64,000 nt of DNA. Origin: Bacteroidales bacterium (GTDB lineage Bacteria > Bacteroidota > Bacteroidia > Bacteroidales > PWNQ01). Within the stretch, counting starts at the first letter, position 1, and every line of letters starts with the position of its first letter. Position numbers and translations under genes: made by a program. The notes under the pieces were generated by a model. The model had not been told where the DNA came from and made no database searches. It was given only the letters and a program-made list of their open reading frames with translations. Shown one piece after another: positions 1 through 64,000 of the stretch. The stretch spans positions 18,531-82,530 of the forward strand of contig JAIPBW010000003.1 in the NCBI GenBank assembly GCA_021738505.1. Direction: 5' to 3'.

Positions 1-1269
1 ACTTTAATAGGAATAGCTGCCGGTTACATTATCGGTCAGATAACAACCTATTATACCGCTACGGGAAAAAATCCGGTTAAAAGTATTGTCAAAAGGTCTA
101 TTACAGGTCCGGCTACCAATATCATCTCTGGCATTGAAATTGGGATGCTCTCCACAGCTATTCCCCTGCTAACAATCGGAGCCGCAATAATTGGAGCTTA
201 TTATCTGGGTGGTCTTTTCGGAATAGCTATTGCCGCAGTTGCCCTTTTATCCAATGTCGGATTCCAGTTATCAGTAGATGCTTTCGGGCCTATTGCAGAT
301 AATGCCGGAGGGATTGCTGAAATGAATCGTCTGTCTCCGGAAGTAAGACAACGAACAGACAAGCTGGACGCCGTAGGAAACACTACTGCTGCCATAGGCA
401 AGGGCTTTGCTATTGGCTCAGCCACTTTAACTGCTTTAGCATTATTCGCAGCTTTCACCAAACAAGCCAATATTACTACCATTGATATTGCCAATCCCGT
501 TATTATCGCCGGAGTTCTTGTTGGGGCCATGCTGCCTTTCTTGTTTTCTTCACTGGCGCTGGGGGCTGTCGGACGCGCTTCAAGTACTATGATTGAAGAA
601 GTTCGCCGTCAGTTTAAAAATATCCCTCAACTTACAAGTGCCTTAAAAATCATGAAAAAATATGAAGGCGATTTTGAACATATTTCCGATGAGGAACAAA
701 AAGAATTAGACGATGCTGCTCCATACGCTGAATATAAAAAATGCATTGAAATATCAACCCAATCATCCCTCAAAGAAATGGTTTTACCGGGGACATTAGC
801 TGTTGTTGTTCCTGTTTTGTTTGGCTACTTAGGCGGCCCGGAAATACTTGGAGGCTTTTTAGCCGGCGCTGTTGCCTCAGGAATACTATTAGCGATATTT
901 CAGGCTAATTCCGGAGGAGCCTGGGATAATGCTAAAAAAATGGTAGAAGAAGGCTATACGCATGAGGGTACGGAATATAAAAAAGGAAGTGAAACACATA
1001 AAGCTACTGTTGTAGGCGATACTGTCGGTGATCCACTTAAGGATACATCCGGACCATCCCTCAACATATTAATCAAATTGATGTCTATTGTAGCTTTAGT
1101 TATTGCTCCGGGCATTAAAATTGATAAACCTGACGAAAATGCAGCCAGACAAGAGAATAAAGAAGATAACACCCCTGTTGAAACTGCTTTTCAGGCACCG
1201 GTTGAAGATGGTTCAACCTTGTACATTAATCCGTCAGTTTTTCACGAAAAGCAAAACACTAAATCATAG
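1..1269 (+). CDS. hppA: Membrane-bound sodium/proton-translocating pyrophosphatase, C-terminal part (5' truncated by window edge)
   Basis: Frame is open from base 1; [24 protein letters not shown] and [16 protein letters not shown] motifs typical of H+/Na+-PPases; stop at 1267-1269. Confidence 0.93.
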
Positions 1270-1319
1270 TCTTATGTAAAGACTATCTTCTCCAGGATAT
1301 CTTGGTGAAAAAATAAACA

Positions 1320-1362
1320 ACACCGTATAGGGAAAAATGATGCCCTGTACGGTGTTTTATTT
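1320..1362 (+). terminator. Rho-independent terminator downstream of hppA
   Basis: ACACCGTAtAGGG...CCCTgTACGGTGT stem followed by TTTTATTTT. Confidence 0.7.
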
Positions 1363-1749
1363 TGCGATAACGTTGCCTTTCTATGAATCGTTTGTATCTT
1401 ATTAAAGTCTGTATAATAGATAAAATCAAATCCTGAAAGAAAGCCATACTCTATTGCGACCGCAGTAGTAATGTGTTTATATTTAAGGCTAATATCTGCG
1501 AACCTACATTTCATAATTTTCAGGATAAAATATTACCTTTGCTACAAATTAATATTTTTTCGGTTTTAAATGTAAGTTTTGTCCAAGTCAGTATATCTTG
1601 AAGCCGGCAGACGGCAACAAAAAATAGCTTTGAGCAACTACCCATTTCCGAAGAAAACAAGATTAACAAATAATATAAGGTAAAGTAAGGAACTAAATAT
1701 GGATTTGTTTGTTGGACAGATTAAGGATCGAAAATGAGGTGAGATAACA

Positions 1750-2349
1750 ATGGAAAAAATTAAACTGAACATCATAGGCATTTCAAACAGTCAGACACAA
1801 ACAGGAGCTTATGCCTTAATTTTAGGTGAAGAAGAAGGGCAACGCAGGCTACCGATCATCATTGGAGGTTTTGAAGCACAATCTATTGCTATAGAAATGG
1901 AAAACATGCACCCCAATCGCCCCTTAACTCATGATTTGTTTCGTAATTTTGCCCAGGCCTTTAATATCACTTTAACAGAGGTAATCATCAATAAATTTGA
2001 AGAAGGTGTTTTTTATGCACAATTGATTTGCCATAGTGATGAAGGCCCTCAGATTATTGACTCCCGGACATCAGATGCCATAGCACTGGCTGTACGCTTT
2101 AAATGTCCTGTTTATACTTATGAAGAAGTCATGAGTGCTGCCGGGATCCTGATCGAAGAAGAAGACAAGCAAGAAAATGAAAGTAAGGATCAGAACAATC
2201 TGGAAGATGTAGATGAAACTACCGAGTTCCAACGCTTTACTGTAGACGAGCTTAAACAACTACTCAACGAAGCGGTAGAAAAAGAAGAATTTGAGCGGGC
2301 TTCCCACCTACGGGATGAAATCCGTCGAAGAGAAGAACAGCAACAATAA
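1750..2349 (+). CDS. Bifunctional nuclease family protein (DUF151) with C-terminal UVR motif
   Basis: LPIIIGGFEAQSIAIEME...DSRTSDAIALAVRFKCPVY plus FERASHLRDEIRRREEQ UVR-like tail. Confidence 0.88.
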   Translation: MEKIKLNIIGISNSQTQTGAYALILGEEEGQRRLPIIIGGFEAQSIAIEMENMHPNRPLTHDLFRNFAQAFNITLTEVIINKFEEGVFYAQLICHSDEGPQIIDSRTSDAIALAVRFKCPVYTYEEVMSAAGILIEEEDKQENESKDQNNLEDVDETTEFQRFTVDELKQLLNEAVEKEEFERASHLRDEIRRREEQQQ

Positions 2350-2382
2350 TAAGCGTTTATCAGGAACTAAAGATTTTGCCTT

Positions 2383-4071
2383 ATGAGAAAAGTTATCGGG
2401 CTTGTAATAATGTTGATGCTGACTGTATTGTCTTCATCAACAGGTTTTGCTCAGGATAGCACCATGGAAGCTTCAAAGAAAAATCAGTTTGCAGCAGAGC
2501 AACCCGATAGCATGATTTCCCATACCAGGGATCAAAACATGGCTCAGGTTCCCGATACGATCGTTTCCGACACTAGTAATGTAGAAGGCGAGAATATTCT
2601 TTTAGATAACGAAGATGCCATGGGGTTTAGCTTTGAAAGTCTGTACCGCGGCATCTTAGGTATGATCGTCATTATCCTGATAGCTTTTATCTTTAGCTCC
2701 AACCGAAGGGCAATCAACTGGAAGGTTGTGTTTATCGGACTAAGCATACAGGTTGTATTAGCTATTGGAGTGTTGACTGTTCCCTTTGTACAGGGCTTTT
2801 TTGAATTTGTCAGTCGTGTCTTTGTCAAAATATTATCATTCACCAATGCCGGAAGTGAATTTCTGTTAGGAGACCTCATGGATAGCGATTCGTTTGGCTA
2901 CATTTTTGCCTTTCAGGTTCTACCAACCATCGTATTCTTTTCCGCTTTAACAAGTGTTTTATTTTATCTGGGTGTCATTCAAAAAATCGTATACGGCCTG
3001 GCCTGGCTAATGACAAAAGCTATGCGTCTTTCGGGTGCAGAAAGTCTATCCGTTGCAGGTAACATTTTTCTCGGACAAACGGAGTCACCGCTAATGGTGA
3101 AGGCGTATCTGGAAAAAATGACGAAAAGTGAAATATTATTAGTCATGCTGGGCGGCATGGCTACACTAGCCGGTGGAGTCCTGGCTGCATACATCAGTTT
3201 TTTAGGCAATGGAGACCCCGCACAGGAGTTACTTTTCGCTAAACACTTATTAGCTGCTTCTATTATGGCTGCTCCGGGGGCTGTTGTTGTGTCTAAAATT
3301 CTGGTTCCTCAAACAGAAAAAATTGATCAAGACGTGAGTGTTAGTCAGGATAAGTTGGGCAGTAACTTTTTGGAGTCGATGTCCAATGGAGCAACAGAAG
3401 GTTTCAAGCTGGCTGCGAACGTAGCTGCTATGCTTTTGGTTTTTGTTTCATTTATCGCCATGTTCAATTTTATTGTTGGACAAATGGGTAGCTGGTCCTT
3501 CCTGATTTTCACCTTTTTTGCTATTGGCACTTTTTTACTTCTATACTATATTAAAAGAACTTCTATAAAAGCTACTGCCGTATTGGGCTTACTCTTTGTA
3601 TTCATTGTTGTCTTTAACAATTTGTGGACAGAACCATTAGCGGAAGCAACAACCATTAATTCGTACGTAAAGAACTTAAGCAACGGGCAGTTTTCTCAGT
3701 TATCACTGGAATTTATTCTGGGATATACTTTTGCTCCTTTGATGTGGTTGCTTGGAGTGGCTACGGAAGATTTAACCCTGGTAGGACGTCTTTTGGGAGA
3801 AAAAATTATCATGAGTGAATTCATTGGTTATGTCAGCCTTTCAGAGTTAAAGTCTGCAGGAGCTTTCACGCATTACAAATCCATCATCATGGCTACATAT
3901 ATGCTGGCAGGTTTTGCCAACTTTGCTTCAATCGGAATACAAATCGGCGGTATAGGCTCACTGGCCCCGGGACGTAAAACCCTTTTATCCAAATTCGGCA
4001 TGAAAGCATTGCTTGGGGGAACACTAGCCTCATTGATGTCGGCAACGATCGTAGGTATGATCATGGGTTAG
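2383..4071 (+). CDS. NupC/CNT-family nucleoside transporter with N-terminal signal-like extension
   Basis: GQTESPLMVKAYLEKMTKSEILLVMLGGMATLAGGVLAAYI and GFANFASIGIQIGGIGSLAPGRK motifs of CNT transporters. Confidence 0.88.
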   Translation: MRKVIGLVIMLMLTVLSSSTGFAQDSTMEASKKNQFAAEQPDSMISHTRDQNMAQVPDTIVSDTSNVEGENILLDNEDAMGFSFESLYRGILGMIVIILIAFIFSSNRRAINWKVVFIGLSIQVVLAIGVLTVPFVQGFFEFVSRVFVKILSFTNAGSEFLLGDLMDSDSFGYIFAFQVLPTIVFFSALTSVLFYLGVIQKIVYGLAWLMTKAMRLSGAESLSVAGNIFLGQTESPLMVKAYLEKMTKSEILLVMLGGMATLAGGVLAAYISFLGNGDPAQELLFAKHLLAASIMAAPGAVVVSKILVPQTEKIDQDVSVSQDKLGSNFLESMSNGATEGFKLAANVAAMLLVFVSFIAMFNFIVGQMGSWSFLIFTFFAIGTFLLLYYIKRTSIKATAVLGLLFVFIVVFNNLWTEPLAEATTINSYVKNLSNGQFSQLSLEFILGYTFAPLMWLLGVATEDLTLVGRLLGEKIIMSEFIGYVSLSELKSAGAFTHYKSIIMATYMLAGFANFASIGIQIGGIGSLAPGRKTLLSKFGMKALLGGTLASLMSATIVGMIMG

Positions 4072-4131
4072 TTTCCGTTTAATTGTTAACTATACGGAAG
4101 GCTATTACTTATACTTAAAAACAATTGAATT

Positions 4132-4926
4132 ATGCAACAATATATCAATTTACTTAATCATGTTCTGGAAAATGGCATCAAAAAAGATGACCGAACCGGT
4201 ACGGGTACTATTAGCGTATTTGGCTATCAAATGCGTTTCAACCTTGAAGAAGGATTTCCTGTTCTGACCACAAAAAAATTACACCTGCGTTCTATCATTC
4301 ATGAGTTGCTATGGTTTTTAAGCGGGGATACCAATGTAAAGTATCTTCAGGATAACAAAGTGAAAATCTGGAATGAATGGGCAGACGAGGAAGGAAATTT
4401 AGGTCCTATCTATGGATATCAGTGGAGGAGTTGGCCGGATTACCAGGGCGGATATATCGATCAAATCAAACAGGTTATTAACTCCATCAAAGAAAATCCC
4501 AATTCAAGAAGACATATTGTTAGTGCATGGAATGTAGGACAGCTGGAAGATATGAACCTTCCTCCCTGTCATATTCTTTTTCAGTTTTATGTAGCAGATG
4601 GGAAATTATCATTGCAATTGTATCAAAGAAGTGCTGATATATTTTTAGGGGTTCCTTTCAATATTGCTTCTTATGCTCTTTTATTAAAAATGATTGCTCA
4701 GGTAACCGGCCTCAAAGAAGGCGATTTTGTGCATACATTAGGAGATGCTCATATTTATCTAAATCATATTGAACAGGCCAAATTGCAGAGAACCCGTAAG
4801 CCTTACGAACTACCTGAAATGAAAATCAATCCGGAAATCACTGATATAGATAAGTTTTCCTTCAATGACTTTGAACTCATAAATTACAAATCTCATCCTC
4901 ACATTAAAGGGGAAATATCCGTTTAA
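4132..4926 (+). CDS. thyA: Thymidylate synthase
   Basis: [62 protein letters not shown]. Confidence 0.98.
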
Positions 4927-4929
4927 GCT

Positions 4930-5430
4930 ATGCAACCCAAAATTTCCATAATTGTAGCCATTGCGAAAAATCGTGTTATTGGAAAAGATAATAAGATGCC
5001 CTGGCATTTACCGGCCGATCTAAAACATTTCAAAAAAGTAACTTATGGCTTTCCGATCATCATGGGACGCAAAACCTTTGAGTCAATCGGAAAACCTTTA
5101 CCCGGCAGGAAATCTATCATAATCAGCCGTCAGGAGAATCTATCGCTGAATTTTGATTCCGTGGAAGTCGTTCACTCCTTTTCGGAAGCCGCAAAGGCTG
5201 CCAACGATTATGAGGAAGCTTTTGTTATCGGCGGAAGCGATATTTATCAACTGGCTTTACCTTTTACCGAAAAAATTTACATGACCAAACTGGATTTGGA
5301 AGTTGCAGGAGACACCCATTTCCCGGAACTTGACACAGAAAAATGGACCCTCGTTGATGAAGAACATCATCAGGCTGATGCTAAAAACCCACACGATTAT
5401 AGCTTTTTAATTTACGAACGGACCTCATAG
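4930..5430 (+). CDS. folA: Dihydrofolate reductase
   Basis: IVAIAKNRVIGKDNKMPWHLPADLKHFKKVTYGFPIIMGRKTFESIGKPLPGR; immediately downstream of thyA. Confidence 0.97.
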   Translation: MQPKISIIVAIAKNRVIGKDNKMPWHLPADLKHFKKVTYGFPIIMGRKTFESIGKPLPGRKSIIISRQENLSLNFDSVEVVHSFSEAAKAANDYEEAFVIGGSDIYQLALPFTEKIYMTKLDLEVAGDTHFPELDTEKWTLVDEEHHQADAKNPHDYSFLIYERTS

Positions 5431-5440
5431 AAAAAATAGA

Positions 5441-6709
5441 TCAGGTTTTTCGTTTCTTCTTTTTCGCTGCAGGAAATAAAATATTATTCAGAATAAGTCG
5501 ATAACCCGGAGATTGTGGATGAAGGTCTAGTTTCGTTGGTGGATCACCTACTAAATGTTGATAGTCTTCCGGATCATGACCACTCAAAAAAGTCCATGTC
5601 CCGTCTCCACGAGTACCATGAATATAACGTGCCTCGTCTAAACCTTTATTTTCGCCCATTACAAGCACATCGGATTTAAGAAACTTTTTCCGGAAAGCTG
5701 TGGTTTGCCCCATAAATCCTTCAATAATTCTTGTATGGTTTTGTGTAAGCATTGTAGGAATAGGATCCCACTTGGCTGAAAATTCGAATAATGTAAACAA
5801 ATCACTTTCTTTATCTACCTTTTGCATACGCTTACGCGGATCCACATCAATATTTGATATTTCATATTCATATGGATTTGTCACAATAGAAAAATCCTCA
5901 AAAGCAAAACAATTCTCATAATTCAATTTGCTTTGTGCATTGGGGTCCATCGGGTCTCCGTCAAACATTTTCCGGCAAATATCCACTCCGTCGGCAGCCA
6001 GGGCTACATCAAAGGAGTCGGGAGCTGAACACATCGAAAACAAATAGCCTCCGCCTAATACAAAATCTCTTATGCGTTTAGCTACAGCAAGTTTCATTTG
6101 AGAAACCTTCTTATAGCCGAGTTTACGGGCCATCTCCTCATTCGATTTAACCTTTTTTTGATACCACTCCGTTCCCCGGTAGTTTGCCCAAAACTTACCA
6201 TATTGCCCCGTAAAATCTTCGTGGTGAAGGTGCAGCCAATCATACTCCGGTAGTTTTCCATCAAGCACCTCTTTATCATAGACTACATCGTATGGAATTT
6301 CTGCATACGTCAAAACAAGTGTAACAGCATCATCCCAGGGCTGTTTATCTTTTGGCGAATACACAACTATTTCCGGAGCTTTATGCAACTTCACTGCATC
6401 AGTATTTTTTTCCGGATTGGATATTTCTTTGACAATTGAAGCAGCTTGCGCATCGGAGATGACTTTATAAGAAATTCCGCGGGCAATGCATTCTTCCTCC
6501 AAAGCAGAGTGATGTTTAAACATAAAACTTCCTCCACGGTAATTCAACAGCCACTGTATTTCAACATCTTGCTCTAAAGTCCAATACGCCACCCCATAAG
6601 ATTTCAGATGATTATTTTGTTTCTCATCCATTGGGATCAGAATCCTGGCTGCATAACCAACCTGAATAACAATCAACCAGGCTATAAGTAATATTATTGA
6701 TCTCTTCAT
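5441..6709 (-). CDS. Exported protein of the Bacteroidetes family often auto-named 'asparagine synthetase B'; glutamine-amidotransferase-like elbow
   Basis: N-terminal signal peptide; RILIPMDEKQNNHLKSYGVAYW; GGGYLFSMCSAPDSFDVALAADGVDICRKMFDGDPMDP. Confidence 0.75.
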   Translation of the reverse strand: MKRSIILLIAWLIVIQVGYAARILIPMDEKQNNHLKSYGVAYWTLEQDVEIQWLLNYRGGSFMFKHHSALEEECIARGISYKVISDAQAASIVKEISNPEKNTDAVKLHKAPEIVVYSPKDKQPWDDAVTLVLTYAEIPYDVVYDKEVLDGKLPEYDWLHLHHEDFTGQYGKFWANYRGTEWYQKKVKSNEEMARKLGYKKVSQMKLAVAKRIRDFVLGGGYLFSMCSAPDSFDVALAADGVDICRKMFDGDPMDPNAQSKLNYENCFAFEDFSIVTNPYEYEISNIDVDPRKRMQKVDKESDLFTLFEFSAKWDPIPTMLTQNHTRIIEGFMGQTTAFRKKFLKSDVLVMGENKGLDEARYIHGTRGDGTWTFLSGHDPEDYQHLVGDPPTKLDLHPQSPGYRLILNNILFPAAKKKKRKT

Positions 6710-6891
6710 AAAGTTAAATTTTCAACAAGCCGCAGGGTAATTTAATGCTTTCTTATTATTAATAAAAAGCGGTTACTTATATAACGAAAAACAAGGTTTC
6801 TTGTTTTAAAAGAAAAGACTTCCTACACCATAAGAACCTATAAAAGCAGCATTCAAAACCCATATAAACCCCTGTAATTCAATTTAATGCT

Positions 6892-8433
6892 TTAGAACGG
6901 CACTTCATCCGGGTCATTTCCGGGATCATCCAGGTCACTATTCATTTTAGACTGCATAGTAACCGAGTTTTGTTGCTGATCAAAATCCTGATTGGGTTCC
7001 AAGCCTCCAAACTGAGAGGACATATCCTCTTCGTAATCAGCAAACTTAGCAAACTTCGGAATAAATTTCAGTTTGATTTCATCAAGGGGTCCATTTCTGT
7101 GCTTGGCAATAATGATTTTTCCCATACCTTTGGTAGGCTCTCCGTCTTCTTCGTCGATCTGGTAATATTCAGGCCGGTATATAAAGCTAACCATATCAGC
7201 ATCCTGTTCAATAGCACCGGATTCACGCAAGTCGGAAAGCAATGGTTTCTTTGTTCCCCCACGGGTTTCTACAGAGCGATTCAACTGCGATAATGCAATG
7301 ATGGGTACATTCAATTCTTTGGCCAGAGATTTCAGAGATCTGGAAATATTACTGATTTCCTGTTCACGGTTACCGGCATCCGAACCGGCAGCAGACATTA
7401 ACTGCAAATAGTCAATAACAATGATTTGGATATCATGTTGTGCTTTTAGCCTTCGGCTTTTGGCACGCAACTCAAATATTGACAGCGCAGGTGTATCATC
7501 AATATGCAAAGGTGCATCAATCAACGAATTGACTTTGGAGTTAAGTTGTTCATATTCATAACTCTCCAGTTGTCCTTTTTTAAGCTTTTCGGCTTCCAGT
7601 TCGGTTTCACTGGAAATCAAGCGCGTTACAAGCTGTATTGCTGACATCTCCAGGGAAAACATAGCAACAGGCATTTTATGCTCTACAGCAATATTTCTTG
7701 CCATGGAAAGAACAAAGGCTGTTTTTCCCATTCCGGGGCGTGCAGCCAACACAATCAAATCGGATTTTTGCCAGCCGGAAGTTAATCGGTCCAATTGGGT
7801 AAAACCTGAAGGAACCCCATTCACCTGACCTTCCTGCCGCCCGGCTTCTTCTATATTTTCTATAGCCGCAGACACCAGTGATTGCATAGAATCGGAGCTA
7901 CGCCGCAAATTCTCTTCACTAACGGCAAACAAGCTTTGTTCTGCCTTATCCAATAATTCAAAAACATCAGTGGTGTCTTCAAATGCATCATGAATAATAT
8001 CGGAAGAAATTCGAATGAGCTCTCGCTGAATAAACTTCTGAGCAATAATTCGTGCATGAAATTCCACATTAGCTGATGAAGCTACACGATTTGTAAGCTG
8101 CGAAATGTAATAAGGCCCTCCAATGAATTCCAGTTCTCCCTTGCTTTTAAGCGCATTCGTAACGGTGAGAATATCAATCGGCTCTGCCTTAGAAAACAAA
8201 TCCTGAATAGCACCAAAAATCTTTTGATGGGACTCTTTATAAAACATCTCAGGCTTAACTATATCAATGGCCTGATTTACAGCTTCTTTTTCAAGCATCA
8301 TGGCTCCTAAAACAGCCTGTTCCATATCAACAGCCTGAGGTTGCAGTTTTCCATGTTCAGGAGCTGCTGCATTGGCCTTACGCTGGAAGGTCTTTTCGCT
8401 GGATTTCAGCTTTTTACCATCTTTGTTTTCCAT
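6892..8433 (-). CDS. dnaB: Replicative DNA helicase DnaB
   Basis: PQAVDMEQAVLGAMMLEKEA; LIVLAARPGMGKTAFVLSMARNIA; IIVIDYLQLM; SDLRESGAIEQDADMVSFIYRPEYY. Confidence 0.98.
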   Translation of the reverse strand: MENKDGKKLKSSEKTFQRKANAAAPEHGKLQPQAVDMEQAVLGAMMLEKEAVNQAIDIVKPEMFYKESHQKIFGAIQDLFSKAEPIDILTVTNALKSKGELEFIGGPYYISQLTNRVASSANVEFHARIIAQKFIQRELIRISSDIIHDAFEDTTDVFELLDKAEQSLFAVSEENLRRSSDSMQSLVSAAIENIEEAGRQEGQVNGVPSGFTQLDRLTSGWQKSDLIVLAARPGMGKTAFVLSMARNIAVEHKMPVAMFSLEMSAIQLVTRLISSETELEAEKLKKGQLESYEYEQLNSKVNSLIDAPLHIDDTPALSIFELRAKSRRLKAQHDIQIIVIDYLQLMSAAGSDAGNREQEISNISRSLKSLAKELNVPIIALSQLNRSVETRGGTKKPLLSDLRESGAIEQDADMVSFIYRPEYYQIDEEDGEPTKGMGKIIIAKHRNGPLDEIKLKFIPKFAKFADYEEDMSSQFGGLEPNQDFDQQQNSVTMQSKMNSDLDDPGNDPDEVPF

Positions 8434-8575
8434 ATTTCAAAGATATAACGAATAAGGACTTTCGCTGTAGAATTTTGCCTCTTTTTTTTAACAAAATAGA
8501 ATTCTAATTATAACTTCCTTAATGTTAATTCTCAAAAGAATCAATTACAATTTATTTAGAATAGAAAAATTATTT

Positions 8576-10021
8576 TCAGATCAACTCATTAATATGTTTT
8601 AGCAGCAAGAAATCAAACCGAATTTGCTGTTCTACAAATGATTTCACTTTATCCAAAGGTTCTTTTCTCTTTTCTTCAGGTTTAGAAAGAGCACTAGTCA
8701 ATTTGATCAGGGCAACTTTCTTATCGGTGATATCCTTTGTATGAAAAGGATTATCCTCCAACAATTTAGATGCAATATTTACTGCCTGAATATTTCCATG
8801 GAGACTCGGATCAATGTAATACATACCGGAAAAAAGCTCATGCAGATTAAAAACACCACTCATCATTTTGTCTTTGATGTAGCTGGCTTGAGCTTTATCA
8901 TCAACAAAGGTAAAAACCGGTAATCCTGACCTTTTGATTTTTTCAATCTGCTTAAATAAGGGCTCAAAATCGGAGTGATCAGGATTTAACTGCCATTCAA
9001 AAACAGCTTGCTTCTTTTGGTCTCTAATTGAAACATAGGCCGGAACCAACTCATAGGGCGCCATTTCATCAAGCATTGGTATTGCGGGCTTAATAAAAAC
9101 AATATCGAGAACAAAATACTGTTCTTTGGACGCATATCGAAATTTATTAATTTGCTCCCAATTATAATAAGGCTTTTGTTTTTGAAAAGCTTCTATTTCT
9201 TTCTTTCCCTGATTCGAAAATTCTTCTATCGCTAAATCATCGATATACACGTTTCCGTTCTCATACAGCTCAAATTGCTGATTACGGTCTAAATGCAACA
9301 ATTCAAAAACAGATTTTTCTTTGATGTGCTTCCAGCAATGCCCCCGGAAATCGCAGGGATAAGGGTCATAACAATGTTTTCCGATGTCAATCGGTGGTGA
9401 TTTTTTGAGTTGGAGTGTTTCTTTGGCTGTCTGAATTTCTCCGCCAATCATGGATTGTCTTTCTATTGCCTGCTCTTTAACGCTTTGTTTATAAAAAAGC
9501 TGTTCAATATCAAGTTCGCCTTTCAATTTATAATCCGGGTTGACATAAATTATAAAAATATCTTCCAGCTCTATTCCGGAGTTAGAAATCACATAATATT
9601 GCAGCGCTACGTCTGTCAAATATGTAGAAGAAATTTTTACTGAGCTCTTCACTTCATAGGCATAGAATTTTCCATTTTTGCATACCAGAACATCAAGAAT
9701 GACTAATGTTCTGTCGTATTGAAACGTAGCTTCATAGATCACTTCCTGGCCATCAGCTATAGCTTTAGCTGTTTTGCCTACGGCCGGTTGATACTGGGAC
9801 GGACCTTTCGGAGCCAAATTAATTCCCCCGGGAAAAAGCTCACGTGCAACCTCTCCTACGTGTGTGCCCCGGCTAAATTTAGCTCGCTGTTCAGGCGACA
9901 ATTTATCTCGTAAAAAAGGGCGTTTTTTATGTAAGTACAAAGACTTCTCGCATTGCAAAGCTCGGATAAATGTGGATTTTGATAAAAGATGTTTTTCCAT
10001 TTTAAATGCTGTTTCACTCAT
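8576..10021 (-). CDS. DUF2779-type protein; Cas4/RecB-like PD-(D/E)XK nuclease with putative Fe-S cysteines
   Basis: LSKSTFIRALQCEKSLYLHKKRP; TLVILDVLVCKNGKFYAYEVKSS (D-ExK); HCYDPYPCDFRGHCW cysteine cluster. Confidence 0.78.
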   Translation of the reverse strand: MSETAFKMEKHLLSKSTFIRALQCEKSLYLHKKRPFLRDKLSPEQRAKFSRGTHVGEVARELFPGGINLAPKGPSQYQPAVGKTAKAIADGQEVIYEATFQYDRTLVILDVLVCKNGKFYAYEVKSSVKISSTYLTDVALQYYVISNSGIELEDIFIIYVNPDYKLKGELDIEQLFYKQSVKEQAIERQSMIGGEIQTAKETLQLKKSPPIDIGKHCYDPYPCDFRGHCWKHIKEKSVFELLHLDRNQQFELYENGNVYIDDLAIEEFSNQGKKEIEAFQKQKPYYNWEQINKFRYASKEQYFVLDIVFIKPAIPMLDEMAPYELVPAYVSIRDQKKQAVFEWQLNPDHSDFEPLFKQIEKIKRSGLPVFTFVDDKAQASYIKDKMMSGVFNLHELFSGMYYIDPSLHGNIQAVNIASKLLEDNPFHTKDITDKKVALIKLTSALSKPEEKRKEPLDKVKSFVEQQIRFDFLLLKHINELI

Positions 10022-10251
10022 TTTTCAACTGAGCAAATTTAGTATAATTATAAAGGCACTTGGGATAATTCGCTACTTCATTTTCTCCGGTTATGAAATG
10101 GAAAAGCTTAGGTTTTAAATGAAAAAGCTTTTCTTTGCAACTTCATTTCTCACTTGCTTATATTGCCAGGTGTTTTTTTAGAAATGTCAAAGAATATGCA
10201 ATCCATAAATTTTGGTTATTTACGAGTCACCCAATAATCCCGTTTAAAGTC

Positions 10252-11556
10252 ATGAGCATTTTCATCTTAAAGGATTTAACGCAAAGAGAAAGGAAGGCTT
10301 TTCTTTTGCACATGCTTTTTTCCTTTATTGAAGGGGCTATTAAAGGTGTTTTGGTATTAAATGAATTTGTGTTTCTGAAAAGCCTGAAGGGCAGCGACTA
10401 TCAGCTTGGCTTTTTGTTTCAGTTCAGTGTTGTTGTATTTGTTTTTCTGATCTTTATTAGTGAATTCATCCGTAGAATGCCCTACAAAAGAAAAGTACTG
10501 CGCTACACGGGCATTATCACAAGGCTTCCTCTTTTATTGCTGGCATTTTTCCCGCAAAGTACGGAAGTAGTGACTTCTTCAGAAATCTATCACCTGATCT
10601 TTCTGGGTATATTTTTAATATTCTTTCTCTATCAGCCTATCGTATTTCCTATTATCAACCTACTGCTCAAGCATAATTACCGGGAAGAAAACTTTGGCAA
10701 ATTATATAGCTACGGACAAACGTTGCACAAAATCACCATGTTAGTAGTAACTTTTGCTTATGGCTTTTTATTGGATACGGATTATTTTGCCTTCACCTAC
10801 ATCTGGCCATTAATGGGAGTTTTGGGGATATTTTCCATTTATATGCTTTCCCTTATTGATTACACCCCGACAATAAAAAAACAATCCAAAAAGCCTTTTT
10901 TCGAAAATGTAAAACAGTCCATCATGAACATGACAAACATCCTGAAAAACCATAAAGCCTATTTGCATTTTGAATTGGGCTTTTTGTTCTATGGTTTCGC
11001 ATTCATGTCTTCGGCTACTGTTATTGTTATATTCTTTGACAAGGAATTGGGCCTGAATTACTCATCTATGGCATTTTATAAAAACAGTTATAATGTTTTG
11101 GCTATATTGTTATTACCATTCTTTGGGCGGTTAATAGGAAAGTTCGATCCCCGTGTTTATGGCATGTTCACTTATGGCTCTATCCTCATTTTCATATTAT
11201 TTGTTGCCTTAACAGACTTTTACCAGGGACATACAGTTATTATGGGCATCAATATTTATTACATGCTAATTGGTTATATTCTTTTCCATGGTATTTTCGC
11301 CGCATCAATGCCCCTGCTTTTCAGTATCGGTTCTTCCTATTTCTGCGACAAAGAGGAAGCCGACTCTTATCAGGCGGTACATTTGTCACTAGTGGGAATT
11401 CGGGCTCTTTTTGCTCCCTTATTGGGTGTCTTTTTCTATCAAAATTTTGGGTTCACCGTGAATTTTGCCATCGGCATTTTGGCATTAACCGGCGCAATTG
11501 GTATTTTATGGTATTCCAAAAAAAATGTTAAAGACCTAAAGTTTCGAAACAATTAG
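10252..11556 (+). CDS. MFS-like multi-pass transporter
   Basis: About 12 hydrophobic segments; internal ATG at 10252 (MSIFILKDLTQRERKAF) preferred over the ORF-track start at 10135. Confidence 0.65.
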   Translation: MSIFILKDLTQRERKAFLLHMLFSFIEGAIKGVLVLNEFVFLKSLKGSDYQLGFLFQFSVVVFVFLIFISEFIRRMPYKRKVLRYTGIITRLPLLLLAFFPQSTEVVTSSEIYHLIFLGIFLIFFLYQPIVFPIINLLLKHNYREENFGKLYSYGQTLHKITMLVVTFAYGFLLDTDYFAFTYIWPLMGVLGIFSIYMLSLIDYTPTIKKQSKKPFFENVKQSIMNMTNILKNHKAYLHFELGFLFYGFAFMSSATVIVIFFDKELGLNYSSMAFYKNSYNVLAILLLPFFGRLIGKFDPRVYGMFTYGSILIFILFVALTDFYQGHTVIMGINIYYMLIGYILFHGIFAASMPLLFSIGSSYFCDKEEADSYQAVHLSLVGIRALFAPLLGVFFYQNFGFTVNFAIGILALTGAIGILWYSKKNVKDLKFRNN

Positions 11557-11607
11557 ATATTTTTGCCGTTTACAAGAATTCATACACAGAAATCAAAATC
11601 ATAAAAT

Positions 11608-12729
11608 ATGAGTATTCGAAAAACTCTCCTTTTCATTCTCTTTCTGGCCATCTCAACTTTTAGTTTTGGACAACAGAACTACAATCTGACGATCAAAGCA
11701 GGCCTCAATAATTTGAAAGACACAACTACAGTGCGGTTAATGAAACTAAACCAGAAACAAACCGAAGTCATTGATAAAAAACAGGCTATTCCGGGCCAAA
11801 AGTTTATAATGAACACCCGGATCGAAAAAGCAGGGTTTTACCAGCTCTCAGAAAGTAAAGGTAATTATATGATTTTAATTACTGAACCCGGGGAGAAACT
11901 GTCTATTCAGGTTGACATGGATAATTTCAGCAGGCCTCAGGTTAAAGGTAGTCCGGCAACAGAACTTTTTTATGATTTTTTACCTAAAATTGTGAAGCTC
12001 CAAGACAAAAAAGACTCATTAGAAAATGTTTACACAAAGCTCCGCACTTCAGATGACACGGTTTCACGCGAGCAGAAAGAAAACCTTGTTGATACTTTCA
12101 GAAACACAGAAAAAAAGGAAAAAAAGGTAATACAACAAATGATCCAAAATAACCCGAAGAGCCTGGTAGGATTGATGTTTGTTGATCAACTTAATACAAA
12201 AAACCATTTTGATTTGCTAAATCTATATGCAACCAATCTTGAAGAGGAGTATCCCAAAAATAAATTTGTTCAGGCGTTCTATAAAAAGGTTACAAATGCA
12301 GCTTTAACAGTTAAAGGCAAGCCTGCTCCCGAGATCGATCTCCCTACTCCGGACGGAGAAAACATGCAACTATCCGATTTAAAAGGAAAAGTTGTTCTTA
12401 TCGATTTTTGGGCAAGCTGGTGTTCTCCATGTAGAAAGGAAAATCCGGAAATGGTTAAGCTTTACAACAAATACAAAGATGACGGCTTCACCATCTTCGG
12501 CGTATCGTTGGATAAAAAAAGAAAGTCGTGGCTTGATGCGATAGAAAAAGACAGCCTAATCTGGTATCATGTTTCAGATTTAAAAGGATGGAAATCAAAA
12601 GCAGCACAAAAATACAATGTTAGCTCTATACCGCATACGGTATTAGTAGACAAAGAAGGGCGAATTATTGCCACAGGCCTTCGAGGTGAGCCTTTGAAGG
12701 AAAAGCTGGAAAAGATCTTCGGTCATTAA
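11608..12729 (+). CDS. TlpA-family thiol:disulfide oxidoreductase with N-terminal DUF4369-like domain
   Basis: Signal peptide; VVLIDFWASWCSPCRKENPEMVKLYNKY (CXXC); SSIPHTVLVDKEGRI. Confidence 0.92.
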   Translation: MSIRKTLLFILFLAISTFSFGQQNYNLTIKAGLNNLKDTTTVRLMKLNQKQTEVIDKKQAIPGQKFIMNTRIEKAGFYQLSESKGNYMILITEPGEKLSIQVDMDNFSRPQVKGSPATELFYDFLPKIVKLQDKKDSLENVYTKLRTSDDTVSREQKENLVDTFRNTEKKEKKVIQQMIQNNPKSLVGLMFVDQLNTKNHFDLLNLYATNLEEEYPKNKFVQAFYKKVTNAALTVKGKPAPEIDLPTPDGENMQLSDLKGKVVLIDFWASWCSPCRKENPEMVKLYNKYKDDGFTIFGVSLDKKRKSWLDAIEKDSLIWYHVSDLKGWKSKAAQKYNVSSIPHTVLVDKEGRIIATGLRGEPLKEKLEKIFGH

Positions 12730-12821
12730 GCACACACGACAGGCCGGCTGGAAATTTTGCTGCACTGCCACTATATGAACATAGATTTCACCTAATTTTC
12801 TCTTTTTATCCGGATCAGATG

Positions 12822-12853
12822 AAACAGGATTATCTCCTGAGCTAATCCTGTTT
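12822..12853. terminator. Perfect 11-bp inverted repeat between convergent genes; possible terminator
   Basis: AAACAGGATTA-tctcctgagc-TAATCCTGTTT; right arm overlaps the 3' end of the minus-strand exonuclease ORF; no strong U tract. Confidence 0.4.
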
Positions 12854-13561
12854 GATTACTTTGATATTCTCTTCTTTAATCAAAGGCTGCGTTCGGTAAC
12901 GCAAGTATAATTGCGCCACAGCCAGTGTATCTTTTTCACAATAAGAAACAATCCGTTCGAGCTCATTTTCCTGCCAATAAACATACCCTACATCGGCACC
13001 ACTAATATCGTCTTTAGGAGTAGGTATATCAAATATGGCGGTTAATAAATCCAGAGAGGTATAATGTTTATAATCGCCAAATTTCCATAATTCGAGCGTA
13101 TCCAGATGCTTAACCTCCCAGGGTTTCTTTCCGGGCGTATTTAAAATACCCGGCAACGGAATTCCATTGATCAGCATGCGGCGGGCAATATAGGGAAAGT
13201 CAAACTCTTTGCCGTTATGTGCACATAAATAATGATGCTCAGTGGCAAAATACGCATTTAGCATTGAAGCAAAACTTTCAAGCAATTTTTTTTCATCATC
13301 GCCATAAAAAGAAGTAAGTCGAAATTCTTCACCGGCAAAATATCCTACAGAAATGACGATAATTTTCCCGAACTCGGCATAAATACCGGCACTCTGATAC
13401 AGGCTCTGCGGCGTATCATCTTCATTTTTGGCTATTCTCCGGGCCTTTTTGTCCCACAGCTTTTGCATTCTCTCCGAAAGATTGCCATATTCGGGCTTTT
13501 CCGAAACGGTCTCGATGTCCAGAAACAAGATCTTACCCGGATCAATATTTGCTAACTTCAT
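12842..13561 (-). CDS. Predicted 3'-5' exonuclease, PolB-like DEDDy family
   Basis: ILFLDIETVSEKPEYGNL; YLCAHNGKEFDFPYIARRML; IVSYCEKDTLAVAQLYLR. Confidence 0.88.
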   Translation of the reverse strand: MKLANIDPGKILFLDIETVSEKPEYGNLSERMQKLWDKKARRIAKNEDDTPQSLYQSAGIYAEFGKIIVISVGYFAGEEFRLTSFYGDDEKKLLESFASMLNAYFATEHHYLCAHNGKEFDFPYIARRMLINGIPLPGILNTPGKKPWEVKHLDTLELWKFGDYKHYTSLDLLTAIFDIPTPKDDISGADVGYVYWQENELERIVSYCEKDTLAVAQLYLRYRTQPLIKEENIKVIKQD

Positions 13562-13711
13562 AAGTTTTTCTTTTGAACAAATTTAGCAAAATTATTTTGA
13601 GAATATAAATTTGAAGTAGTAGAATAAAAGACACAACGAAATCAATAACGCTAACATTCGACTAAAAATTTGTCGCTCAATCTTTATTCACTAAAAACGT
13701 TTAAAATTAAG

Positions 13712-13719
13712 TATCTTTG
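13712..13719 (+). promoter_or_regulatory. Bacteroidetes-type -7 element TAnnTTTG (TATCTTTG)
   Basis: TATCTTTG 19 bp before the ORF start at 13738. Confidence 0.4.
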
Positions 13720-13737
13720 AATACGTTTCACTATTAA

Positions 13738-15054
13738 ATGAATGGAAAGAATATGAACAAGCTTTTTCTTTATGCCCTACTGATATTATCGGGCATTTTA
13801 CTTGCTTTTGCCTGCCAAAAGAAAGGGGATGTCCAGGATCCGGAAATAGAAATTACCCAACCGGAATCCAACAGCTATTTTTCCGTTCCCGATAGTATCC
13901 ATGTTAAAGCTGACATCAGAGACAATGAAAACATCAAATGGGTCCAGCTTTCCCTGGTAAATAAAGACCAAACCCCTGTAGCAGCAACAAAAACTATACA
14001 ACCGATTGACCGGAAAGAATATCACCTGGACACATATTATCATGTGGAAGATATCCTTTTAAATAGCGGCGAATATTACATGCAGGTTCGGGTTTCTGAT
14101 GGCACAAACACAAGAAACGGTCTTAAGAAGGTTTATATTAACGAAGCCGAACGCAAGCTTAAGTATTTTCTAATTGTTACAGCTTCCAACCCCAATCAAG
14201 TCAGCCTATACAGTCTGGATTCCAGCGCGTCAAAGAATTATATTACAAGCGAACCTATCGATTACTTCGCAAGTACTTTCCATTCGCGTAATCAACAATT
14301 GATTATAGCCGGAAAATCAGTATACGGGGTGAAAGCATTTCATGCTAAAGACTATCAAAAAGCATGGAATTTTCAGGCTTCGGGTAATCCTGTAGGCTCT
14401 TATTTCAGAGCTCTTACGAAAACAGAAGATAACATTTTGCTGGGCATTTACAATGGAGAAATAATTGAGATCAACAAGAGCGGCAACAAAATCAGAACCT
14501 ACGATTCGGATAACAATTTGTTTTCTTATCAGCTTTTAAAAACAGAAAACTTTTTGATCGCTGCTCAACAGGATGTTCCGGCCAACAAGCAATTTATAAC
14601 AAGCTTCTTTCCTGACTGGGGTGGTGTTCATAATCAACAATTCAGCAACTTCAAATCTAAAGCACTTTATCCCATGGGACCAAAAGAAGTCCTCATCCCG
14701 GGCAACCACAACAATCAAGGCGGGATATGGCAATACGATTTAACTTCGTTGACACTTTGGAAAGCCAGGTCGATTTCGCAGGGTAAGATACATACTAGCT
14801 GCCAAATATCGGATAATGACTACCTAATTGCAGGCAACAATCAAATATATTGGTATCAGGTACACATAAACAGTTTAACAACCTGGAAACAGAATACCTC
14901 CGTAGATAAAATCTATTATGATGAACTTACAAACAGTGTAATTACTGTAAACGGACAAAAACTTCGTTTTCTGGATTTTCCGATACCCACATTGAAAGAT
15001 GAAACCAACTTTTCAGAAAATATTCATGCAGTACATCCTGTTTATAACAAGTAA
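13738..15054 (+). CDS. Lipoprotein with N-terminal Ig-like domain and predicted beta-propeller
   Basis: LLILSGILLAFACQKK lipobox; DPEIEITQPESNSYFSVPDSIHVKADIRDNENIKWVQLSLVN. Confidence 0.65.
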   Translation: MNGKNMNKLFLYALLILSGILLAFACQKKGDVQDPEIEITQPESNSYFSVPDSIHVKADIRDNENIKWVQLSLVNKDQTPVAATKTIQPIDRKEYHLDTYYHVEDILLNSGEYYMQVRVSDGTNTRNGLKKVYINEAERKLKYFLIVTASNPNQVSLYSLDSSASKNYITSEPIDYFASTFHSRNQQLIIAGKSVYGVKAFHAKDYQKAWNFQASGNPVGSYFRALTKTEDNILLGIYNGEIIEINKSGNKIRTYDSDNNLFSYQLLKTENFLIAAQQDVPANKQFITSFFPDWGGVHNQQFSNFKSKALYPMGPKEVLIPGNHNNQGGIWQYDLTSLTLWKARSISQGKIHTSCQISDNDYLIAGNNQIYWYQVHINSLTTWKQNTSVDKIYYDELTNSVITVNGQKLRFLDFPIPTLKDETNFSENIHAVHPVYNK

Positions 15055-15105
15055 TTTATACTTTTGGCCCCAGTAAAAAACAAAATTCCGGAAAAAATTA
15101 AAGGT

Positions 15106-15798
15106 ATGCAAAGGAATATTATTAAAACAGAAGATGGATCGCACACTTTATATGTTGACGAGCTGAACGAGCATTATCATAGTACTCATGGAGCCATAAA
15201 GGAATCGGAACATGTGTTTATTCAACACGGATTTCATAACGCCGGAAAATGGCTCAACCCGCTTAACATATTGGAGATTGGTTTTGGAAGCGGATTAAAT
15301 GCATTATTAACATTTCGTGAGAACCAAAAAGAAAATCGCAAGATCAATTACATTGCTGTTGAGCCCTATCCTTTATCTAAAGATGAAACAAATACTTTAA
15401 ACTATCCGAAACTTGTTTCCTTTGATAATGCTGATAAAATCTATTCTTCTTTGCATAAACCATCCGAATCGCCTTTCTTTATCGGAGATAATTTCATCTT
15501 ATTACCCTTGCATCAAAAGATCCAGGACATAAACCTAAAAGAAGAAAGCATCAATGTTATCTATTTTGATGCTTTTTCTCCTTCTGTTTCACCTGAGATG
15601 TGGGAAGGAAAAATATTCAAGAAACTCTACGATGCACTTGAATGGCAGGGTGTTCTTGTAACATACTCAGCCAGCGGCCAGGTTAAACGTACGCTTAAAG
15701 AAGCCGGATTTTCTTTGGAACATCCCGAAGGGCCTCAAGGCAAAAGAGAAATTACAGTAGCAAAGAAACAGAAATCATGGTCTGAAATCTTATCCTGA
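15106..15798 (+). CDS. mnmD: MnmC-like/MnmD tRNA (5-methylaminomethyl-2-thiouridine) methyltransferase (DUF752)
   Basis: TEDGSHTLYVDELNEHYHSTHGAIKESEHVFIQHGF; NILEIGFGSGLNALLT; VIYFDAFSPSVSPEMW; ATG at 15106 preferred over TTG at 15064. Confidence 0.88.
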   Translation: MQRNIIKTEDGSHTLYVDELNEHYHSTHGAIKESEHVFIQHGFHNAGKWLNPLNILEIGFGSGLNALLTFRENQKENRKINYIAVEPYPLSKDETNTLNYPKLVSFDNADKIYSSLHKPSESPFFIGDNFILLPLHQKIQDINLKEESINVIYFDAFSPSVSPEMWEGKIFKKLYDALEWQGVLVTYSASGQVKRTLKEAGFSLEHPEGPQGKREITVAKKQKSWSEILS

Positions 15799-16250
15799 TG
15801 AACGATTCAAATCATTTCAACATTCGTATTTACGGGCTATTATTTAATGAATACCAGCAGTTACTGCTTACGGACGAATACCGTTTGAACATGTACATGA
15901 CAAAATTTCCCGGCGGCGGATTGGAACCGGGAGAGGGTACAATAGACTGCCTGAAACGAGAGTGCAGTGAAGAACTAGGGCAGCAACCTGTGGATATTCA
16001 TCATTTTTATACTACCGATTTTTATCAGCCGACAAAATATCTGGGTAAAAACCAACAACTTATAAGCATCTATTATACAGGAAAATTAATAAAACCTTAT
16101 CAATTTGAGATTTCGCAAAAGCCCTTTGATTTCAAGGAGATAGACGGTATGCAAACTTTTCGATGGAAAAAACCAACAGAAATTCAACCTTCCGAATTAA
16201 CAATGCCCATTGACAAAATCGTAATTGAAAAGTTAAAGAACTACTATTAA
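15798..16250 (+). CDS. NUDIX hydrolase
   Basis: PGGGLEPGEGTIDCLKRECSEELG Nudix box; ATG overlaps upstream stop (ATGA). Confidence 0.93.
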   Translation: MNDSNHFNIRIYGLLFNEYQQLLLTDEYRLNMYMTKFPGGGLEPGEGTIDCLKRECSEELGQQPVDIHHFYTTDFYQPTKYLGKNQQLISIYYTGKLIKPYQFEISQKPFDFKEIDGMQTFRWKKPTEIQPSELTMPIDKIVIEKLKNYY

Positions 16251-16291
16251 ATTAACGAACCAGGCCTATCAGTATATGCAGAAGTAACGAA

Positions 16292-16567
16292 TTATCTGAC
16301 AAAAAATTCGTCGTATTCCGCAAAAGGAATTTCTTCTATATCAACATTTACAACATGAGCCATGGAAGGGCCTTTTCTACACCAGCTCAAAAATTCGTTC
16401 AATTTTGATTCTTCTCCACTTGCAACAATTTTCACTGAACCATCAGGTCTGTTTTGCACATACCCTGCCACACCCAAATTTTTGGCTATTTCTCTTGCAG
16501 AAAAACGAAATCCGACACCTTGAACGCGGCCTTCTATCTTAATCTTGTACGTATGTTTCATAATCAA
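16292..16567 (-). CDS. acyP: Acylphosphatase
   Basis: KIKIEGRVQGVGFRFSAREIAKNLGVAGYVQNRPDGSVKIVASG. Confidence 0.96.
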   Translation of the reverse strand: MIMKHTYKIKIEGRVQGVGFRFSAREIAKNLGVAGYVQNRPDGSVKIVASGEESKLNEFLSWCRKGPSMAHVVNVDIEEIPFAEYDEFFVR

Positions 16568-16727
16568 TATTATTTTGTTTTGTTACAAAAATATGACCGA
16601 AAAATTGAAAAACAGAAATTCCCATATAAGGAAAAATCAATGCATTAAAAAGAAGGATTGTTTTATCTATAGTTATTTGTTACAAATCAACTATTGTGAA
16701 CTACATTTTTTTATGAATAGTTACAGG

Positions 16728-17081
16728 CTAAAAAGGTATTAAACCATTAAAAAACGCTGCAATTTTCTTTACCCATTTTCTGTTAGGTTTTGCCTGTTCT
16801 TTTATTCGTTTGTAGTAGACATGAAAGTTATGAAAATCCCGGAGCACTCCTTTCTGAACTTCTTTGGCATCCACGTAATGCCCTAAAGGTTTTTGGGTTA
16901 ACTCTTTTTCAAATTTATCCAAATCTTCTGCCTCTCCTTCGACCTCTAAATAAACATGGCTTTTATTCCCGTTTTGAATAAACCCATTAATGTTGTTCCT
17001 AATGGCATAAATCTGCGCATAATAGAAAAAATCAATAGCTCTCAGGTTTCCGGTAAGTATTATGTTGCGATGCTCTATCAT
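16728..17081 (-). CDS. Degenerate acylphosphatase-like protein
   Basis: ILTGNLRAIDFFYYAQIYAIRNNINGFIQNGNKSHVYLEVEGEAEDLDKF aligns with the AcyP core but has lost the GFR arginine. Confidence 0.7.
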   Translation of the reverse strand: MIEHRNIILTGNLRAIDFFYYAQIYAIRNNINGFIQNGNKSHVYLEVEGEAEDLDKFEKELTQKPLGHYVDAKEVQKGVLRDFHNFHVYYKRIKEQAKPNRKWVKKIAAFFNGLIPF

Positions 17082-17240
17082 TTAAACTTTGTAAGAAATT
17101 AAATTTTTTTTTGGCTATTATGCTATTATTAGATTATTCTAATCAAATATAATATTTTATTTACGATTATAAAGAAAATTTAAAATAATTACAAACCAAA
17201 TGTAAATTTGTTTTCACGGTCTTTTATAATATTTTCTCTT

Positions 17241-17834
17241 TTACGAACTAATCAAACGTCGCTCAATTTTCTTTTTAATTTGCAAGGGTTCATAAACACG
17301 CCAATTAAATATCTCATCTTCGAATTCGGGGAAACACACTATTTCATCCAGGTCAGCCTGCATGAATTCCCGTATAACATGTTCACGAAAACTTAAGGCA
17401 AATATATACCCTTCCGGCTCAATATCTTCTTCCCATTCCTGATAATAATCATCATCCCCGGAATGAAAATTGAGCACATTCTCTCCAATCAGAATAAATT
17501 TTTTAATTCCTTGCCTGTTCATAGGGTCAATGAGATTATTTTTAAGGTACATAATGTCATTGTATAGGATATCGTTCCACTCACCCAATAATTCAATAAT
17601 GGCGAACTCGTGCTCGTAATTCACATAAAGCACTTTTGAGACCAATGTAGCAGACCCAAACAAATCCCATTGAGGGTGTATAAAGTAGTTGTAGATCGCA
17701 TGTGTAAACTCCACTTCACTATAAACCCGTCCATAAAACGGAGATTTAGGATCTTCCGATGCAATGTAATAGTGTCGCCAGGAAAAAAAAGGTTCAATCA
17801 AATGCATAATGTAATCCTTGTGATTTGAGTTCAT
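17241..17834 (-). CDS. Conserved-type hypothetical protein, acidic/aromatic rich
   Basis: 197-aa ORF without competing frame; IEPFFSWRHYYIASEDPKSPFYGR. Confidence 0.65.
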   Translation of the reverse strand: MNSNHKDYIMHLIEPFFSWRHYYIASEDPKSPFYGRVYSEVEFTHAIYNYFIHPQWDLFGSATLVSKVLYVNYEHEFAIIELLGEWNDILYNDIMYLKNNLIDPMNRQGIKKFILIGENVLNFHSGDDDYYQEWEEDIEPEGYIFALSFREHVIREFMQADLDEIVCFPEFEDEIFNWRVYEPLQIKKKIERRLISS

Positions 17835-17990
17835 CTGTTAAAGTAGAAAAACCAATTAATCTACTTTATCCAAAAGACAGATCCTGTTTTTACTATAGCG
17901 TTTTTTGCTCTGCGATATTGTAAACTATCTATTTCAAAGGATTAAATTTTTATTACCCCGCTGTTTTGCAGATCTTACCGGGTGTTTCTT

Positions 17991-18653
17991 TTAATATTCT
18001 ATTGTAATTTTAGTTGTATCAAAAGGTTCAATATAAACAGAGTCCGGGCCATACAGATTTGTTGAATTATTAATTGTTACATTGTACTCATAACTATAAT
18101 AGTCTCCTCCCGGGGCTATACATACAAAGGTCGTATCGAAATACTGTCCATATCCGTGGATGTATTCAGAAGGACAACAATCTATACATTCATATTGTCC
18201 GGCATCCAGAAAGCGTAAAACAATATGGTCATTTTCGTTATATGAGGAAACATTGTTGATTTCTGTTTTAATATACCCTTTACTTGCTAAATTAAAAGAC
18301 ATATTTACTTGCTGCTCTGCTTCAAATACATCGGGGGCATATTCTTCCCTAAAAGGTATATAGGAATCTTTGCGTACTGTAATCCTGTAATCGGAAGATC
18401 TTTCTTTCTCATATTGGAGCTGATAAGAACCATCGGATGATGTTGTTGCTGAGACAAGCTTTTGATAACCGGCATTATAAACACTGGAAGAAACAGGTTT
18501 ATTATCAAGAATAACAGTTGCATCCGAAACTCCATTTCCTGTATTTGTATTTATCACTTTTCCTTCAACCGTTATGTTCTGTTCATCTTTTTCACAGGAA
18601 CTAAAACCTAACAATAGCAAGCAAGAAAAGACCAATAAACTATATTTTTTCAT
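17991..18653 (-). CDS. Lipoprotein with carboxypeptidase-regulatory-like domain
   Basis: VFSCLLLLGFSSCEKDE lipobox; VEGKVINTNTGNGVSDATVILDNKPVS...DGSYQLQYE. Confidence 0.8.
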   Translation of the reverse strand: MKKYSLLVFSCLLLLGFSSCEKDEQNITVEGKVINTNTGNGVSDATVILDNKPVSSSVYNAGYQKLVSATTSSDGSYQLQYEKERSSDYRITVRKDSYIPFREEYAPDVFEAEQQVNMSFNLASKGYIKTEINNVSSYNENDHIVLRFLDAGQYECIDCCPSEYIHGYGQYFDTTFVCIAPGGDYYSYEYNVTINNSTNLYGPDSVYIEPFDTTKITIEY

Positions 18654-18753
18654 ACGTCTGATTATACATAATTCTTATATATATAACTCATGCTATTTGC
18701 ATTTTGTTTTCCTTTTATCCAAATATCATCATACAAATTATCTTACAAATATA

Positions 18754-18803
18754 AAACCTCCATGGCAGTTGTAGTTGTTTTCGAGACATAAGAGAATGAT
18801 TAA
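18754..18803 (+). repeat. Dispersed repeat, copy A (partner at 28310-28355)
   Basis: AAACCTCCATGGC...TTTTCGAgACATAaGAGAATGATTAA shared with copy B. Confidence 0.65.
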
Positions 18804-18921
18804 TATACAGGCGAATTGGCGATAATTGGACTGATCGAACAAAGCGACGTAAAGGATCAACGATTTAACAGACAGCCTAAAATTGTGTTTTTGCAAAAAA
18901 TTAATTTAAACAATAGCAACA

Positions 18922-18959
18922 TAAAAAAACCGGGCGATTAACCCGGCTATTTTTTTTTG
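18922..18959 (-). terminator. Rho-independent terminator of rpoD
   Basis: CCGGGcgattaaCCCGG stem; reading minus strand it is followed by a T run. Confidence 0.75.
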
Positions 18960-18969
18960 TCCACAAATT

Positions 18970-19836
18970 TTATTCTCCAAGATAAGCTTTTAAAAGCTTG
19001 CTTCTTGATTTTTGTTTCAATCTACGTATCGCTTTCTCTTTGATCTGCCGAACGCGTTCGCGTGTAAGCTCAAATTCAGCACCTATTTCTTCGAGTGTCA
19101 TTCCATGATTTCGGCCAATGCCGTAGTAATACGTGACAACATCACGTTCTTTCTCGGGTAATGTAGCTAATGAACGCCGGATTTCTTTTACCAGCGATTC
19201 TTTCATCAAATCATCATCTGCATCCGGAGAGTCATCATTAACAAATACATCAATCATACTGGTATCTTCACCATCCACGAGCGGTGCATCCATGGAAACA
19301 TGTCTTGATGAAATCTTCATAGCCGTATTCACTTTATCTTCCGGCAATTCCATTGAAGTTGCAATTTCATCAGACAAAGGTGCACGTTCATATTTTTGCT
19401 CAAGCTTTGATTTTTGCTTGGCTATTTTATTAAGTGACCCCACCTGGTTTAATGGCAAACGAACAATCCTTGATTGCTCTGCCAAAGCTTGAAGTATAGA
19501 TTGGCGAATCCACCACACGGCATAAGAAATAAATTTAAATCCGCGTGTTTCATCAAATCGTTTTGCTGCTTTAATCAACCCAAGATTTCCTTCATTGATC
19601 AGGTCAGGAAGGCTAAGCCCCTGATTTTGATATTGCTTTGCAACGGAAACGACAAAGCGCAGGTTAGCTTTAGTTAACTTTTCCAGGGCAACCTGGTCTC
19701 CTTGCTTAATTCTTTTCGCAAGCTGAACCTCTTCTTCGGCTGTAATCAGCTCTTCCTTTCCGATATCCTGAAGATATTTGTCAAGTGATGCTGTTTCACG
19801 ATTCGTAATGGACTTGGAAATCTTTAGTTGTCTCAT
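18970..19836 (-). CDS. rpoD: RNA polymerase primary sigma factor (RpoD/SigA)
   Basis: [84 protein letters not shown]. Confidence 0.97.
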
Positions 19837-19947
19837 GTTTTTCCTATATATTTAAGTGGCTGTAAATCAGGTTATTGCATAATTCTTTTTGAGGGTACAA
19901 ATATACGCATTTTTTAAATACTTGTCAACCCTTAATTTTACCATTTT

Positions 19948-21405
19948 TTATAATCCGAAACCATAATATGCCTGCATTCCGTTTGGATAAACTCCTTTAA
20001 TCAATACTCCACCTTCTTTTTCAGATAAAATATCTTTTAACTCTTCTGCTGAGTCTACTTTCTTTTTATCAACATGTGTTATAATAAATCCTTCGCGAAT
20101 ACCGGCTGATTTCAATTTACCGGACCTAAGTTCTGTTACCTGAACACCCTGCTCTATGCCTAATCTCTGCAATTGATCACCTTCTGCATTTTCAAGAGTT
20201 GCTCCAAGCACAGAGGATATACTTAATTCATCCGGATCGAGCAATTTTGTTTTTCCTGTACGTCCTTGCAAGACAAGAGTTACACTTTTCTTCTTATTAT
20301 TACGAATATAATTTATATCTACCTTATCTCCAGGATGATATTGTGCTATTAACTCCAATAAACGCCCGGAGCTATTCACTTGATTTCCGTCAATGGAAAC
20401 AATTATATCTCCTTCTTTGAGTCCACCTTTATCAGCAGCGCCATCATCCTCTACTCCGTCAATATATACTCCTTGCAGTTTATCTATATCTTCTTTTTCT
20501 GCCAATTTGCTATTGATATCCCGGATGGTTACACCAATAAATGCCCGCTGAACCATGCCATATTTTTTTAGGTCATTAGCTACTTTTTCGGCAATATTCA
20601 CAGGTATCGCAAAAGAATAACCCGTATATGAGCCTGTATTAGAAGCTATAGCGGCATTAATTCCTACCAGTTCACCTTCTGTATTAACCAGAGCTCCACC
20701 ACTATTCCCTCGATTCACAGCAGCATCTGTTTGTATAAATGACTCTATAGCAGAACGTTTTCCAAGAATATTAATATTCCTGGCTTTAGCACTAACAATT
20801 CCGGCTGTAACCGTGCTTGTCAGATTAAATGGATTACCGACGGCCAAAACCCATTCGCCTATGCTTAATTTATCGGAATCTCCCATCTCCAGATAGGGTA
20901 AATTTTTCTCGTCAATTTTTATCAAGGCCAAATCTGTACTGGGATCCAGACCTTCAATTTTAGCATCGTACGTTCGCTTATCATTAAGAGTTACCTTGAT
21001 TTCTTCGGCAGATTCAACCACATGATTATTCGTTAATATATATCCATCCGAACTAATGATAACACCACTACCACTGGCCCTCATGGGAACATCACCATTA
21101 CGGGGTTCCAAACCAAAAAACTGCTCATAAATAGTGGTTCGACGTTTCGCCTTTGTCTTTATGTGGACAACAGCATGAACCGTTTTGTCGGCTGCAGCGC
21201 CAAAGTCAGGCCCAACTATCGTTTTGGAAGCATTATAGGAAGTGCTTGTATTGCCTGTTTGATAGGCTGTTACGGCCTCCTGGGATGCGCTTGTATATTC
21301 AGCTTGACTTGATTGTTCCTGAGGCGATAGTAATAAATGATATAAACCAAGAGCCAGAATCGCTCCTGCAAATGCCGCTAAAATTGTTGATAAATACTTT
21401 TTCAT
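19948..21405 (-). CDS. Do-family (HtrA/DegP) serine endopeptidase with two PDZ domains
   Basis: GSGVIISSDGYILTNNHVVESAEEIKV; DPSTDLALIKID; IQTDAAVNRGNSGGALVNTEGELVGIN. Confidence 0.97.
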   Translation of the reverse strand: MKKYLSTILAAFAGAILALGLYHLLLSPQEQSSQAEYTSASQEAVTAYQTGNTSTSYNASKTIVGPDFGAAADKTVHAVVHIKTKAKRRTTIYEQFFGLEPRNGDVPMRASGSGVIISSDGYILTNNHVVESAEEIKVTLNDKRTYDAKIEGLDPSTDLALIKIDEKNLPYLEMGDSDKLSIGEWVLAVGNPFNLTSTVTAGIVSAKARNINILGKRSAIESFIQTDAAVNRGNSGGALVNTEGELVGINAAIASNTGSYTGYSFAIPVNIAEKVANDLKKYGMVQRAFIGVTIRDINSKLAEKEDIDKLQGVYIDGVEDDGAADKGGLKEGDIIVSIDGNQVNSSGRLLELIAQYHPGDKVDINYIRNNKKKSVTLVLQGRTGKTKLLDPDELSISSVLGATLENAEGDQLQRLGIEQGVQVTELRSGKLKSAGIREGFIITHVDKKKVDSAEELKDILSEKEGGVLIKGVYPNGMQAYYGFGL

Positions 21406-21663
21406 AATTACGTACCTTTTTTAACAATTATTTGACTTAAAAGTTCTTTCTGTTTTATTAAATATCAAACATTATACCTTATTTTAACTCATTTTCCTTA
21501 TTTTCGCATAAGCATAAGTTAAACGTAATGGTATATAAGCATGTTTCTTTATGATCTGTTAAAATATGTTAAGGTAACTCTATGTGTTATTTATCGTAAA
21601 GACTTCTTGAAAATAAGAACAGAAACACAAATACGTGCTTTAGATTAAGACATTTTGTCAGCT

Positions 21664-22377
21664 TTTATGAAAAACAACCTTAAATATTATCTGGCTGGCT
21701 TACTCACCGGTATACTTATCGGCATTGGGTTAATTTTTATTTTTCAAAGCGGCGAGGAGAAAAAGTCCCCTCAGTTTGTACTAAGAAACGAAGCTAAAGA
21801 AACTCCAAACTATAAAAAAGAACAAAAGCCTTCAAAAAATCAAACAGAGGCAAGTATAGAAAACAAAAATACTACAGATACTGTTGCCAGACAATCAACA
21901 GACTCTGTTACTACAAATGCCGCTCAAAATATTGATACGTCAAAAACCCCATCTGACACAAGCCAACAACCTATAGAGCAGGACACAGTCCCAACCTCAA
22001 AAGACAGCTTGCCGCAGGATCAGAATAATGACATCGTTGTAATGGAAGATAAACTCATTGACAAACAAATTGTATCAATTAATGTCACTTCCCCCTCGGA
22101 TACTAACAAAGCGAGGAAAAACCTCGATTCCTTACTTGTTGATGATCAAACAACAAAAAATTCACAACTGGACTCTATTACGATTGAATATTGGAAATCC
22201 CCGATTAATTACAAAGGATACCGCAGAATATATAACCGGCTTATTGTTTTTGGATTTACACCGCAAGACACAATTGAAATATTCCGGCGTAACAAAAAGC
22301 TTTATATGCAAATCCATGATAAAAACTTCCCTTTAAATGAAACAAATAATTTCAGGTCCATTTGGTTTAGCCAATAA
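21664..22377 (+). CDS. Hypothetical membrane-anchored protein with low-complexity S/T/D-rich linker
   Basis: N-terminal TM (YYLAGLLTGILIGIGLIFIFQSG), disordered middle; start ATG 21667 region uncertain. Confidence 0.55.
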   Translation, partial: FMKNNLKYYLAGLLTGILIGIGLIFIFQSGEEKKSPQFVLRNEAKETPNYKKEQKPSKNQTEASIENKNTTDTVARQSTDSVTTNAAQNIDTSKTPSDTSQQPIEQDTVPTSKDSLPQDQNNDIVVMEDKLIDKQIVSINVTSPSDTNKARKNLDSLLVDDQTTKNSQLDSITIEYWKSPINYKGYRRIYNRLIVFGFTPQDTIEIFRRNKKLYMQIHDKNFPLNETNNFRSIWFSQ

Positions 22378-22441
22378 TTTTATAGAATATCCGGCGTTTT
22401 TAATCTTTTTACCATAACCAGAACATCAATAAAACAACAAT

Positions 22442-23218
22442 ATGCACTTTTGGAAATTTCATGGAAACGGCAATGATTTTGTCATGATAGACAACCGCAA
22501 AGGTGACTTCGATGACAATTTCAATCATATCCGAAAGCTTTGTGATCGTCATTTTGGCATAGGCGCTGACGGACTGATTACTCTCGGGGCTTCAAAGGAA
22601 TACGATTTCTCCATGCAATACTACAATGCTGACGGGAAAGAAGGAACAATGTGCGGTAATGGCGGAAGGTGTATAATCGCTTTTGCTCATATGCTGCATG
22701 TGCTCAATGAGCAAAAAACTATTTTTCGTGCAATAGATGGCATTCACCAAGGGAAAGTACTTCACAATTCAGAAAATAAGTGGAATATCGCTCTGCAAAT
22801 GAATAATGTGGAAAATGCCAGTGAACGATTTAATGATACAGGTTCACCCCATCATATTGAATTTGTTTCAAACCTGCCGGAAACAGATGTTTTTTCCCAG
22901 GGAAAAGCAATTCGTAACAGTCCGGAATATAAAAATATCGGAGGAGTGAATGTGAATTTTTTGGAAGAAAGAAATGGGATTCTCAATATCCGGACCTATG
23001 AACGTGGTGTGGAAAATGAAACCCTATCCTGCGGGACAGGTAGTGTTGCTGCAGCATTAGCTTATGCAATGAAAAACAATATTCAAAACGGTCCGGTAGA
23101 AATAAAAACAATGGGTGGAAGTTTGCAAATCGACTTTAAAAGAACCAATCAACAATTTAGCGATATCTGGATATATGGTCCGGCTATTAAAGTTTTCGAA
23201 GGAAATATTACCGGTTAA
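22442..23218 (+). CDS. dapF: Diaminopimelate epimerase
   Basis: FWKFHGNGNDFVMIDNR; NADGKEGTMCGNGGRCI; YERGVENETLSCGTGSVAAALA. Confidence 0.97.
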   Translation: MHFWKFHGNGNDFVMIDNRKGDFDDNFNHIRKLCDRHFGIGADGLITLGASKEYDFSMQYYNADGKEGTMCGNGGRCIIAFAHMLHVLNEQKTIFRAIDGIHQGKVLHNSENKWNIALQMNNVENASERFNDTGSPHHIEFVSNLPETDVFSQGKAIRNSPEYKNIGGVNVNFLEERNGILNIRTYERGVENETLSCGTGSVAAALAYAMKNNIQNGPVEIKTMGGSLQIDFKRTNQQFSDIWIYGPAIKVFEGNITG

Positions 23219-23342
23219 CTTTATATGAGTATTTTTATCAATCCAATTAAAAATTCTTATACTCACTTATGTTATTTCGCAATTCGCTTAACGTAAATTT
23301 AAAAGTTGATAAACTATTAACCGAGGTATAGCCAAACACAAG

Positions 23343-23876
23343 ATGAACAAAAACAATCATAACATCAAATTACGTGTTCCGGAGCCAGAAGATATAGAAA
23401 CGCTTGTGAGCTGGGAAAATGACGCTTCAATCTGGCATGCAGGAATAACAACCATCCCATATTCCCGTTTTGAAGTGGAGCAGTTTATACTAAAAAATCA
23501 AAACGACGCTTTCCAGGAAAAGCAAGTTCGTTTCCTGATCACATTAGCTGCTAATAACAAAAGTATTGGTACTGCCGATTTATTTGACATAAATGCACTT
23601 CATCGACGAGCCGGCATAGGAATTATGATCGTGAAAGAATACAGAAATAAAGGCTATGCAAAAGAAGCTCTTCAATTAATTGAAGAATATGCATTTAAAT
23701 CATTATGGCTTCAGCAGATTTATGCAAATATTCATGCAAACAACTCTATTAGCATAGAACTTTTTAAAACAGCAGGGTTTGATCATAACGGGACAAAAAA
23801 AGCCTGGATAAGAACCCCGCATAACTTTCTGGATGAATTGTTTATGCAAAAATTAAACCCGGAATACCATGGTTAA
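23343..23876 (+). CDS. GNAT-family N-acetyltransferase
   Basis: LHRRAGIGIMIVKEYRNKGYAKEALQLIEEYAFKSLWLQQIYANIHANNSISIELFKTAGF. Confidence 0.9.
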   Translation: MNKNNHNIKLRVPEPEDIETLVSWENDASIWHAGITTIPYSRFEVEQFILKNQNDAFQEKQVRFLITLAANNKSIGTADLFDINALHRRAGIGIMIVKEYRNKGYAKEALQLIEEYAFKSLWLQQIYANIHANNSISIELFKTAGFDHNGTKKAWIRTPHNFLDELFMQKLNPEYHG

Positions 23877-24915
23877 AAAGAAAAAGCGGAACATCTTCTT
23901 CATTATCCTTCTGCTCCTCATGATTGCTTTAGGTGCTTTTGCTTATATTAAATACAAATCAGTATTTATAAAACCTGCTGCACCGGAACGTACTCAGTCA
24001 GCATCTGTTTTCATACCTTCACAAGCAGATTTTGAGACGTTAAAAGACAGTATTTTTAAATATAACCTGATAAGTGATAGTATACTTTTCGAAAAAGTAG
24101 CTCGTTACAAAGATCTACCGCAAAATATTCATGGCGGCCATTATCAGATTGCTCCGGAGATCACTCTCAACCAACTTATAAATAAATTTTCCAGTGGTTT
24201 GCAAACGCCCGTATATGTTACTTTTAACAACATACGAAAAATCGAAGAATTTGCCGGCAGCGTGGGGAAACAACTTGAACTTGATTCAACTGTAATAATG
24301 CACTTATTACATAGTGAAGAAATACTCAATATGCTTAATACAAGCGAAAAAAAACTACTCGGCTATTTTATCCCCAACACTTATGAATTTTATTGGAATA
24401 TTTCGGCAAAAGCTTTCTTTAAACGGATGAAAAAAGAACATGAACGATTCTGGAATTCCAACCGGAGAGCTCAAGCCCGGGCGATAGGACTTTCCCCGCA
24501 CGAAGTAGCCACACTTGCTTCTATTGTTCAGGAAGAAACCAACCAAACTTCAGAGATGGACAAAATTGCCGGAGTGTACATCAACCGGCTAAACCACGGC
24601 ATGCTCCTGCAAGCAGACCCTACATTAAAATATGCAATCGATGACTGGAGTATCCGGCGTGTTTTGAATAAACACAAAACGATAGACTCTCCTTACAACA
24701 CATACAAATATGCAGGCTTACCGCCCGGCCCTATTTGCATGCCTGAGCCAAAAACTATAGACCAGGTGTTAAACTTTGAAAACCATAACTATTTCTATTT
24801 TGTTGCCAGTGTTGATAGCTTAGGATTTCATAGTTTTTCTAAAACTCTGCGGGAACATAACCGTAAGGCAAATAGATATCGCCGATATTTAAACCAGAAC
24901 AGAATATATCAGTAG
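23869..24915 (+). CDS. mltG: Endolytic transglycosylase MltG
   Basis: SIVQEETNQTSEMDKIAGVYINRLNHGMLLQADPTLKYAI...SPYNTYKYAGLPPGPICMP. Confidence 0.96.
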   Translation: MVKKKKRNIFFIILLLLMIALGAFAYIKYKSVFIKPAAPERTQSASVFIPSQADFETLKDSIFKYNLISDSILFEKVARYKDLPQNIHGGHYQIAPEITLNQLINKFSSGLQTPVYVTFNNIRKIEEFAGSVGKQLELDSTVIMHLLHSEEILNMLNTSEKKLLGYFIPNTYEFYWNISAKAFFKRMKKEHERFWNSNRRAQARAIGLSPHEVATLASIVQEETNQTSEMDKIAGVYINRLNHGMLLQADPTLKYAIDDWSIRRVLNKHKTIDSPYNTYKYAGLPPGPICMPEPKTIDQVLNFENHNYFYFVASVDSLGFHSFSKTLREHNRKANRYRRYLNQNRIYQ

Positions 24916-24978
24916 ATAATAGACATCACTTGCTGTAATGTTTAACATAAATCAATCAAAAACCTAAACTTTGTTATT

Positions 24979-25893
24979 TTGTCAGGCTATTCCAACACAT
25001 ATGATCCTTCACGAAAAATAGCAGTTTGTCTTTTTCTACTTATCCTGACTTCTAATATGGTCTTTGGCAAATCATGTTCACCTGATAGTACAAATAAAAA
25101 ACGTTTAACAAAGGTATTAATAGCTCAAGGGGCACTATATGGCGGTTCTCTCGTTGGACTTGAGTCCTTATGGTACAGCAATTATTCCCGCTCATCTTTT
25201 CATTTTTTTAATGACAATCAGGAATGGCTGCAAATTGACAAAGCAGGTCATGCCCTTACCGGTTATACATTAAGCCAACTCTCAAAAGACACTTATTTAT
25301 GGAGTGGTATGACCCCTAAAAAAGCTTCTATTATGGGGAGTCTGGCGGGTTTTAGTTATCTCACTGTTATTGAAATCTTAGACGGTTTCAGCACCAACTG
25401 GGGAGCTTCCATCGGGGACCTGGCTGCCAATTTTGCCGGATGTGGTCTCTTTTTAAGTCAAGAACTGGCATGGCAAGAACAAAAATTCCAGTTGAAATGG
25501 TCTTTTCATACGACTCAATATGCAGAAAAAAATCCCTCGATGTTTGGGAATTCCCTGCCTGTAAATATGCTAAAAGATTATAATGGACAAACGACCTGGT
25601 TGTCATTTCATCCGATGCTAAACAAAGAAAATTCCTTCATTCCCCTTTGGCTAAATATTGCAGCTGGATATAGCGCTAACGGCATGCTGAATGCAGTTGA
25701 GAACAAAGCCCCGTGGCAAGATACAGATCGTTACCGTCAATATTTACTTTCGTTGGATATTAACTGGAGAAAAATCCCCACAAATTCAAAAACGCTTAAA
25801 TTTGTCTTCAAAACTTTAAGCTTTATTAAGATTCCGTTTCCTGCCATTGAATTTTCGGAAAAAGGAATCAGAACTCATGGATCATATTTTTAA
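24979..25893 (+). CDS. DUF2279-type predicted membrane/outer-membrane-associated protein
   Basis: WLQIDKAGHALTGYTLSQLSKDTYLWSGMTPKKASIMGSLAGFSYLTVIEILDGFSTNWGASIGDLAAN. Confidence 0.7.
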   Translation: MSGYSNTYDPSRKIAVCLFLLILTSNMVFGKSCSPDSTNKKRLTKVLIAQGALYGGSLVGLESLWYSNYSRSSFHFFNDNQEWLQIDKAGHALTGYTLSQLSKDTYLWSGMTPKKASIMGSLAGFSYLTVIEILDGFSTNWGASIGDLAANFAGCGLFLSQELAWQEQKFQLKWSFHTTQYAEKNPSMFGNSLPVNMLKDYNGQTTWLSFHPMLNKENSFIPLWLNIAAGYSANGMLNAVENKAPWQDTDRYRQYLLSLDINWRKIPTNSKTLKFVFKTLSFIKIPFPAIEFSEKGIRTHGSYF

Positions 25894-25904
25894 AAGAATT
25901 ACTT

Positions 25905-27260
25905 ATGAATGCATTTAAAGCATACGATATACGCGGAATCTATAACAAAGATTTCAATAAAGAAGATGTATATCGAATCGGATACTACTTGCCTGTATTA
26001 ATGCAAACAGACAAAATCCTTATCGGAAAAGACAGTAGAATTTCATCTCCTGAAATTTTCCAGGCCCTTGCTGATGGAATTAACGCCCAGGGTTGTGATG
26101 TATATGATGCCGGTATAACAACGACACCCATGGTCTATTACCTAACAGCCAATGATAACTTTGATGCATCAGTTATGATCACGGCCTCACACAACGACAA
26201 GGAATATAATGGACTCAAAATTAGCGGACCCAAAGCAACTCCAATTGGTTATGATAACGGCCTTGCTGAACTTGAGCAAATGATTGCCCAAGAACCTCAG
26301 CCAAACAAAACCATAGGAAAAATAATAGACCATAACCGCAAAGAAATATACAAGAAGTTTTTAGATCAATACAAAAAAGATTATTCCGGTTTAAAACTGG
26401 CTGTTGATTGCTCAAATGGGGTAGCGGGCCTCTTTGCAGAAAATATCTTCGGACAAAATACTCAATATCTAAACCTTGCAATGAATGGTGACTTTCCCGG
26501 GCATGCACCTAATCCTTTAGTGGAAAAAAATGTAGAGTCATTAAAGCAAACAGTAAGAGAAAATCATCTGGATTTGGGTGTTATTTTTGACGGTGATGCG
26601 GACCGTGTAATGTTCGTGGATGAAAAAGCGCAATTTATCCGTCCGGATTTAATAATTGCTCTCATGGGCGACTATTTTCTTAAAGACAAAGCAAATGAAA
26701 AAGTGCTTTTTGATATCCGGAGCTCACGAGTCGTAAAAGAACACCTGGAAAAATTAGGCGCGCAAACCTATATGTGGCGCGTAGGACGAGCCTTTGCTGC
26801 ACGGAAACTCAAAGATATCAATGGGCTGTTTAGCGGAGAATTAGCCGGACATTATTATTTCCGAGATTTCTTTTATTCGGACTCAGGCATGCTTTCCGCT
26901 ATGATTGTTCTTAATGTTATGCTGGAATTAAAACAAAAAGGCATTACCATTTCCGAATACTTCTCTAAAATTAATTACCTCAGCAATTCCGGTGAAATCA
27001 ATTTTAAGATCAACCAGAAAAAGGAAGCCATGGAAGCCCTGAAGAAATATTTTTCCAGCCAGGAAGAATTAGAAGCGCTCTATGATTTTGATGGCTACCG
27101 TCTGGAGTTTAAAAATTGGTGGTTCAACGTCAGACCATCAAATACAGAACCTTACCTTCGGTTTATTGCAGAAGCAAACTCTACAGAAAAACTTAAACAG
27201 GTTATCGACAAAACACAAAGCATTATCAATCAAATCAAAGACAAAGAAACATCCCGGTAA
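25905..27260 (+). CDS. manB: Phosphomannomutase/phosphoglucomutase
   Basis: FKAYDIRGIYNKDFN; DASVMITASHNDKEYNGLKI; GVIFDGDADRVMFVDE; WWFNVRPSNTEPYLRF. Confidence 0.95.
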   Translation: MNAFKAYDIRGIYNKDFNKEDVYRIGYYLPVLMQTDKILIGKDSRISSPEIFQALADGINAQGCDVYDAGITTTPMVYYLTANDNFDASVMITASHNDKEYNGLKISGPKATPIGYDNGLAELEQMIAQEPQPNKTIGKIIDHNRKEIYKKFLDQYKKDYSGLKLAVDCSNGVAGLFAENIFGQNTQYLNLAMNGDFPGHAPNPLVEKNVESLKQTVRENHLDLGVIFDGDADRVMFVDEKAQFIRPDLIIALMGDYFLKDKANEKVLFDIRSSRVVKEHLEKLGAQTYMWRVGRAFAARKLKDINGLFSGELAGHYYFRDFFYSDSGMLSAMIVLNVMLELKQKGITISEYFSKINYLSNSGEINFKINQKKEAMEALKKYFSSQEELEALYDFDGYRLEFKNWWFNVRPSNTEPYLRFIAEANSTEKLKQVIDKTQSIINQIKDKETSR

Positions 27261-27346
27261 TCATAAAACCCATTTGAAGCTAAGTTCTCACTGGAATAAA
27301 GATTACACCGTAAAACTTGAATACATCTATTATATAGTTCCCTGAT

Positions 27347-28300
27347 ATGAATAAAAAGATAAACCAAATTTCATTTTTGTTAAAACGAATCATGTGGCTT
27401 ATCGGATTCCTTTTAATTAGCCCCTGCATGCTGTTTCCCCAGGACTGGAATGAAAAATTTGAGTGGTGGAACAACAAACATAATTGGGATGGCGTAACTC
27501 CCTGGCATCAATATATCGGATTGTCAACTTCCTATATGGGCCCCAATGCATTACCTGTTCCCCAAATCCAGGATGCATCATTAGCCAAAGTTCCGGAATT
27601 CAACTATTCCAACAATTATTTCTTCCAAAAGGGAGATCATACGGTAGATGCCAAAATTAAATTCATTTATCCTTTTGAACGTGTTCAATTATCAGCGTGG
27701 ATTGTACCGCTGGAGTATTTTCATATAACAGATACATTAATCCGCGATAAACGAGCTATTCGTTATAAAAACCCGGAAGGAACAGCATCCGGCGACCTAT
27801 ACATGGGAACCCATGTAAAGATTATAGATAATGCTCAATGGCCGGATATTGTTTTAGGTTTTGTCTTCCGCACTGCATCCGGTTCAAAACTCTCCATGGC
27901 AAGATATACCGACATGCCGGGGTATTATTTTGATCTTTCCGTAGGACATACTTTTCAATTGGATCATGAAAATTTAAAAAAAATCCGCTTATATGGCATG
28001 AGTGGTTTTTATGTATATCAAACTTACGATCTGCTTCACAATCAAAACGATGCTGTTTTATACGGATTAGGCGCTAACCTGCATTTTAAGAAATTTTCCG
28101 TTTCAAACCAGTTGGGTGGCTATTATGGTTATTTGGATATTGGAGATCACCCAATGATATATCGCTTAAAGATTAAATTAAAACAACAACATTTTGACTG
28201 GCATCTCCGTTATCAATACGGCATCAATGATTATCCTTACCAATCAACAGGCATAGGATTTACGTGGAAGATCCCCGAAATTGGGATTCAAAAAAAATAA
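27347..28300 (+). CDS. Predicted outer-membrane beta-barrel protein
   Basis: Signal peptide and alternating aromatic/hydrophobic strands. Confidence 0.55.
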   Translation: MNKKINQISFLLKRIMWLIGFLLISPCMLFPQDWNEKFEWWNNKHNWDGVTPWHQYIGLSTSYMGPNALPVPQIQDASLAKVPEFNYSNNYFFQKGDHTVDAKIKFIYPFERVQLSAWIVPLEYFHITDTLIRDKRAIRYKNPEGTASGDLYMGTHVKIIDNAQWPDIVLGFVFRTASGSKLSMARYTDMPGYYFDLSVGHTFQLDHENLKKIRLYGMSGFYVYQTYDLLHNQNDAVLYGLGANLHFKKFSVSNQLGGYYGYLDIGDHPMIYRLKIKLKQQHFDWHLRYQYGINDYPYQSTGIGFTWKIPEIGIQKK

Positions 28301-28309
28301 GAAAATATG

Positions 28310-28355
28310 AAACCTCCATGGCGAAAATTTTTTCGACACATAGGAGAATGATTAA
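28310..28355 (+). repeat. Dispersed repeat, copy B (partner at 18754-18803)
   Basis: AAACCTCCATGGCgaaaattTTTTCGAcACATAgGAGAATGATTAA. Confidence 0.65.
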
Positions 28356-28388
28356 AGGGCTGGACGAGTTGGATAATGCAATGGAAAC

Positions 28389-28450
28389 AATGACATTTAT
28401 TGTCATTAGTAGTCATTAGTAGTCATTGGTAGTCATTGATGGTCATTTTC
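28389..28450 (+). repeat. AATGAC/GTCATT hairpin followed by GTCATT at exact 10-bp spacing (5 copies)
   Basis: GTCATT at 28402, 28412, 28422, 28432, 28442; first pairs with AATGAC at 28389. Confidence 0.85.
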
Positions 28451-28506
28451 TATACTTCTGTGTCTGGCTGCTGTTAAATATAACTGTCTCAGAAAGCCCT
28501 GAAGTA

Positions 28507-28638
28507 AATGACTTATAATGTAGTAAAGCAAAATGACGCGCGAAGCGCAAATGACTACAAATGACATCCGTCGAAGACGGATAAATGACGCGAAGCAAAT
28601 GACAGTAAGAGATAAAAGCAAGAAAACATAATAATGAC
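28507..28638 (+). repeat. Inverted-orientation AATGAC cluster (7 copies) with GAA-loop hairpins between copies
   Basis: AATGAC at 28507, 28532, 28550, 28560, 28584, 28598, 28633; ATCCGTC-GAA-GACGGAT at 28566-28582; GCGC-GAA-GCGC at ~28538-28548. Confidence 0.8.
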
Positions 28639-28667
28639 ATTATCAATATTTTGAAAACTTTAAAAAT

Positions 28668-29099
28668 ATGAAACGAATAATCATAGCCTTGATGGCAATA
28701 TTTGCCCTTGTATCATGTACGAATCAGGAAGAAAAAGCAAAAGAAAGCTTTAAACAGGGGCTTAAGCACCTTGAAAAAAACCAACTCGACGCTGCATTAT
28801 CAAAAATCAATGAAGCTATTGAATATTCAGATGATGACCCACGTTTTTTCTTCTATCGTGGCAATATCTATATGAATAAAAAGAAATTCGCAAAAGCAAT
28901 TCAGGAATATGATCATGCTATAAAAATTGACTCCACCTATGCAGATGCCTGGTTAAACAAGGGAAATGCCACCTTTTATAAAACAGGAAATAAGACTGAT
29001 GCCTGTCCTTATTGGCTTAAAGCTCATAAACACGGCAGAAAAAATCTCATCAATAAAATCAAAAGCTGCCCTGAATTCTCAATGGATATGGTACGTTAA
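28668..29099 (+). CDS. TPR-repeat lipoprotein
   Basis: LMAIFALVSCTNQ lipobox; AIQEYDHAIKIDSTYADAWLNKGNA TPR. Confidence 0.85.
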   Translation: MKRIIIALMAIFALVSCTNQEEKAKESFKQGLKHLEKNQLDAALSKINEAIEYSDDDPRFFFYRGNIYMNKKKFAKAIQEYDHAIKIDSTYADAWLNKGNATFYKTGNKTDACPYWLKAHKHGRKNLINKIKSCPEFSMDMVR

Positions 29100-30181
29100 A
29101 CGTTAAACCGGATATGCAGAATATCGCCATCTTTAACCACATACTTTTTCCCTTCTACCTGTGCTTTTCCTTTATCGCGGCAGGCCTGCTCCGACTTTAG
29201 CGTAATAAAGTCTTCATATTTGATAACCTCAGCCCGGATAAAGCCACGTTGAAGGTCGCTATGAATGACGCCTGCAGCTTCGGGTGCTGTCATCCCGTTT
29301 TTGATTGTCCACGCCCGGATTTCATCCGGCCCAATTGTAAAGAAAGTTTTCAGGTCAAGTAATTTATACGCAGACCGTATCAGACGATTTATCCCGGGCT
29401 CTGAAAGTCCGGATTCCTCTAGAAAAGCATCCCGGTCCTCCTGATTATCAAGCTCGGCAATATCAGATTCCAAAGCAGCAGCAATAATCATCATCTCAGC
29501 ATCTTCATCCTTAATCGCTTCCTTCACCTGCTCCACATATTTGTTCCCGGAGACAGCCGAGTCTTCATCTACGTTACATACGTACAGAACTGGTTTTTCA
29601 GTAACAAGATCCAATTCCTTAACATGTATTTTGTCTTCTTCTTTTATATCCAGAGTTCTTGCAGGCTGAAGATTTTCAAAATGATCTTTATATTTTTCTA
29701 AAACCTCCAAGGCTTCTTTAGCCTCCTTTTCGCCGCTTTTGGCTTTTTTCTCCATGCGGGCGATTTTATTTTCCACCATATAAAGATCTTGTGCCTGAAG
29801 CTCAATATCAATATTTTCTTTATCTCTTACCGGGTCAATTGTTTCATCCACATGGGGTACGCTCTCATCATCAAAACATCGCAAAACGTGAATAATTGCA
29901 TCTGTACGCCGAATATCTGAGACAAATTTGTTCCCTTCCTTACCTCCTCCTTTCTTGATTCCGGGGATATCAACGATATCCACAGTTACAGGAATAACCT
30001 TCTCTGTCGGTTGATATTTTTCCAACTCATAAAGTCTGGGGTCCGGAACATTAAACATTCCAATATTTGCCTTTTGAGCTTTTGTCCCAATACCAGCCTC
30101 AGCTCGTTTTGATGACAAACAGTTAAACAACGTTGTCTTTCCTACATAGGAAAGTCCGACAATACCGCATCTTAGTGACAT
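29096..30181 (-). CDS. ychF: Redox-regulated ATPase/GTPase YchF
   Basis: CGIVGLSYVGKTTLFNCLSS; VDIPGIKKGGGKEGNKFVSDIRRTDAIIHVLRCF; TGS-like C-terminus. Confidence 0.96.
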   Translation of the reverse strand: MSLRCGIVGLSYVGKTTLFNCLSSKRAEAGIGTKAQKANIGMFNVPDPRLYELEKYQPTEKVIPVTVDIVDIPGIKKGGGKEGNKFVSDIRRTDAIIHVLRCFDDESVPHVDETIDPVRDKENIDIELQAQDLYMVENKIARMEKKAKSGEKEAKEALEVLEKYKDHFENLQPARTLDIKEEDKIHVKELDLVTEKPVLYVCNVDEDSAVSGNKYVEQVKEAIKDEDAEMMIIAAALESDIAELDNQEDRDAFLEESGLSEPGINRLIRSAYKLLDLKTFFTIGPDEIRAWTIKNGMTAPEAAGVIHSDLQRGFIRAEVIKYEDFITLKSEQACRDKGKAQVEGKKYVVKDGDILHIRFNV

Positions 30182-30292
30182 AAACCTTTATTTTTAAAGG
30201 CTGCAAAGGTAAGGAATATTCATTATTAACCGGAAGAATTTTTACCGAAAAACAATCAATTACTGATTTTCCCAAGTGTCGAAAAATTTTTT

Positions 30293-30793
30293 TCATGTAG
30301 GCGCTTGTTTATCTTCTCCTGAATTTGCAACGAGGCGTCCACCACGAACGGTCGCTCCTATTGTTAAGGCTGCACTGATTACGACAATATTTTTTACAAT
30401 ATACTGCCCTTCCAAAGTCAGACCATAAGGGATTTGAGTGAAAACTTCTCCCGGAAAAATGAATATCGGGGTAATGGTTCCGGCCATTTGCAAAAACAAT
30501 AAAGCCAGGGTTTCCCGAAGATAAATCTTAAAGATCAAACCTATACCTATCAGGGATTCCCATATTGCTAACGTATAAATTATAAATTCTTCTTGTAACA
30601 ATCCAAAGGTTAAAGTATCTATCGTTCGAATAGCCAGACCCTGAGCAGGACTTAAGCCGGGAAAAAACTTCAGCAATCCAAACCATAAAAAGACAATTCC
30701 TACACTGATTCGCAGAAAAGGAATACTCCAACGAGCCATCCAGTTGGTAATTGGCTCATCATACCTGTTTATAATATCTTCTCTTTTAATCAT
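30293..30793 (-). CDS. DoxX/DUF417-like membrane protein
   Basis: PFLRISVGIVFLWFGLLKFFPGLSPAQ; 4 TM segments. Confidence 0.7.
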   Translation of the reverse strand: MIKREDIINRYDEPITNWMARWSIPFLRISVGIVFLWFGLLKFFPGLSPAQGLAIRTIDTLTFGLLQEEFIIYTLAIWESLIGIGLIFKIYLRETLALLFLQMAGTITPIFIFPGEVFTQIPYGLTLEGQYIVKNIVVISAALTIGATVRGGRLVANSGEDKQAPT

Positions 30794-30981
30794 AATACAT
30801 TTATTTATCTGTTAACTAATAAACAGATCGAATGGTATTTGGTTTAGGTTTTTGAGCGATTTGTTGACCATTTTTTTATGAGCGAATGTTTCCCGGACAT
30901 TTCCTTATACCTTTCACTGTCATTGCTATAAATAACATTCAAAGACTTTTCCATGAAGCACTAAAAAATAGAGGAGACCTA

Positions 30982-31620
30982 CTATCTTGTTTCGTCCAAA
31001 AAACTTGTCGGCCGCAATTGTCGTGGTGTAACCCACTTCCCTTGTATGTTTGACCGGGGAATGGGGTCTCCGTTTTTGTCAAGAAATTCACCCTCATCGT
31101 CTCTGAGGACAGACACACAATGTCCATTTCTGACACTGTCTATCGCGGCTTCTAATAAGATATAATCAGAAGTATCTTTCATCGCCCGACCAATATTTAA
31201 GCCTACATGATTGTTATGAATATCCATTATTGTGGCTATGGAATCATGAAAACAATCCGAATTTACCAGACTTGTTGAAAAATCCTTCATGTTTGCAATT
31301 TCGTGAGCACAGCCTAGCTTACAGGCCTTTTTGGCTGAAAAACGACTTGACAAAAGAGCCATCCAATATGTATGGCGAATAGCATCTGTTATGCCATCGC
31401 AGCGTATGGAATCCGTAAACGAAAGTTGCATCAAACTATCAGAAACCTCCCTTGCCTGCATACTAAGGTGAAAAGCTTCTTTCGCAATAAAAGGGTGTTT
31501 CAAAACCCAGATTCTTTCCTGATGTGAGACATTGAAAAAATGTCTTAAAAGACCCTGCGAATGAGCAAAGTTAATATCCAATAATACGCTTAAAATTGTA
31601 CAGAAAATAATTTTTTTCAT
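30982..31620 (-). CDS. Exported protein with DUF6973-like domain
   Basis: Signal peptide MKKIIFCTILSVLLDINFAHS; DAIRHTYWMALLSSRFSAKKACKLGCAHE...MDIHNNHVGLNIG; ATG at 31620 preferred. Confidence 0.65.
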   Translation of the reverse strand: MKKIIFCTILSVLLDINFAHSQGLLRHFFNVSHQERIWVLKHPFIAKEAFHLSMQAREVSDSLMQLSFTDSIRCDGITDAIRHTYWMALLSSRFSAKKACKLGCAHEIANMKDFSTSLVNSDCFHDSIATIMDIHNNHVGLNIGRAMKDTSDYILLEAAIDSVRNGHCVSVLRDDEGEFLDKNGDPIPRSNIQGKWVTPRQLRPTSFLDETR

Positions 31621-31752
31621 AAATCGAATAAAATATAATGTAAAAATAGTAATTTTGGTAAAATCATACAATGCGAATTTGCACAAACCACACAAAAACC
31701 TGAAAGAGCAAATTCACAAAAAATCCATTATAAAAAAATCATTTAGTTACTT

Positions 31753-32169
31753 ATGAAAATGCATATTACACGAAAAGAACGTTTTAATGCTGCCCACAGG
31801 TTATATCGCGAGGACTACTCCGATGAAAAAAACCTGGAAGTTTTTGGTAAATGCAGCAACCCCAATTGGCACGGACATAACTACGATCTTTATGTTACTG
31901 TGGCAGGCGAAGTAAATCCTGAAACAGGTTTTGTGATAAACCTCAAACAATTAAGCAAAATTATTCGTGAGTATGTGGTCAATAAGCTTGATCATAAAAA
32001 CATCAACTTAGAGGTTGATTTTATGCAGGGAAAATTAGCCTCAACCGAAAATATAGCCATTGCTATTTGGAATGAACTAGAAAAACCTGTTAACGAGCTG
32101 GATGCAAAACTTCACAGCATCAAAATTTATGAAACCGAAAATAATTTTGTAGAATATTTCGGAGAATAA
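31753..32169 (+). CDS. queD: 6-carboxy-tetrahydropterin synthase/6-pyruvoyl tetrahydropterin synthase-like
   Basis: [43 protein letters not shown]-like [10 protein letters not shown]. Confidence 0.93.
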
Positions 32170-32201
32170 TACTTTTGACCCATTCAAATAACAAAAGCTA
32201 T

Positions 32202-32864
32202 ATGAACAAAAATCAACATCCCGAGCACGATCATACGTATTATGACCCCGATGACTCGAACAATATTGGTGGTTACGAACGCATTGAACAGTATAACCCG
32301 GAACGCATAGAAAAATTAATGCCCCACTACAAAGACATTTTGGGGCTTATTGGAGAAGACCCGGAGCGTGAAGGGCTTTTGGATACACCCAAACGAGTTG
32401 CCAAAGCCATGCAATACCTGACACATGGTTATGACCTTGACCCTGAAAAGATATTAAAATCGGCAATGTTTCAGGAAGAATACAAACAAATGGTAGTTGT
32501 AAAAGATATAGAAATCTACTCGCTATGTGAGCATCACATGATTCCTTTTATTGGGAAAGCACACGTAGCCTATATTCCCAATGGATATATCGTAGGATTA
32601 AGCAAAATACCTCGTGTTGTTGATGCATATGCACGCCGGCTTCAGGTGCAGGAACGGTTAACAATGCAAATCAAAGAAGCAATACAAAACACACTTAAAC
32701 CTTTAGGAGTAGCAGTAGTTATAGAGGCACGACATCTGTGCATGGCCATGCGTGGCATCCAAAAACAAAACAGTGTAACGACGACTTCTGATTTCACCGG
32801 AGCTTTTACGATTGATAAAACCAGACAGGAATTCCTTCACCTTATTGATGCAGATTTATCGTAA
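32202..32864 (+). CDS. folE: GTP cyclohydrolase I
   Basis: [79 protein letters not shown] at 32202 preferred over TTG 32175. Confidence 0.97.
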
Positions 32865-32964
32865 CAGTCTTTTTGTCTAAATTTACAGCAGTTACATGAC
32901 ATGGCATTTTTTTTGATAACAAAACGTGTTGTTAAACGTTAACCAATGCATAAAAAGAGAAAAT

Positions 32965-33723
32965 ATGTTAGAACAAAGAAATAATAATACAGGGATTTTC
33001 GCCGGACAGCGCGGGGCTGCTTCGCAATCAGGCTCCATAACTTTAGATGCGGAAACAGCGCGCATTTTCATTTCTAAAGTTTTCTCCTGGATGGCTGTTG
33101 GCCTGGCAATAACTGCTTTTGTAGCCTGGGCGTTTGCATCCAGCGAGCAACTTATAGGATTATTGATTTCAGAATCCGGAATGAATGTAATGGGATATGT
33201 AGTTATGTTCGCTCCCTTCGCTCTTGTTTTACTGATGTCATTCCGCTTTGAAAAAATGTCGTCGGGAACAATTACTTTGCTCTTCGGTGGCTTTTCTATT
33301 CTTATGGGTATGAGTTTAAGTTTCATACTGCTTGTTTTCACAGCCTCTTCCGTATTTCAGACGTTTGCAGTTACAGCAGGCATGTTTGGAACGATGGCTA
33401 TAATCGGATATACAACCAAAACAGACCTTTCCAAATTCGGTGCATATTTATACATGGCACTAATCGGGCTTATCCTGGCAAGTGTGATTAACTGGTTTAT
33501 GCAAAGTTCCACAATGGAATATATCATTAGCTTTGCCGGTGTTTTGATTTTTACCGGACTTACTGCTTATGACACACAGAAGCTCAAACGGATCGGCAGC
33601 AATTCCGAAGCCTATGGACAGGAAAGAACCAACAAACTTGTGATCATGGGAGCTCTAACCCTTTATCTCGACTTTATTAACTTATTCCTGTTTCTTTTAA
33701 GATTCCTTGGTGACAGACGATAA
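32965..33723 (+). CDS. Bax inhibitor-1/YccA family membrane protein
   Basis: FISKVFSWMAVGLAITAFVAW; FTGLTAYDTQKLKRIG; LYLDFINLFLFLLRFLGDRR. Confidence 0.93.
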   Translation: MLEQRNNNTGIFAGQRGAASQSGSITLDAETARIFISKVFSWMAVGLAITAFVAWAFASSEQLIGLLISESGMNVMGYVVMFAPFALVLLMSFRFEKMSSGTITLLFGGFSILMGMSLSFILLVFTASSVFQTFAVTAGMFGTMAIIGYTTKTDLSKFGAYLYMALIGLILASVINWFMQSSTMEYIISFAGVLIFTGLTAYDTQKLKRIGSNSEAYGQERTNKLVIMGALTLYLDFINLFLFLLRFLGDRR

Positions 33724-33781
33724 TTTGAGATTATAGTAAACATAATTTTTCAAGAAGATATAAAAATAAAAATTAAACAAT

Positions 33782-34663
33782 ATGAACGCTTACGTATTTC
33801 CCGGGCAAGGCGCTCAATACGTTGGTATGGGCAAAGACCTGTATGACAACTTTGAAGAAGCCAAAACACTGTTTGAAAAAGCCAATGACATTCTTGGGTT
33901 TCGAATTACAGATCTGATGTTTGAAGGCACGGACGAAGATTTGCGTCAAACCAATGTAACTCAACCGGCTATTTTTTTACATTCGGTAATTCTGGCCAAA
34001 ATGATGAAAGATCAATTTAAGCCGGATATGGTCGCAGGCCACTCGCTGGGTGAATTTTCCGCACTGGTAGCTGCTAATGCCCTTTCGTTTGAAGACGGGC
34101 TCAAACTCGTACACAAACGGGCACTGGCCATGCAAAAAGCATGTGAGACAGAACCCTCAACCATGGCTGCCATCGTTGGTCTGGATGATGAAACAGTGGA
34201 AAACGTGCTTAAAGATATTGAGGAAGTCGTCGTTCCGGCCAATTATAATACAACCGGCCAATTGGTTATTTCCGGTTCTATGAAAGGGATTGATGCTGCT
34301 TGTGAAAAATTAAAAGAAGCCGGAGCCAAAAGAGCTTTGCCTCTTAACGTAGGAGGAGCTTTTCATTCCCCGCTTATGGAGCCGGCTCGTGAGGAATTGG
34401 CAAAAGCTATCGCTGACACCCAAATTAATAAGCCGGTTTGTCCCATCTACCAGAATGTAACAGCAAAAGCTGAAACAGAACCGGAAACAATAAAAGAAAA
34501 CCTTGTGCAACAGCTTACTTCACCTGTCAAATGGACGCAGATCATGCAAAATATGATTGCCGATGGCATGACTTCATACACAGAGGTTGGTCCTGGAAAA
34601 GTATTGCAAGGGTTGATAAAAAAGATTGATCGCAAAATGCCGGCACAAAGTGCTGAAATTTAA
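33782..34663 (+). CDS. fabD: ACP S-malonyltransferase
   Basis: AYVFPGQGAQYVGMGKDLY; VAGHSLGEFSALVAANAL; LNVGGAFHSPLMEPA. Confidence 0.97.
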   Translation: MNAYVFPGQGAQYVGMGKDLYDNFEEAKTLFEKANDILGFRITDLMFEGTDEDLRQTNVTQPAIFLHSVILAKMMKDQFKPDMVAGHSLGEFSALVAANALSFEDGLKLVHKRALAMQKACETEPSTMAAIVGLDDETVENVLKDIEEVVVPANYNTTGQLVISGSMKGIDAACEKLKEAGAKRALPLNVGGAFHSPLMEPAREELAKAIADTQINKPVCPIYQNVTAKAETEPETIKENLVQQLTSPVKWTQIMQNMIADGMTSYTEVGPGKVLQGLIKKIDRKMPAQSAEI

Positions 34664-34684
34664 TATACTAATATTTACAACTGA

Positions 34685-34719
34685 GAAGCCGCCCAAAATG
34701 GTGCGGCTTTTTCTTTTTG
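34685..34719 (+). terminator. Rho-independent terminator after fabD
   Basis: AAGCCGCcc...GCGGCTTTTTCTTTTT. Confidence 0.75.
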
Positions 34720-34875
34720 CAGCATGGCATACAACATCAGAAATTTACATTAAATTTGACATCTGCTAAACAAAAAGGTGGTTAAACCAACACGATTGCA
34801 AAAAACGAACAAAAAAAAACCACAGCTAAGATGCTATGCCTAAAGCTTATAACTTTAATAAAATAAATTAATCCT

Positions 34876-35493
34876 ATGAACTGGATGGAATGGATCGGTT
34901 ATGCCGCATCAGCATTTATATTGTTGTCAATGCTGATGACCTCAATCGTAAAGCTTCGATTTATAAATCTCATCGGATCTCTGCTATTCGTTGTTTATGG
35001 CTTTTTGATTGAAGCGTATCCTGTGGCCTTTATGAATTTTTTCATCGCCATTGTCAATATTTATTATATCATCCAGATTCGTGCTGTAAATAAAGATGAT
35101 TTCTCTATTCTGGAAATCAGAACGGACAGCGAATATGTCAAAGAATTCCTGAATTTTTATGAAGAAGATATAAAAAATTTCATCCCTCACTTTTCCTTTG
35201 AAAAAGCTACTGTTGATGAATGCTGGCTTCTACTCAAAGACATGAAAGTTGCCGGAATTTTTATGGGCCGCAAAACTGATCAAAACACCCTCTTTATCGA
35301 TCTTGATTATATTTTGAAACAATACCGTGATTTCCGGATCGGAACATTTCTTTATAAATACAACCAGGATTTCTTTTTAAACAAAGGGATACACCACCTT
35401 AAAGCACTACCTGCCAGCAACCAGCATAATCATTATCTTAAAAAAATGGGATTTCAATATCAAAATGGATATTATGAACGTTCTATTAAATAA
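34876..35493 (+). CDS. YgjV-like membrane domain fused to GNAT-like domain
   Basis: N-terminal 3 TM (WIGYAASAFILLSMLM...LRFINLIGSLLFVVYGFLI); C-terminal FRIGTFLYKYNQDFFLNKGIHHLKALPASNQHNHYLKKMGFQ. Confidence 0.65.
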   Translation: MNWMEWIGYAASAFILLSMLMTSIVKLRFINLIGSLLFVVYGFLIEAYPVAFMNFFIAIVNIYYIIQIRAVNKDDFSILEIRTDSEYVKEFLNFYEEDIKNFIPHFSFEKATVDECWLLLKDMKVAGIFMGRKTDQNTLFIDLDYILKQYRDFRIGTFLYKYNQDFFLNKGIHHLKALPASNQHNHYLKKMGFQYQNGYYERSIK

Positions 35494-35503
35494 AACAAAC
35501 AAC

Positions 35504-36967
35504 ATGTATAAACTTAGCTGCTTCATTGTTATTCTATTCTTTTTATTCTCTTGTAATAATGAAAAAGGAGTTGTTCATATTGAAGGCAATCATCCTTCGG
35601 TAAAAAACAAGAAGGTTTATCTTATAAAAACAAAGGATGCGCAGGGATATCAACATTTTCATAAAGCAGTAGACTCTGCTTTTGCAGATAAAAAAGGGCA
35701 TTATATTCTTAATACTGATATTCAGAAAAGCGATTTTTATCAACTTCGAAACAATGTGGGTCACAAGCTTTGGGGAAATGACTTGTTTCTTCAAGCCGGC
35801 GACAGCATTAAATTATCAGAAACAAAACTAACTGCAAATTCTTCAGAAGCCAGTGAGGTCAACAAATTCCCGCGAAAATTAAGTGAAAAGTTTCCACATA
35901 AATCTCATGAATGGATTACTATGCCACCTGATGAGTTTATGAATACGGTTTCAGATCATTATTCTAAAATAATGTCTTTTACGAAAGATTACTTTGCTCC
36001 GCTTGAAGTACCTCCAAAAGTGCTAAATCGCTACACAAAAGAAGTGAAGCTTAGAAAACTCAACATGAAATTAAACTATCTGCAACATCATAACTTATAC
36101 GCTTATGGCGAATGGTATCCAATGCCGATAGACTCCCTGAGTTTTGACCAACCAATAAAAAAAGTATTACAAGACACTTCGTGGTATTACTTAGAAAACT
36201 ACCAACGGTTAATCCGAAAATATACAACAGCGCAGTATCATACACATTTTTTTAACCCGCTGGATGCGAATGCCGACAGACGAGGACTAATGACCCGTAA
36301 GGCAATCATAGATACTATGTTTGCAGGAATTCAAAAAGATATAGCACTGGCAACTTTAACCAATGACTTTTGGCGTTATTTGCCAGCCATGCAGGATAAA
36401 TTTTTTAAAGATATTGAAAATATATTAGGCTATTTCAAAGAGACTAAACACTCAGATCAATTTTTTAATTATTACAAGAAAGTCTATCAGGATTACAAAC
36501 GCCTTGAACCCGGAAACCCTGCCCCCAATTTTACACTAAGAGACACAAGTGGCCAGAAAATATCCTTAAATCAATTTTATGGAGACTACATTTACATCAC
36601 ATTCTGGAATACAATGAACAGTGTTTTCACTTCCAACCTGGATGCTTATCGTTCTCTTGCAAAAGACTTTGACTATTATGACAATTTATCTATGGTCTTT
36701 ATAGCTCTTCAGCCTCGTGAAAAAGCAGCGCAAAAAGCATGGGGCTATTTTTTAAGAAATTATCCCTTTGGAGAAAATCATTTAATTGCTCCGGGACAAA
36801 TGGATAACAACGAAATACAACCGTATCTGATTGAAGCAATTCCGACTCATGTATTAATTGATCCCGAAGGAAAAATAATAACAGCAAGAGCCCCCGGACC
36901 AGATAAAATTATGCAAACAATAGAAAAGATTATGGCCAATCAAATACAAATCAGCTCCTCTGGTTAG
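35504..36967 (+). CDS. TlpA/thioredoxin-like lipoprotein lacking CXXC
   Basis: Lipobox LFSCNN; PAPNFTLRDTSGQKISLNQFYGDYIYITFWNTMNSVF; AIPTHVLIDPEGKII; ATG at 35504 preferred. Confidence 0.8.
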   Translation: MYKLSCFIVILFFLFSCNNEKGVVHIEGNHPSVKNKKVYLIKTKDAQGYQHFHKAVDSAFADKKGHYILNTDIQKSDFYQLRNNVGHKLWGNDLFLQAGDSIKLSETKLTANSSEASEVNKFPRKLSEKFPHKSHEWITMPPDEFMNTVSDHYSKIMSFTKDYFAPLEVPPKVLNRYTKEVKLRKLNMKLNYLQHHNLYAYGEWYPMPIDSLSFDQPIKKVLQDTSWYYLENYQRLIRKYTTAQYHTHFFNPLDANADRRGLMTRKAIIDTMFAGIQKDIALATLTNDFWRYLPAMQDKFFKDIENILGYFKETKHSDQFFNYYKKVYQDYKRLEPGNPAPNFTLRDTSGQKISLNQFYGDYIYITFWNTMNSVFTSNLDAYRSLAKDFDYYDNLSMVFIALQPREKAAQKAWGYFLRNYPFGENHLIAPGQMDNNEIQPYLIEAIPTHVLIDPEGKIITARAPGPDKIMQTIEKIMANQIQISSSG

Positions 36968-36972
36968 AAGGG

Positions 36973-37722
36973 CTACAGTTGGTTATTAAGAAAAAGCTCA
37001 GACTTGTCAATCAATTTTTTGACCAGCGGCTGGTACTGGAATTGGTGTAAAGCAGAAAGATATTTTGAATTATGCAGGTCAGTACCAATGAAACTATACA
37101 TATCATTTTCCAGAAGCCATTCAGCGTTCTTTTTTACCTCATTTCCATAGTATCCGGCCAACGATAAAATATTCAATTGTAGATAAACAGAGCGGTCAAT
37201 TAATTCATGATAACGTTCTTTTCTCCCAGCCCAAAAAAGATATCGTTCGGCATGAGCCAAAATGACTTTGTAACCTGCTATTTGGATATCGAATATCACA
37301 TGGTTCAGATTTACCGGTTCCATGATATAGGACATCTCAATTAAAACATGGTCATCCCCCATAGTAAGCAGATTATTATCTTTAAGTTTTTCCTGAAATC
37401 CATCATCCAAAAGATATTCTGCAGCAGCGTCTACCTTAACGGGTAATCCGGTTTTTGCGGCAGCTTCTCTCACATAATCCAGCCCTTTACATATCGTATC
37501 TCTATTATTTTGATAGATATCATTCATGATATGGGGAGTAGTGATCAATTTAGAAAAACCCAAATCATGCAGGCCACGAATCATCTCCACAGATTCTTCT
37601 ATCGACTTCACTCCATCGTCAATACCAGGAATCAGATGGGAATGCATATCCGTGGAAAAAGCAGAAAAATCGAGAGGTTCAGCCATATTAGAAGAACCAA
37701 AAAAAGTTTTAAAAATACCCAT
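36973..37722 (-). CDS. CpsB/CapC-type PHP-domain tyrosine-protein phosphatase
   Basis: STDMHSHLIPGIDDGVKSIEESVEMI; TTPHIM; VILAHAERYLFW; FIGTDLHNSKY. Confidence 0.88.
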   Translation of the reverse strand: MGIFKTFFGSSNMAEPLDFSAFSTDMHSHLIPGIDDGVKSIEESVEMIRGLHDLGFSKLITTPHIMNDIYQNNRDTICKGLDYVREAAAKTGLPVKVDAAAEYLLDDGFQEKLKDNNLLTMGDDHVLIEMSYIMEPVNLNHVIFDIQIAGYKVILAHAERYLFWAGRKERYHELIDRSVYLQLNILSLAGYYGNEVKKNAEWLLENDMYSFIGTDLHNSKYLSALHQFQYQPLVKKLIDKSELFLNNQL

Positions 37723-37750
37723 TATATTATTTAGTGTCTGTCAATAAAGT

Positions 37751-37932
37751 AAGTGTTTAGTTCATAATGTTCAAGTTCAAAGTTTACCCCGTTTTTTTTA
37801 TCGGGGCCTGCCCCCGCATTTATCGGGGGATTGCGAAGTATTTAAAAACAAGGAGTCCCGATTGTAACATCGGGATGGCTGTTTTAAATACGAGCATAAC
37901 GCAGAAATTGGACATTATGGACAAACACTATT
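37751..37932. repeat. Nested palindromic (MITE/REPIN-like) intergenic element
   Basis: Outer arms ~AAGTGTTTaGTTCATAATGTTCAAGTTC / GAAATTGGACATTATGGACAAACACT; internal hairpins CCCCG..CGGGG, CCCCCG..CGGGGG, TCCCGAT..ATCGGGA nested in GTATTTAAAAAC..GTTTTAAATAC. Confidence 0.7.
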
Positions 37933-38987
37933 TAACGGTTATCATACTGATCTTTATAATAATTTTGATAGGCTCCGCTGGTTACATCCTTCAACCATTG
38001 TTCATTCTCCAGATACCAATCCACTGTGTTTCGCAAGCCTTGTTCAAAATCTACTGAAGGGGTCCAACCCAACTCCTGTTGGATTTTTGAACTATCAATA
38101 GCATACCGCATATCATGCCCGGCACGGTCTTTTACAAAAGTAATCAATTTCGAAGACGCTCCTTTTTCCCGCCCCAGCTTCTCATCCATAATATTGCATA
38201 GTAAGCGGATCAAATCGATATTTTTCCATTCGTTATTTCCACCGATGTTATAGGTTTCTCCTACTCTTCCCTTATGAAAAATCAAATCAATAGCAGCTGC
38301 ATGGTCATTAACCCACAACCAATCCCGGATATTTTCGCCTTTGCCATATACCGGAATCGTTTTATTATTCTTAATGTTGTTGATCGCCAGCGGGATAAGT
38401 TTTTCAGGAAATTGATATGCTCCGTAATTATTTGAGCAATTGGAAATCACCGTCGGAAGGTTAAATGTATGCTGATAAGCTCTCACCAGATGGTCAGAGC
38501 TAGCTTTTGATGCTGAGTATGGACTCCGTGGATCATAGGCTGTGTCTTCCGTAAAGAATCCTGTTTCACCCAATGAACCATAAACCTCATCTGTAGAAAT
38601 ATGATAAAACAATTTTTCAGCAAAATTATCGCTCCATATATGTCTAAAGGCATTTAACAAATTCACGGTACCGTTAATATTGGCATAAATAAATGCATTG
38701 GGATTACTTATGGAGCGGTCAACATGGGACTCGGCTGCAAGATGAATAACCCCGTCAAATTTATAATCTTCAAATAATTTCATTATAAACTCTTCGTCCA
38801 CAATATCTCCTTTAATGAACGTATAATTGGGTTTATCCTCAATATCCGTCAGGTTTTTAAGATTCCCTGCATAAGTTAACTTATCCAGATTATAAATATG
38901 ATACTGCGGGTATTTAGTAACCATCCTGCGGACTACGTGGGAACCAATGAATCCGGCTCCGCCCGTGATTAAGATTTTTTTTGTCAT
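37932..38987 (-). CDS. rfbB: dTDP-glucose 4,6-dehydratase
   Basis: KILITGGAGFIGSHVVRRMVTKYP; HLAAESHVDRSI; FYHISTDEVYGSLGETGFFTEDTAYDPRSPYSASKASSDHLVRAY. Confidence 0.97.
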   Translation of the reverse strand: MTKKILITGGAGFIGSHVVRRMVTKYPQYHIYNLDKLTYAGNLKNLTDIEDKPNYTFIKGDIVDEEFIMKLFEDYKFDGVIHLAAESHVDRSISNPNAFIYANINGTVNLLNAFRHIWSDNFAEKLFYHISTDEVYGSLGETGFFTEDTAYDPRSPYSASKASSDHLVRAYQHTFNLPTVISNCSNNYGAYQFPEKLIPLAINNIKNNKTIPVYGKGENIRDWLWVNDHAAAIDLIFHKGRVGETYNIGGNNEWKNIDLIRLLCNIMDEKLGREKGASSKLITFVKDRAGHDMRYAIDSSKIQQELGWTPSVDFEQGLRNTVDWYLENEQWLKDVTSGAYQNYYKDQYDNR

Positions 38988-38991
38988 AATA

Positions 38992-40023
38992 TTATTCTTC
39001 TGTATTTTTTTCTGCTAATGCTTTTTCCCAGTTCCAGGCTGTACGCATCATATCTTCGAGATCTTTCCGGGCTTTCCAGCCCAGCTCCCGATTGGCAAAG
39101 CTTGTATCAGCCCAGACCTGCTCCACATCTCCGGGTCTACGATCAACAATTTTATACTTCAAAGGTTGATCAGCTACTTTTTCAAATGCTTTCACAACTT
39201 CCAGCACGGAATATCCATTCCCGGTACCTAAATTAAATACTTCAGGATTAGCTTTATGCTGATTATTGATCATCCGGTCAACAGCTACAACATGTGCTTT
39301 TGCCAGATCCACTACATGGATATAATCTCTTATCGCTGTGCCATCCGGAGTATTATAATCATTTCCAAAAACACTCAGTTGTTCACGTTTACCAATAGCC
39401 GTCTGCGTGATAAATGGCACAAGATTATCGGGAACGCCCAGCGGGAGTTCTCCTATCAAAATACTTTCATGAGCGCCAATGGGATTAAAATAACGTAATA
39501 AAATACCTTTTACATTTTGGTTGGCTTTGGCTGTATCGGTAATAATTTCTTCAGAAATTTGTTTTGTGTTTCCGTAGGGCGAAGCTGCTGCCTGCACAGG
39601 TGCATCTTCAGCTACGGGTAACTTTTCCGGTTGTCCGTATACTGTACATGATGATGAAAACACAATATTTTCCACTTCATTTTTTTTCATCCCCTCCAAA
39701 ATATTCATCAAAGAAGTAAGATTATTATGGTAATATTTTAACGGTTGTTCGACGGATTGTCCCACCGCTTTGTAAGCTGCAAAATGAATAACACCGTCCA
39801 TATCCTGATGCCGGCTAAAAAAATCTAAGGTTTTTTGACGGTCGCACAGATCAAATTCTTCAAAATCCGGAAGGGTACCAGTAATTTTATGAATATTGTT
39901 AATGACTGATTGATAGGAATTGGATAAATTATCCACGATAATAACCTCATACCCCTTTTCCTGCAGTTCCACAACAGTGTGCGAACCTATATATCCGGCT
40001 CCGCCGGTAACGAGAATCTTCAT
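38992..40023 (-). CDS. galE: UDP-glucose 4-epimerase
   Basis: MKILVTGGAGYIGSHTVVELQEKGYEVIIVDNLSNS; VIHFAAYKAVGQSVEQPLKYY; SSSCTVYGQP; ATG at 40023 preferred over ORF-track start. Confidence 0.96.
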   Translation of the reverse strand: MKILVTGGAGYIGSHTVVELQEKGYEVIIVDNLSNSYQSVINNIHKITGTLPDFEEFDLCDRQKTLDFFSRHQDMDGVIHFAAYKAVGQSVEQPLKYYHNNLTSLMNILEGMKKNEVENIVFSSSCTVYGQPEKLPVAEDAPVQAAASPYGNTKQISEEIITDTAKANQNVKGILLRYFNPIGAHESILIGELPLGVPDNLVPFITQTAIGKREQLSVFGNDYNTPDGTAIRDYIHVVDLAKAHVVAVDRMINNQHKANPEVFNLGTGNGYSVLEVVKAFEKVADQPLKYKIVDRRPGDVEQVWADTSFANRELGWKARKDLEDMMRTAWNWEKALAEKNTEE

Positions 40024-40132
40024 TTTGCTGCATTTTATATTAAGAAAGGCCAAAGGTAGTAAGCTTTCCATTAAATCACAACCCCAAAAGGCAGAATTCA
40101 ATCCAAAAAGACTAAAGTTGTTTTCTTTTCGT

Positions 40133-40140
40133 TAATTTTG
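40133..40140 (+). promoter_or_regulatory. Bacteroidetes-type -7 element (TAATTTTG)
   Basis: 18 bp before the ATG at 40158. Confidence 0.4.
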
Positions 40141-40157
40141 CATCAAATCAAATAAAG

Positions 40158-40913
40158 ATGCACAAACAAATACTAATAATTGCTTTTCTACTAGCTTTTA
40201 AGGCTATTTCAGCTCAGGGCGATGTAAGTGATACGGCAACCAATATGCCAATGATCCAAATTAATTACGGGCTCCAGTTACCCGGGAATGATTTGGCAAA
40301 TCGCTATGGCATGAATCATACGGCTGGAGCAACATTTATGTATAAAACACATAAAAATTGGCTCTTCGGGGTAAAATTTAACTATTTGTTTAGCGAAAAC
40401 GTGAAAAACAAAGAAGATATCCTTTCCGGAATAGCAACCGAGGACGGAAATATTATCGACGGCAATGGAATGCTAACCGAAGTAAATTATCACGAACGCG
40501 GTTTTTACAGCAATGTCTCTATTGGTAAATTATTCCCTGTCATCGGCCCAAACCAAAACTCGGGTTTATTTCTTATCGGCGGAGTCGGACTTTTACAACA
40601 CAAAACATTAATACAAAACCCTGAAAATAAAGCTCCGCAAATTAGCGGAGAATACACTAAGGGCTATGATCGCCTGACCAATGGCCTGGCAGTAAGTGAA
40701 TTTATCGGATATATGCATATCGGAAATGGAACCATGTCCAGCTTTTATGTTGGCGCCGAATTAATACAAGCTTGGACACAATCGCGTCGCGATTATAATT
40801 TTAATAAAATGAAAAATGTAACCGATCAACGTTTCGACACACTCTGGGGATTAAGGATAGGCTGGATACTCCCGATCTCAGGAAAAACTTCCGGAGAATA
40901 TCACTATTTTTAA
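40158..40913 (+). CDS. Predicted outer-membrane beta-barrel protein
   Basis: Signal peptide (LIIAFLLAFKAISAQG) and beta-barrel-like strands. Confidence 0.6.
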   Translation: MHKQILIIAFLLAFKAISAQGDVSDTATNMPMIQINYGLQLPGNDLANRYGMNHTAGATFMYKTHKNWLFGVKFNYLFSENVKNKEDILSGIATEDGNIIDGNGMLTEVNYHERGFYSNVSIGKLFPVIGPNQNSGLFLIGGVGLLQHKTLIQNPENKAPQISGEYTKGYDRLTNGLAVSEFIGYMHIGNGTMSSFYVGAELIQAWTQSRRDYNFNKMKNVTDQRFDTLWGLRIGWILPISGKTSGEYHYF

Positions 40914-40916
40914 ACT

Positions 40917-42167
40917 ATGGGGCTTTATCAGATTACCATAACAACATACTGGCTTATAGCCCTGATTTATGCATTGTTCAATAAAAAAGCAAAACAATTT
41001 GTTGCGGGCAGGAAAAATGTTTTCCGGAATTTAAAAGCCCGTATCCCTTCCGACAGAAAAATTATTTGGGTCCACTGTGCATCCTTAGGAGAGTTTGAAC
41101 AAGGCAGACCTCTTATTGACCAATTGAAAAAAGAAGCACCGGAATATTTTATTCTCCTTACTTTTTTCTCTCCCAGCGGCTATGAGGTAAGGAAGAATTA
41201 TTCCAATGCCGATTATGTATGCTACCTCCCCATGGATACACGGAAAAATGCGAAACAATTTATCAGAATCGTAAAACCTTCAAAAGTTCTGTTTGTCAAA
41301 TACGAGTTCTGGTTAAATTATATCGATGTCCTGCATAAAGAGCACATTCCCTTTTATCTTGTTTCAGGCATTTTTCGTAAGCAACAACATTTCTTTCAGT
41401 GGTATGGGAAAACCTTCCGCAAACGTTTACATAAATTCAACCACTTCTTCCTGCAGAACAAAACCTCAGCCCTATTATTAAAAGAACTCGGGATAAATAA
41501 GTACACTGTAGCAGGAGACACACGCTTTGACCGGGTTAAGGAGATAACCAATAATTTGCAATCTTATCCGAATTTAGAGGCTTTCAGTAAAGAGGCATTA
41601 GTTATTCTGGCCGGATCTTCCTGGCCTGCAGGTGAAAAAATGTTAGCTCAGTTTTTTGCCATGAAAAACGATCCCAACCTAAAATTGATTATTGCTCCTC
41701 ATCAGGTACATGATGATCACATTAATGAAATTCTGAGTTTATTTCCGGAGAAACCTGCATTATGGACGGATGTAGAAAAACAGACTACAATCAACTCTAA
41801 TATTTTAGTTGTCGATACCATCGGAATATTGTCGTCATTATATCAATATGCAGACATTGCATACATTGGTGGAGGTTTTGGCAAAGGCATTCATAATACG
41901 CTGGAAGCAGCTACTTTCGGCATACCCGTTATATTTGGACCAAACTATCAAAGGTTCCGGGAGGCGGTAGACTTAAAAGAACAAAAAGGGGCTTTTGCAA
42001 TCAATAATTTTGAAGATTTTGAACACATTTTAGATCAACTAATCCGGGATAAATTTCATAGGCAAAGGTCGGGTGAAAATGCCCGTCACTATGTTCAAAC
42101 AAACACCGGAGCAACCAAGATAATTATGAATTCCATTACAGGTAAAGAATCCGGATTAACCCAATAA
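40917..42167 (+). CDS. waaA: 3-deoxy-D-manno-octulosonic acid (Kdo) transferase
   Basis: IIWVHCASLGEFEQGRPLIDQLKKE; AGDTRFDRV; ILAGSSWPAGEKML; AYIGGGFGKGIHNTLEAATFGIPVIFGPNYQRF. Confidence 0.95.
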   Translation: MGLYQITITTYWLIALIYALFNKKAKQFVAGRKNVFRNLKARIPSDRKIIWVHCASLGEFEQGRPLIDQLKKEAPEYFILLTFFSPSGYEVRKNYSNADYVCYLPMDTRKNAKQFIRIVKPSKVLFVKYEFWLNYIDVLHKEHIPFYLVSGIFRKQQHFFQWYGKTFRKRLHKFNHFFLQNKTSALLLKELGINKYTVAGDTRFDRVKEITNNLQSYPNLEAFSKEALVILAGSSWPAGEKMLAQFFAMKNDPNLKLIIAPHQVHDDHINEILSLFPEKPALWTDVEKQTTINSNILVVDTIGILSSLYQYADIAYIGGGFGKGIHNTLEAATFGIPVIFGPNYQRFREAVDLKEQKGAFAINNFEDFEHILDQLIRDKFHRQRSGENARHYVQTNTGATKIIMNSITGKESGLTQ

Positions 42168-42216
42168 AAGTTATCCTATTTTTATCAACATCCTTTAAAA
42201 AAGGAAATATAAAATG

Positions 42217-42224
42217 TAATTTTG
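42217..42224 (+). promoter_or_regulatory. Bacteroidetes-type -7 element (TAATTTTG)
   Basis: 19 bp before the tktN ATG at 42243. Confidence 0.4.
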
Positions 42225-42242
42225 TTAAAAAATAAGCAAACA

Positions 42243-43088
42243 ATGACAAGCACAACAGAACTCCAAAAAATTGCAAATCAAGTCAGAAGAGATATCATCC
42301 GTATGGTTCATGCTGTAAATTCGGGCCACCCGGGAGGTTCACTGGGTTGCACAGATTTCATGACCGCCTTATATTTTGAAGTTATGGACCATGATCCTTC
42401 AAATTTTTCAATGGAAGGAAAAGGAGAAGATGTCTTTTACCTCTCCAATGGGCACATTTCACCGTTATGGTATAGTATCCTGGCAAGAAATGGCTATTTT
42501 GACATTTCGGAACTGAAAACGTTTCGCAAACTCAATTCCCGATTACAGGGCCATCCGGCAACAGAAGAAGGTCTTCCGGGAATACGAATCGCTTCTGGTT
42601 CTCTCGGCCAGGGAATGTCAGCGGCTTTAGGGCACGCATTAGCTAAAAAGCTGGATAGTGACAATAAGATTGTCTATAGCCTCCATGGTGACGGAGAATT
42701 ACAGGAAGGGCAAATTTGGGAAGCCGCTCTTTTTGGCGCTTCCAGAAAGATAGATAACATCATAGCCACGGTAGATTATAACGGTCAGCAAATTGACGGG
42801 CCCGTACAAAAGGTCAATGATCTTGGTGATTTAAAAGCCAAATGGGAAGCCTTTGGTTGGATAACACTGGAAATGAACGGACATGCCTTTGATGATATCC
42901 TAAAAACCATGGAAAAAGCAAAATCCATGACCGGTCAGGGAAAACCGGTTATTATTCTTATGCATACAGATATGGGCCATGGCGTGGATTATATGCAGGG
43001 AACACATGAGTGGCATGGCAAAGCTCCTGACGATGAACTGGCACAAAAAGCCCTGGAGCAATTACCGGAAACTTTAGGAGATTATTGA
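42243..43088 (+). CDS. Transketolase, N-terminal (TPP-binding) subunit
   Basis: VNSGHPGGSLGCTDFMTALYF; HGDGELQEGQIWEAALFG; TDMGHGVDYMQGTHEWHG; ATG 42243 preferred over TTG 42222. Confidence 0.95.
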   Translation: MTSTTELQKIANQVRRDIIRMVHAVNSGHPGGSLGCTDFMTALYFEVMDHDPSNFSMEGKGEDVFYLSNGHISPLWYSILARNGYFDISELKTFRKLNSRLQGHPATEEGLPGIRIASGSLGQGMSAALGHALAKKLDSDNKIVYSLHGDGELQEGQIWEAALFGASRKIDNIIATVDYNGQQIDGPVQKVNDLGDLKAKWEAFGWITLEMNGHAFDDILKTMEKAKSMTGQGKPVIILMHTDMGHGVDYMQGTHEWHGKAPDDELAQKALEQLPETLGDY

Positions 43089-43114
43089 TTAAAATCCATC
43101 AGAATATTCGCTTT

Positions 43115-44515
43115 ATGAGGTTCAAATGCTCGTTTATCATACTCATTCTTTTGCTGGCTTTAACAACCACCAAATCTGTTTTAGCCCAGCATCAAACAGC
43201 AGAAAGAAGAAACAATCAGTTAACACGTATTCTATTTGTTTTTGATGCCTCAAGAAGCATGTATGGAGAATGGGATGATGAGCCCAAAATAGATATAGCC
43301 AGACGGTTACTGACTGAAATGTTAGACAGTCTTCGCGGACGAAAAAACATGCAGTTGGGACTTCGCGTGTATGGACACCAACACCATTTCCCTCCCCAGC
43401 ATTGTGATGACACGAAACTGGAAATCCCTTTTGAATATGATAACATTGACCAGATCGTCCACAAACTCAAATCTATCGCTCCTAAGGGAACCACACCGAT
43501 AGCCCGTTCACTGGAAGAAGCTGCTGATGATTTTACAGACTGTGAAAATTGCCGCAATATTGTAATTCTGATTACCGACGGAATAGAAGAATGCGGTGGT
43601 GATCCTTGTGATGTTTCGCTTAAACTCCAGGAAAAGGGTGTTATTTTAAAACCTTTTGTTATCGGCATTGGAAAAGATTTCAAGGATGCTTTTGATTGTG
43701 TGGGAACGTATTTTGACACGAAAAATGAAGAGGAGTTCCGTACTGCGCTTAATGTCGCCATTGACAGAGCCCTTAATCCGACAACTGCTCAGATCAACCT
43801 GCTCGACATTAACGGAAACCCCACAGAGACAAACGTTAACATGTCTTTTTATAATAAAACTTCAGGCGAACTAAAATATAATCTCATTCATACACTTAAT
43901 GCTAAAGGCAACCCGGACACGCTTAAGTTAGACCCGATGATCACCTATAAAATTGATATTCATACGATCCCTCCCCTGACTATTGACTCATTCGGCTTAA
44001 CAGCCGGTAAGCACAATAAAATCGGTGTAGACGCTCCGCAAGGATATTTAAAACTGGTATTTGACGGCAAAAGCACCAAAAGCCATTACATCAATTGCAT
44101 TGTAAGAAAAGACGGAAAGATGAAAACTCTTAACGTTCAAAACATTGGCAAGAAAGAAAAATATCTTATCGGGAAATATGATTTGGAAGTTTTAACACTT
44201 CCACGGTTAAATATTGAAGATGTAGCCGTTAATCACAACCATACAACCACGATAGATATTCCCAGTCCCGGTATGGTCGTCATACAGATGGGGACTTCCG
44301 GCTATGGCAGTGTTTACAAATATCAGGATGATGGAAGCTTAAAATGGATCTATAATCTACCTGAAAAACAACAAAGAGAATCTTTATTTTTACTACCGGG
44401 CGATTACAAAGTAGTATTCCGCTCAAGGGCTACACACCGATCAAGACATACGCGCCAGGTCGATTTTGAAGTCAAATCAGGTAAAGCCCAAACCATTTCA
44501 ATATACAAGAATTAA
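43115..44515 (+). CDS. Exported von Willebrand factor A domain protein
   Basis: Signal peptide; RILFVFDASRSMYGEWDDEPKIDIARRLL (MIDAS DxSxS); APKGTTPIARSLEEAA; VILITDGIEECGGD. Confidence 0.9.
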   Translation: MRFKCSFIILILLLALTTTKSVLAQHQTAERRNNQLTRILFVFDASRSMYGEWDDEPKIDIARRLLTEMLDSLRGRKNMQLGLRVYGHQHHFPPQHCDDTKLEIPFEYDNIDQIVHKLKSIAPKGTTPIARSLEEAADDFTDCENCRNIVILITDGIEECGGDPCDVSLKLQEKGVILKPFVIGIGKDFKDAFDCVGTYFDTKNEEEFRTALNVAIDRALNPTTAQINLLDINGNPTETNVNMSFYNKTSGELKYNLIHTLNAKGNPDTLKLDPMITYKIDIHTIPPLTIDSFGLTAGKHNKIGVDAPQGYLKLVFDGKSTKSHYINCIVRKDGKMKTLNVQNIGKKEKYLIGKYDLEVLTLPRLNIEDVAVNHNHTTTIDIPSPGMVVIQMGTSGYGSVYKYQDDGSLKWIYNLPEKQQRESLFLLPGDYKVVFRSRATHRSRHTRQVDFEVKSGKAQTISIYKN

Positions 44516-44528
44516 AAAATCAAAAATC

Positions 44529-45482
44529 ATGAACACATATAAAGTAAGAGACCATAAAGACACGCGCTCCGGTTATGGAGCAGCATTACTCGAAATTGCC
44601 AAAGATAACGATCAGATTGTCGGTTTATGTGCAGACCTGACAGGTTCGCTCAAAATGGGCGACTTTGCGAAAGCTTATCCGGAACGATTTTTCCAATCCG
44701 GAATATCTGAGGCTAATATGATGGGCGTTGCTGCCGGAATGGCAACAGCAGGAAAAATTCCTTTTCCATCGACTTTTGCTAATTTTGGCTCAGGCCGTGT
44801 TTACGATCAAATTCGCCAATCTATCGCTTACAGTAATAAGAACGTTAAAATTTGTGTGTCTCATGCGGGACTTACATTAGGAGAAGACGGAGCTACTCAC
44901 CAAATGCTGGAAGATCTTGGCATGATGAAAATGCTTCCCAACATGACGGTTATCAATCCATGCGATTATACGCAAACCATGCAGGCCACCAAAGCTGCCG
45001 CCGAGCATTACGGACCCGTATATTTACGCTTTGGCCGACCCAAAATGCCGGTCTTTATACCCGAAGATATGCCATTTAAAATTGGGGAAGCAATTAAACT
45101 TACGCAAGGAAATGATGTCACTATTATTGCAACCGGTCATTTAGTTTGGCCGGCAATTCAGGCAGAACAACGATTAAAAGAAAAAGGCATATCTGCCGAA
45201 GTTATTAATATCCATACAATTAAACCACTTGACACAAAAGCTATAGTGGAGTCAGTAAAAAAAACACATTGTGTGGTAACAGCAGAAGAACATATGCTGA
45301 ATGGAGGATTAGGTGAAAGTGTCGCTCATACATTAGCAAAAAATTATCCGGCACCCATGGAAATGATTGGGGTAGATGACACTTTTGGTGAAAGTGGTAA
45401 GCCGGATGAATTAATGGAAAAATATGGACTGACAGATAAAAATATTGTTGAGGCGGCCCTGAAAGTTTTCCATCGCAAGTAA
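44529..45482 (+). CDS. Transketolase, C-terminal subunit
   Basis: IVGLCADLTGSLKMGDFAKAYPERFFQSGISEANMMGVAAGMATAGKIPFPSTFANF; ATG at 44529 preferred. Confidence 0.95.
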   Translation: MNTYKVRDHKDTRSGYGAALLEIAKDNDQIVGLCADLTGSLKMGDFAKAYPERFFQSGISEANMMGVAAGMATAGKIPFPSTFANFGSGRVYDQIRQSIAYSNKNVKICVSHAGLTLGEDGATHQMLEDLGMMKMLPNMTVINPCDYTQTMQATKAAAEHYGPVYLRFGRPKMPVFIPEDMPFKIGEAIKLTQGNDVTIIATGHLVWPAIQAEQRLKEKGISAEVINIHTIKPLDTKAIVESVKKTHCVVTAEEHMLNGGLGESVAHTLAKNYPAPMEMIGVDDTFGESGKPDELMEKYGLTDKNIVEAALKVFHRK

Positions 45483-45492
45483 TGATAAATGA

Positions 45493-46041
45493 ATGCCATC
45501 ATACTCAGATAACGAGATACTCGAATTATTCAATCAACCGGAAAAACGCTCAAAAGCGTTTGAAATGCTGGTAAACAAATACCAACAAAGGGTATATTGG
45601 ATAATCCGTCGTATGCTTCTCAACCATGAAGATACGAACGATGTGATGCAGGAGACTTTTATCAAAATCTGGCAAAACATTGCAAATTTCAGACAACAAT
45701 CCGGGCTCTATGCCTGGATATATCGTATTGCTATTAACGAAGTGTACACATTTTTCCGAAAGAAAAAACGCCTTCGCAACCTACCTACTACCGAATTAAA
45801 AGAGGAAATGCTTCAGTCATTACAGTGTGACCCATGGTTTGATGGAAATCAAGCACAACTCAAGCTGCAGGAAGCTATCCTTGCATTACCCAAAAAACAA
45901 CAAATGGTTTTTAATATGCGATATTTTGAAGAAATCCCGTATGCCGAAATGTCCAAAATATTAGATACTTCAAAGGGATCTTTAAAAGCATCATATCACT
46001 GGGCTGTTAAAAAAATAGAAGAAAACTTAAAAGACAATTAA
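45493..46041 (+). CDS. ECF-type RNA polymerase sigma factor
   Basis: HEDTNDVMQETFIKIWQNIANFRQQSGLYAWIYRIAINE; LPKKQQMVFNMRYFEEIPYAEMSKILDTSKGSLKASYHWAVKKIEE. Confidence 0.95.
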   Translation: MPSYSDNEILELFNQPEKRSKAFEMLVNKYQQRVYWIIRRMLLNHEDTNDVMQETFIKIWQNIANFRQQSGLYAWIYRIAINEVYTFFRKKKRLRNLPTTELKEEMLQSLQCDPWFDGNQAQLKLQEAILALPKKQQMVFNMRYFEEIPYAEMSKILDTSKGSLKASYHWAVKKIEENLKDN

Positions 46042-46086
46042 ACCTAAAATCAAAAAACGTATCCTATTCACAGCATAAGATAATTC

Positions 46087-47469
46087 ATGGTCAAAAAATC
46101 AAAACATACAAACAAAGAACCTGACACAAGCAGCATCGATCGTCATGCAAAAGGAGATAGCTTTAAAACTCCCGAGAACTATTTTGACGAGTTTTCGTCA
46201 AATATCGTCAGCATGACAAAAGATATGCCTGTTAAGCCAGGCAATCCCCCGGGTTATCAAAAGCTGGTCTCCCGCCCCTGGGCGATGGTTGCCGCTGCGG
46301 CTGCAATTATTGGAATAGTTCTTATGTCTGTGTTTTATTTTACGAATAATTCTCAACAACAACCCGATAATATTCATCCTGATCGTGGATTAGTTCAAAC
46401 AGATACGAACGAAGTCCGGCACCGGCAAGAAACAGATGATTCTTCCCGTCAGGTTATTGCAGAAAAAAGCAAAAAAGCAACAAAAGAGCTATCGGACAAA
46501 GATCCGGCAAAAGCCAAACAAGAAAGGCCGGAAAAAGCACAGAAAGAGAACCAGCATGCTGAAGAAACCGCCATTGCTCAAAAAGCAAAAGAAGACAAAC
46601 AAATAAACGAGCAAGAAAATAAAGAAAAAAAATATCCCACACAAGAACCAGAACCACAGTTTGCCGAAAACCAAAATCAAACAGGCAGGCAAAACCATTC
46701 AGGGGGTATAAGCCAGCAAGGTTCTGGTACCGGTAAGACTTCAAATGAAGAGGTTGCTATTGCATCAGAGCAAATATCAAAAGAATTTGATTTTTATAAT
46801 GACACATGCATCTCTTCCCCTTCCTGGTTTTATCTACCTTCTGTTCCTAAGGGGTATAAAATTAAATGGAGAGGTAAAGCTAATAAAGATAGTCTTCTTA
46901 TTGAGGAGAGCGGTTTATATACAGCCATATTAACAAATAGTGACAATGATACAATTTCAACTCCGGAGTTTGAAGTTCGTTATCTTCCGGAGCCTGATGT
47001 GAAATTACGCCGGCAATATAAAGTATGCATAAATAAAAACCTGAAATTGGATCCCGGATTTTATGATGAGAAATATGACTTTATGTGGTCTGACGGCGTG
47101 GAAAGCCCTGTGAATTTTGTCTCGGAGATTTCTGCATCCACAAAACATTACTCCCTGGAAATAACAGGTTGTAAAACATATGAGTATCAAACAATCGTCA
47201 TCTTTGAATCCTGTGATCTTACAATACCCAATGTAATCACCCCAAACGGTGACGGCATGAATGATTACTTTAAAATTGAAGGCCTTGAAAACTATCCCGG
47301 TAGCAAGCTCATTATCTTAGACCGCAATGGAAAAGAACTTTTCGTTGACGAAAATTATCAAAATGATTTTGATGGCGGCAATCTGCCGCAAGGCTCCTAT
47401 TTTTACATCCTACAAGTCAATGATAAACATCAGACAACCAAAAAAGGAAACCTGAATATTATCTTCTAA
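46087..47469 (+). CDS. Single-pass membrane protein: anti-sigma-like N-terminus, KE-rich linker, C-terminal gliding/T9SS type-B (CHU_C-like) domain
   Basis: FKTPENYFDEF near N-terminus; TM PWAMVAAAAAIIGIVLMSVFYF; C-terminus IPNVITPNGDGMNDYFKIEGLENYPGSKLIILDRNGKELFV...GSYFYILQV. Confidence 0.82.
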   Translation: MVKKSKHTNKEPDTSSIDRHAKGDSFKTPENYFDEFSSNIVSMTKDMPVKPGNPPGYQKLVSRPWAMVAAAAAIIGIVLMSVFYFTNNSQQQPDNIHPDRGLVQTDTNEVRHRQETDDSSRQVIAEKSKKATKELSDKDPAKAKQERPEKAQKENQHAEETAIAQKAKEDKQINEQENKEKKYPTQEPEPQFAENQNQTGRQNHSGGISQQGSGTGKTSNEEVAIASEQISKEFDFYNDTCISSPSWFYLPSVPKGYKIKWRGKANKDSLLIEESGLYTAILTNSDNDTISTPEFEVRYLPEPDVKLRRQYKVCINKNLKLDPGFYDEKYDFMWSDGVESPVNFVSEISASTKHYSLEITGCKTYEYQTIVIFESCDLTIPNVITPNGDGMNDYFKIEGLENYPGSKLIILDRNGKELFVDENYQNDFDGGNLPQGSYFYILQVNDKHQTTKKGNLNIIF

Positions 47470-47622
47470 CGCCCCTCCTTCCCTGAATTGTGATATATTT
47501 GCCACAACAAATTAGTGTTACGACAAAATAATATTTCATTTAAAAAAATAATTTAGGTGTTATTCGTTATTATCGAAAGCGACTTGAATTATTTTTACCA
47601 TTAGACCCAAAAAGGATTGGAT

Positions 47623-47874
47623 ATGAAAACATCAATAGAAATCAGTTACTATCCGCTAAAAGAAGAATACCTGGCACCTATTCAAAATTTCATAGATCGA
47701 TTAAAGACTCATGACTCCCTAAAGGTACATGTAAATACAATGAGCACACAGGTTTTTGGGGAATATTTTGAGATGATGGATATAATCACAAAGGAAATCC
47801 ATAAGTCCTTTGAGCTATCGGGGTCGATTTTCGTGTTAAAAATCATTAATGCAGATCTTTCGCCTGAAAGCTAG
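47623..47874 (+). CDS. Small YkoF/thiamine-binding-like protein
   Basis: EISYYPLKEEYLAPIQNFIDRL...VNTMSTQVFGEYFEMMDIITKEI; directly upstream of pnuC. Confidence 0.6.
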   Translation: MKTSIEISYYPLKEEYLAPIQNFIDRLKTHDSLKVHVNTMSTQVFGEYFEMMDIITKEIHKSFELSGSIFVLKIINADLSPES

Positions 47875-47876
47875 CT

Positions 47877-48476
47877 ATGGCAGTCATTATTGAATATATC
47901 ACCGGCAATTATATTGAATTGCTGGCCATGGCTTTGGGTCTTGTTTCCATTGTACTTCAGATAAAACAAAACCTCTGGCTGTGGCCTGTTAATATTGTTA
48001 TGGTGAGTCTATACATCATTGTTTATATAGATGCTCGTTTGTACGCTGATATGTCGCTTCAGGTTTATTATTTAATAATGAGTGTCTATGGATGGTTTTA
48101 TTGGCTTTATGGACGCAAAAACAGAAAAGATCAAAAGCAAGTCCCGGTGACGCGCACACGAAAGAAGGTCTGGCCATTTCTGATTTTGGCAACAATCGCA
48201 TTATTTGTTATCATAAGCTATATCCTTGTGAACTACACCGATTCAGATGTGCCGTATTTGGATGCCTTCACGACTTCATTGAGCTTTGTGGCTACCTGGA
48301 TGCTTGCCCGCAAGCTGATTGAAAACTGGATTATTTGGATTGTCGTTGATGCTGTTTCCGTCGGACTTTATATCTTTAAGGGGTTGTTTCCTACTACTGT
48401 ACTATTTCTTGTACTTACCATACTGGCTTTCAAAGGGTATCACGAATGGAAGAAAGAGTTAAATACAAATATATAA
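47877..48476 (+). CDS. pnuC: PnuC-family nicotinamide riboside (or vitamin) transporter
   Basis: QIKQNLWLWPVNIVMVSLYIIVYIDARLYADMSLQVYYLIMSVYGWFYWLYG; NWIIWIVVDAVSVGLYIFKGL. Confidence 0.92.
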   Translation: MAVIIEYITGNYIELLAMALGLVSIVLQIKQNLWLWPVNIVMVSLYIIVYIDARLYADMSLQVYYLIMSVYGWFYWLYGRKNRKDQKQVPVTRTRKKVWPFLILATIALFVIISYILVNYTDSDVPYLDAFTTSLSFVATWMLARKLIENWIIWIVVDAVSVGLYIFKGLFPTTVLFLVLTILAFKGYHEWKKELNTNI

Positions 48477-48532
48477 ACCAGGCAAAATGTTGAGCATGCC
48501 ATATATAGGATTTCTATATATCACCTAATTAT

Positions 48533-49057
48533 TTGATCATGAAAAGAGTTGTCATTACCGGCCCTGAATCCACCGGAAAATCCTGGTTAACAAAAAACCT
48601 GGCTAAACATTACGATACTGTTTGGGTCCCGGAATATGCCCGTGATTATATAGCAAGCCTCAAAAGAGAATACACTCAAAATGACATTTTATATATTGCG
48701 CAACAACAATTAAAGCTAGAACAAGAGCAAGCACAAAAAGCAAATGGTCTGTTGTTTTGCGATACCAGTATGTTGGTTACTAAAATATGGAGTGATTTTG
48801 TTTTTGGCAGTTGCCCAGACTGGATTGAGCAACAACTGGACAATCATATTTATGATCTTTATCTTCTTTGCTATATTGATACCCCGTGGGAGGAAGATCC
48901 ACTAAGAGAACACCCGAATAAACGAAAAACGCTGTTTTCTATATATGAAAATGAATTAAAACAAAGAGATTTTCCTTTTGAAATAATTACAGGATTGGAT
49001 ACGCAAAGGCTAAACAATGCAGTTCATGCTATTGAAAAGCATTTTCCGGACGTATAA
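48533..49057 (+). CDS. NadR-like nicotinamide ribosyl kinase/AAA_28 ATPase
   Basis: VVITGPESTGKSWLTKNLAKHY; VPEYARDYI; LLFCDTSMLVTKIWSDFVFG; DTPWEEDPLREHPNKR. Confidence 0.87.
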   Translation: MIMKRVVITGPESTGKSWLTKNLAKHYDTVWVPEYARDYIASLKREYTQNDILYIAQQQLKLEQEQAQKANGLLFCDTSMLVTKIWSDFVFGSCPDWIEQQLDNHIYDLYLLCYIDTPWEEDPLREHPNKRKTLFSIYENELKQRDFPFEIITGLDTQRLNNAVHAIEKHFPDV

Positions 49058-49070
49058 TTTATGCAAATCC

Positions 49071-49538
49071 TCACTCCACTTGCCACTGATCATAGTCAGG
49101 AAGATCTTTTAGAAAAGTATAAGACCATTTCTCATAATCCATTTTGCAGTAAAAATGATTTATTCCATTTGTAACCATGAGGTAATCAACACGAATAGCC
49201 ACATTATACCGTGCAATTTGCTCAAATGTCTCTTGTGTTATTTTTACCGACGGAGCTTTACATTCCACTATCAAAATCGGTTTTCCTGTAGATTTAAAAA
49301 CCACAAGATCGGCGCGTTGCTGCATTTTATTGTATTTGAACTGTTTTTCTACAGATACAAGGCTTAGCGGAACTTTTTTATAACCTACCAAATAATGAAT
49401 TGCATGCTGGCGCACCCACTCTTCAGGTGTAAGTTTGACATATTTTTTTCTTACCGGATCAAAAATATACTCTTCGTTATCGATTTGTTTTATCTTATAG
49501 TCAAACTCCGGGAAATTCAAGGCTATTTTTTCTTGCAT
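49071..49538 (-). CDS. HsdR N-terminal-like PD-(D/E)XK domain protein
   Basis: EEWVRQHAIHYLVGYKKVP; QRADLVVFKSTGKPILIVECKAPSVKI. Confidence 0.85.
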   Translation of the reverse strand: MQEKIALNFPEFDYKIKQIDNEEYIFDPVRKKYVKLTPEEWVRQHAIHYLVGYKKVPLSLVSVEKQFKYNKMQQRADLVVFKSTGKPILIVECKAPSVKITQETFEQIARYNVAIRVDYLMVTNGINHFYCKMDYEKWSYTFLKDLPDYDQWQVE

Positions 49539-49758
49539 ACATTAGTTTCCTTTTTTATTCCAACTTCTTGCAGGATTAAACATCACTACCTCTTCTCGTT
49601 TTAGCGCATCAGTGGTCAACAATTTAAAGTCATATCAATCTTCAAAAAGCAGTTTTGTTTTACAAAAATATTCTTTCTATTCTGGATTATTCATACCCCA
49701 AATGTAAATCAGATGAGGAAAATCATAATCGATCAGGTAAAAATAACATTATTCTCAT

Positions 49759-49766
49759 TATCTTTG
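49759..49766 (+). promoter_or_regulatory. Bacteroidetes-type -7 element (TATCTTTG)
   Basis: Upstream of the ATG at 49790. Confidence 0.4.
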
Positions 49767-49789
49767 TTTCTAATAATAAAGCCTAACTT

Positions 49790-50572
49790 ATGCGAACCAA
49801 AAAAGACATCGTTTCCAACTGGCTACCACGTTATACAGGACTAAAACTGGAAAACTTCGGAGAATATATTTTACTGGTTAATTTTCAGGAATATGTAGAG
49901 CGTTTTGCTTCCAAAATGAAAGTTCCGGTAGAAGGTCAGGATCGCCAAATGCCTTCCTGCACGGCAGAAAATATTACGATCATCAATTTTAGCATGGGAA
50001 GTGCCAATGCAGCAACTGTCATGGATCTGCTTAGCGCCATATCGCCAAAAGCAGTTCTATTTCTGGGCAAATGTGGAGGTTTAAAGAAGAAAAACAACCT
50101 GGGCGACTTAATATTGCCTATCGCAGCAATTCGCGGGGAAGGAACCTCTAATGACTATTTGCCTCCAGAAGTCCCTGCTTTACCTGCATTTAATCTCCAA
50201 AAAGCTATTTCTACTACCATACGTGAGCATCAAAAAGATTACTGGACTGGTACTGTTTTCACCACAAACAGAAGAGTCTGGGAGCATGATAATCAATTTA
50301 AAGAATATCTGAAGACTACTCGTACAATGGCTATCGACATGGAAACAGCCACTATCTTCACAGCAGGGTTTGCTAATCACATTCCAACCGGAGCTTTATT
50401 GCTGGTATCTGATCAACCCATGATCTCCAGCGGAGTAAAAACGGAAAAATCAGATAAAAAAGTAACTAAAGAATATGCAGATGAACACCTGCAAATAGGG
50501 ATTGACTCACTAAAGCAGCTTATAAACAACAACCTGACAGTCAAACACCTAAAATTTGATATCAACGAATAA
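49790..50572 (+). CDS. amn: AMP nucleosidase
   Basis: MGSANAATVMDLLSAISPKAVLFLGKCGGLKKKNNLGDLILPIAAIRGEGTSNDYLPPEVPALPAF; AIDMETATIFTAG. Confidence 0.92.
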   Translation: MRTKKDIVSNWLPRYTGLKLENFGEYILLVNFQEYVERFASKMKVPVEGQDRQMPSCTAENITIINFSMGSANAATVMDLLSAISPKAVLFLGKCGGLKKKNNLGDLILPIAAIRGEGTSNDYLPPEVPALPAFNLQKAISTTIREHQKDYWTGTVFTTNRRVWEHDNQFKEYLKTTRTMAIDMETATIFTAGFANHIPTGALLLVSDQPMISSGVKTEKSDKKVTKEYADEHLQIGIDSLKQLINNNLTVKHLKFDINE

Positions 50573-50574
50573 TT

Positions 50575-51594
50575 ATGGCTAAAAGTGTTATTGACGAATT
50601 CAAACAAATCTATCAGGATTTAAAGAACAAAGTATATCACCCGGTTTATCTTTTCCACGGAGAAGAGTCTTTTTTCATTGATAAGTTAGTAGAAGTTATA
50701 GAAAATACCGTATTAAATGAAATGGAAAAAGAGTTCAATCTCGATATTTTATATGGGAAAGATGTATCCCCCCAGCAAGTAATTTCCACCGCCAAGCGCT
50801 ATCCGATGGCTGCCAATCACCATGTAGTGATTATCAGGGAAGCTCAATCCATGCAAAAACTGAATGATCTCACATCGTATGTCAACGATCCACTAAAATC
50901 TACACTCTTAGTCTTAGTCCATAAACATAAATCCATTGACGGGCGGAAATCTTTAGGTAAGTCCGTCCGGAAAAACGGAGTTCTTTTTCAGTCGAAAAAG
51001 TTATACGATAACCAAATCCCCAATTGGATTAACACATATTTGTCCAACAGAAATTACTCCATCACACCGAAAGCCAGCATAATGGTTACGGAATATGTCG
51101 GCAACGATTTATCAAAAATTGCCAATGAACTGGATAAAATAATGATCAGCCTGGGAAAAGAGACCCAAGAAATTACAGAACAACACATCGAACAAAATAT
51201 TGGAATCAGCAAAGATTACAATATTTTTGAATTACAAAATGCAATCGGTTCCCAAAATACGCCCAGAGCTTATTTGATTGCGGACTATTTCAGCAAAAAC
51301 GAAAAGTCCTTCCCTTTGCTTCGGATTACATCCAATTTATATTTTTACTTCACGAAATTAATGCTAATACACAAGTCTAAATCCAAAACGCCTAATGATC
51401 TGAGTCAGGTTATTGGGCTGCATCCTTTTCTGGTTAAAGAGTATATTTCTGCTTCACGGAATTATTCGTTCGGGAAGTTAGCGGAAATTATCCATATTTT
51501 GAAAACATATGATCTGAAGTCGAAAGGAATAGAAAATTCTTCCACGAGCGATGGAGAGCTACTTAAAGAAATGGTATTCAAAATCATGAATTAG
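50575..51594 (+). CDS. holA: DNA polymerase III subunit delta
   Basis: VYLFHGEESFFIDKLVEVIEN; RYPMAANHHVVIIREAQSM; GNDLSKIANELDKIMI. Confidence 0.92.
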   Translation: MAKSVIDEFKQIYQDLKNKVYHPVYLFHGEESFFIDKLVEVIENTVLNEMEKEFNLDILYGKDVSPQQVISTAKRYPMAANHHVVIIREAQSMQKLNDLTSYVNDPLKSTLLVLVHKHKSIDGRKSLGKSVRKNGVLFQSKKLYDNQIPNWINTYLSNRNYSITPKASIMVTEYVGNDLSKIANELDKIMISLGKETQEITEQHIEQNIGISKDYNIFELQNAIGSQNTPRAYLIADYFSKNEKSFPLLRITSNLYFYFTKLMLIHKSKSKTPNDLSQVIGLHPFLVKEYISASRNYSFGKLAEIIHILKTYDLKSKGIENSSTSDGELLKEMVFKIMN

Positions 51595-51856
51595 CCTTCA
51601 TAATGTATGATAAACAAAGATCCAGATAAAAAAACTGCTTATACATTTCAATCTCTTTACAGTCATCATCAGCATAACACTATGTTAAACCTGTACCGCT
51701 CTTTTTAAAAGTTATACAGACAAAATAATCGCTTCTCCTATTCGTTAAAGCATTTGTCAATAGACTTAGTAATTGCAAATTTTCTTATTATCTTCGCAAA
51801 CCTCAACACAAATGCATAAAATTTTTGATTGCATTTAAAGAAATAACCCCACAATT

Positions 51857-54178
51857 ATGAAGCGCATAATCGTATATAGTATTCTCATAATCACAGGCAT
51901 ACTTACGTTATCATCAAATAATGTTCAAGCTCAGGATCAAACCGGTACACTAAAGGGATTTGTTTATGATAAAAAAACCGGAGAACCAGTCATATTCACT
52001 AATGTTTATTTTAAAGGCACCAGTACCGGAGCCTCTACAGATGTGAACGGCTTTTTCTCGATCACGAAAATAGAGCCGGGAAAATATACTTTATTGATAA
52101 CGGCTATGGGGTATGACTCATTGAAGATGCCGATTACAATAAAAAAGGGACAATCCATAACAAAAGAACTATATGTAACTCCGGGAGCCAAAACATTGCA
52201 AGGTGTAAATATCTCCGGGGAACGACAAGCTGCAAGAAAGGAAACACAAACATCAGTTGTGAAAATTGAGCCTCAGGAAATGAGCAAGATACCGGCTGTT
52301 GGAGGTGATGCAGATATAGCCCAATATCTTCAGGTTCTTCCGGGTGTTATATTTACCGGTGACCAAGGAGGCCAGCTATATATCCGCGGGGGATCTCCAG
52401 TTCAAAACATGGTACTCATGGATGGTATGGTCGTCTACAATCCTTTTCACTCCATAGGCCTCTTTTCCGTCTTCGACAATGATATTATAAGACATGCTGA
52501 TGTGCATACGGGTGGATTCTCAGCAAAGTATGGAGGTAGAATTTCATCCGTTATGGATATCACAACACGTGATGGCAATAAGAGGGAAAGCAACGTAAAA
52601 TTATCCGTCAGTCCTTTCCAGTCTAAAGCTCTTTTTGAAGGACCTATCAAAAAGCAAACCGATTCAACGGTATCTAGTTCTTCTTTTATAATAAGTGCCA
52701 AGCATTCCCTTTTAGAACAAAGCTCTAAAGTGCTTTATGATTATGTTAACGACGATGGCTTACCCTTTAATTACACGGATATTTACGGTAAATTTTCAGT
52801 CAATGGTCAAGACGGAAGCAAGATAAATTTCTTTGGATTTAATTTTAGCGATAATGTCTTATATCAAAACGTGAGCGAATACGATTGGACAAACATCGGC
52901 GCAGGAACCAACTTTGTGGTCGTTCCGGAAAATTCAAATATCTTAATGGATGGTAACTTTGCTTATTCACAATACGAAATAACGCAAAAACTTCCCGACC
53001 AAAATCCCCGAAAAAGCTCCATCAATGGGTTTAACCTGGGACTGAACTTTACTTATTTCATGGGGGAAAACCAACTCAAATACGGACTTGCCATGCAAGG
53101 ATTCAAAACTGCTCTTGAATTTTCAAACAGCGTGAACCGTAAAATCGAACAGGTAGAAAATACGACAGAGCTATCCGGATTCATGGTGTATAAAATGATT
53201 TTTGGTGATTTAATTTTAGAACCCAGCTTTAGAGCTCATTATTATGCATCCTTATCTGAGTTCTCTCCGGAGCCAAGATTCGCGGCTAAGTATAATTTAA
53301 CCGATTTCCTTCGTCTTAAGGTAGCCGGTGGTTTTTATTCCCAAAACCTGATCAGCACAAAATACGACAGGGATGTTGTGAATCTCTTCTATGGCTTTGT
53401 TTCCGGTCCGGATAATTTGCCCTCAAAATATAAAGGAGAAGACGTTACCTCCAAATTACAAAAAGCTCAGCATCTTGTTGCCGGAGCAGAGATCGATATA
53501 CTGGACAACATTACGGTGAATTTAGAAGGATACTACAAAAACTTTTCGCAGTTATCTAATTTAAACAGAAATAAAATTTTTAACGACTCACAAGAATATA
53601 TTGATAAGCCCGATTATCTAAAGAAAGATTTCATTATTGAAAGCGGACATGCCAAAGGTGTCGATTTAACAATAAAATATGATGACCTCAGGCTTTATCT
53701 GTGGGCTGTTTACTCTTTAGGATACGTAGAAAAAACAGATAATTTCATTACCTATAACCCCCATTATGACCGGCGACATAACGTCAATCTGGTTGGTTCA
53801 TACAAATTAGGAAAAGACCTTAACTGGGAAGTAAATGCACGTTGGAATTTTGGTTCAGGTTTCCCTTTTACACCAAGCGCCGGCTATTATCCCAAACAGC
53901 TTTTTAATGATGGCATTGACAGCGACTACACCAGTACTAATGGAGATTTCACGATCTATTACGGAGAAATTAACAGCAAACGATTCCCGACTTATCATCG
54001 TTTGGATTTGGGAGTAACACGCAAATTCTATCCTTCCACAAACTCAACTATTGAAGTGAAGGCCAGTGTTACGAATGCTTATAACAGAAAAAATATCTTT
54101 TATATTGACCGGGTATCCGGCGAAAGAGTAGACCAGCTTCCGGTAATGCCTTCCTTAGGCGTTTCCTGGGAGTTTTAA
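51857..54178 (+). CDS. TonB-dependent receptor with carboxypeptidase-regulatory-like N-terminal domain
   Basis: GTLKGFVYDKKTGEPVIFTNVYFKGTSTGASTDVNGFFSI; YLQVLPGVIFTGDQGGQLYIRGGSPVQNMVLMDGM. Confidence 0.95.
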   Translation: MKRIIVYSILIITGILTLSSNNVQAQDQTGTLKGFVYDKKTGEPVIFTNVYFKGTSTGASTDVNGFFSITKIEPGKYTLLITAMGYDSLKMPITIKKGQSITKELYVTPGAKTLQGVNISGERQAARKETQTSVVKIEPQEMSKIPAVGGDADIAQYLQVLPGVIFTGDQGGQLYIRGGSPVQNMVLMDGMVVYNPFHSIGLFSVFDNDIIRHADVHTGGFSAKYGGRISSVMDITTRDGNKRESNVKLSVSPFQSKALFEGPIKKQTDSTVSSSSFIISAKHSLLEQSSKVLYDYVNDDGLPFNYTDIYGKFSVNGQDGSKINFFGFNFSDNVLYQNVSEYDWTNIGAGTNFVVVPENSNILMDGNFAYSQYEITQKLPDQNPRKSSINGFNLGLNFTYFMGENQLKYGLAMQGFKTALEFSNSVNRKIEQVENTTELSGFMVYKMIFGDLILEPSFRAHYYASLSEFSPEPRFAAKYNLTDFLRLKVAGGFYSQNLISTKYDRDVVNLFYGFVSGPDNLPSKYKGEDVTSKLQKAQHLVAGAEIDILDNITVNLEGYYKNFSQLSNLNRNKIFNDSQEYIDKPDYLKKDFIIESGHAKGVDLTIKYDDLRLYLWAVYSLGYVEKTDNFITYNPHYDRRHNVNLVGSYKLGKDLNWEVNARWNFGSGFPFTPSAGYYPKQLFNDGIDSDYTSTNGDFTIYYGEINSKRFPTYHRLDLGVTRKFYPSTNSTIEVKASVTNAYNRKNIFYIDRVSGERVDQLPVMPSLGVSWEF

Positions 54179-55320
54179 TTTAACATCGCAAAGGCTGCAT
54201 CAAGATATACAAAAACATCAATCGGATGATGGCCCTGATACTTTTCACTTCTTAAGTGCCCCAGGCGAACTACTACTGCATCATAATCAGGTAAAACAAA
54301 AATATACTGACCCAGGATACCTCTGGCGTATTTCACTGTTGTTCCTTTATAGTTTACAATCCACCACTGGTATCCGTAAAAATTATTCTCCTTTCCATTT
54401 TTATCAACCAAATAATCAGCAGGCTGTGTTGCATTCAGCAGGTATTCTTTGCTGATCAATTGTTTACCATATGCTTGTCCGCTATCCAGAACTAATTTTC
54501 CTATTCTTGCAATATCCCGTGCGTTGGAATTGAAACAGCAATACGCTTTTTCTATTCCTTCTTTTTTGTCCAGAGACCATAAAGCATCATGCCTGGCTCC
54601 AATTGGCGTCCAAAGATATTTTCCTGCAAAATCGGCCATTGTCATGCCGGTAGCTTCTGTAAGTAAAAATCCTAATATCTGGGTATTTCCACTTAAATAC
54701 TTATATCTTTCTCCGGGTTTTTCAATAACCTCCAGGTCCATAACGAGGCTTTCAAGGTCCTTCCCGTAATAAGCCTGTGTTGTCGTTGAAAAAAGGCTCC
54801 CGTAACTCTCATCCCAGCTAAGTCCACTGCTCATCGTCAACAGGTCTTTTATTGATATTTTAGACTTATTTCCTTTATTGTACTCGGGCAAGTAATCACC
54901 GACAGCTTGATCCAGAGAGTCAATATATCCTTTATCGTTTGCTATTCCAATGAGTAAAGAAACAATGCTTTTCGTAGAGGAAAACAAATTCGAATACGAA
55001 TCCGGACCATAATTGTCCCAATAGTGTTCACTGATCACTGTATCATTTTGTACAATGAGAAAACTCACAGGTTCGTATTTTTTCATCTTTTTCAAATGAT
55101 GGGCTGGAATTTTCGTTTTATTTTCTGTAAATGCCCATGAATGGTAATTTTCAGCTCTTACCTTCCGATTTTCAAAAATTGGGTAATCGTCAATGCCTAC
55201 ATGTTGATATATTAACGCACGGATAACATATCTGGGTGCGAAAAGATAGAAAAGTCCAAGTAAGATAATCATAATTACCAGGACCCGTACTACTCGTTTC
55301 AGGTTTACATTTTTGGCCAT
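54175..55320 (-). CDS. Serine hydrolase (beta-lactamase/class C PBP-like)
   Basis: NLFSSTKSIVSLLIGIANDKGYIDSLDQAVGDYLPEY (SxxK); MSSGLSWDES; YKYLSGNTQILG. Confidence 0.93.
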   Translation of the reverse strand: MAKNVNLKRVVRVLVIMIILLGLFYLFAPRYVIRALIYQHVGIDDYPIFENRKVRAENYHSWAFTENKTKIPAHHLKKMKKYEPVSFLIVQNDTVISEHYWDNYGPDSYSNLFSSTKSIVSLLIGIANDKGYIDSLDQAVGDYLPEYNKGNKSKISIKDLLTMSSGLSWDESYGSLFSTTTQAYYGKDLESLVMDLEVIEKPGERYKYLSGNTQILGFLLTEATGMTMADFAGKYLWTPIGARHDALWSLDKKEGIEKAYCCFNSNARDIARIGKLVLDSGQAYGKQLISKEYLLNATQPADYLVDKNGKENNFYGYQWWIVNYKGTTVKYARGILGQYIFVLPDYDAVVVRLGHLRSEKYQGHHPIDVFVYLDAAFAMLN

Positions 55321-55586
55321 TTGTCCGGGATTTCAATTTTGTGTTAAATTAGTATTTTGATAATGCAGACTGGAATGATCCTCAAAACAGTGGCATCATC
55401 AGAAAGAATAAATTTTACGATTATGTAAAAATACAAAAAATAAATTCTTGTCCTCCAATGCATGATTTGGAAAAATCACACAAAACAGTGAACACTAAAA
55501 AACCCTCACAATAATTTATGAAGGTTTTCTATTGTTATAATATCCGTTTTAGGAAGTCCGGATCGCTTTAAAGCTACATCTTTATT

Positions 55587-56378
55587 TTAACTCATTATTT
55601 TCCTTAAAGGACCCCGCATGATACCCCGGCTGGAATTCTGCACAAAAGCCAGTATCTCATCCCGCTCTTGCGTTACCGGAACTTCAGCTTCAATATATTC
55701 CACAGCCTGGCTGACATTCATATTGCGCAAATAAATATGCCTGTATATGTCCTGAATTTGATTAATTGATTCTTTTGAATATCCTCTTCTTCGCAATCCA
55801 ATGGAGTTAATTCCGGAATAAGAAATAGGTTCACGGGCAGCTTTTGTAAAGGGAGGGACATCTTTCCTGACCAAAGTACCTCCGGAAATAAAACTATGCG
55901 ATCCTATATTTACAAACTGATGAACAGCAACCTGACCTCCAATAATAGCCCAATTCTTAATTTCTATATGACCGGCAAGGGCAACATTATTGGCCAAAAT
56001 ACAATGATCATTCACTATACAATCATGGGCAATATGAACATAGGCCATGATTAGGTTATTATTACCGATTACAGTTTCGTTATTGGCTTTTGTCCCCCGG
56101 TTAATAGTAGCAAATTCCCTGATAATATTATCATCGCCAATTCTTACATAAGTATCTTCGCCATTGTATTTAAGATCCTGAGGTATAGCAGAAATAACAG
56201 CTCCCGGGAATATTTTATTATTCTTTCCAATTCTTGCACCTTCCATGATAGTGGCATTGGATCCGATCCAGGTTCCTTCTCCGATTTCCACATTTTTATG
56301 AATAGTCACAAAAGGTTCAATAACCACATTATCTGCTATTTTTGCCTGTGGATGTACGTATGCTAATGGTTGATTCAT
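55587..56378 (-). CDS. lpxA: UDP-N-acetylglucosamine acyltransferase
   Basis: Hexapeptide repeats; AYVHIAHDCIVNDHCILANNVALAGHIEI; GINSIGLRRRGYS. Confidence 0.96.
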   Translation of the reverse strand: MNQPLAYVHPQAKIADNVVIEPFVTIHKNVEIGEGTWIGSNATIMEGARIGKNNKIFPGAVISAIPQDLKYNGEDTYVRIGDDNIIREFATINRGTKANNETVIGNNNLIMAYVHIAHDCIVNDHCILANNVALAGHIEIKNWAIIGGQVAVHQFVNIGSHSFISGGTLVRKDVPPFTKAAREPISYSGINSIGLRRRGYSKESINQIQDIYRHIYLRNMNVSQAVEYIEAEVPVTQERDEILAFVQNSSRGIMRGPLRKIMS

Positions 56379-56475
56379 AGGTTCATTAATTAATTTACGA
56401 CTATAAAACGTGCAGATAAGTTGTGTTAAAAACTCTGGACACGAATGCTCGTTTCATAGAATTCCGATTTTGATT

Positions 56476-57876
56476 TTACTCTTTGGTGATTTGTGCTAAT
56501 AGATCTGCTTCAGTCACGATGGTATCGCCAACAAAAGCTTTCCCTTCCATGTGACACAGACCTCTGCGAATAGGTGATACAAGTTTTAACTTAAACACAA
56601 GTGTATCGCCAGGTTCTACTTTCTTTCTAAAGCGCACTTTATCAATTTTTAGAAAATAAGTGCTATATTCCTGGGGTTCTTCGACCTGATGCAGGGCTAA
56701 AATACCGCCTGCCTGCGCCATTGCCTCAATCTGCAATACTCCGGGCATCACAGGCTCATCAGGAAAGTGTCCTGCAAAAAAGGCCTCATTCATGGTTACA
56801 TTTTTCATCCCAACAACCTGGTCTCCATCAATATCATAAACACGATCAATTAATAAAAAGGGGGGTCTGTGGGGAAGAATATTCTTTATCTGATTAATAT
56901 CATACAGAGGAGGTTTCGACCAGTCGATATATGGTGCTTGTTTACTCTTGCGGCTTTCTTCTTTCAATATCTTCTTGCGTAATTTAGCCGCAAATTCCAC
57001 ATTGGTTTTATGCCCTGGTCGTTTAGCCAGGAGCTTTCCTTTGATTGGACGACCTATCAAAGCTAAATCGCCTAATATATCCAATAATTTATGTCGTGCC
57101 GGTTCATTGGGATATTCCAATTCCAGATTATTCAAAATACCATCTTCGGTCACATCTACACTATCACGGCCTAATTTGTCGGCGATATTATCCAGTTCTT
57201 TCTGGTTAACCTTGTCTTCCACAAAAACGATGGCATTATTCAAATTTCCTCCCCGGATGAGGTGCTCCTGCATAAAAAGCTGCTCCAATTCATGCAAGAA
57301 GACAAAGGTACGCGCGCGGGAAAATCCTTCTTTGAATTCGCTTAAGTTGTTAAGTTGAGCATGTTGGACATTCAATACTTTCGTGTCGTAATCAATAATG
57401 CTGGAAATGGAAAATTTATCATCAGGAATTGCGACAATTTCGGAATCTTTATCTTCCACGCGATATTCAACGGCCTCATTAATGCAGTAATAGTTACGTG
57501 GCGCGTTTTGTTCCTCTATTCCGGCCTCTAATATCTTTTCCACATAAAAACGCGAACTTCCGTCCATGATAGGAGCTTCAGGTCCATCTATTTCAATTAG
57601 TACATTATCTATTTCCAGTCCTACCAAAGCAGCCAGCGTATGTTCAATCGTACCAACCCGGGCATTGTTTTTTTCAAGCATTGTTCCGCGCGTGGTATCA
57701 ACCACATTTTCAGCCAGGGCTTCTATAACTGGCTGTCCTTCCAGGTCAGTCCGTACGAATTTATACCCATAACCTTCCGGAGCAGCTTTAAACTTAATAG
57801 TCACATCTTTACCGGTATGCAAACCTACACCCTGTATCGAAACTGTTTTTTTGATTGTCTTTTGTTTGTCGCTCAT
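56476..57876 (-). CDS. lpxC/fabZ: Bifunctional UDP-3-O-acyl-GlcNAc deacetylase / 3-hydroxyacyl-ACP dehydratase
   Basis: SIQGVGLHTGKDVTIKFK; TIEHTLAALVGLEIDNVLIEIDGPEAPIMDGSS; IKNILPHRPPFLLIDRV; FFAGHFPDEPVMPGVLQIEAMAQAGG. Confidence 0.97.
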   Translation of the reverse strand: MSDKQKTIKKTVSIQGVGLHTGKDVTIKFKAAPEGYGYKFVRTDLEGQPVIEALAENVVDTTRGTMLEKNNARVGTIEHTLAALVGLEIDNVLIEIDGPEAPIMDGSSRFYVEKILEAGIEEQNAPRNYYCINEAVEYRVEDKDSEIVAIPDDKFSISSIIDYDTKVLNVQHAQLNNLSEFKEGFSRARTFVFLHELEQLFMQEHLIRGGNLNNAIVFVEDKVNQKELDNIADKLGRDSVDVTEDGILNNLELEYPNEPARHKLLDILGDLALIGRPIKGKLLAKRPGHKTNVEFAAKLRKKILKEESRKSKQAPYIDWSKPPLYDINQIKNILPHRPPFLLIDRVYDIDGDQVVGMKNVTMNEAFFAGHFPDEPVMPGVLQIEAMAQAGGILALHQVEEPQEYSTYFLKIDKVRFRKKVEPGDTLVFKLKLVSPIRRGLCHMEGKAFVGDTIVTEADLLAQITKE

Positions 57877-57900
57877 AAATTTCTTTGTAAATCTATTTAT

Positions 57901-58935
57901 TTATTGCCCTCTTTCTTCCAGTTTCTTTTCCAAAACTTTAATTCTGTCCACCAGGTTTTGAAGGTTCTTAAAATGAACATAGGATTTTTTGTAATTATTA
58001 TATTCGATTGCCGGCGAACCTAATGCTGTAAATCCTTTTTCCTTAATGGAAGAAGAAACACCTGCCTGCGCTGCAATTCGAACTTCATCAGCAATTTGCA
58101 GATGTCCTACTATTCCAACCTGACCACCAATCATACAATTTTTCCCAACTTTTGCTGAACCTGAGATCCCTGTTAAAGCAGCGATCACTGTATTTTCGTC
58201 TATCTCAGCATTATGAGCTACCTGTATTAAGTTATCCAGCTTAACTCCTTTGCGAATAATGGTTGAGCCCATCGTTGCTCTGTCGATTGTAGTATTAGCT
58301 CCAATTTCAACCTGGTCTTCGATAATCACATTTCCGATCTGTGCTACTTTCTTAAAGTTGCTATCCTGCTGCGGCGCGAATCCAAAACCATCACTACCAA
58401 TAACAATACCGGCATGCAATGTTACTTTTGAGCCGATAATGCAATCAGAGTATATATTAACATTGCTAAATACCAAACAGTTATCGCCAATATTCACATT
58501 ATCGCCAATAACTGTGTTGGCATATATTTTTGTGTTTTCTCCTATTGTCGTATTTTCTCCAATACTAACAAAAGGACCAACAAAGACATCCTTACCAATA
58601 GAAGCGGAGTGAGCAATATCTGCTTTTTCAGATATCCCTGTTTTGCTGTGCTTAATATTATTATAGACCTCCAACAACCGGGCAAAAGCACTATAAGCGT
58701 CTTTTACTTTTATCAAGGTTGGCTTTACGCTTTTTTCCGGGACAAAATCCGTATTGACAATAACAATGGAAGCTTCGCTATCGTATATAAATGGTGTATA
58801 CTTCGGGTTTGCCAAAAAAGAAACTGAACCCGGTTCCCCTTCATCTATTTTGGAAACTTTATTTACAACCACGTTGGGGTCTCCATCCAATTTGCCTTCA
58901 ATTAATCGGGCAATATCATTCGCTGTAAATTTCAT
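57901..58935 (-). CDS. lpxD: UDP-3-O-(3-hydroxyacyl)glucosamine N-acyltransferase
   Basis: SVSFLANPKYTPFIYDSEASIVIV; VTLHAGIVIGSDGFGFAPQ; QVAHNAEIDENTVIAALTGISGSAKVGKNCMIGGQVGIVGHL. Confidence 0.96.
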   Translation of the reverse strand: MKFTANDIARLIEGKLDGDPNVVVNKVSKIDEGEPGSVSFLANPKYTPFIYDSEASIVIVNTDFVPEKSVKPTLIKVKDAYSAFARLLEVYNNIKHSKTGISEKADIAHSASIGKDVFVGPFVSIGENTTIGENTKIYANTVIGDNVNIGDNCLVFSNVNIYSDCIIGSKVTLHAGIVIGSDGFGFAPQQDSNFKKVAQIGNVIIEDQVEIGANTTIDRATMGSTIIRKGVKLDNLIQVAHNAEIDENTVIAALTGISGSAKVGKNCMIGGQVGIVGHLQIADEVRIAAQAGVSSSIKEKGFTALGSPAIEYNNYKKSYVHFKNLQNLVDRIKVLEKKLEERGQ

Positions 58936-59013
58936 TTATGCAAATTTAAAATTACTGCAAAAGTAGTGTAAGTTAGTCATAAATAATAATATTTGATGTA
59001 GAAAAAATAAAAT

Positions 59014-60264
59014 TTAATCAAATTTAACTAAATTTTTCGGGTAACAAAGATAATTCTTATGAATTGTCTGCGTAATTGTAGAGACATTTAATTCTTCAGA
59101 AGAATCCGTAAGATCCTTTAAATGACCTCCTTTATGCAGGACCTTAATGTTTTCTTCTTCGGGATTGTAAGCTTTATTTTCTGTTGTGCCGGTAAAGATA
59201 TAATAGTTCTGATAGTCCTCAAGTCCGGGATTTTTTTCTTGCCATTGTTGTTCTAATGCTTTAATTTTTTCCTGTTCAAAAGGTTCTGTCTGAATTTCCA
59301 ATCGGTAAAGTTCCCTGTTAATTAGTCGTTGAGACAAGTCACTCAGCACCTTATCATCATGTTTAGCCCATACTTTTATGGCGGAAGAAATATCGTAATC
59401 ATCTATGTTGGCAAAACGATTTATGATTGACTGATCGTTGAAAAAATCATTAAAGTTATAGTTGCCTTTAAGGAAAAACGACAGATCAGGAGTAGCAAAT
59501 AATTCTTCGCCTTTTTGAGTGAGTTCTTTAGCTCGTTGTAATATTTTAACAAGCATTTGCTCTGCACTCAAAACTGTCTTATGTAAATAAACCTGCCAGT
59601 ACATCAACCTACGCGCTAAAATAAATTTTTCTATTGAATATATCCCTTTGGACTCTATCACTAATTGATCATCAAAAACGTTTAACATTTTAATAATCCG
59701 TTCAGTTCCTATAATTCCCTCAGAGACACCGGTGAAAAACGAATCCCGTTTTAAATAATCAAGTCGGTCGACATCCAGCTGTCCGGATACCAACTGATGC
59801 AAAAATTTCTTTGGGTATTCATTTTTAAAAATGCGTATTGCTGTATTCAATTGACCATTCATTTTTTCGTTTAACTTCTCCATGAATAGCAAAGACAGTT
59901 TTTCATGCTTTACTTCACTAACAATAGAATACTCCAAAGCATGGGAAAATGGTCCATGACCTATATCATGCAACAAAATGGCGATATATGTTCCAAGTTT
60001 TTCATCTTCAGTAATCGTCTGTCCTTTATCTTCAAGCATTTTAATCGCTTCCTGCATAAGCCCCATAGCGCCGATAGCATGATGAAAGCGGGTGTGCAAC
60101 GCTCCTGGATATACCAATGAAGTGAGCCCTAATTGCTTTATTCTGCGCAATCGTTGAAACCAGGGATGCTCAATAACATCGAACACAATGTCATGTGGGA
60201 TTGTTATAAAACCGAAAACAGGATCATTAAGTATTTTCTTTTTATTAATTTGGTAGTCGGCCAT
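59014..60264 (-). CDS. HD-domain phosphohydrolase (dGTPase-like family)
   Basis: PWFQRLRRIKQLGLTSLVYPGALHTRFHHAIGAMGLM; LLHDIGHGPFSHALE; LVSGQLDVDRLDYLKRDS. Confidence 0.95.
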   Translation of the reverse strand: MADYQINKKKILNDPVFGFITIPHDIVFDVIEHPWFQRLRRIKQLGLTSLVYPGALHTRFHHAIGAMGLMQEAIKMLEDKGQTITEDEKLGTYIAILLHDIGHGPFSHALEYSIVSEVKHEKLSLLFMEKLNEKMNGQLNTAIRIFKNEYPKKFLHQLVSGQLDVDRLDYLKRDSFFTGVSEGIIGTERIIKMLNVFDDQLVIESKGIYSIEKFILARRLMYWQVYLHKTVLSAEQMLVKILQRAKELTQKGEELFATPDLSFFLKGNYNFNDFFNDQSIINRFANIDDYDISSAIKVWAKHDDKVLSDLSQRLINRELYRLEIQTEPFEQEKIKALEQQWQEKNPGLEDYQNYYIFTGTTENKAYNPEEENIKVLHKGGHLKDLTDSSEELNVSTITQTIHKNYLCYPKNLVKFD

Positions 60265-60366
60265 GCAGTTATTATTATTTTTGTAATTGAAATTTTAATG
60301 TGTAAAAATAAAAGGAAATTATTGCAATAAAGCACTTAATAGATACGTATTTTTTAAAACTATATT

Positions 60367-61929
60367 ATGACAATGAACAATATAAAAATTTTATGGGCCG
60401 ATGATGAAATTGATATGCTGAAAGCGCATATTATTTTTCTGGAAGAAAAAGGATATCAGGTAACGACTACAAACAACGGGGGAGACGCACTTGAAATCCT
60501 TCAAAATGAAAACTTTGATGTAATTTTCCTGGATGAACAGATGCCCGGAATGTCAGGAATTGAAACTTTAGATAACTTAAAAAGCATCCGCCCGAATTTG
60601 CCGGTTGTCATGATTACGAAAAGTGAAGAAGAAAACATTATGGAGGAAGCTTTTGGTTCCAGGATAGAAGACTACCTCATTAAGCCGGTTAACCCGAAAC
60701 AGATTCTTTCATCACTCAAGAAAATATTGGAAACAAAAAAATTAGCCGATGATAAATCCACGCACTCTTATCAGCAAGAATTCACTAAAATTAGCATGGA
60801 GCTAAACCAAAACCCTAACTTTAAGGAATGGGTGGATATTTACAAAAAGCTTGTTCGATGGGAACTGGAACTGGAAACTACAGCAGATAGCGGTATCCGG
60901 GATATTTTGGATATGCAGAAAGAAGAAGCCAACACTGTATTTAGTAAATTCTTTGAAAAAAATTATGAAGACTGGCTTCATGGAGATGCAGAAGAGGTCC
61001 CGGTCTTATCACATACCTTATTTCGGGATAAGATATTTCCGTTTTTAAATGACGATGTGCCAACTTATTTAATACTTGTTGACAACTTACGCTATGACCA
61101 ATGGAAAACCTTACAACCCATTATAGAAGAAAACTATGTGACAGAAATTGACGATATTTACTATGGTATTATTCCTTCAGCAACACAATACGCCAGAAAC
61201 TCTATCTTTTCAGGTTTGTTGCCTAATGAAATCAAGAAAAAATATCCGGAATATTGGGTAGATGAATACGAAGAAGAGTCAAAGAATCAATATGAATCTG
61301 AATTATTAGAACAGTTATTAAAAAGGTTCGGAAAAGGAGATATCTCATTCTCTTACAATAAGATACTCAACCTGAATGCAGGAAGAAAATTAGTAGAAAA
61401 GTTACCCAATCTGGCAAATAATAAATTAAACGTCATTGTTTATAATTTTATCGACACACTTTCTCATGCCCGAACAGATACAGAAGTCATCAAAGAACTT
61501 GCTGAAGACGAAACAGCATATCGCTCCATAACCAAATCCTGGTTTGAACATTCCCCTTTAAAAGAGATTATAAATGATCTAGCGGATGAAAATGCACGTA
61601 TTATCATTACGACAGATCATGGCTCGGTTAAAACAAAAAACCCGGTTAAGATATTAGGAGATCGCAACACAAATACAAATCTGCGTTATAAATTTGGTAA
61701 AAATCTGCAATACAAACCCAAAGAAGTATTTGAAATAAAGGACCCGGAAAGCATCTATTTACCACGAATCAATATTTCTACTTCTTATGTTTTTACCCGT
61801 AACTCGGACTTTTTGGTTTATCCGAATAATTACAATCATTTTGTTAATTTATATAAAAACACATTTCAGCATGGAGGAATTTCATTACAAGAACTATTAG
61901 TTCCTTTCGCTGTGTTAAATCCCAAATAA
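60367..61929 (+). CDS. porX: PorX-type response regulator with PglZ domain (T9SS regulator)
   Basis: ILWADDEIDMLKAHIIFLEEKGYQV; VIFLDEQMPGMSGIETL; YLIKPVNPKQIL; LVDNLRYDQWKTLQP; ITTDHGSVKTKNPVKILGDRNTNTNLRYK. Confidence 0.93.
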   Translation: MTMNNIKILWADDEIDMLKAHIIFLEEKGYQVTTTNNGGDALEILQNENFDVIFLDEQMPGMSGIETLDNLKSIRPNLPVVMITKSEEENIMEEAFGSRIEDYLIKPVNPKQILSSLKKILETKKLADDKSTHSYQQEFTKISMELNQNPNFKEWVDIYKKLVRWELELETTADSGIRDILDMQKEEANTVFSKFFEKNYEDWLHGDAEEVPVLSHTLFRDKIFPFLNDDVPTYLILVDNLRYDQWKTLQPIIEENYVTEIDDIYYGIIPSATQYARNSIFSGLLPNEIKKKYPEYWVDEYEEESKNQYESELLEQLLKRFGKGDISFSYNKILNLNAGRKLVEKLPNLANNKLNVIVYNFIDTLSHARTDTEVIKELAEDETAYRSITKSWFEHSPLKEIINDLADENARIIITTDHGSVKTKNPVKILGDRNTNTNLRYKFGKNLQYKPKEVFEIKDPESIYLPRINISTSYVFTRNSDFLVYPNNYNHFVNLYKNTFQHGGISLQELLVPFAVLNPK

Positions 61930-62009
61930 ATAGATTACAACTATAAAATATAAGTTAAATGTTCAGGCAGATAAATTCGTTTATTTGCCTGAATTAATTT
62001 CACACAAAA

Positions 62010-62432
62010 ATGCAAAGCATCGAAATAAACTCCGTTGATGAACTTTATTCTGTTGCGGAAAAAATCTTATCATCATCCCCTGATCAAAATATTTTTGCGT
62101 TATATGGCGAAATGGGAGCCGGAAAAACCAATCTAATCAAAGCTTTTTGTCAGGTTCTTGGTGTGGAACAAGAAGTCAGTTCACCGACCTTCTCTTTAAT
62201 TAATGAATATTATTCCCCTGAATCAGGGATTATCTATCATTTCGATTTCTACAGGACAGAAAGTATTGAAGAAGTTTTTGATATTGGGTACGAAGATTAC
62301 TTCTTCTCCGGCAATTACTGTTTTCTTGAATGGCCGGAACGAATATCCAAACTTTTGCCTGAAAATTTCGTATATTTATCCATTAAAATAACAGGTGCTG
62401 AACAGCGATTAATTTCCTGGCAGTCCATGTAG
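62010..62432 (+). CDS. tsaE: tRNA t6A biosynthesis ATPase TsaE
   Basis: FALYGEMGAGKTNLIKAFCQVLGVEQEVSSPTFSLINEYY; IYHFDFYRTESIEEVFDIGYEDYFFSGNYCFLEWPERI. Confidence 0.96.
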   Translation: MQSIEINSVDELYSVAEKILSSSPDQNIFALYGEMGAGKTNLIKAFCQVLGVEQEVSSPTFSLINEYYSPESGIIYHFDFYRTESIEEVFDIGYEDYFFSGNYCFLEWPERISKLLPENFVYLSIKITGAEQRLISWQSM

Positions 62433-62551
62433 TTTGTTTTTAGCAAGTCAAGATTAACCTGCATTCCTTTTTATGCATGATTATACAGGTTATACTAAGT
62501 TTGGTATAATTCATTAACTACGAACTGAGATAAGAATATAATTGGATACAA

Positions 62552-63778
62552 ATGGATACTGGAAGCAAACGGATATTTTCATATAGTTATGAAGAAAAAC
62601 TTCTGCCTCAGGAAGAGATGCTTGAGAAACGGAAGTCAAAGGATAAATTAATCATTGGGTTACCCAAAGAAAACACTTATCAGGAAAAAAGAATTGCTTT
62701 AACCCCCGCTTCAGTTGAATTATTAGCAGAGAATGGACATGAAATCATCCTTGAAAAAGGGGCAGGTAAGGCAGCGAATTTCACAGACACCGAATATAGC
62801 GAATCAGGAGCATATATTGTCAATACAAAAAAGGAAGTATATCAAGCAGATATAATTTTAAAAATAGCCCCTCCTGTTTACTCAGATATAGAAATTTTCA
62901 AAGAGAGACAAACTATAATTTCAGCACTTCACCTAACAGCCCAACACGTAGACTATTTCAAACAGATGCTTTCAAAGAAAGTAACTGCGATATCTTTTGA
63001 ACATCTCAAAGATGAAAACAATATTTTTCCTATACGCATGTCTATAAGTGAAATAGCAGGAAATACTGGTATACTCATCGCAAGTGAATATCTTAGTGAT
63101 TCAAAAATTGGCAAAGGAAAAATGTTAGGCGGATTTCCCGGTATTCCACCGGTAGAAGTAGTTATTATAGGAGCCGGGAATGTAGGCGAAGCAGCTTCAC
63201 GTGCTGCTATTGCACAGGGAGCAAATGTTAAAATATTTGACAATAGTATTAGTAAACTAAGACGCATACAGCGGCTGCTAAACACGAAAGTTTACACATC
63301 CATATTCCAAAAAAAGAATTTGGAAAATGCCATAAAAAATGCCGATGTTGTTATTGGTGCATTACACACTCAAAACACACGTTCCCCAGTTATAGTGACA
63401 GAAGAAATGATTCAAAAAATGGAAAAAGGTTCTGTTGTAATTGATATCAGCATAGACCAGGGGGGCTGTATTGAAACATCGCGTATTACTACACATGCTG
63501 AACCAATTTTTTTAAGAGATGAAGTAATTCATTATGCCGTACCCAACATTGCCTCCAGGGTTCCCAATACTGCTTCGCACGCCCTGTCTAATTATTTCGC
63601 TCCAATGATGCTTAATATCGCTGAGGAAGGTGGCATAGAAAATATACTCCAAAGAAACAAAGGTCTAAGAAATGGCACTTACATCTACAATGGTGTCATT
63701 ACCAACAAATACATCAGTGATTATTTTAATCTCCCCTACAAAGATATTGACTTATTGATGGCTGCCTTTCATGGTTAA
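62552..63778 (+). CDS. ald: Alanine dehydrogenase
   Basis: IGLPKENTYQEKRIALTPASVELLAENGHEIILEKGAG; VVIIGAGNVGEAASRAAIAQGANVKIFD; VPNIASRVPNTASHALSNY. Confidence 0.9.
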   Translation: MDTGSKRIFSYSYEEKLLPQEEMLEKRKSKDKLIIGLPKENTYQEKRIALTPASVELLAENGHEIILEKGAGKAANFTDTEYSESGAYIVNTKKEVYQADIILKIAPPVYSDIEIFKERQTIISALHLTAQHVDYFKQMLSKKVTAISFEHLKDENNIFPIRMSISEIAGNTGILIASEYLSDSKIGKGKMLGGFPGIPPVEVVIIGAGNVGEAASRAAIAQGANVKIFDNSISKLRRIQRLLNTKVYTSIFQKKNLENAIKNADVVIGALHTQNTRSPVIVTEEMIQKMEKGSVVIDISIDQGGCIETSRITTHAEPIFLRDEVIHYAVPNIASRVPNTASHALSNYFAPMMLNIAEEGGIENILQRNKGLRNGTYIYNGVITNKYISDYFNLPYKDIDLLMAAFHG

Positions 63779-63846
63779 TCCCGTTAACATTAGAGGATAA
63801 AAAGCAATAAGCGAAATCGAGCATAACTTCACAAATTTGTCTACAT

Positions 63847-63876
63847 AAAAAAAGCCCGGCAAAAACCGGGCTTTTC
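63847..63876 (-). terminator. Bidirectional Rho-independent terminator between ald and 5S rRNA
   Basis: AAAAAAAGCCCGG-caaaaa-CCGGGCTTTT. Confidence 0.85.
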
Positions 63877-63883
63877 AATGATT

Positions 63884-63989
<106 letters not shown>

Positions 63990-64000
63990 AAGATCTTAAC

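Follow-up and report, generated by a model that had tools for sequence, protein, structure and literature searches.

A putative membrane anti-sigma factor with a type B T9SS C-terminal domain is encoded beside an ECF sigma factor in Bacteroidales

Introduction

In Bacteroides thetaiotaomicron the protein Dma2, which is encoded beside an ECF21 sigma factor, consists of an anti-sigma domain, a transmembrane segment (TM), a disordered tether and a beta-barrel, and the consequences of Dma2 loss depend on its sigma factor Das2 (PMC13088901). In FecI-FecR cell-surface signalling the state of the outer membrane is passed to an ECF sigma factor through an anti-sigma factor in the inner membrane. In Porphyromonas gingivalis a protein with a T9SS C-terminal domain (CTD), the surface protein PorA, stands upstream of an ECF sigma pathway and acts through the two-component system PorXY on SigP, but the signal feeding PorXY-SigP is unknown (PMC7712824), and how the state of the T9SS reaches transcription is an open question. 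Type B cargo of the T9SS (TIGR04131/PF13585; e.g. SprB, PG1035 and GhpA) carries a Sec signal peptide and a CTD preceded by Ig-like domains. In the outer membrane, barrels of the PorP/SprF kind bind the CTDs of type B (PMC9143113). A single shuttle can serve several 'orphan' CTDs of type B, and secretion requires all five CTD motifs (PMC12618676). T9SS genes of Flavobacterium psychrophilum are covered, along with a sigma/anti-sigma pair, by a sigma-ECF promoter motif (PMC9723704).

Here we describe a locus in which an ECF sigma factor adjoins a 460-aa protein with the same order of parts as Dma: an N-terminal, predicted sigma-binding part, a TM, a disordered tether and a C-terminal module that would be directed to the outer membrane. 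The locus lies in the window, i.e. the whole 64,000-nt stretch of DNA analysed, from a Bacteroidales bacterium (contig JAIPBW010000003.1, assembly GCA_021738505.1). Whereas Dma ends in a beta-barrel and combines an N-terminus of the PSxxVWxxI type with a Das/ECF21 sigma factor, the window protein ends in Ig-like domains and a type B T9SS CTD, and its N-terminus is of the YF type and belongs with a different sigma group. It shares the CTD and the preceding Ig-like domains with type B cargo, but has an internal TM and about 62 cytoplasmic residues in place of the Sec signal peptide, and in this respect breaks the rule that CTD proteins possess a signal peptide and are exported from the cell. Unlike in the PorA pathway, the CTD is placed on the sigma factor's own membrane partner, which would give a direct route from the T9SS to transcription, and unlike in FecI-FecR signalling there is neither a FecR/STN domain in the 460-aa protein (no Pfam match) nor a TonB receptor gene adjoining the pair.

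A full-text search of the open-access literature returned no paper in which an anti-sigma factor was paired with a type B sorting or gliding C-terminal domain. Likewise, open-access papers on anti-sigma factors and the T9SS contained no CTD-bearing anti-sigma factor, the nearest case being PorA (PMC7712824). An earlier note on this DNA did not name the close functional precedent of Dma1/Dma2 (PMC13088901).

Results

The sigma factor gene and its neighbours

The sigma factor gene (45493..46041, + strand) encodes 182 aa with sigma-2 and sigma-4 regions only (Pfam PF04542 Sigma70_r2, 3.6e-18; PF08281 Sigma70_r4_2, 6e-12), i.e. the composition and the size (about 180 aa) of an ECF sigma factor, and is followed on the same strand after 45 bp by the 460-aa ORF (46087..47469, +), as the earlier note had read. 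Orthologues of the sigma factor that adjoin the same kind of partner were 41-70% identical. Upstream, a gene for the C-terminal half of a transketolase (44466..45482, +) is separated from the sigma start by 10 bp. Comparison with homologues at related loci showed it to be a conserved neighbour, with the sigma gene after the transketolase C-terminal gene at 13 of the 15 related CTD loci and a transketolase gene nearby at at least 36 of 80 loci where a related sigma factor has a short partner (see below). Upstream of the pair, the two halves of the transketolase flank a gene for a VWA-domain protein with a signal peptide (43085-44515), and this arrangement was seen in three of the four families with CTD-bearing pairs (L159, L215, L216 and L218).

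Domain structure of the 460-aa protein

The protein was assigned as an anti-sigma-like protein anchored in the inner membrane and carrying a type B T9SS CTD on the basis of domain matches, an AF2 model (13 aligned homologues) and the 15 complete loci described below. Residues 1-62 (46087..46272, +) form the predicted cytoplasmic sigma-binding segment, in which the AF2 model placed helices at residues 15-22 and 32-45. The motif SFKTPENYF is located at residues 25-33 (46159..46185, +), and P29, Y32 and F33 were invariant in two alignments of homologues. A single TM helix follows at residues 64-87 (46276..46347, +; AF2 model and hydropathy) and the flanking charges indicated an N-in topology. No signal peptide was found at the N-terminus in the AF2 model or by hydropathy, the sole hydrophobic stretch beginning at residue 64. 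Residues 89-231 (46351..46779, +) make up a disordered, periplasmic tether (pLDDT <50) that consists to 69% of K/E/Q/N/S/T/P/D. Residues 232-376 (46780..47214, +) were modelled as a pair of Ig-like domains spanning about residues 238-300 and 301-376, gave Foldseek matches to Ig-like domains and to GhpA, and hold four Cys (241, 314, 362 and 376), three of which were invariant in 13 homologues. The type B CTD occupies residues 377-460 (47215..47466, +; pLDDT about 92) and was detected both by PF13585 CHU_C (residues 379-457, 4.1e-24, 84.9 bits, cut-off 27) and by TIGR04131 (49.9 bits, cut-off 35). The only sequence match in the PDB was to the C-terminal end of the giant Aureispira surface protein GhpA (9flp; profile E 1.5e-48).

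These results agree with the earlier note in that it had described a protein lacking an N-terminal signal peptide, with one TM at about residues 65-86, a ~150-aa K/E/Q-rich linker and an ~84-aa gliding/type B T9SS CTD; its Cys-containing beta domain does contain Cys, but is really two Ig-like domains. Neither Pfam nor the AF2 model showed a barrel at the C-terminus, where CHU_C is found instead. The HxxxCxxC zinc anti-sigma motif of the RsiW/ChrR type is absent, residues 1-62 being free of Cys, and neither Pfam nor NCBIfam contained an anti-sigma model for this type of N-terminus or for that of the second class described below.

Relationship of the N-terminus to short sigma partners

The group to which the window sigma factor belongs is widespread in Bacteroidota, mostly with one or two members per genome in the order, and its usual partner is a protein with at least one NPFxVPxxYF segment and a TM, the tail of which measures 39-109 aa. 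A profile of this short family matched the window N-terminus at 6.8e-15, as compared to 0.68 or worse for shuffled versions, and matched each of the 13 aligned homologues with a CTD at no worse than 2.2e-9. The impression that FKTPENYFDEF has the look of proteins encoded next to ECF sigma factors was thereby borne out. The short partners (L046-L155) have in common with the window protein the NPFxVPxxYF segment and the TM (E down to 1e-17), the sigma group and the transketolase-linked locus, but they stop 39-109 aa after the TM, whereas the window protein runs about 375 aa further with a tether, Ig-like domains and a CTD that the short partners lack. Given the N-terminal homology and the nearby transketolase gene, the window locus looks like a short-partner locus that was extended with a CTD in some families.

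The NPFxVPxxYF segment occurs more than once in a number of short partners (L056, L049, L055, L065, L076 and others), with as many as seven or eight copies ahead of the TM in L056, as if a single anti-sigma factor were able to bind several sigma molecules. Many of the short-partner pairs (L053, L068, L071, L093-L098, L103 and L110) are followed by a small gene of Spy/CpxP-like type (FWPVYNEY), which suggests an envelope-stress role for the ancestral sigma factor.

Conservation of the CTD-bearing pair

Complete pairs of the sigma factor and a CTD-bearing partner were found at 15 loci in four families of the order: in three genomes of family f1, at seven loci in f50 (and an additional one cut by a contig end), at four in f71 and at one in f86 (with a second one that is cut). 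The mean identity to the window protein was 53% for the CTD, 27% for the Ig-like part, 26% for the cytoplasmic part and 13% for the tether, and the CTD, having the highest regional identity, is thus the part most held by selection. Despite its low identity the tether was held at a length of 109-169 aa among the homologues. In the f86 homologue from genome G087 the motif is located upstream of the first ATG, and a non-ATG start is therefore likely. In one homologue (G266, L216, 526-1716 (-)) the CTD is degenerate and no longer contains NGDGxND.

In a class-wide comparison with 395 genomes, mostly of other orders, no full-length relative with both the YF-type N-terminus and the CTD was present among the matches listed beyond the window's own, and this form therefore appears to be restricted to some families of the order. 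The sigma tree fits one or several origins of the YF-type CTD form, a single clade not being rejected (p-AU 0.22). In L216, L330 and L344 the layout is otherwise retained, but the CTD lacks its PNxxTPNGDGxND start, possibly reflecting a loss of T9SS recognition.

Predicted complex of the sigma factor and its partner

In the window and in 23 relatives the sigma factor and its partner are encoded in the same frame, and each such pair can therefore be read as a single chain. As input for the co-fold the stop codons were read as glycine, giving natural single-chain sigma-partner pairs. The co-fold, which had been proposed as a check in the earlier note, was obtained as one predicted model (pTM 0.78, mean pLDDT 87.5), in which the N-terminal segment of the partner docks on the sigma factor. 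Residues 13-52 of the anti-sigma protein had a pLDDT of 89-96 in the co-fold and 52-65 without the sigma factor, the alignments used for the two folds being different. Just two residues were assigned to strands, F116 of the sigma factor and F26 of the anti-sigma protein, which would place a bridge directly before TPENYF. The top PDB matches of the co-fold were the SigW-RsiW, RpoE-NepR and CnrH-CnrY complexes, whereas RNAP-bound ECF sigma factors could be superposed on it only at 21-27 Å rmsd. Given that the predicted complex resembles sigma factors held by anti-sigma factors and not those bound to RNAP, the model supports a docking of the partner on the sigma factor in a closed, inhibited form.

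A second class of CTD-bearing partners in the same genome

The same genome contains a second pair (L006, G000:C77), in which a partner with a type B CTD (1501-2571 (-)) follows 9 bp after an ECF sigma factor (from 2580 (-)) and has the N-terminus PPDHVWNNI, unlike that of the window protein. Relatives of L006 with a sigma gene directly upstream were found in ten families, and together with an order-wide survey of the L006 sigma group they make up 56 pairs that share this kind of N-terminus. A type B CTD forms the end of 24 of these (17 families), a CTD-like domain that of 2 and what looks like an outer-membrane barrel that of 30, the barrel label being based on the look of the ends and on Pfam OMP_b-brl matches in 4 of the 7 that were scanned. 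Well-supported branches of the sigma tree of this group imply at least two changes between barrel-like and CTD ends. The second class (L257-L274, L286, L333 and others) shares with Dma an N-terminus of the PSxxVWxxI type but has a CTD, and both its N-terminus and its sigma group look Dma-like, as judged from the description in PMC13088901. The layout of a CTD on a putative anti-sigma protein is therefore seen in two families that are unrelated to each other.

Presence of T9SS genes in the carriers

The survey of the pair against T9SS genes, also suggested in the earlier note, showed SprA above cut-off in 27 of the 29 carriers of either class, the remaining two being G395 (71% complete) and G252 (94% complete). 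PorP/SprF proteins were found in all 13 carriers examined, with seven matches in the window genome, and PorV-family proteins were above cut-off in 4 of 5 carriers. The window genome has 13 type B CTD genes above cut-off, and the best identity between the window CTD and the cargo CTDs of the same genome was 49%, which suggests that the window CTD may share a shuttle with the closest cargo CTD. No PorP/SprF gene adjoins the window anti-sigma gene, and its CTD is an orphan in the sense of PMC12618676. Genome G252 (L222) was seen to carry a CTD-bearing pair and PorP/SprF genes in addition to having no SprA match above cut-off, and its missing SprA is either an assembly gap or a real loss.

Discussion

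We propose, with moderate confidence, that the pair consists of an ECF sigma factor and an anti-sigma factor spanning both membranes, in which the T9SS CTD serves as a hook at the outer membrane and a changed hold on this hook frees the sigma factor. The anti-sigma protein would grip the sigma factor at the inner membrane through residues about 13-52, including the motif SFKTPENYF, cross the inner membrane once and span the periplasm with its tether and Ig-like domains, the tether of about 145 aa being long enough that it should reach the outer membrane. For the events at the outer membrane, i.e. the engagement of the CTD, the signal and its sign and a proteolytic release, we infer the following. 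The CTD would be hooked to the outer membrane, probably by being passed on to a shuttle of the PorP/SprF type or by being retained at the SprA translocon, and when the T9SS is busy, blocked or missing, or the outer membrane is disturbed, the hold on it would change. The anti-sigma protein might then be altered or degraded, with a change in its stability, and the sigma factor freed. Such an arrangement could be a route by which these bacteria sense the condition of the T9SS or of their outer membrane. The earlier note had suggested that the CTD tethered to the inner membrane beside the sigma factor could act as a sensor or decoy that reports T9SS load or the state of the cell surface. The structural half of this suggestion is supported by the N-terminal family match, the co-fold and the conserved CTD, and the sensing half would be in keeping with Dma as a precedent and with the finding of SprA and PorP/SprF in nearly all carriers.

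The protein could also be a real anti-sigma factor whose CTD-like domain is merely a periplasmic module, sensing a ligand, peptidoglycan or thiols and never engaging the T9SS or the outer membrane. The conserved Cys in the Ig-like domains, the short relatives that manage with a tail of 39-109 aa in place of a long periplasmic part and the degenerate CTD of L216 are all compatible with such a role, but a periplasmic sensor would not readily explain why the CTD is better conserved than the Ig-like part (53% versus 27%), why the tether is retained at 109-169 aa when its sequence is not, why the same CTD is found on a second, unrelated class of anti-sigma proteins whose other type of end looks like an outer-membrane barrel, or why nearly all carriers have T9SS genes. 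We regard this explanation as unlikely, though it is the strongest of the alternatives. Slightly less probable is a role unrelated to T9SS load, in which the partner activates the sigma factor or the pair is part of a response to outer-membrane stress. The Spy/CpxP-like gene that often follows the short-partner pairs hints at envelope stress, but the closed, anti-sigma-bound conformation of the co-fold argues against activation and the conservation of the CTD points to T9SS components.

Membrane anti-sigma factors are usually inactivated by regulated proteolysis, and the protein might accordingly be cleaved at the inner membrane or close to it and its CTD piece exported to the surface as an ordinary T9SS product, with the export serving for disposal or signalling. 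The tether, being disordered, would offer an easy target for cleavage and the CTD is complete; however, the tether (13% identity) holds no conserved cleavage motif and the 460-aa protein has no signal peptide, and we consider this course of events improbable. Given that the genome has 13 type B CTD genes above cut-off, an ordinary T9SS cargo gene might also by chance be located downstream of a sigma gene. This explanation was rejected as extremely improbable, since the protein lacks a signal peptide, its N-terminus is homologous to sigma partners and the pair is conserved in four families.

If the hook reading of the window protein is correct, the idea derived from Dma would widen from one barrel family to a modular class with an exchangeable outer-membrane hook. 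In the L006 sigma group the putative outer-membrane module is exchangeable. Across L317-L356 the N-terminus and the TM were seen to be constant, and the end is either a barrel-like domain or a type B CTD.
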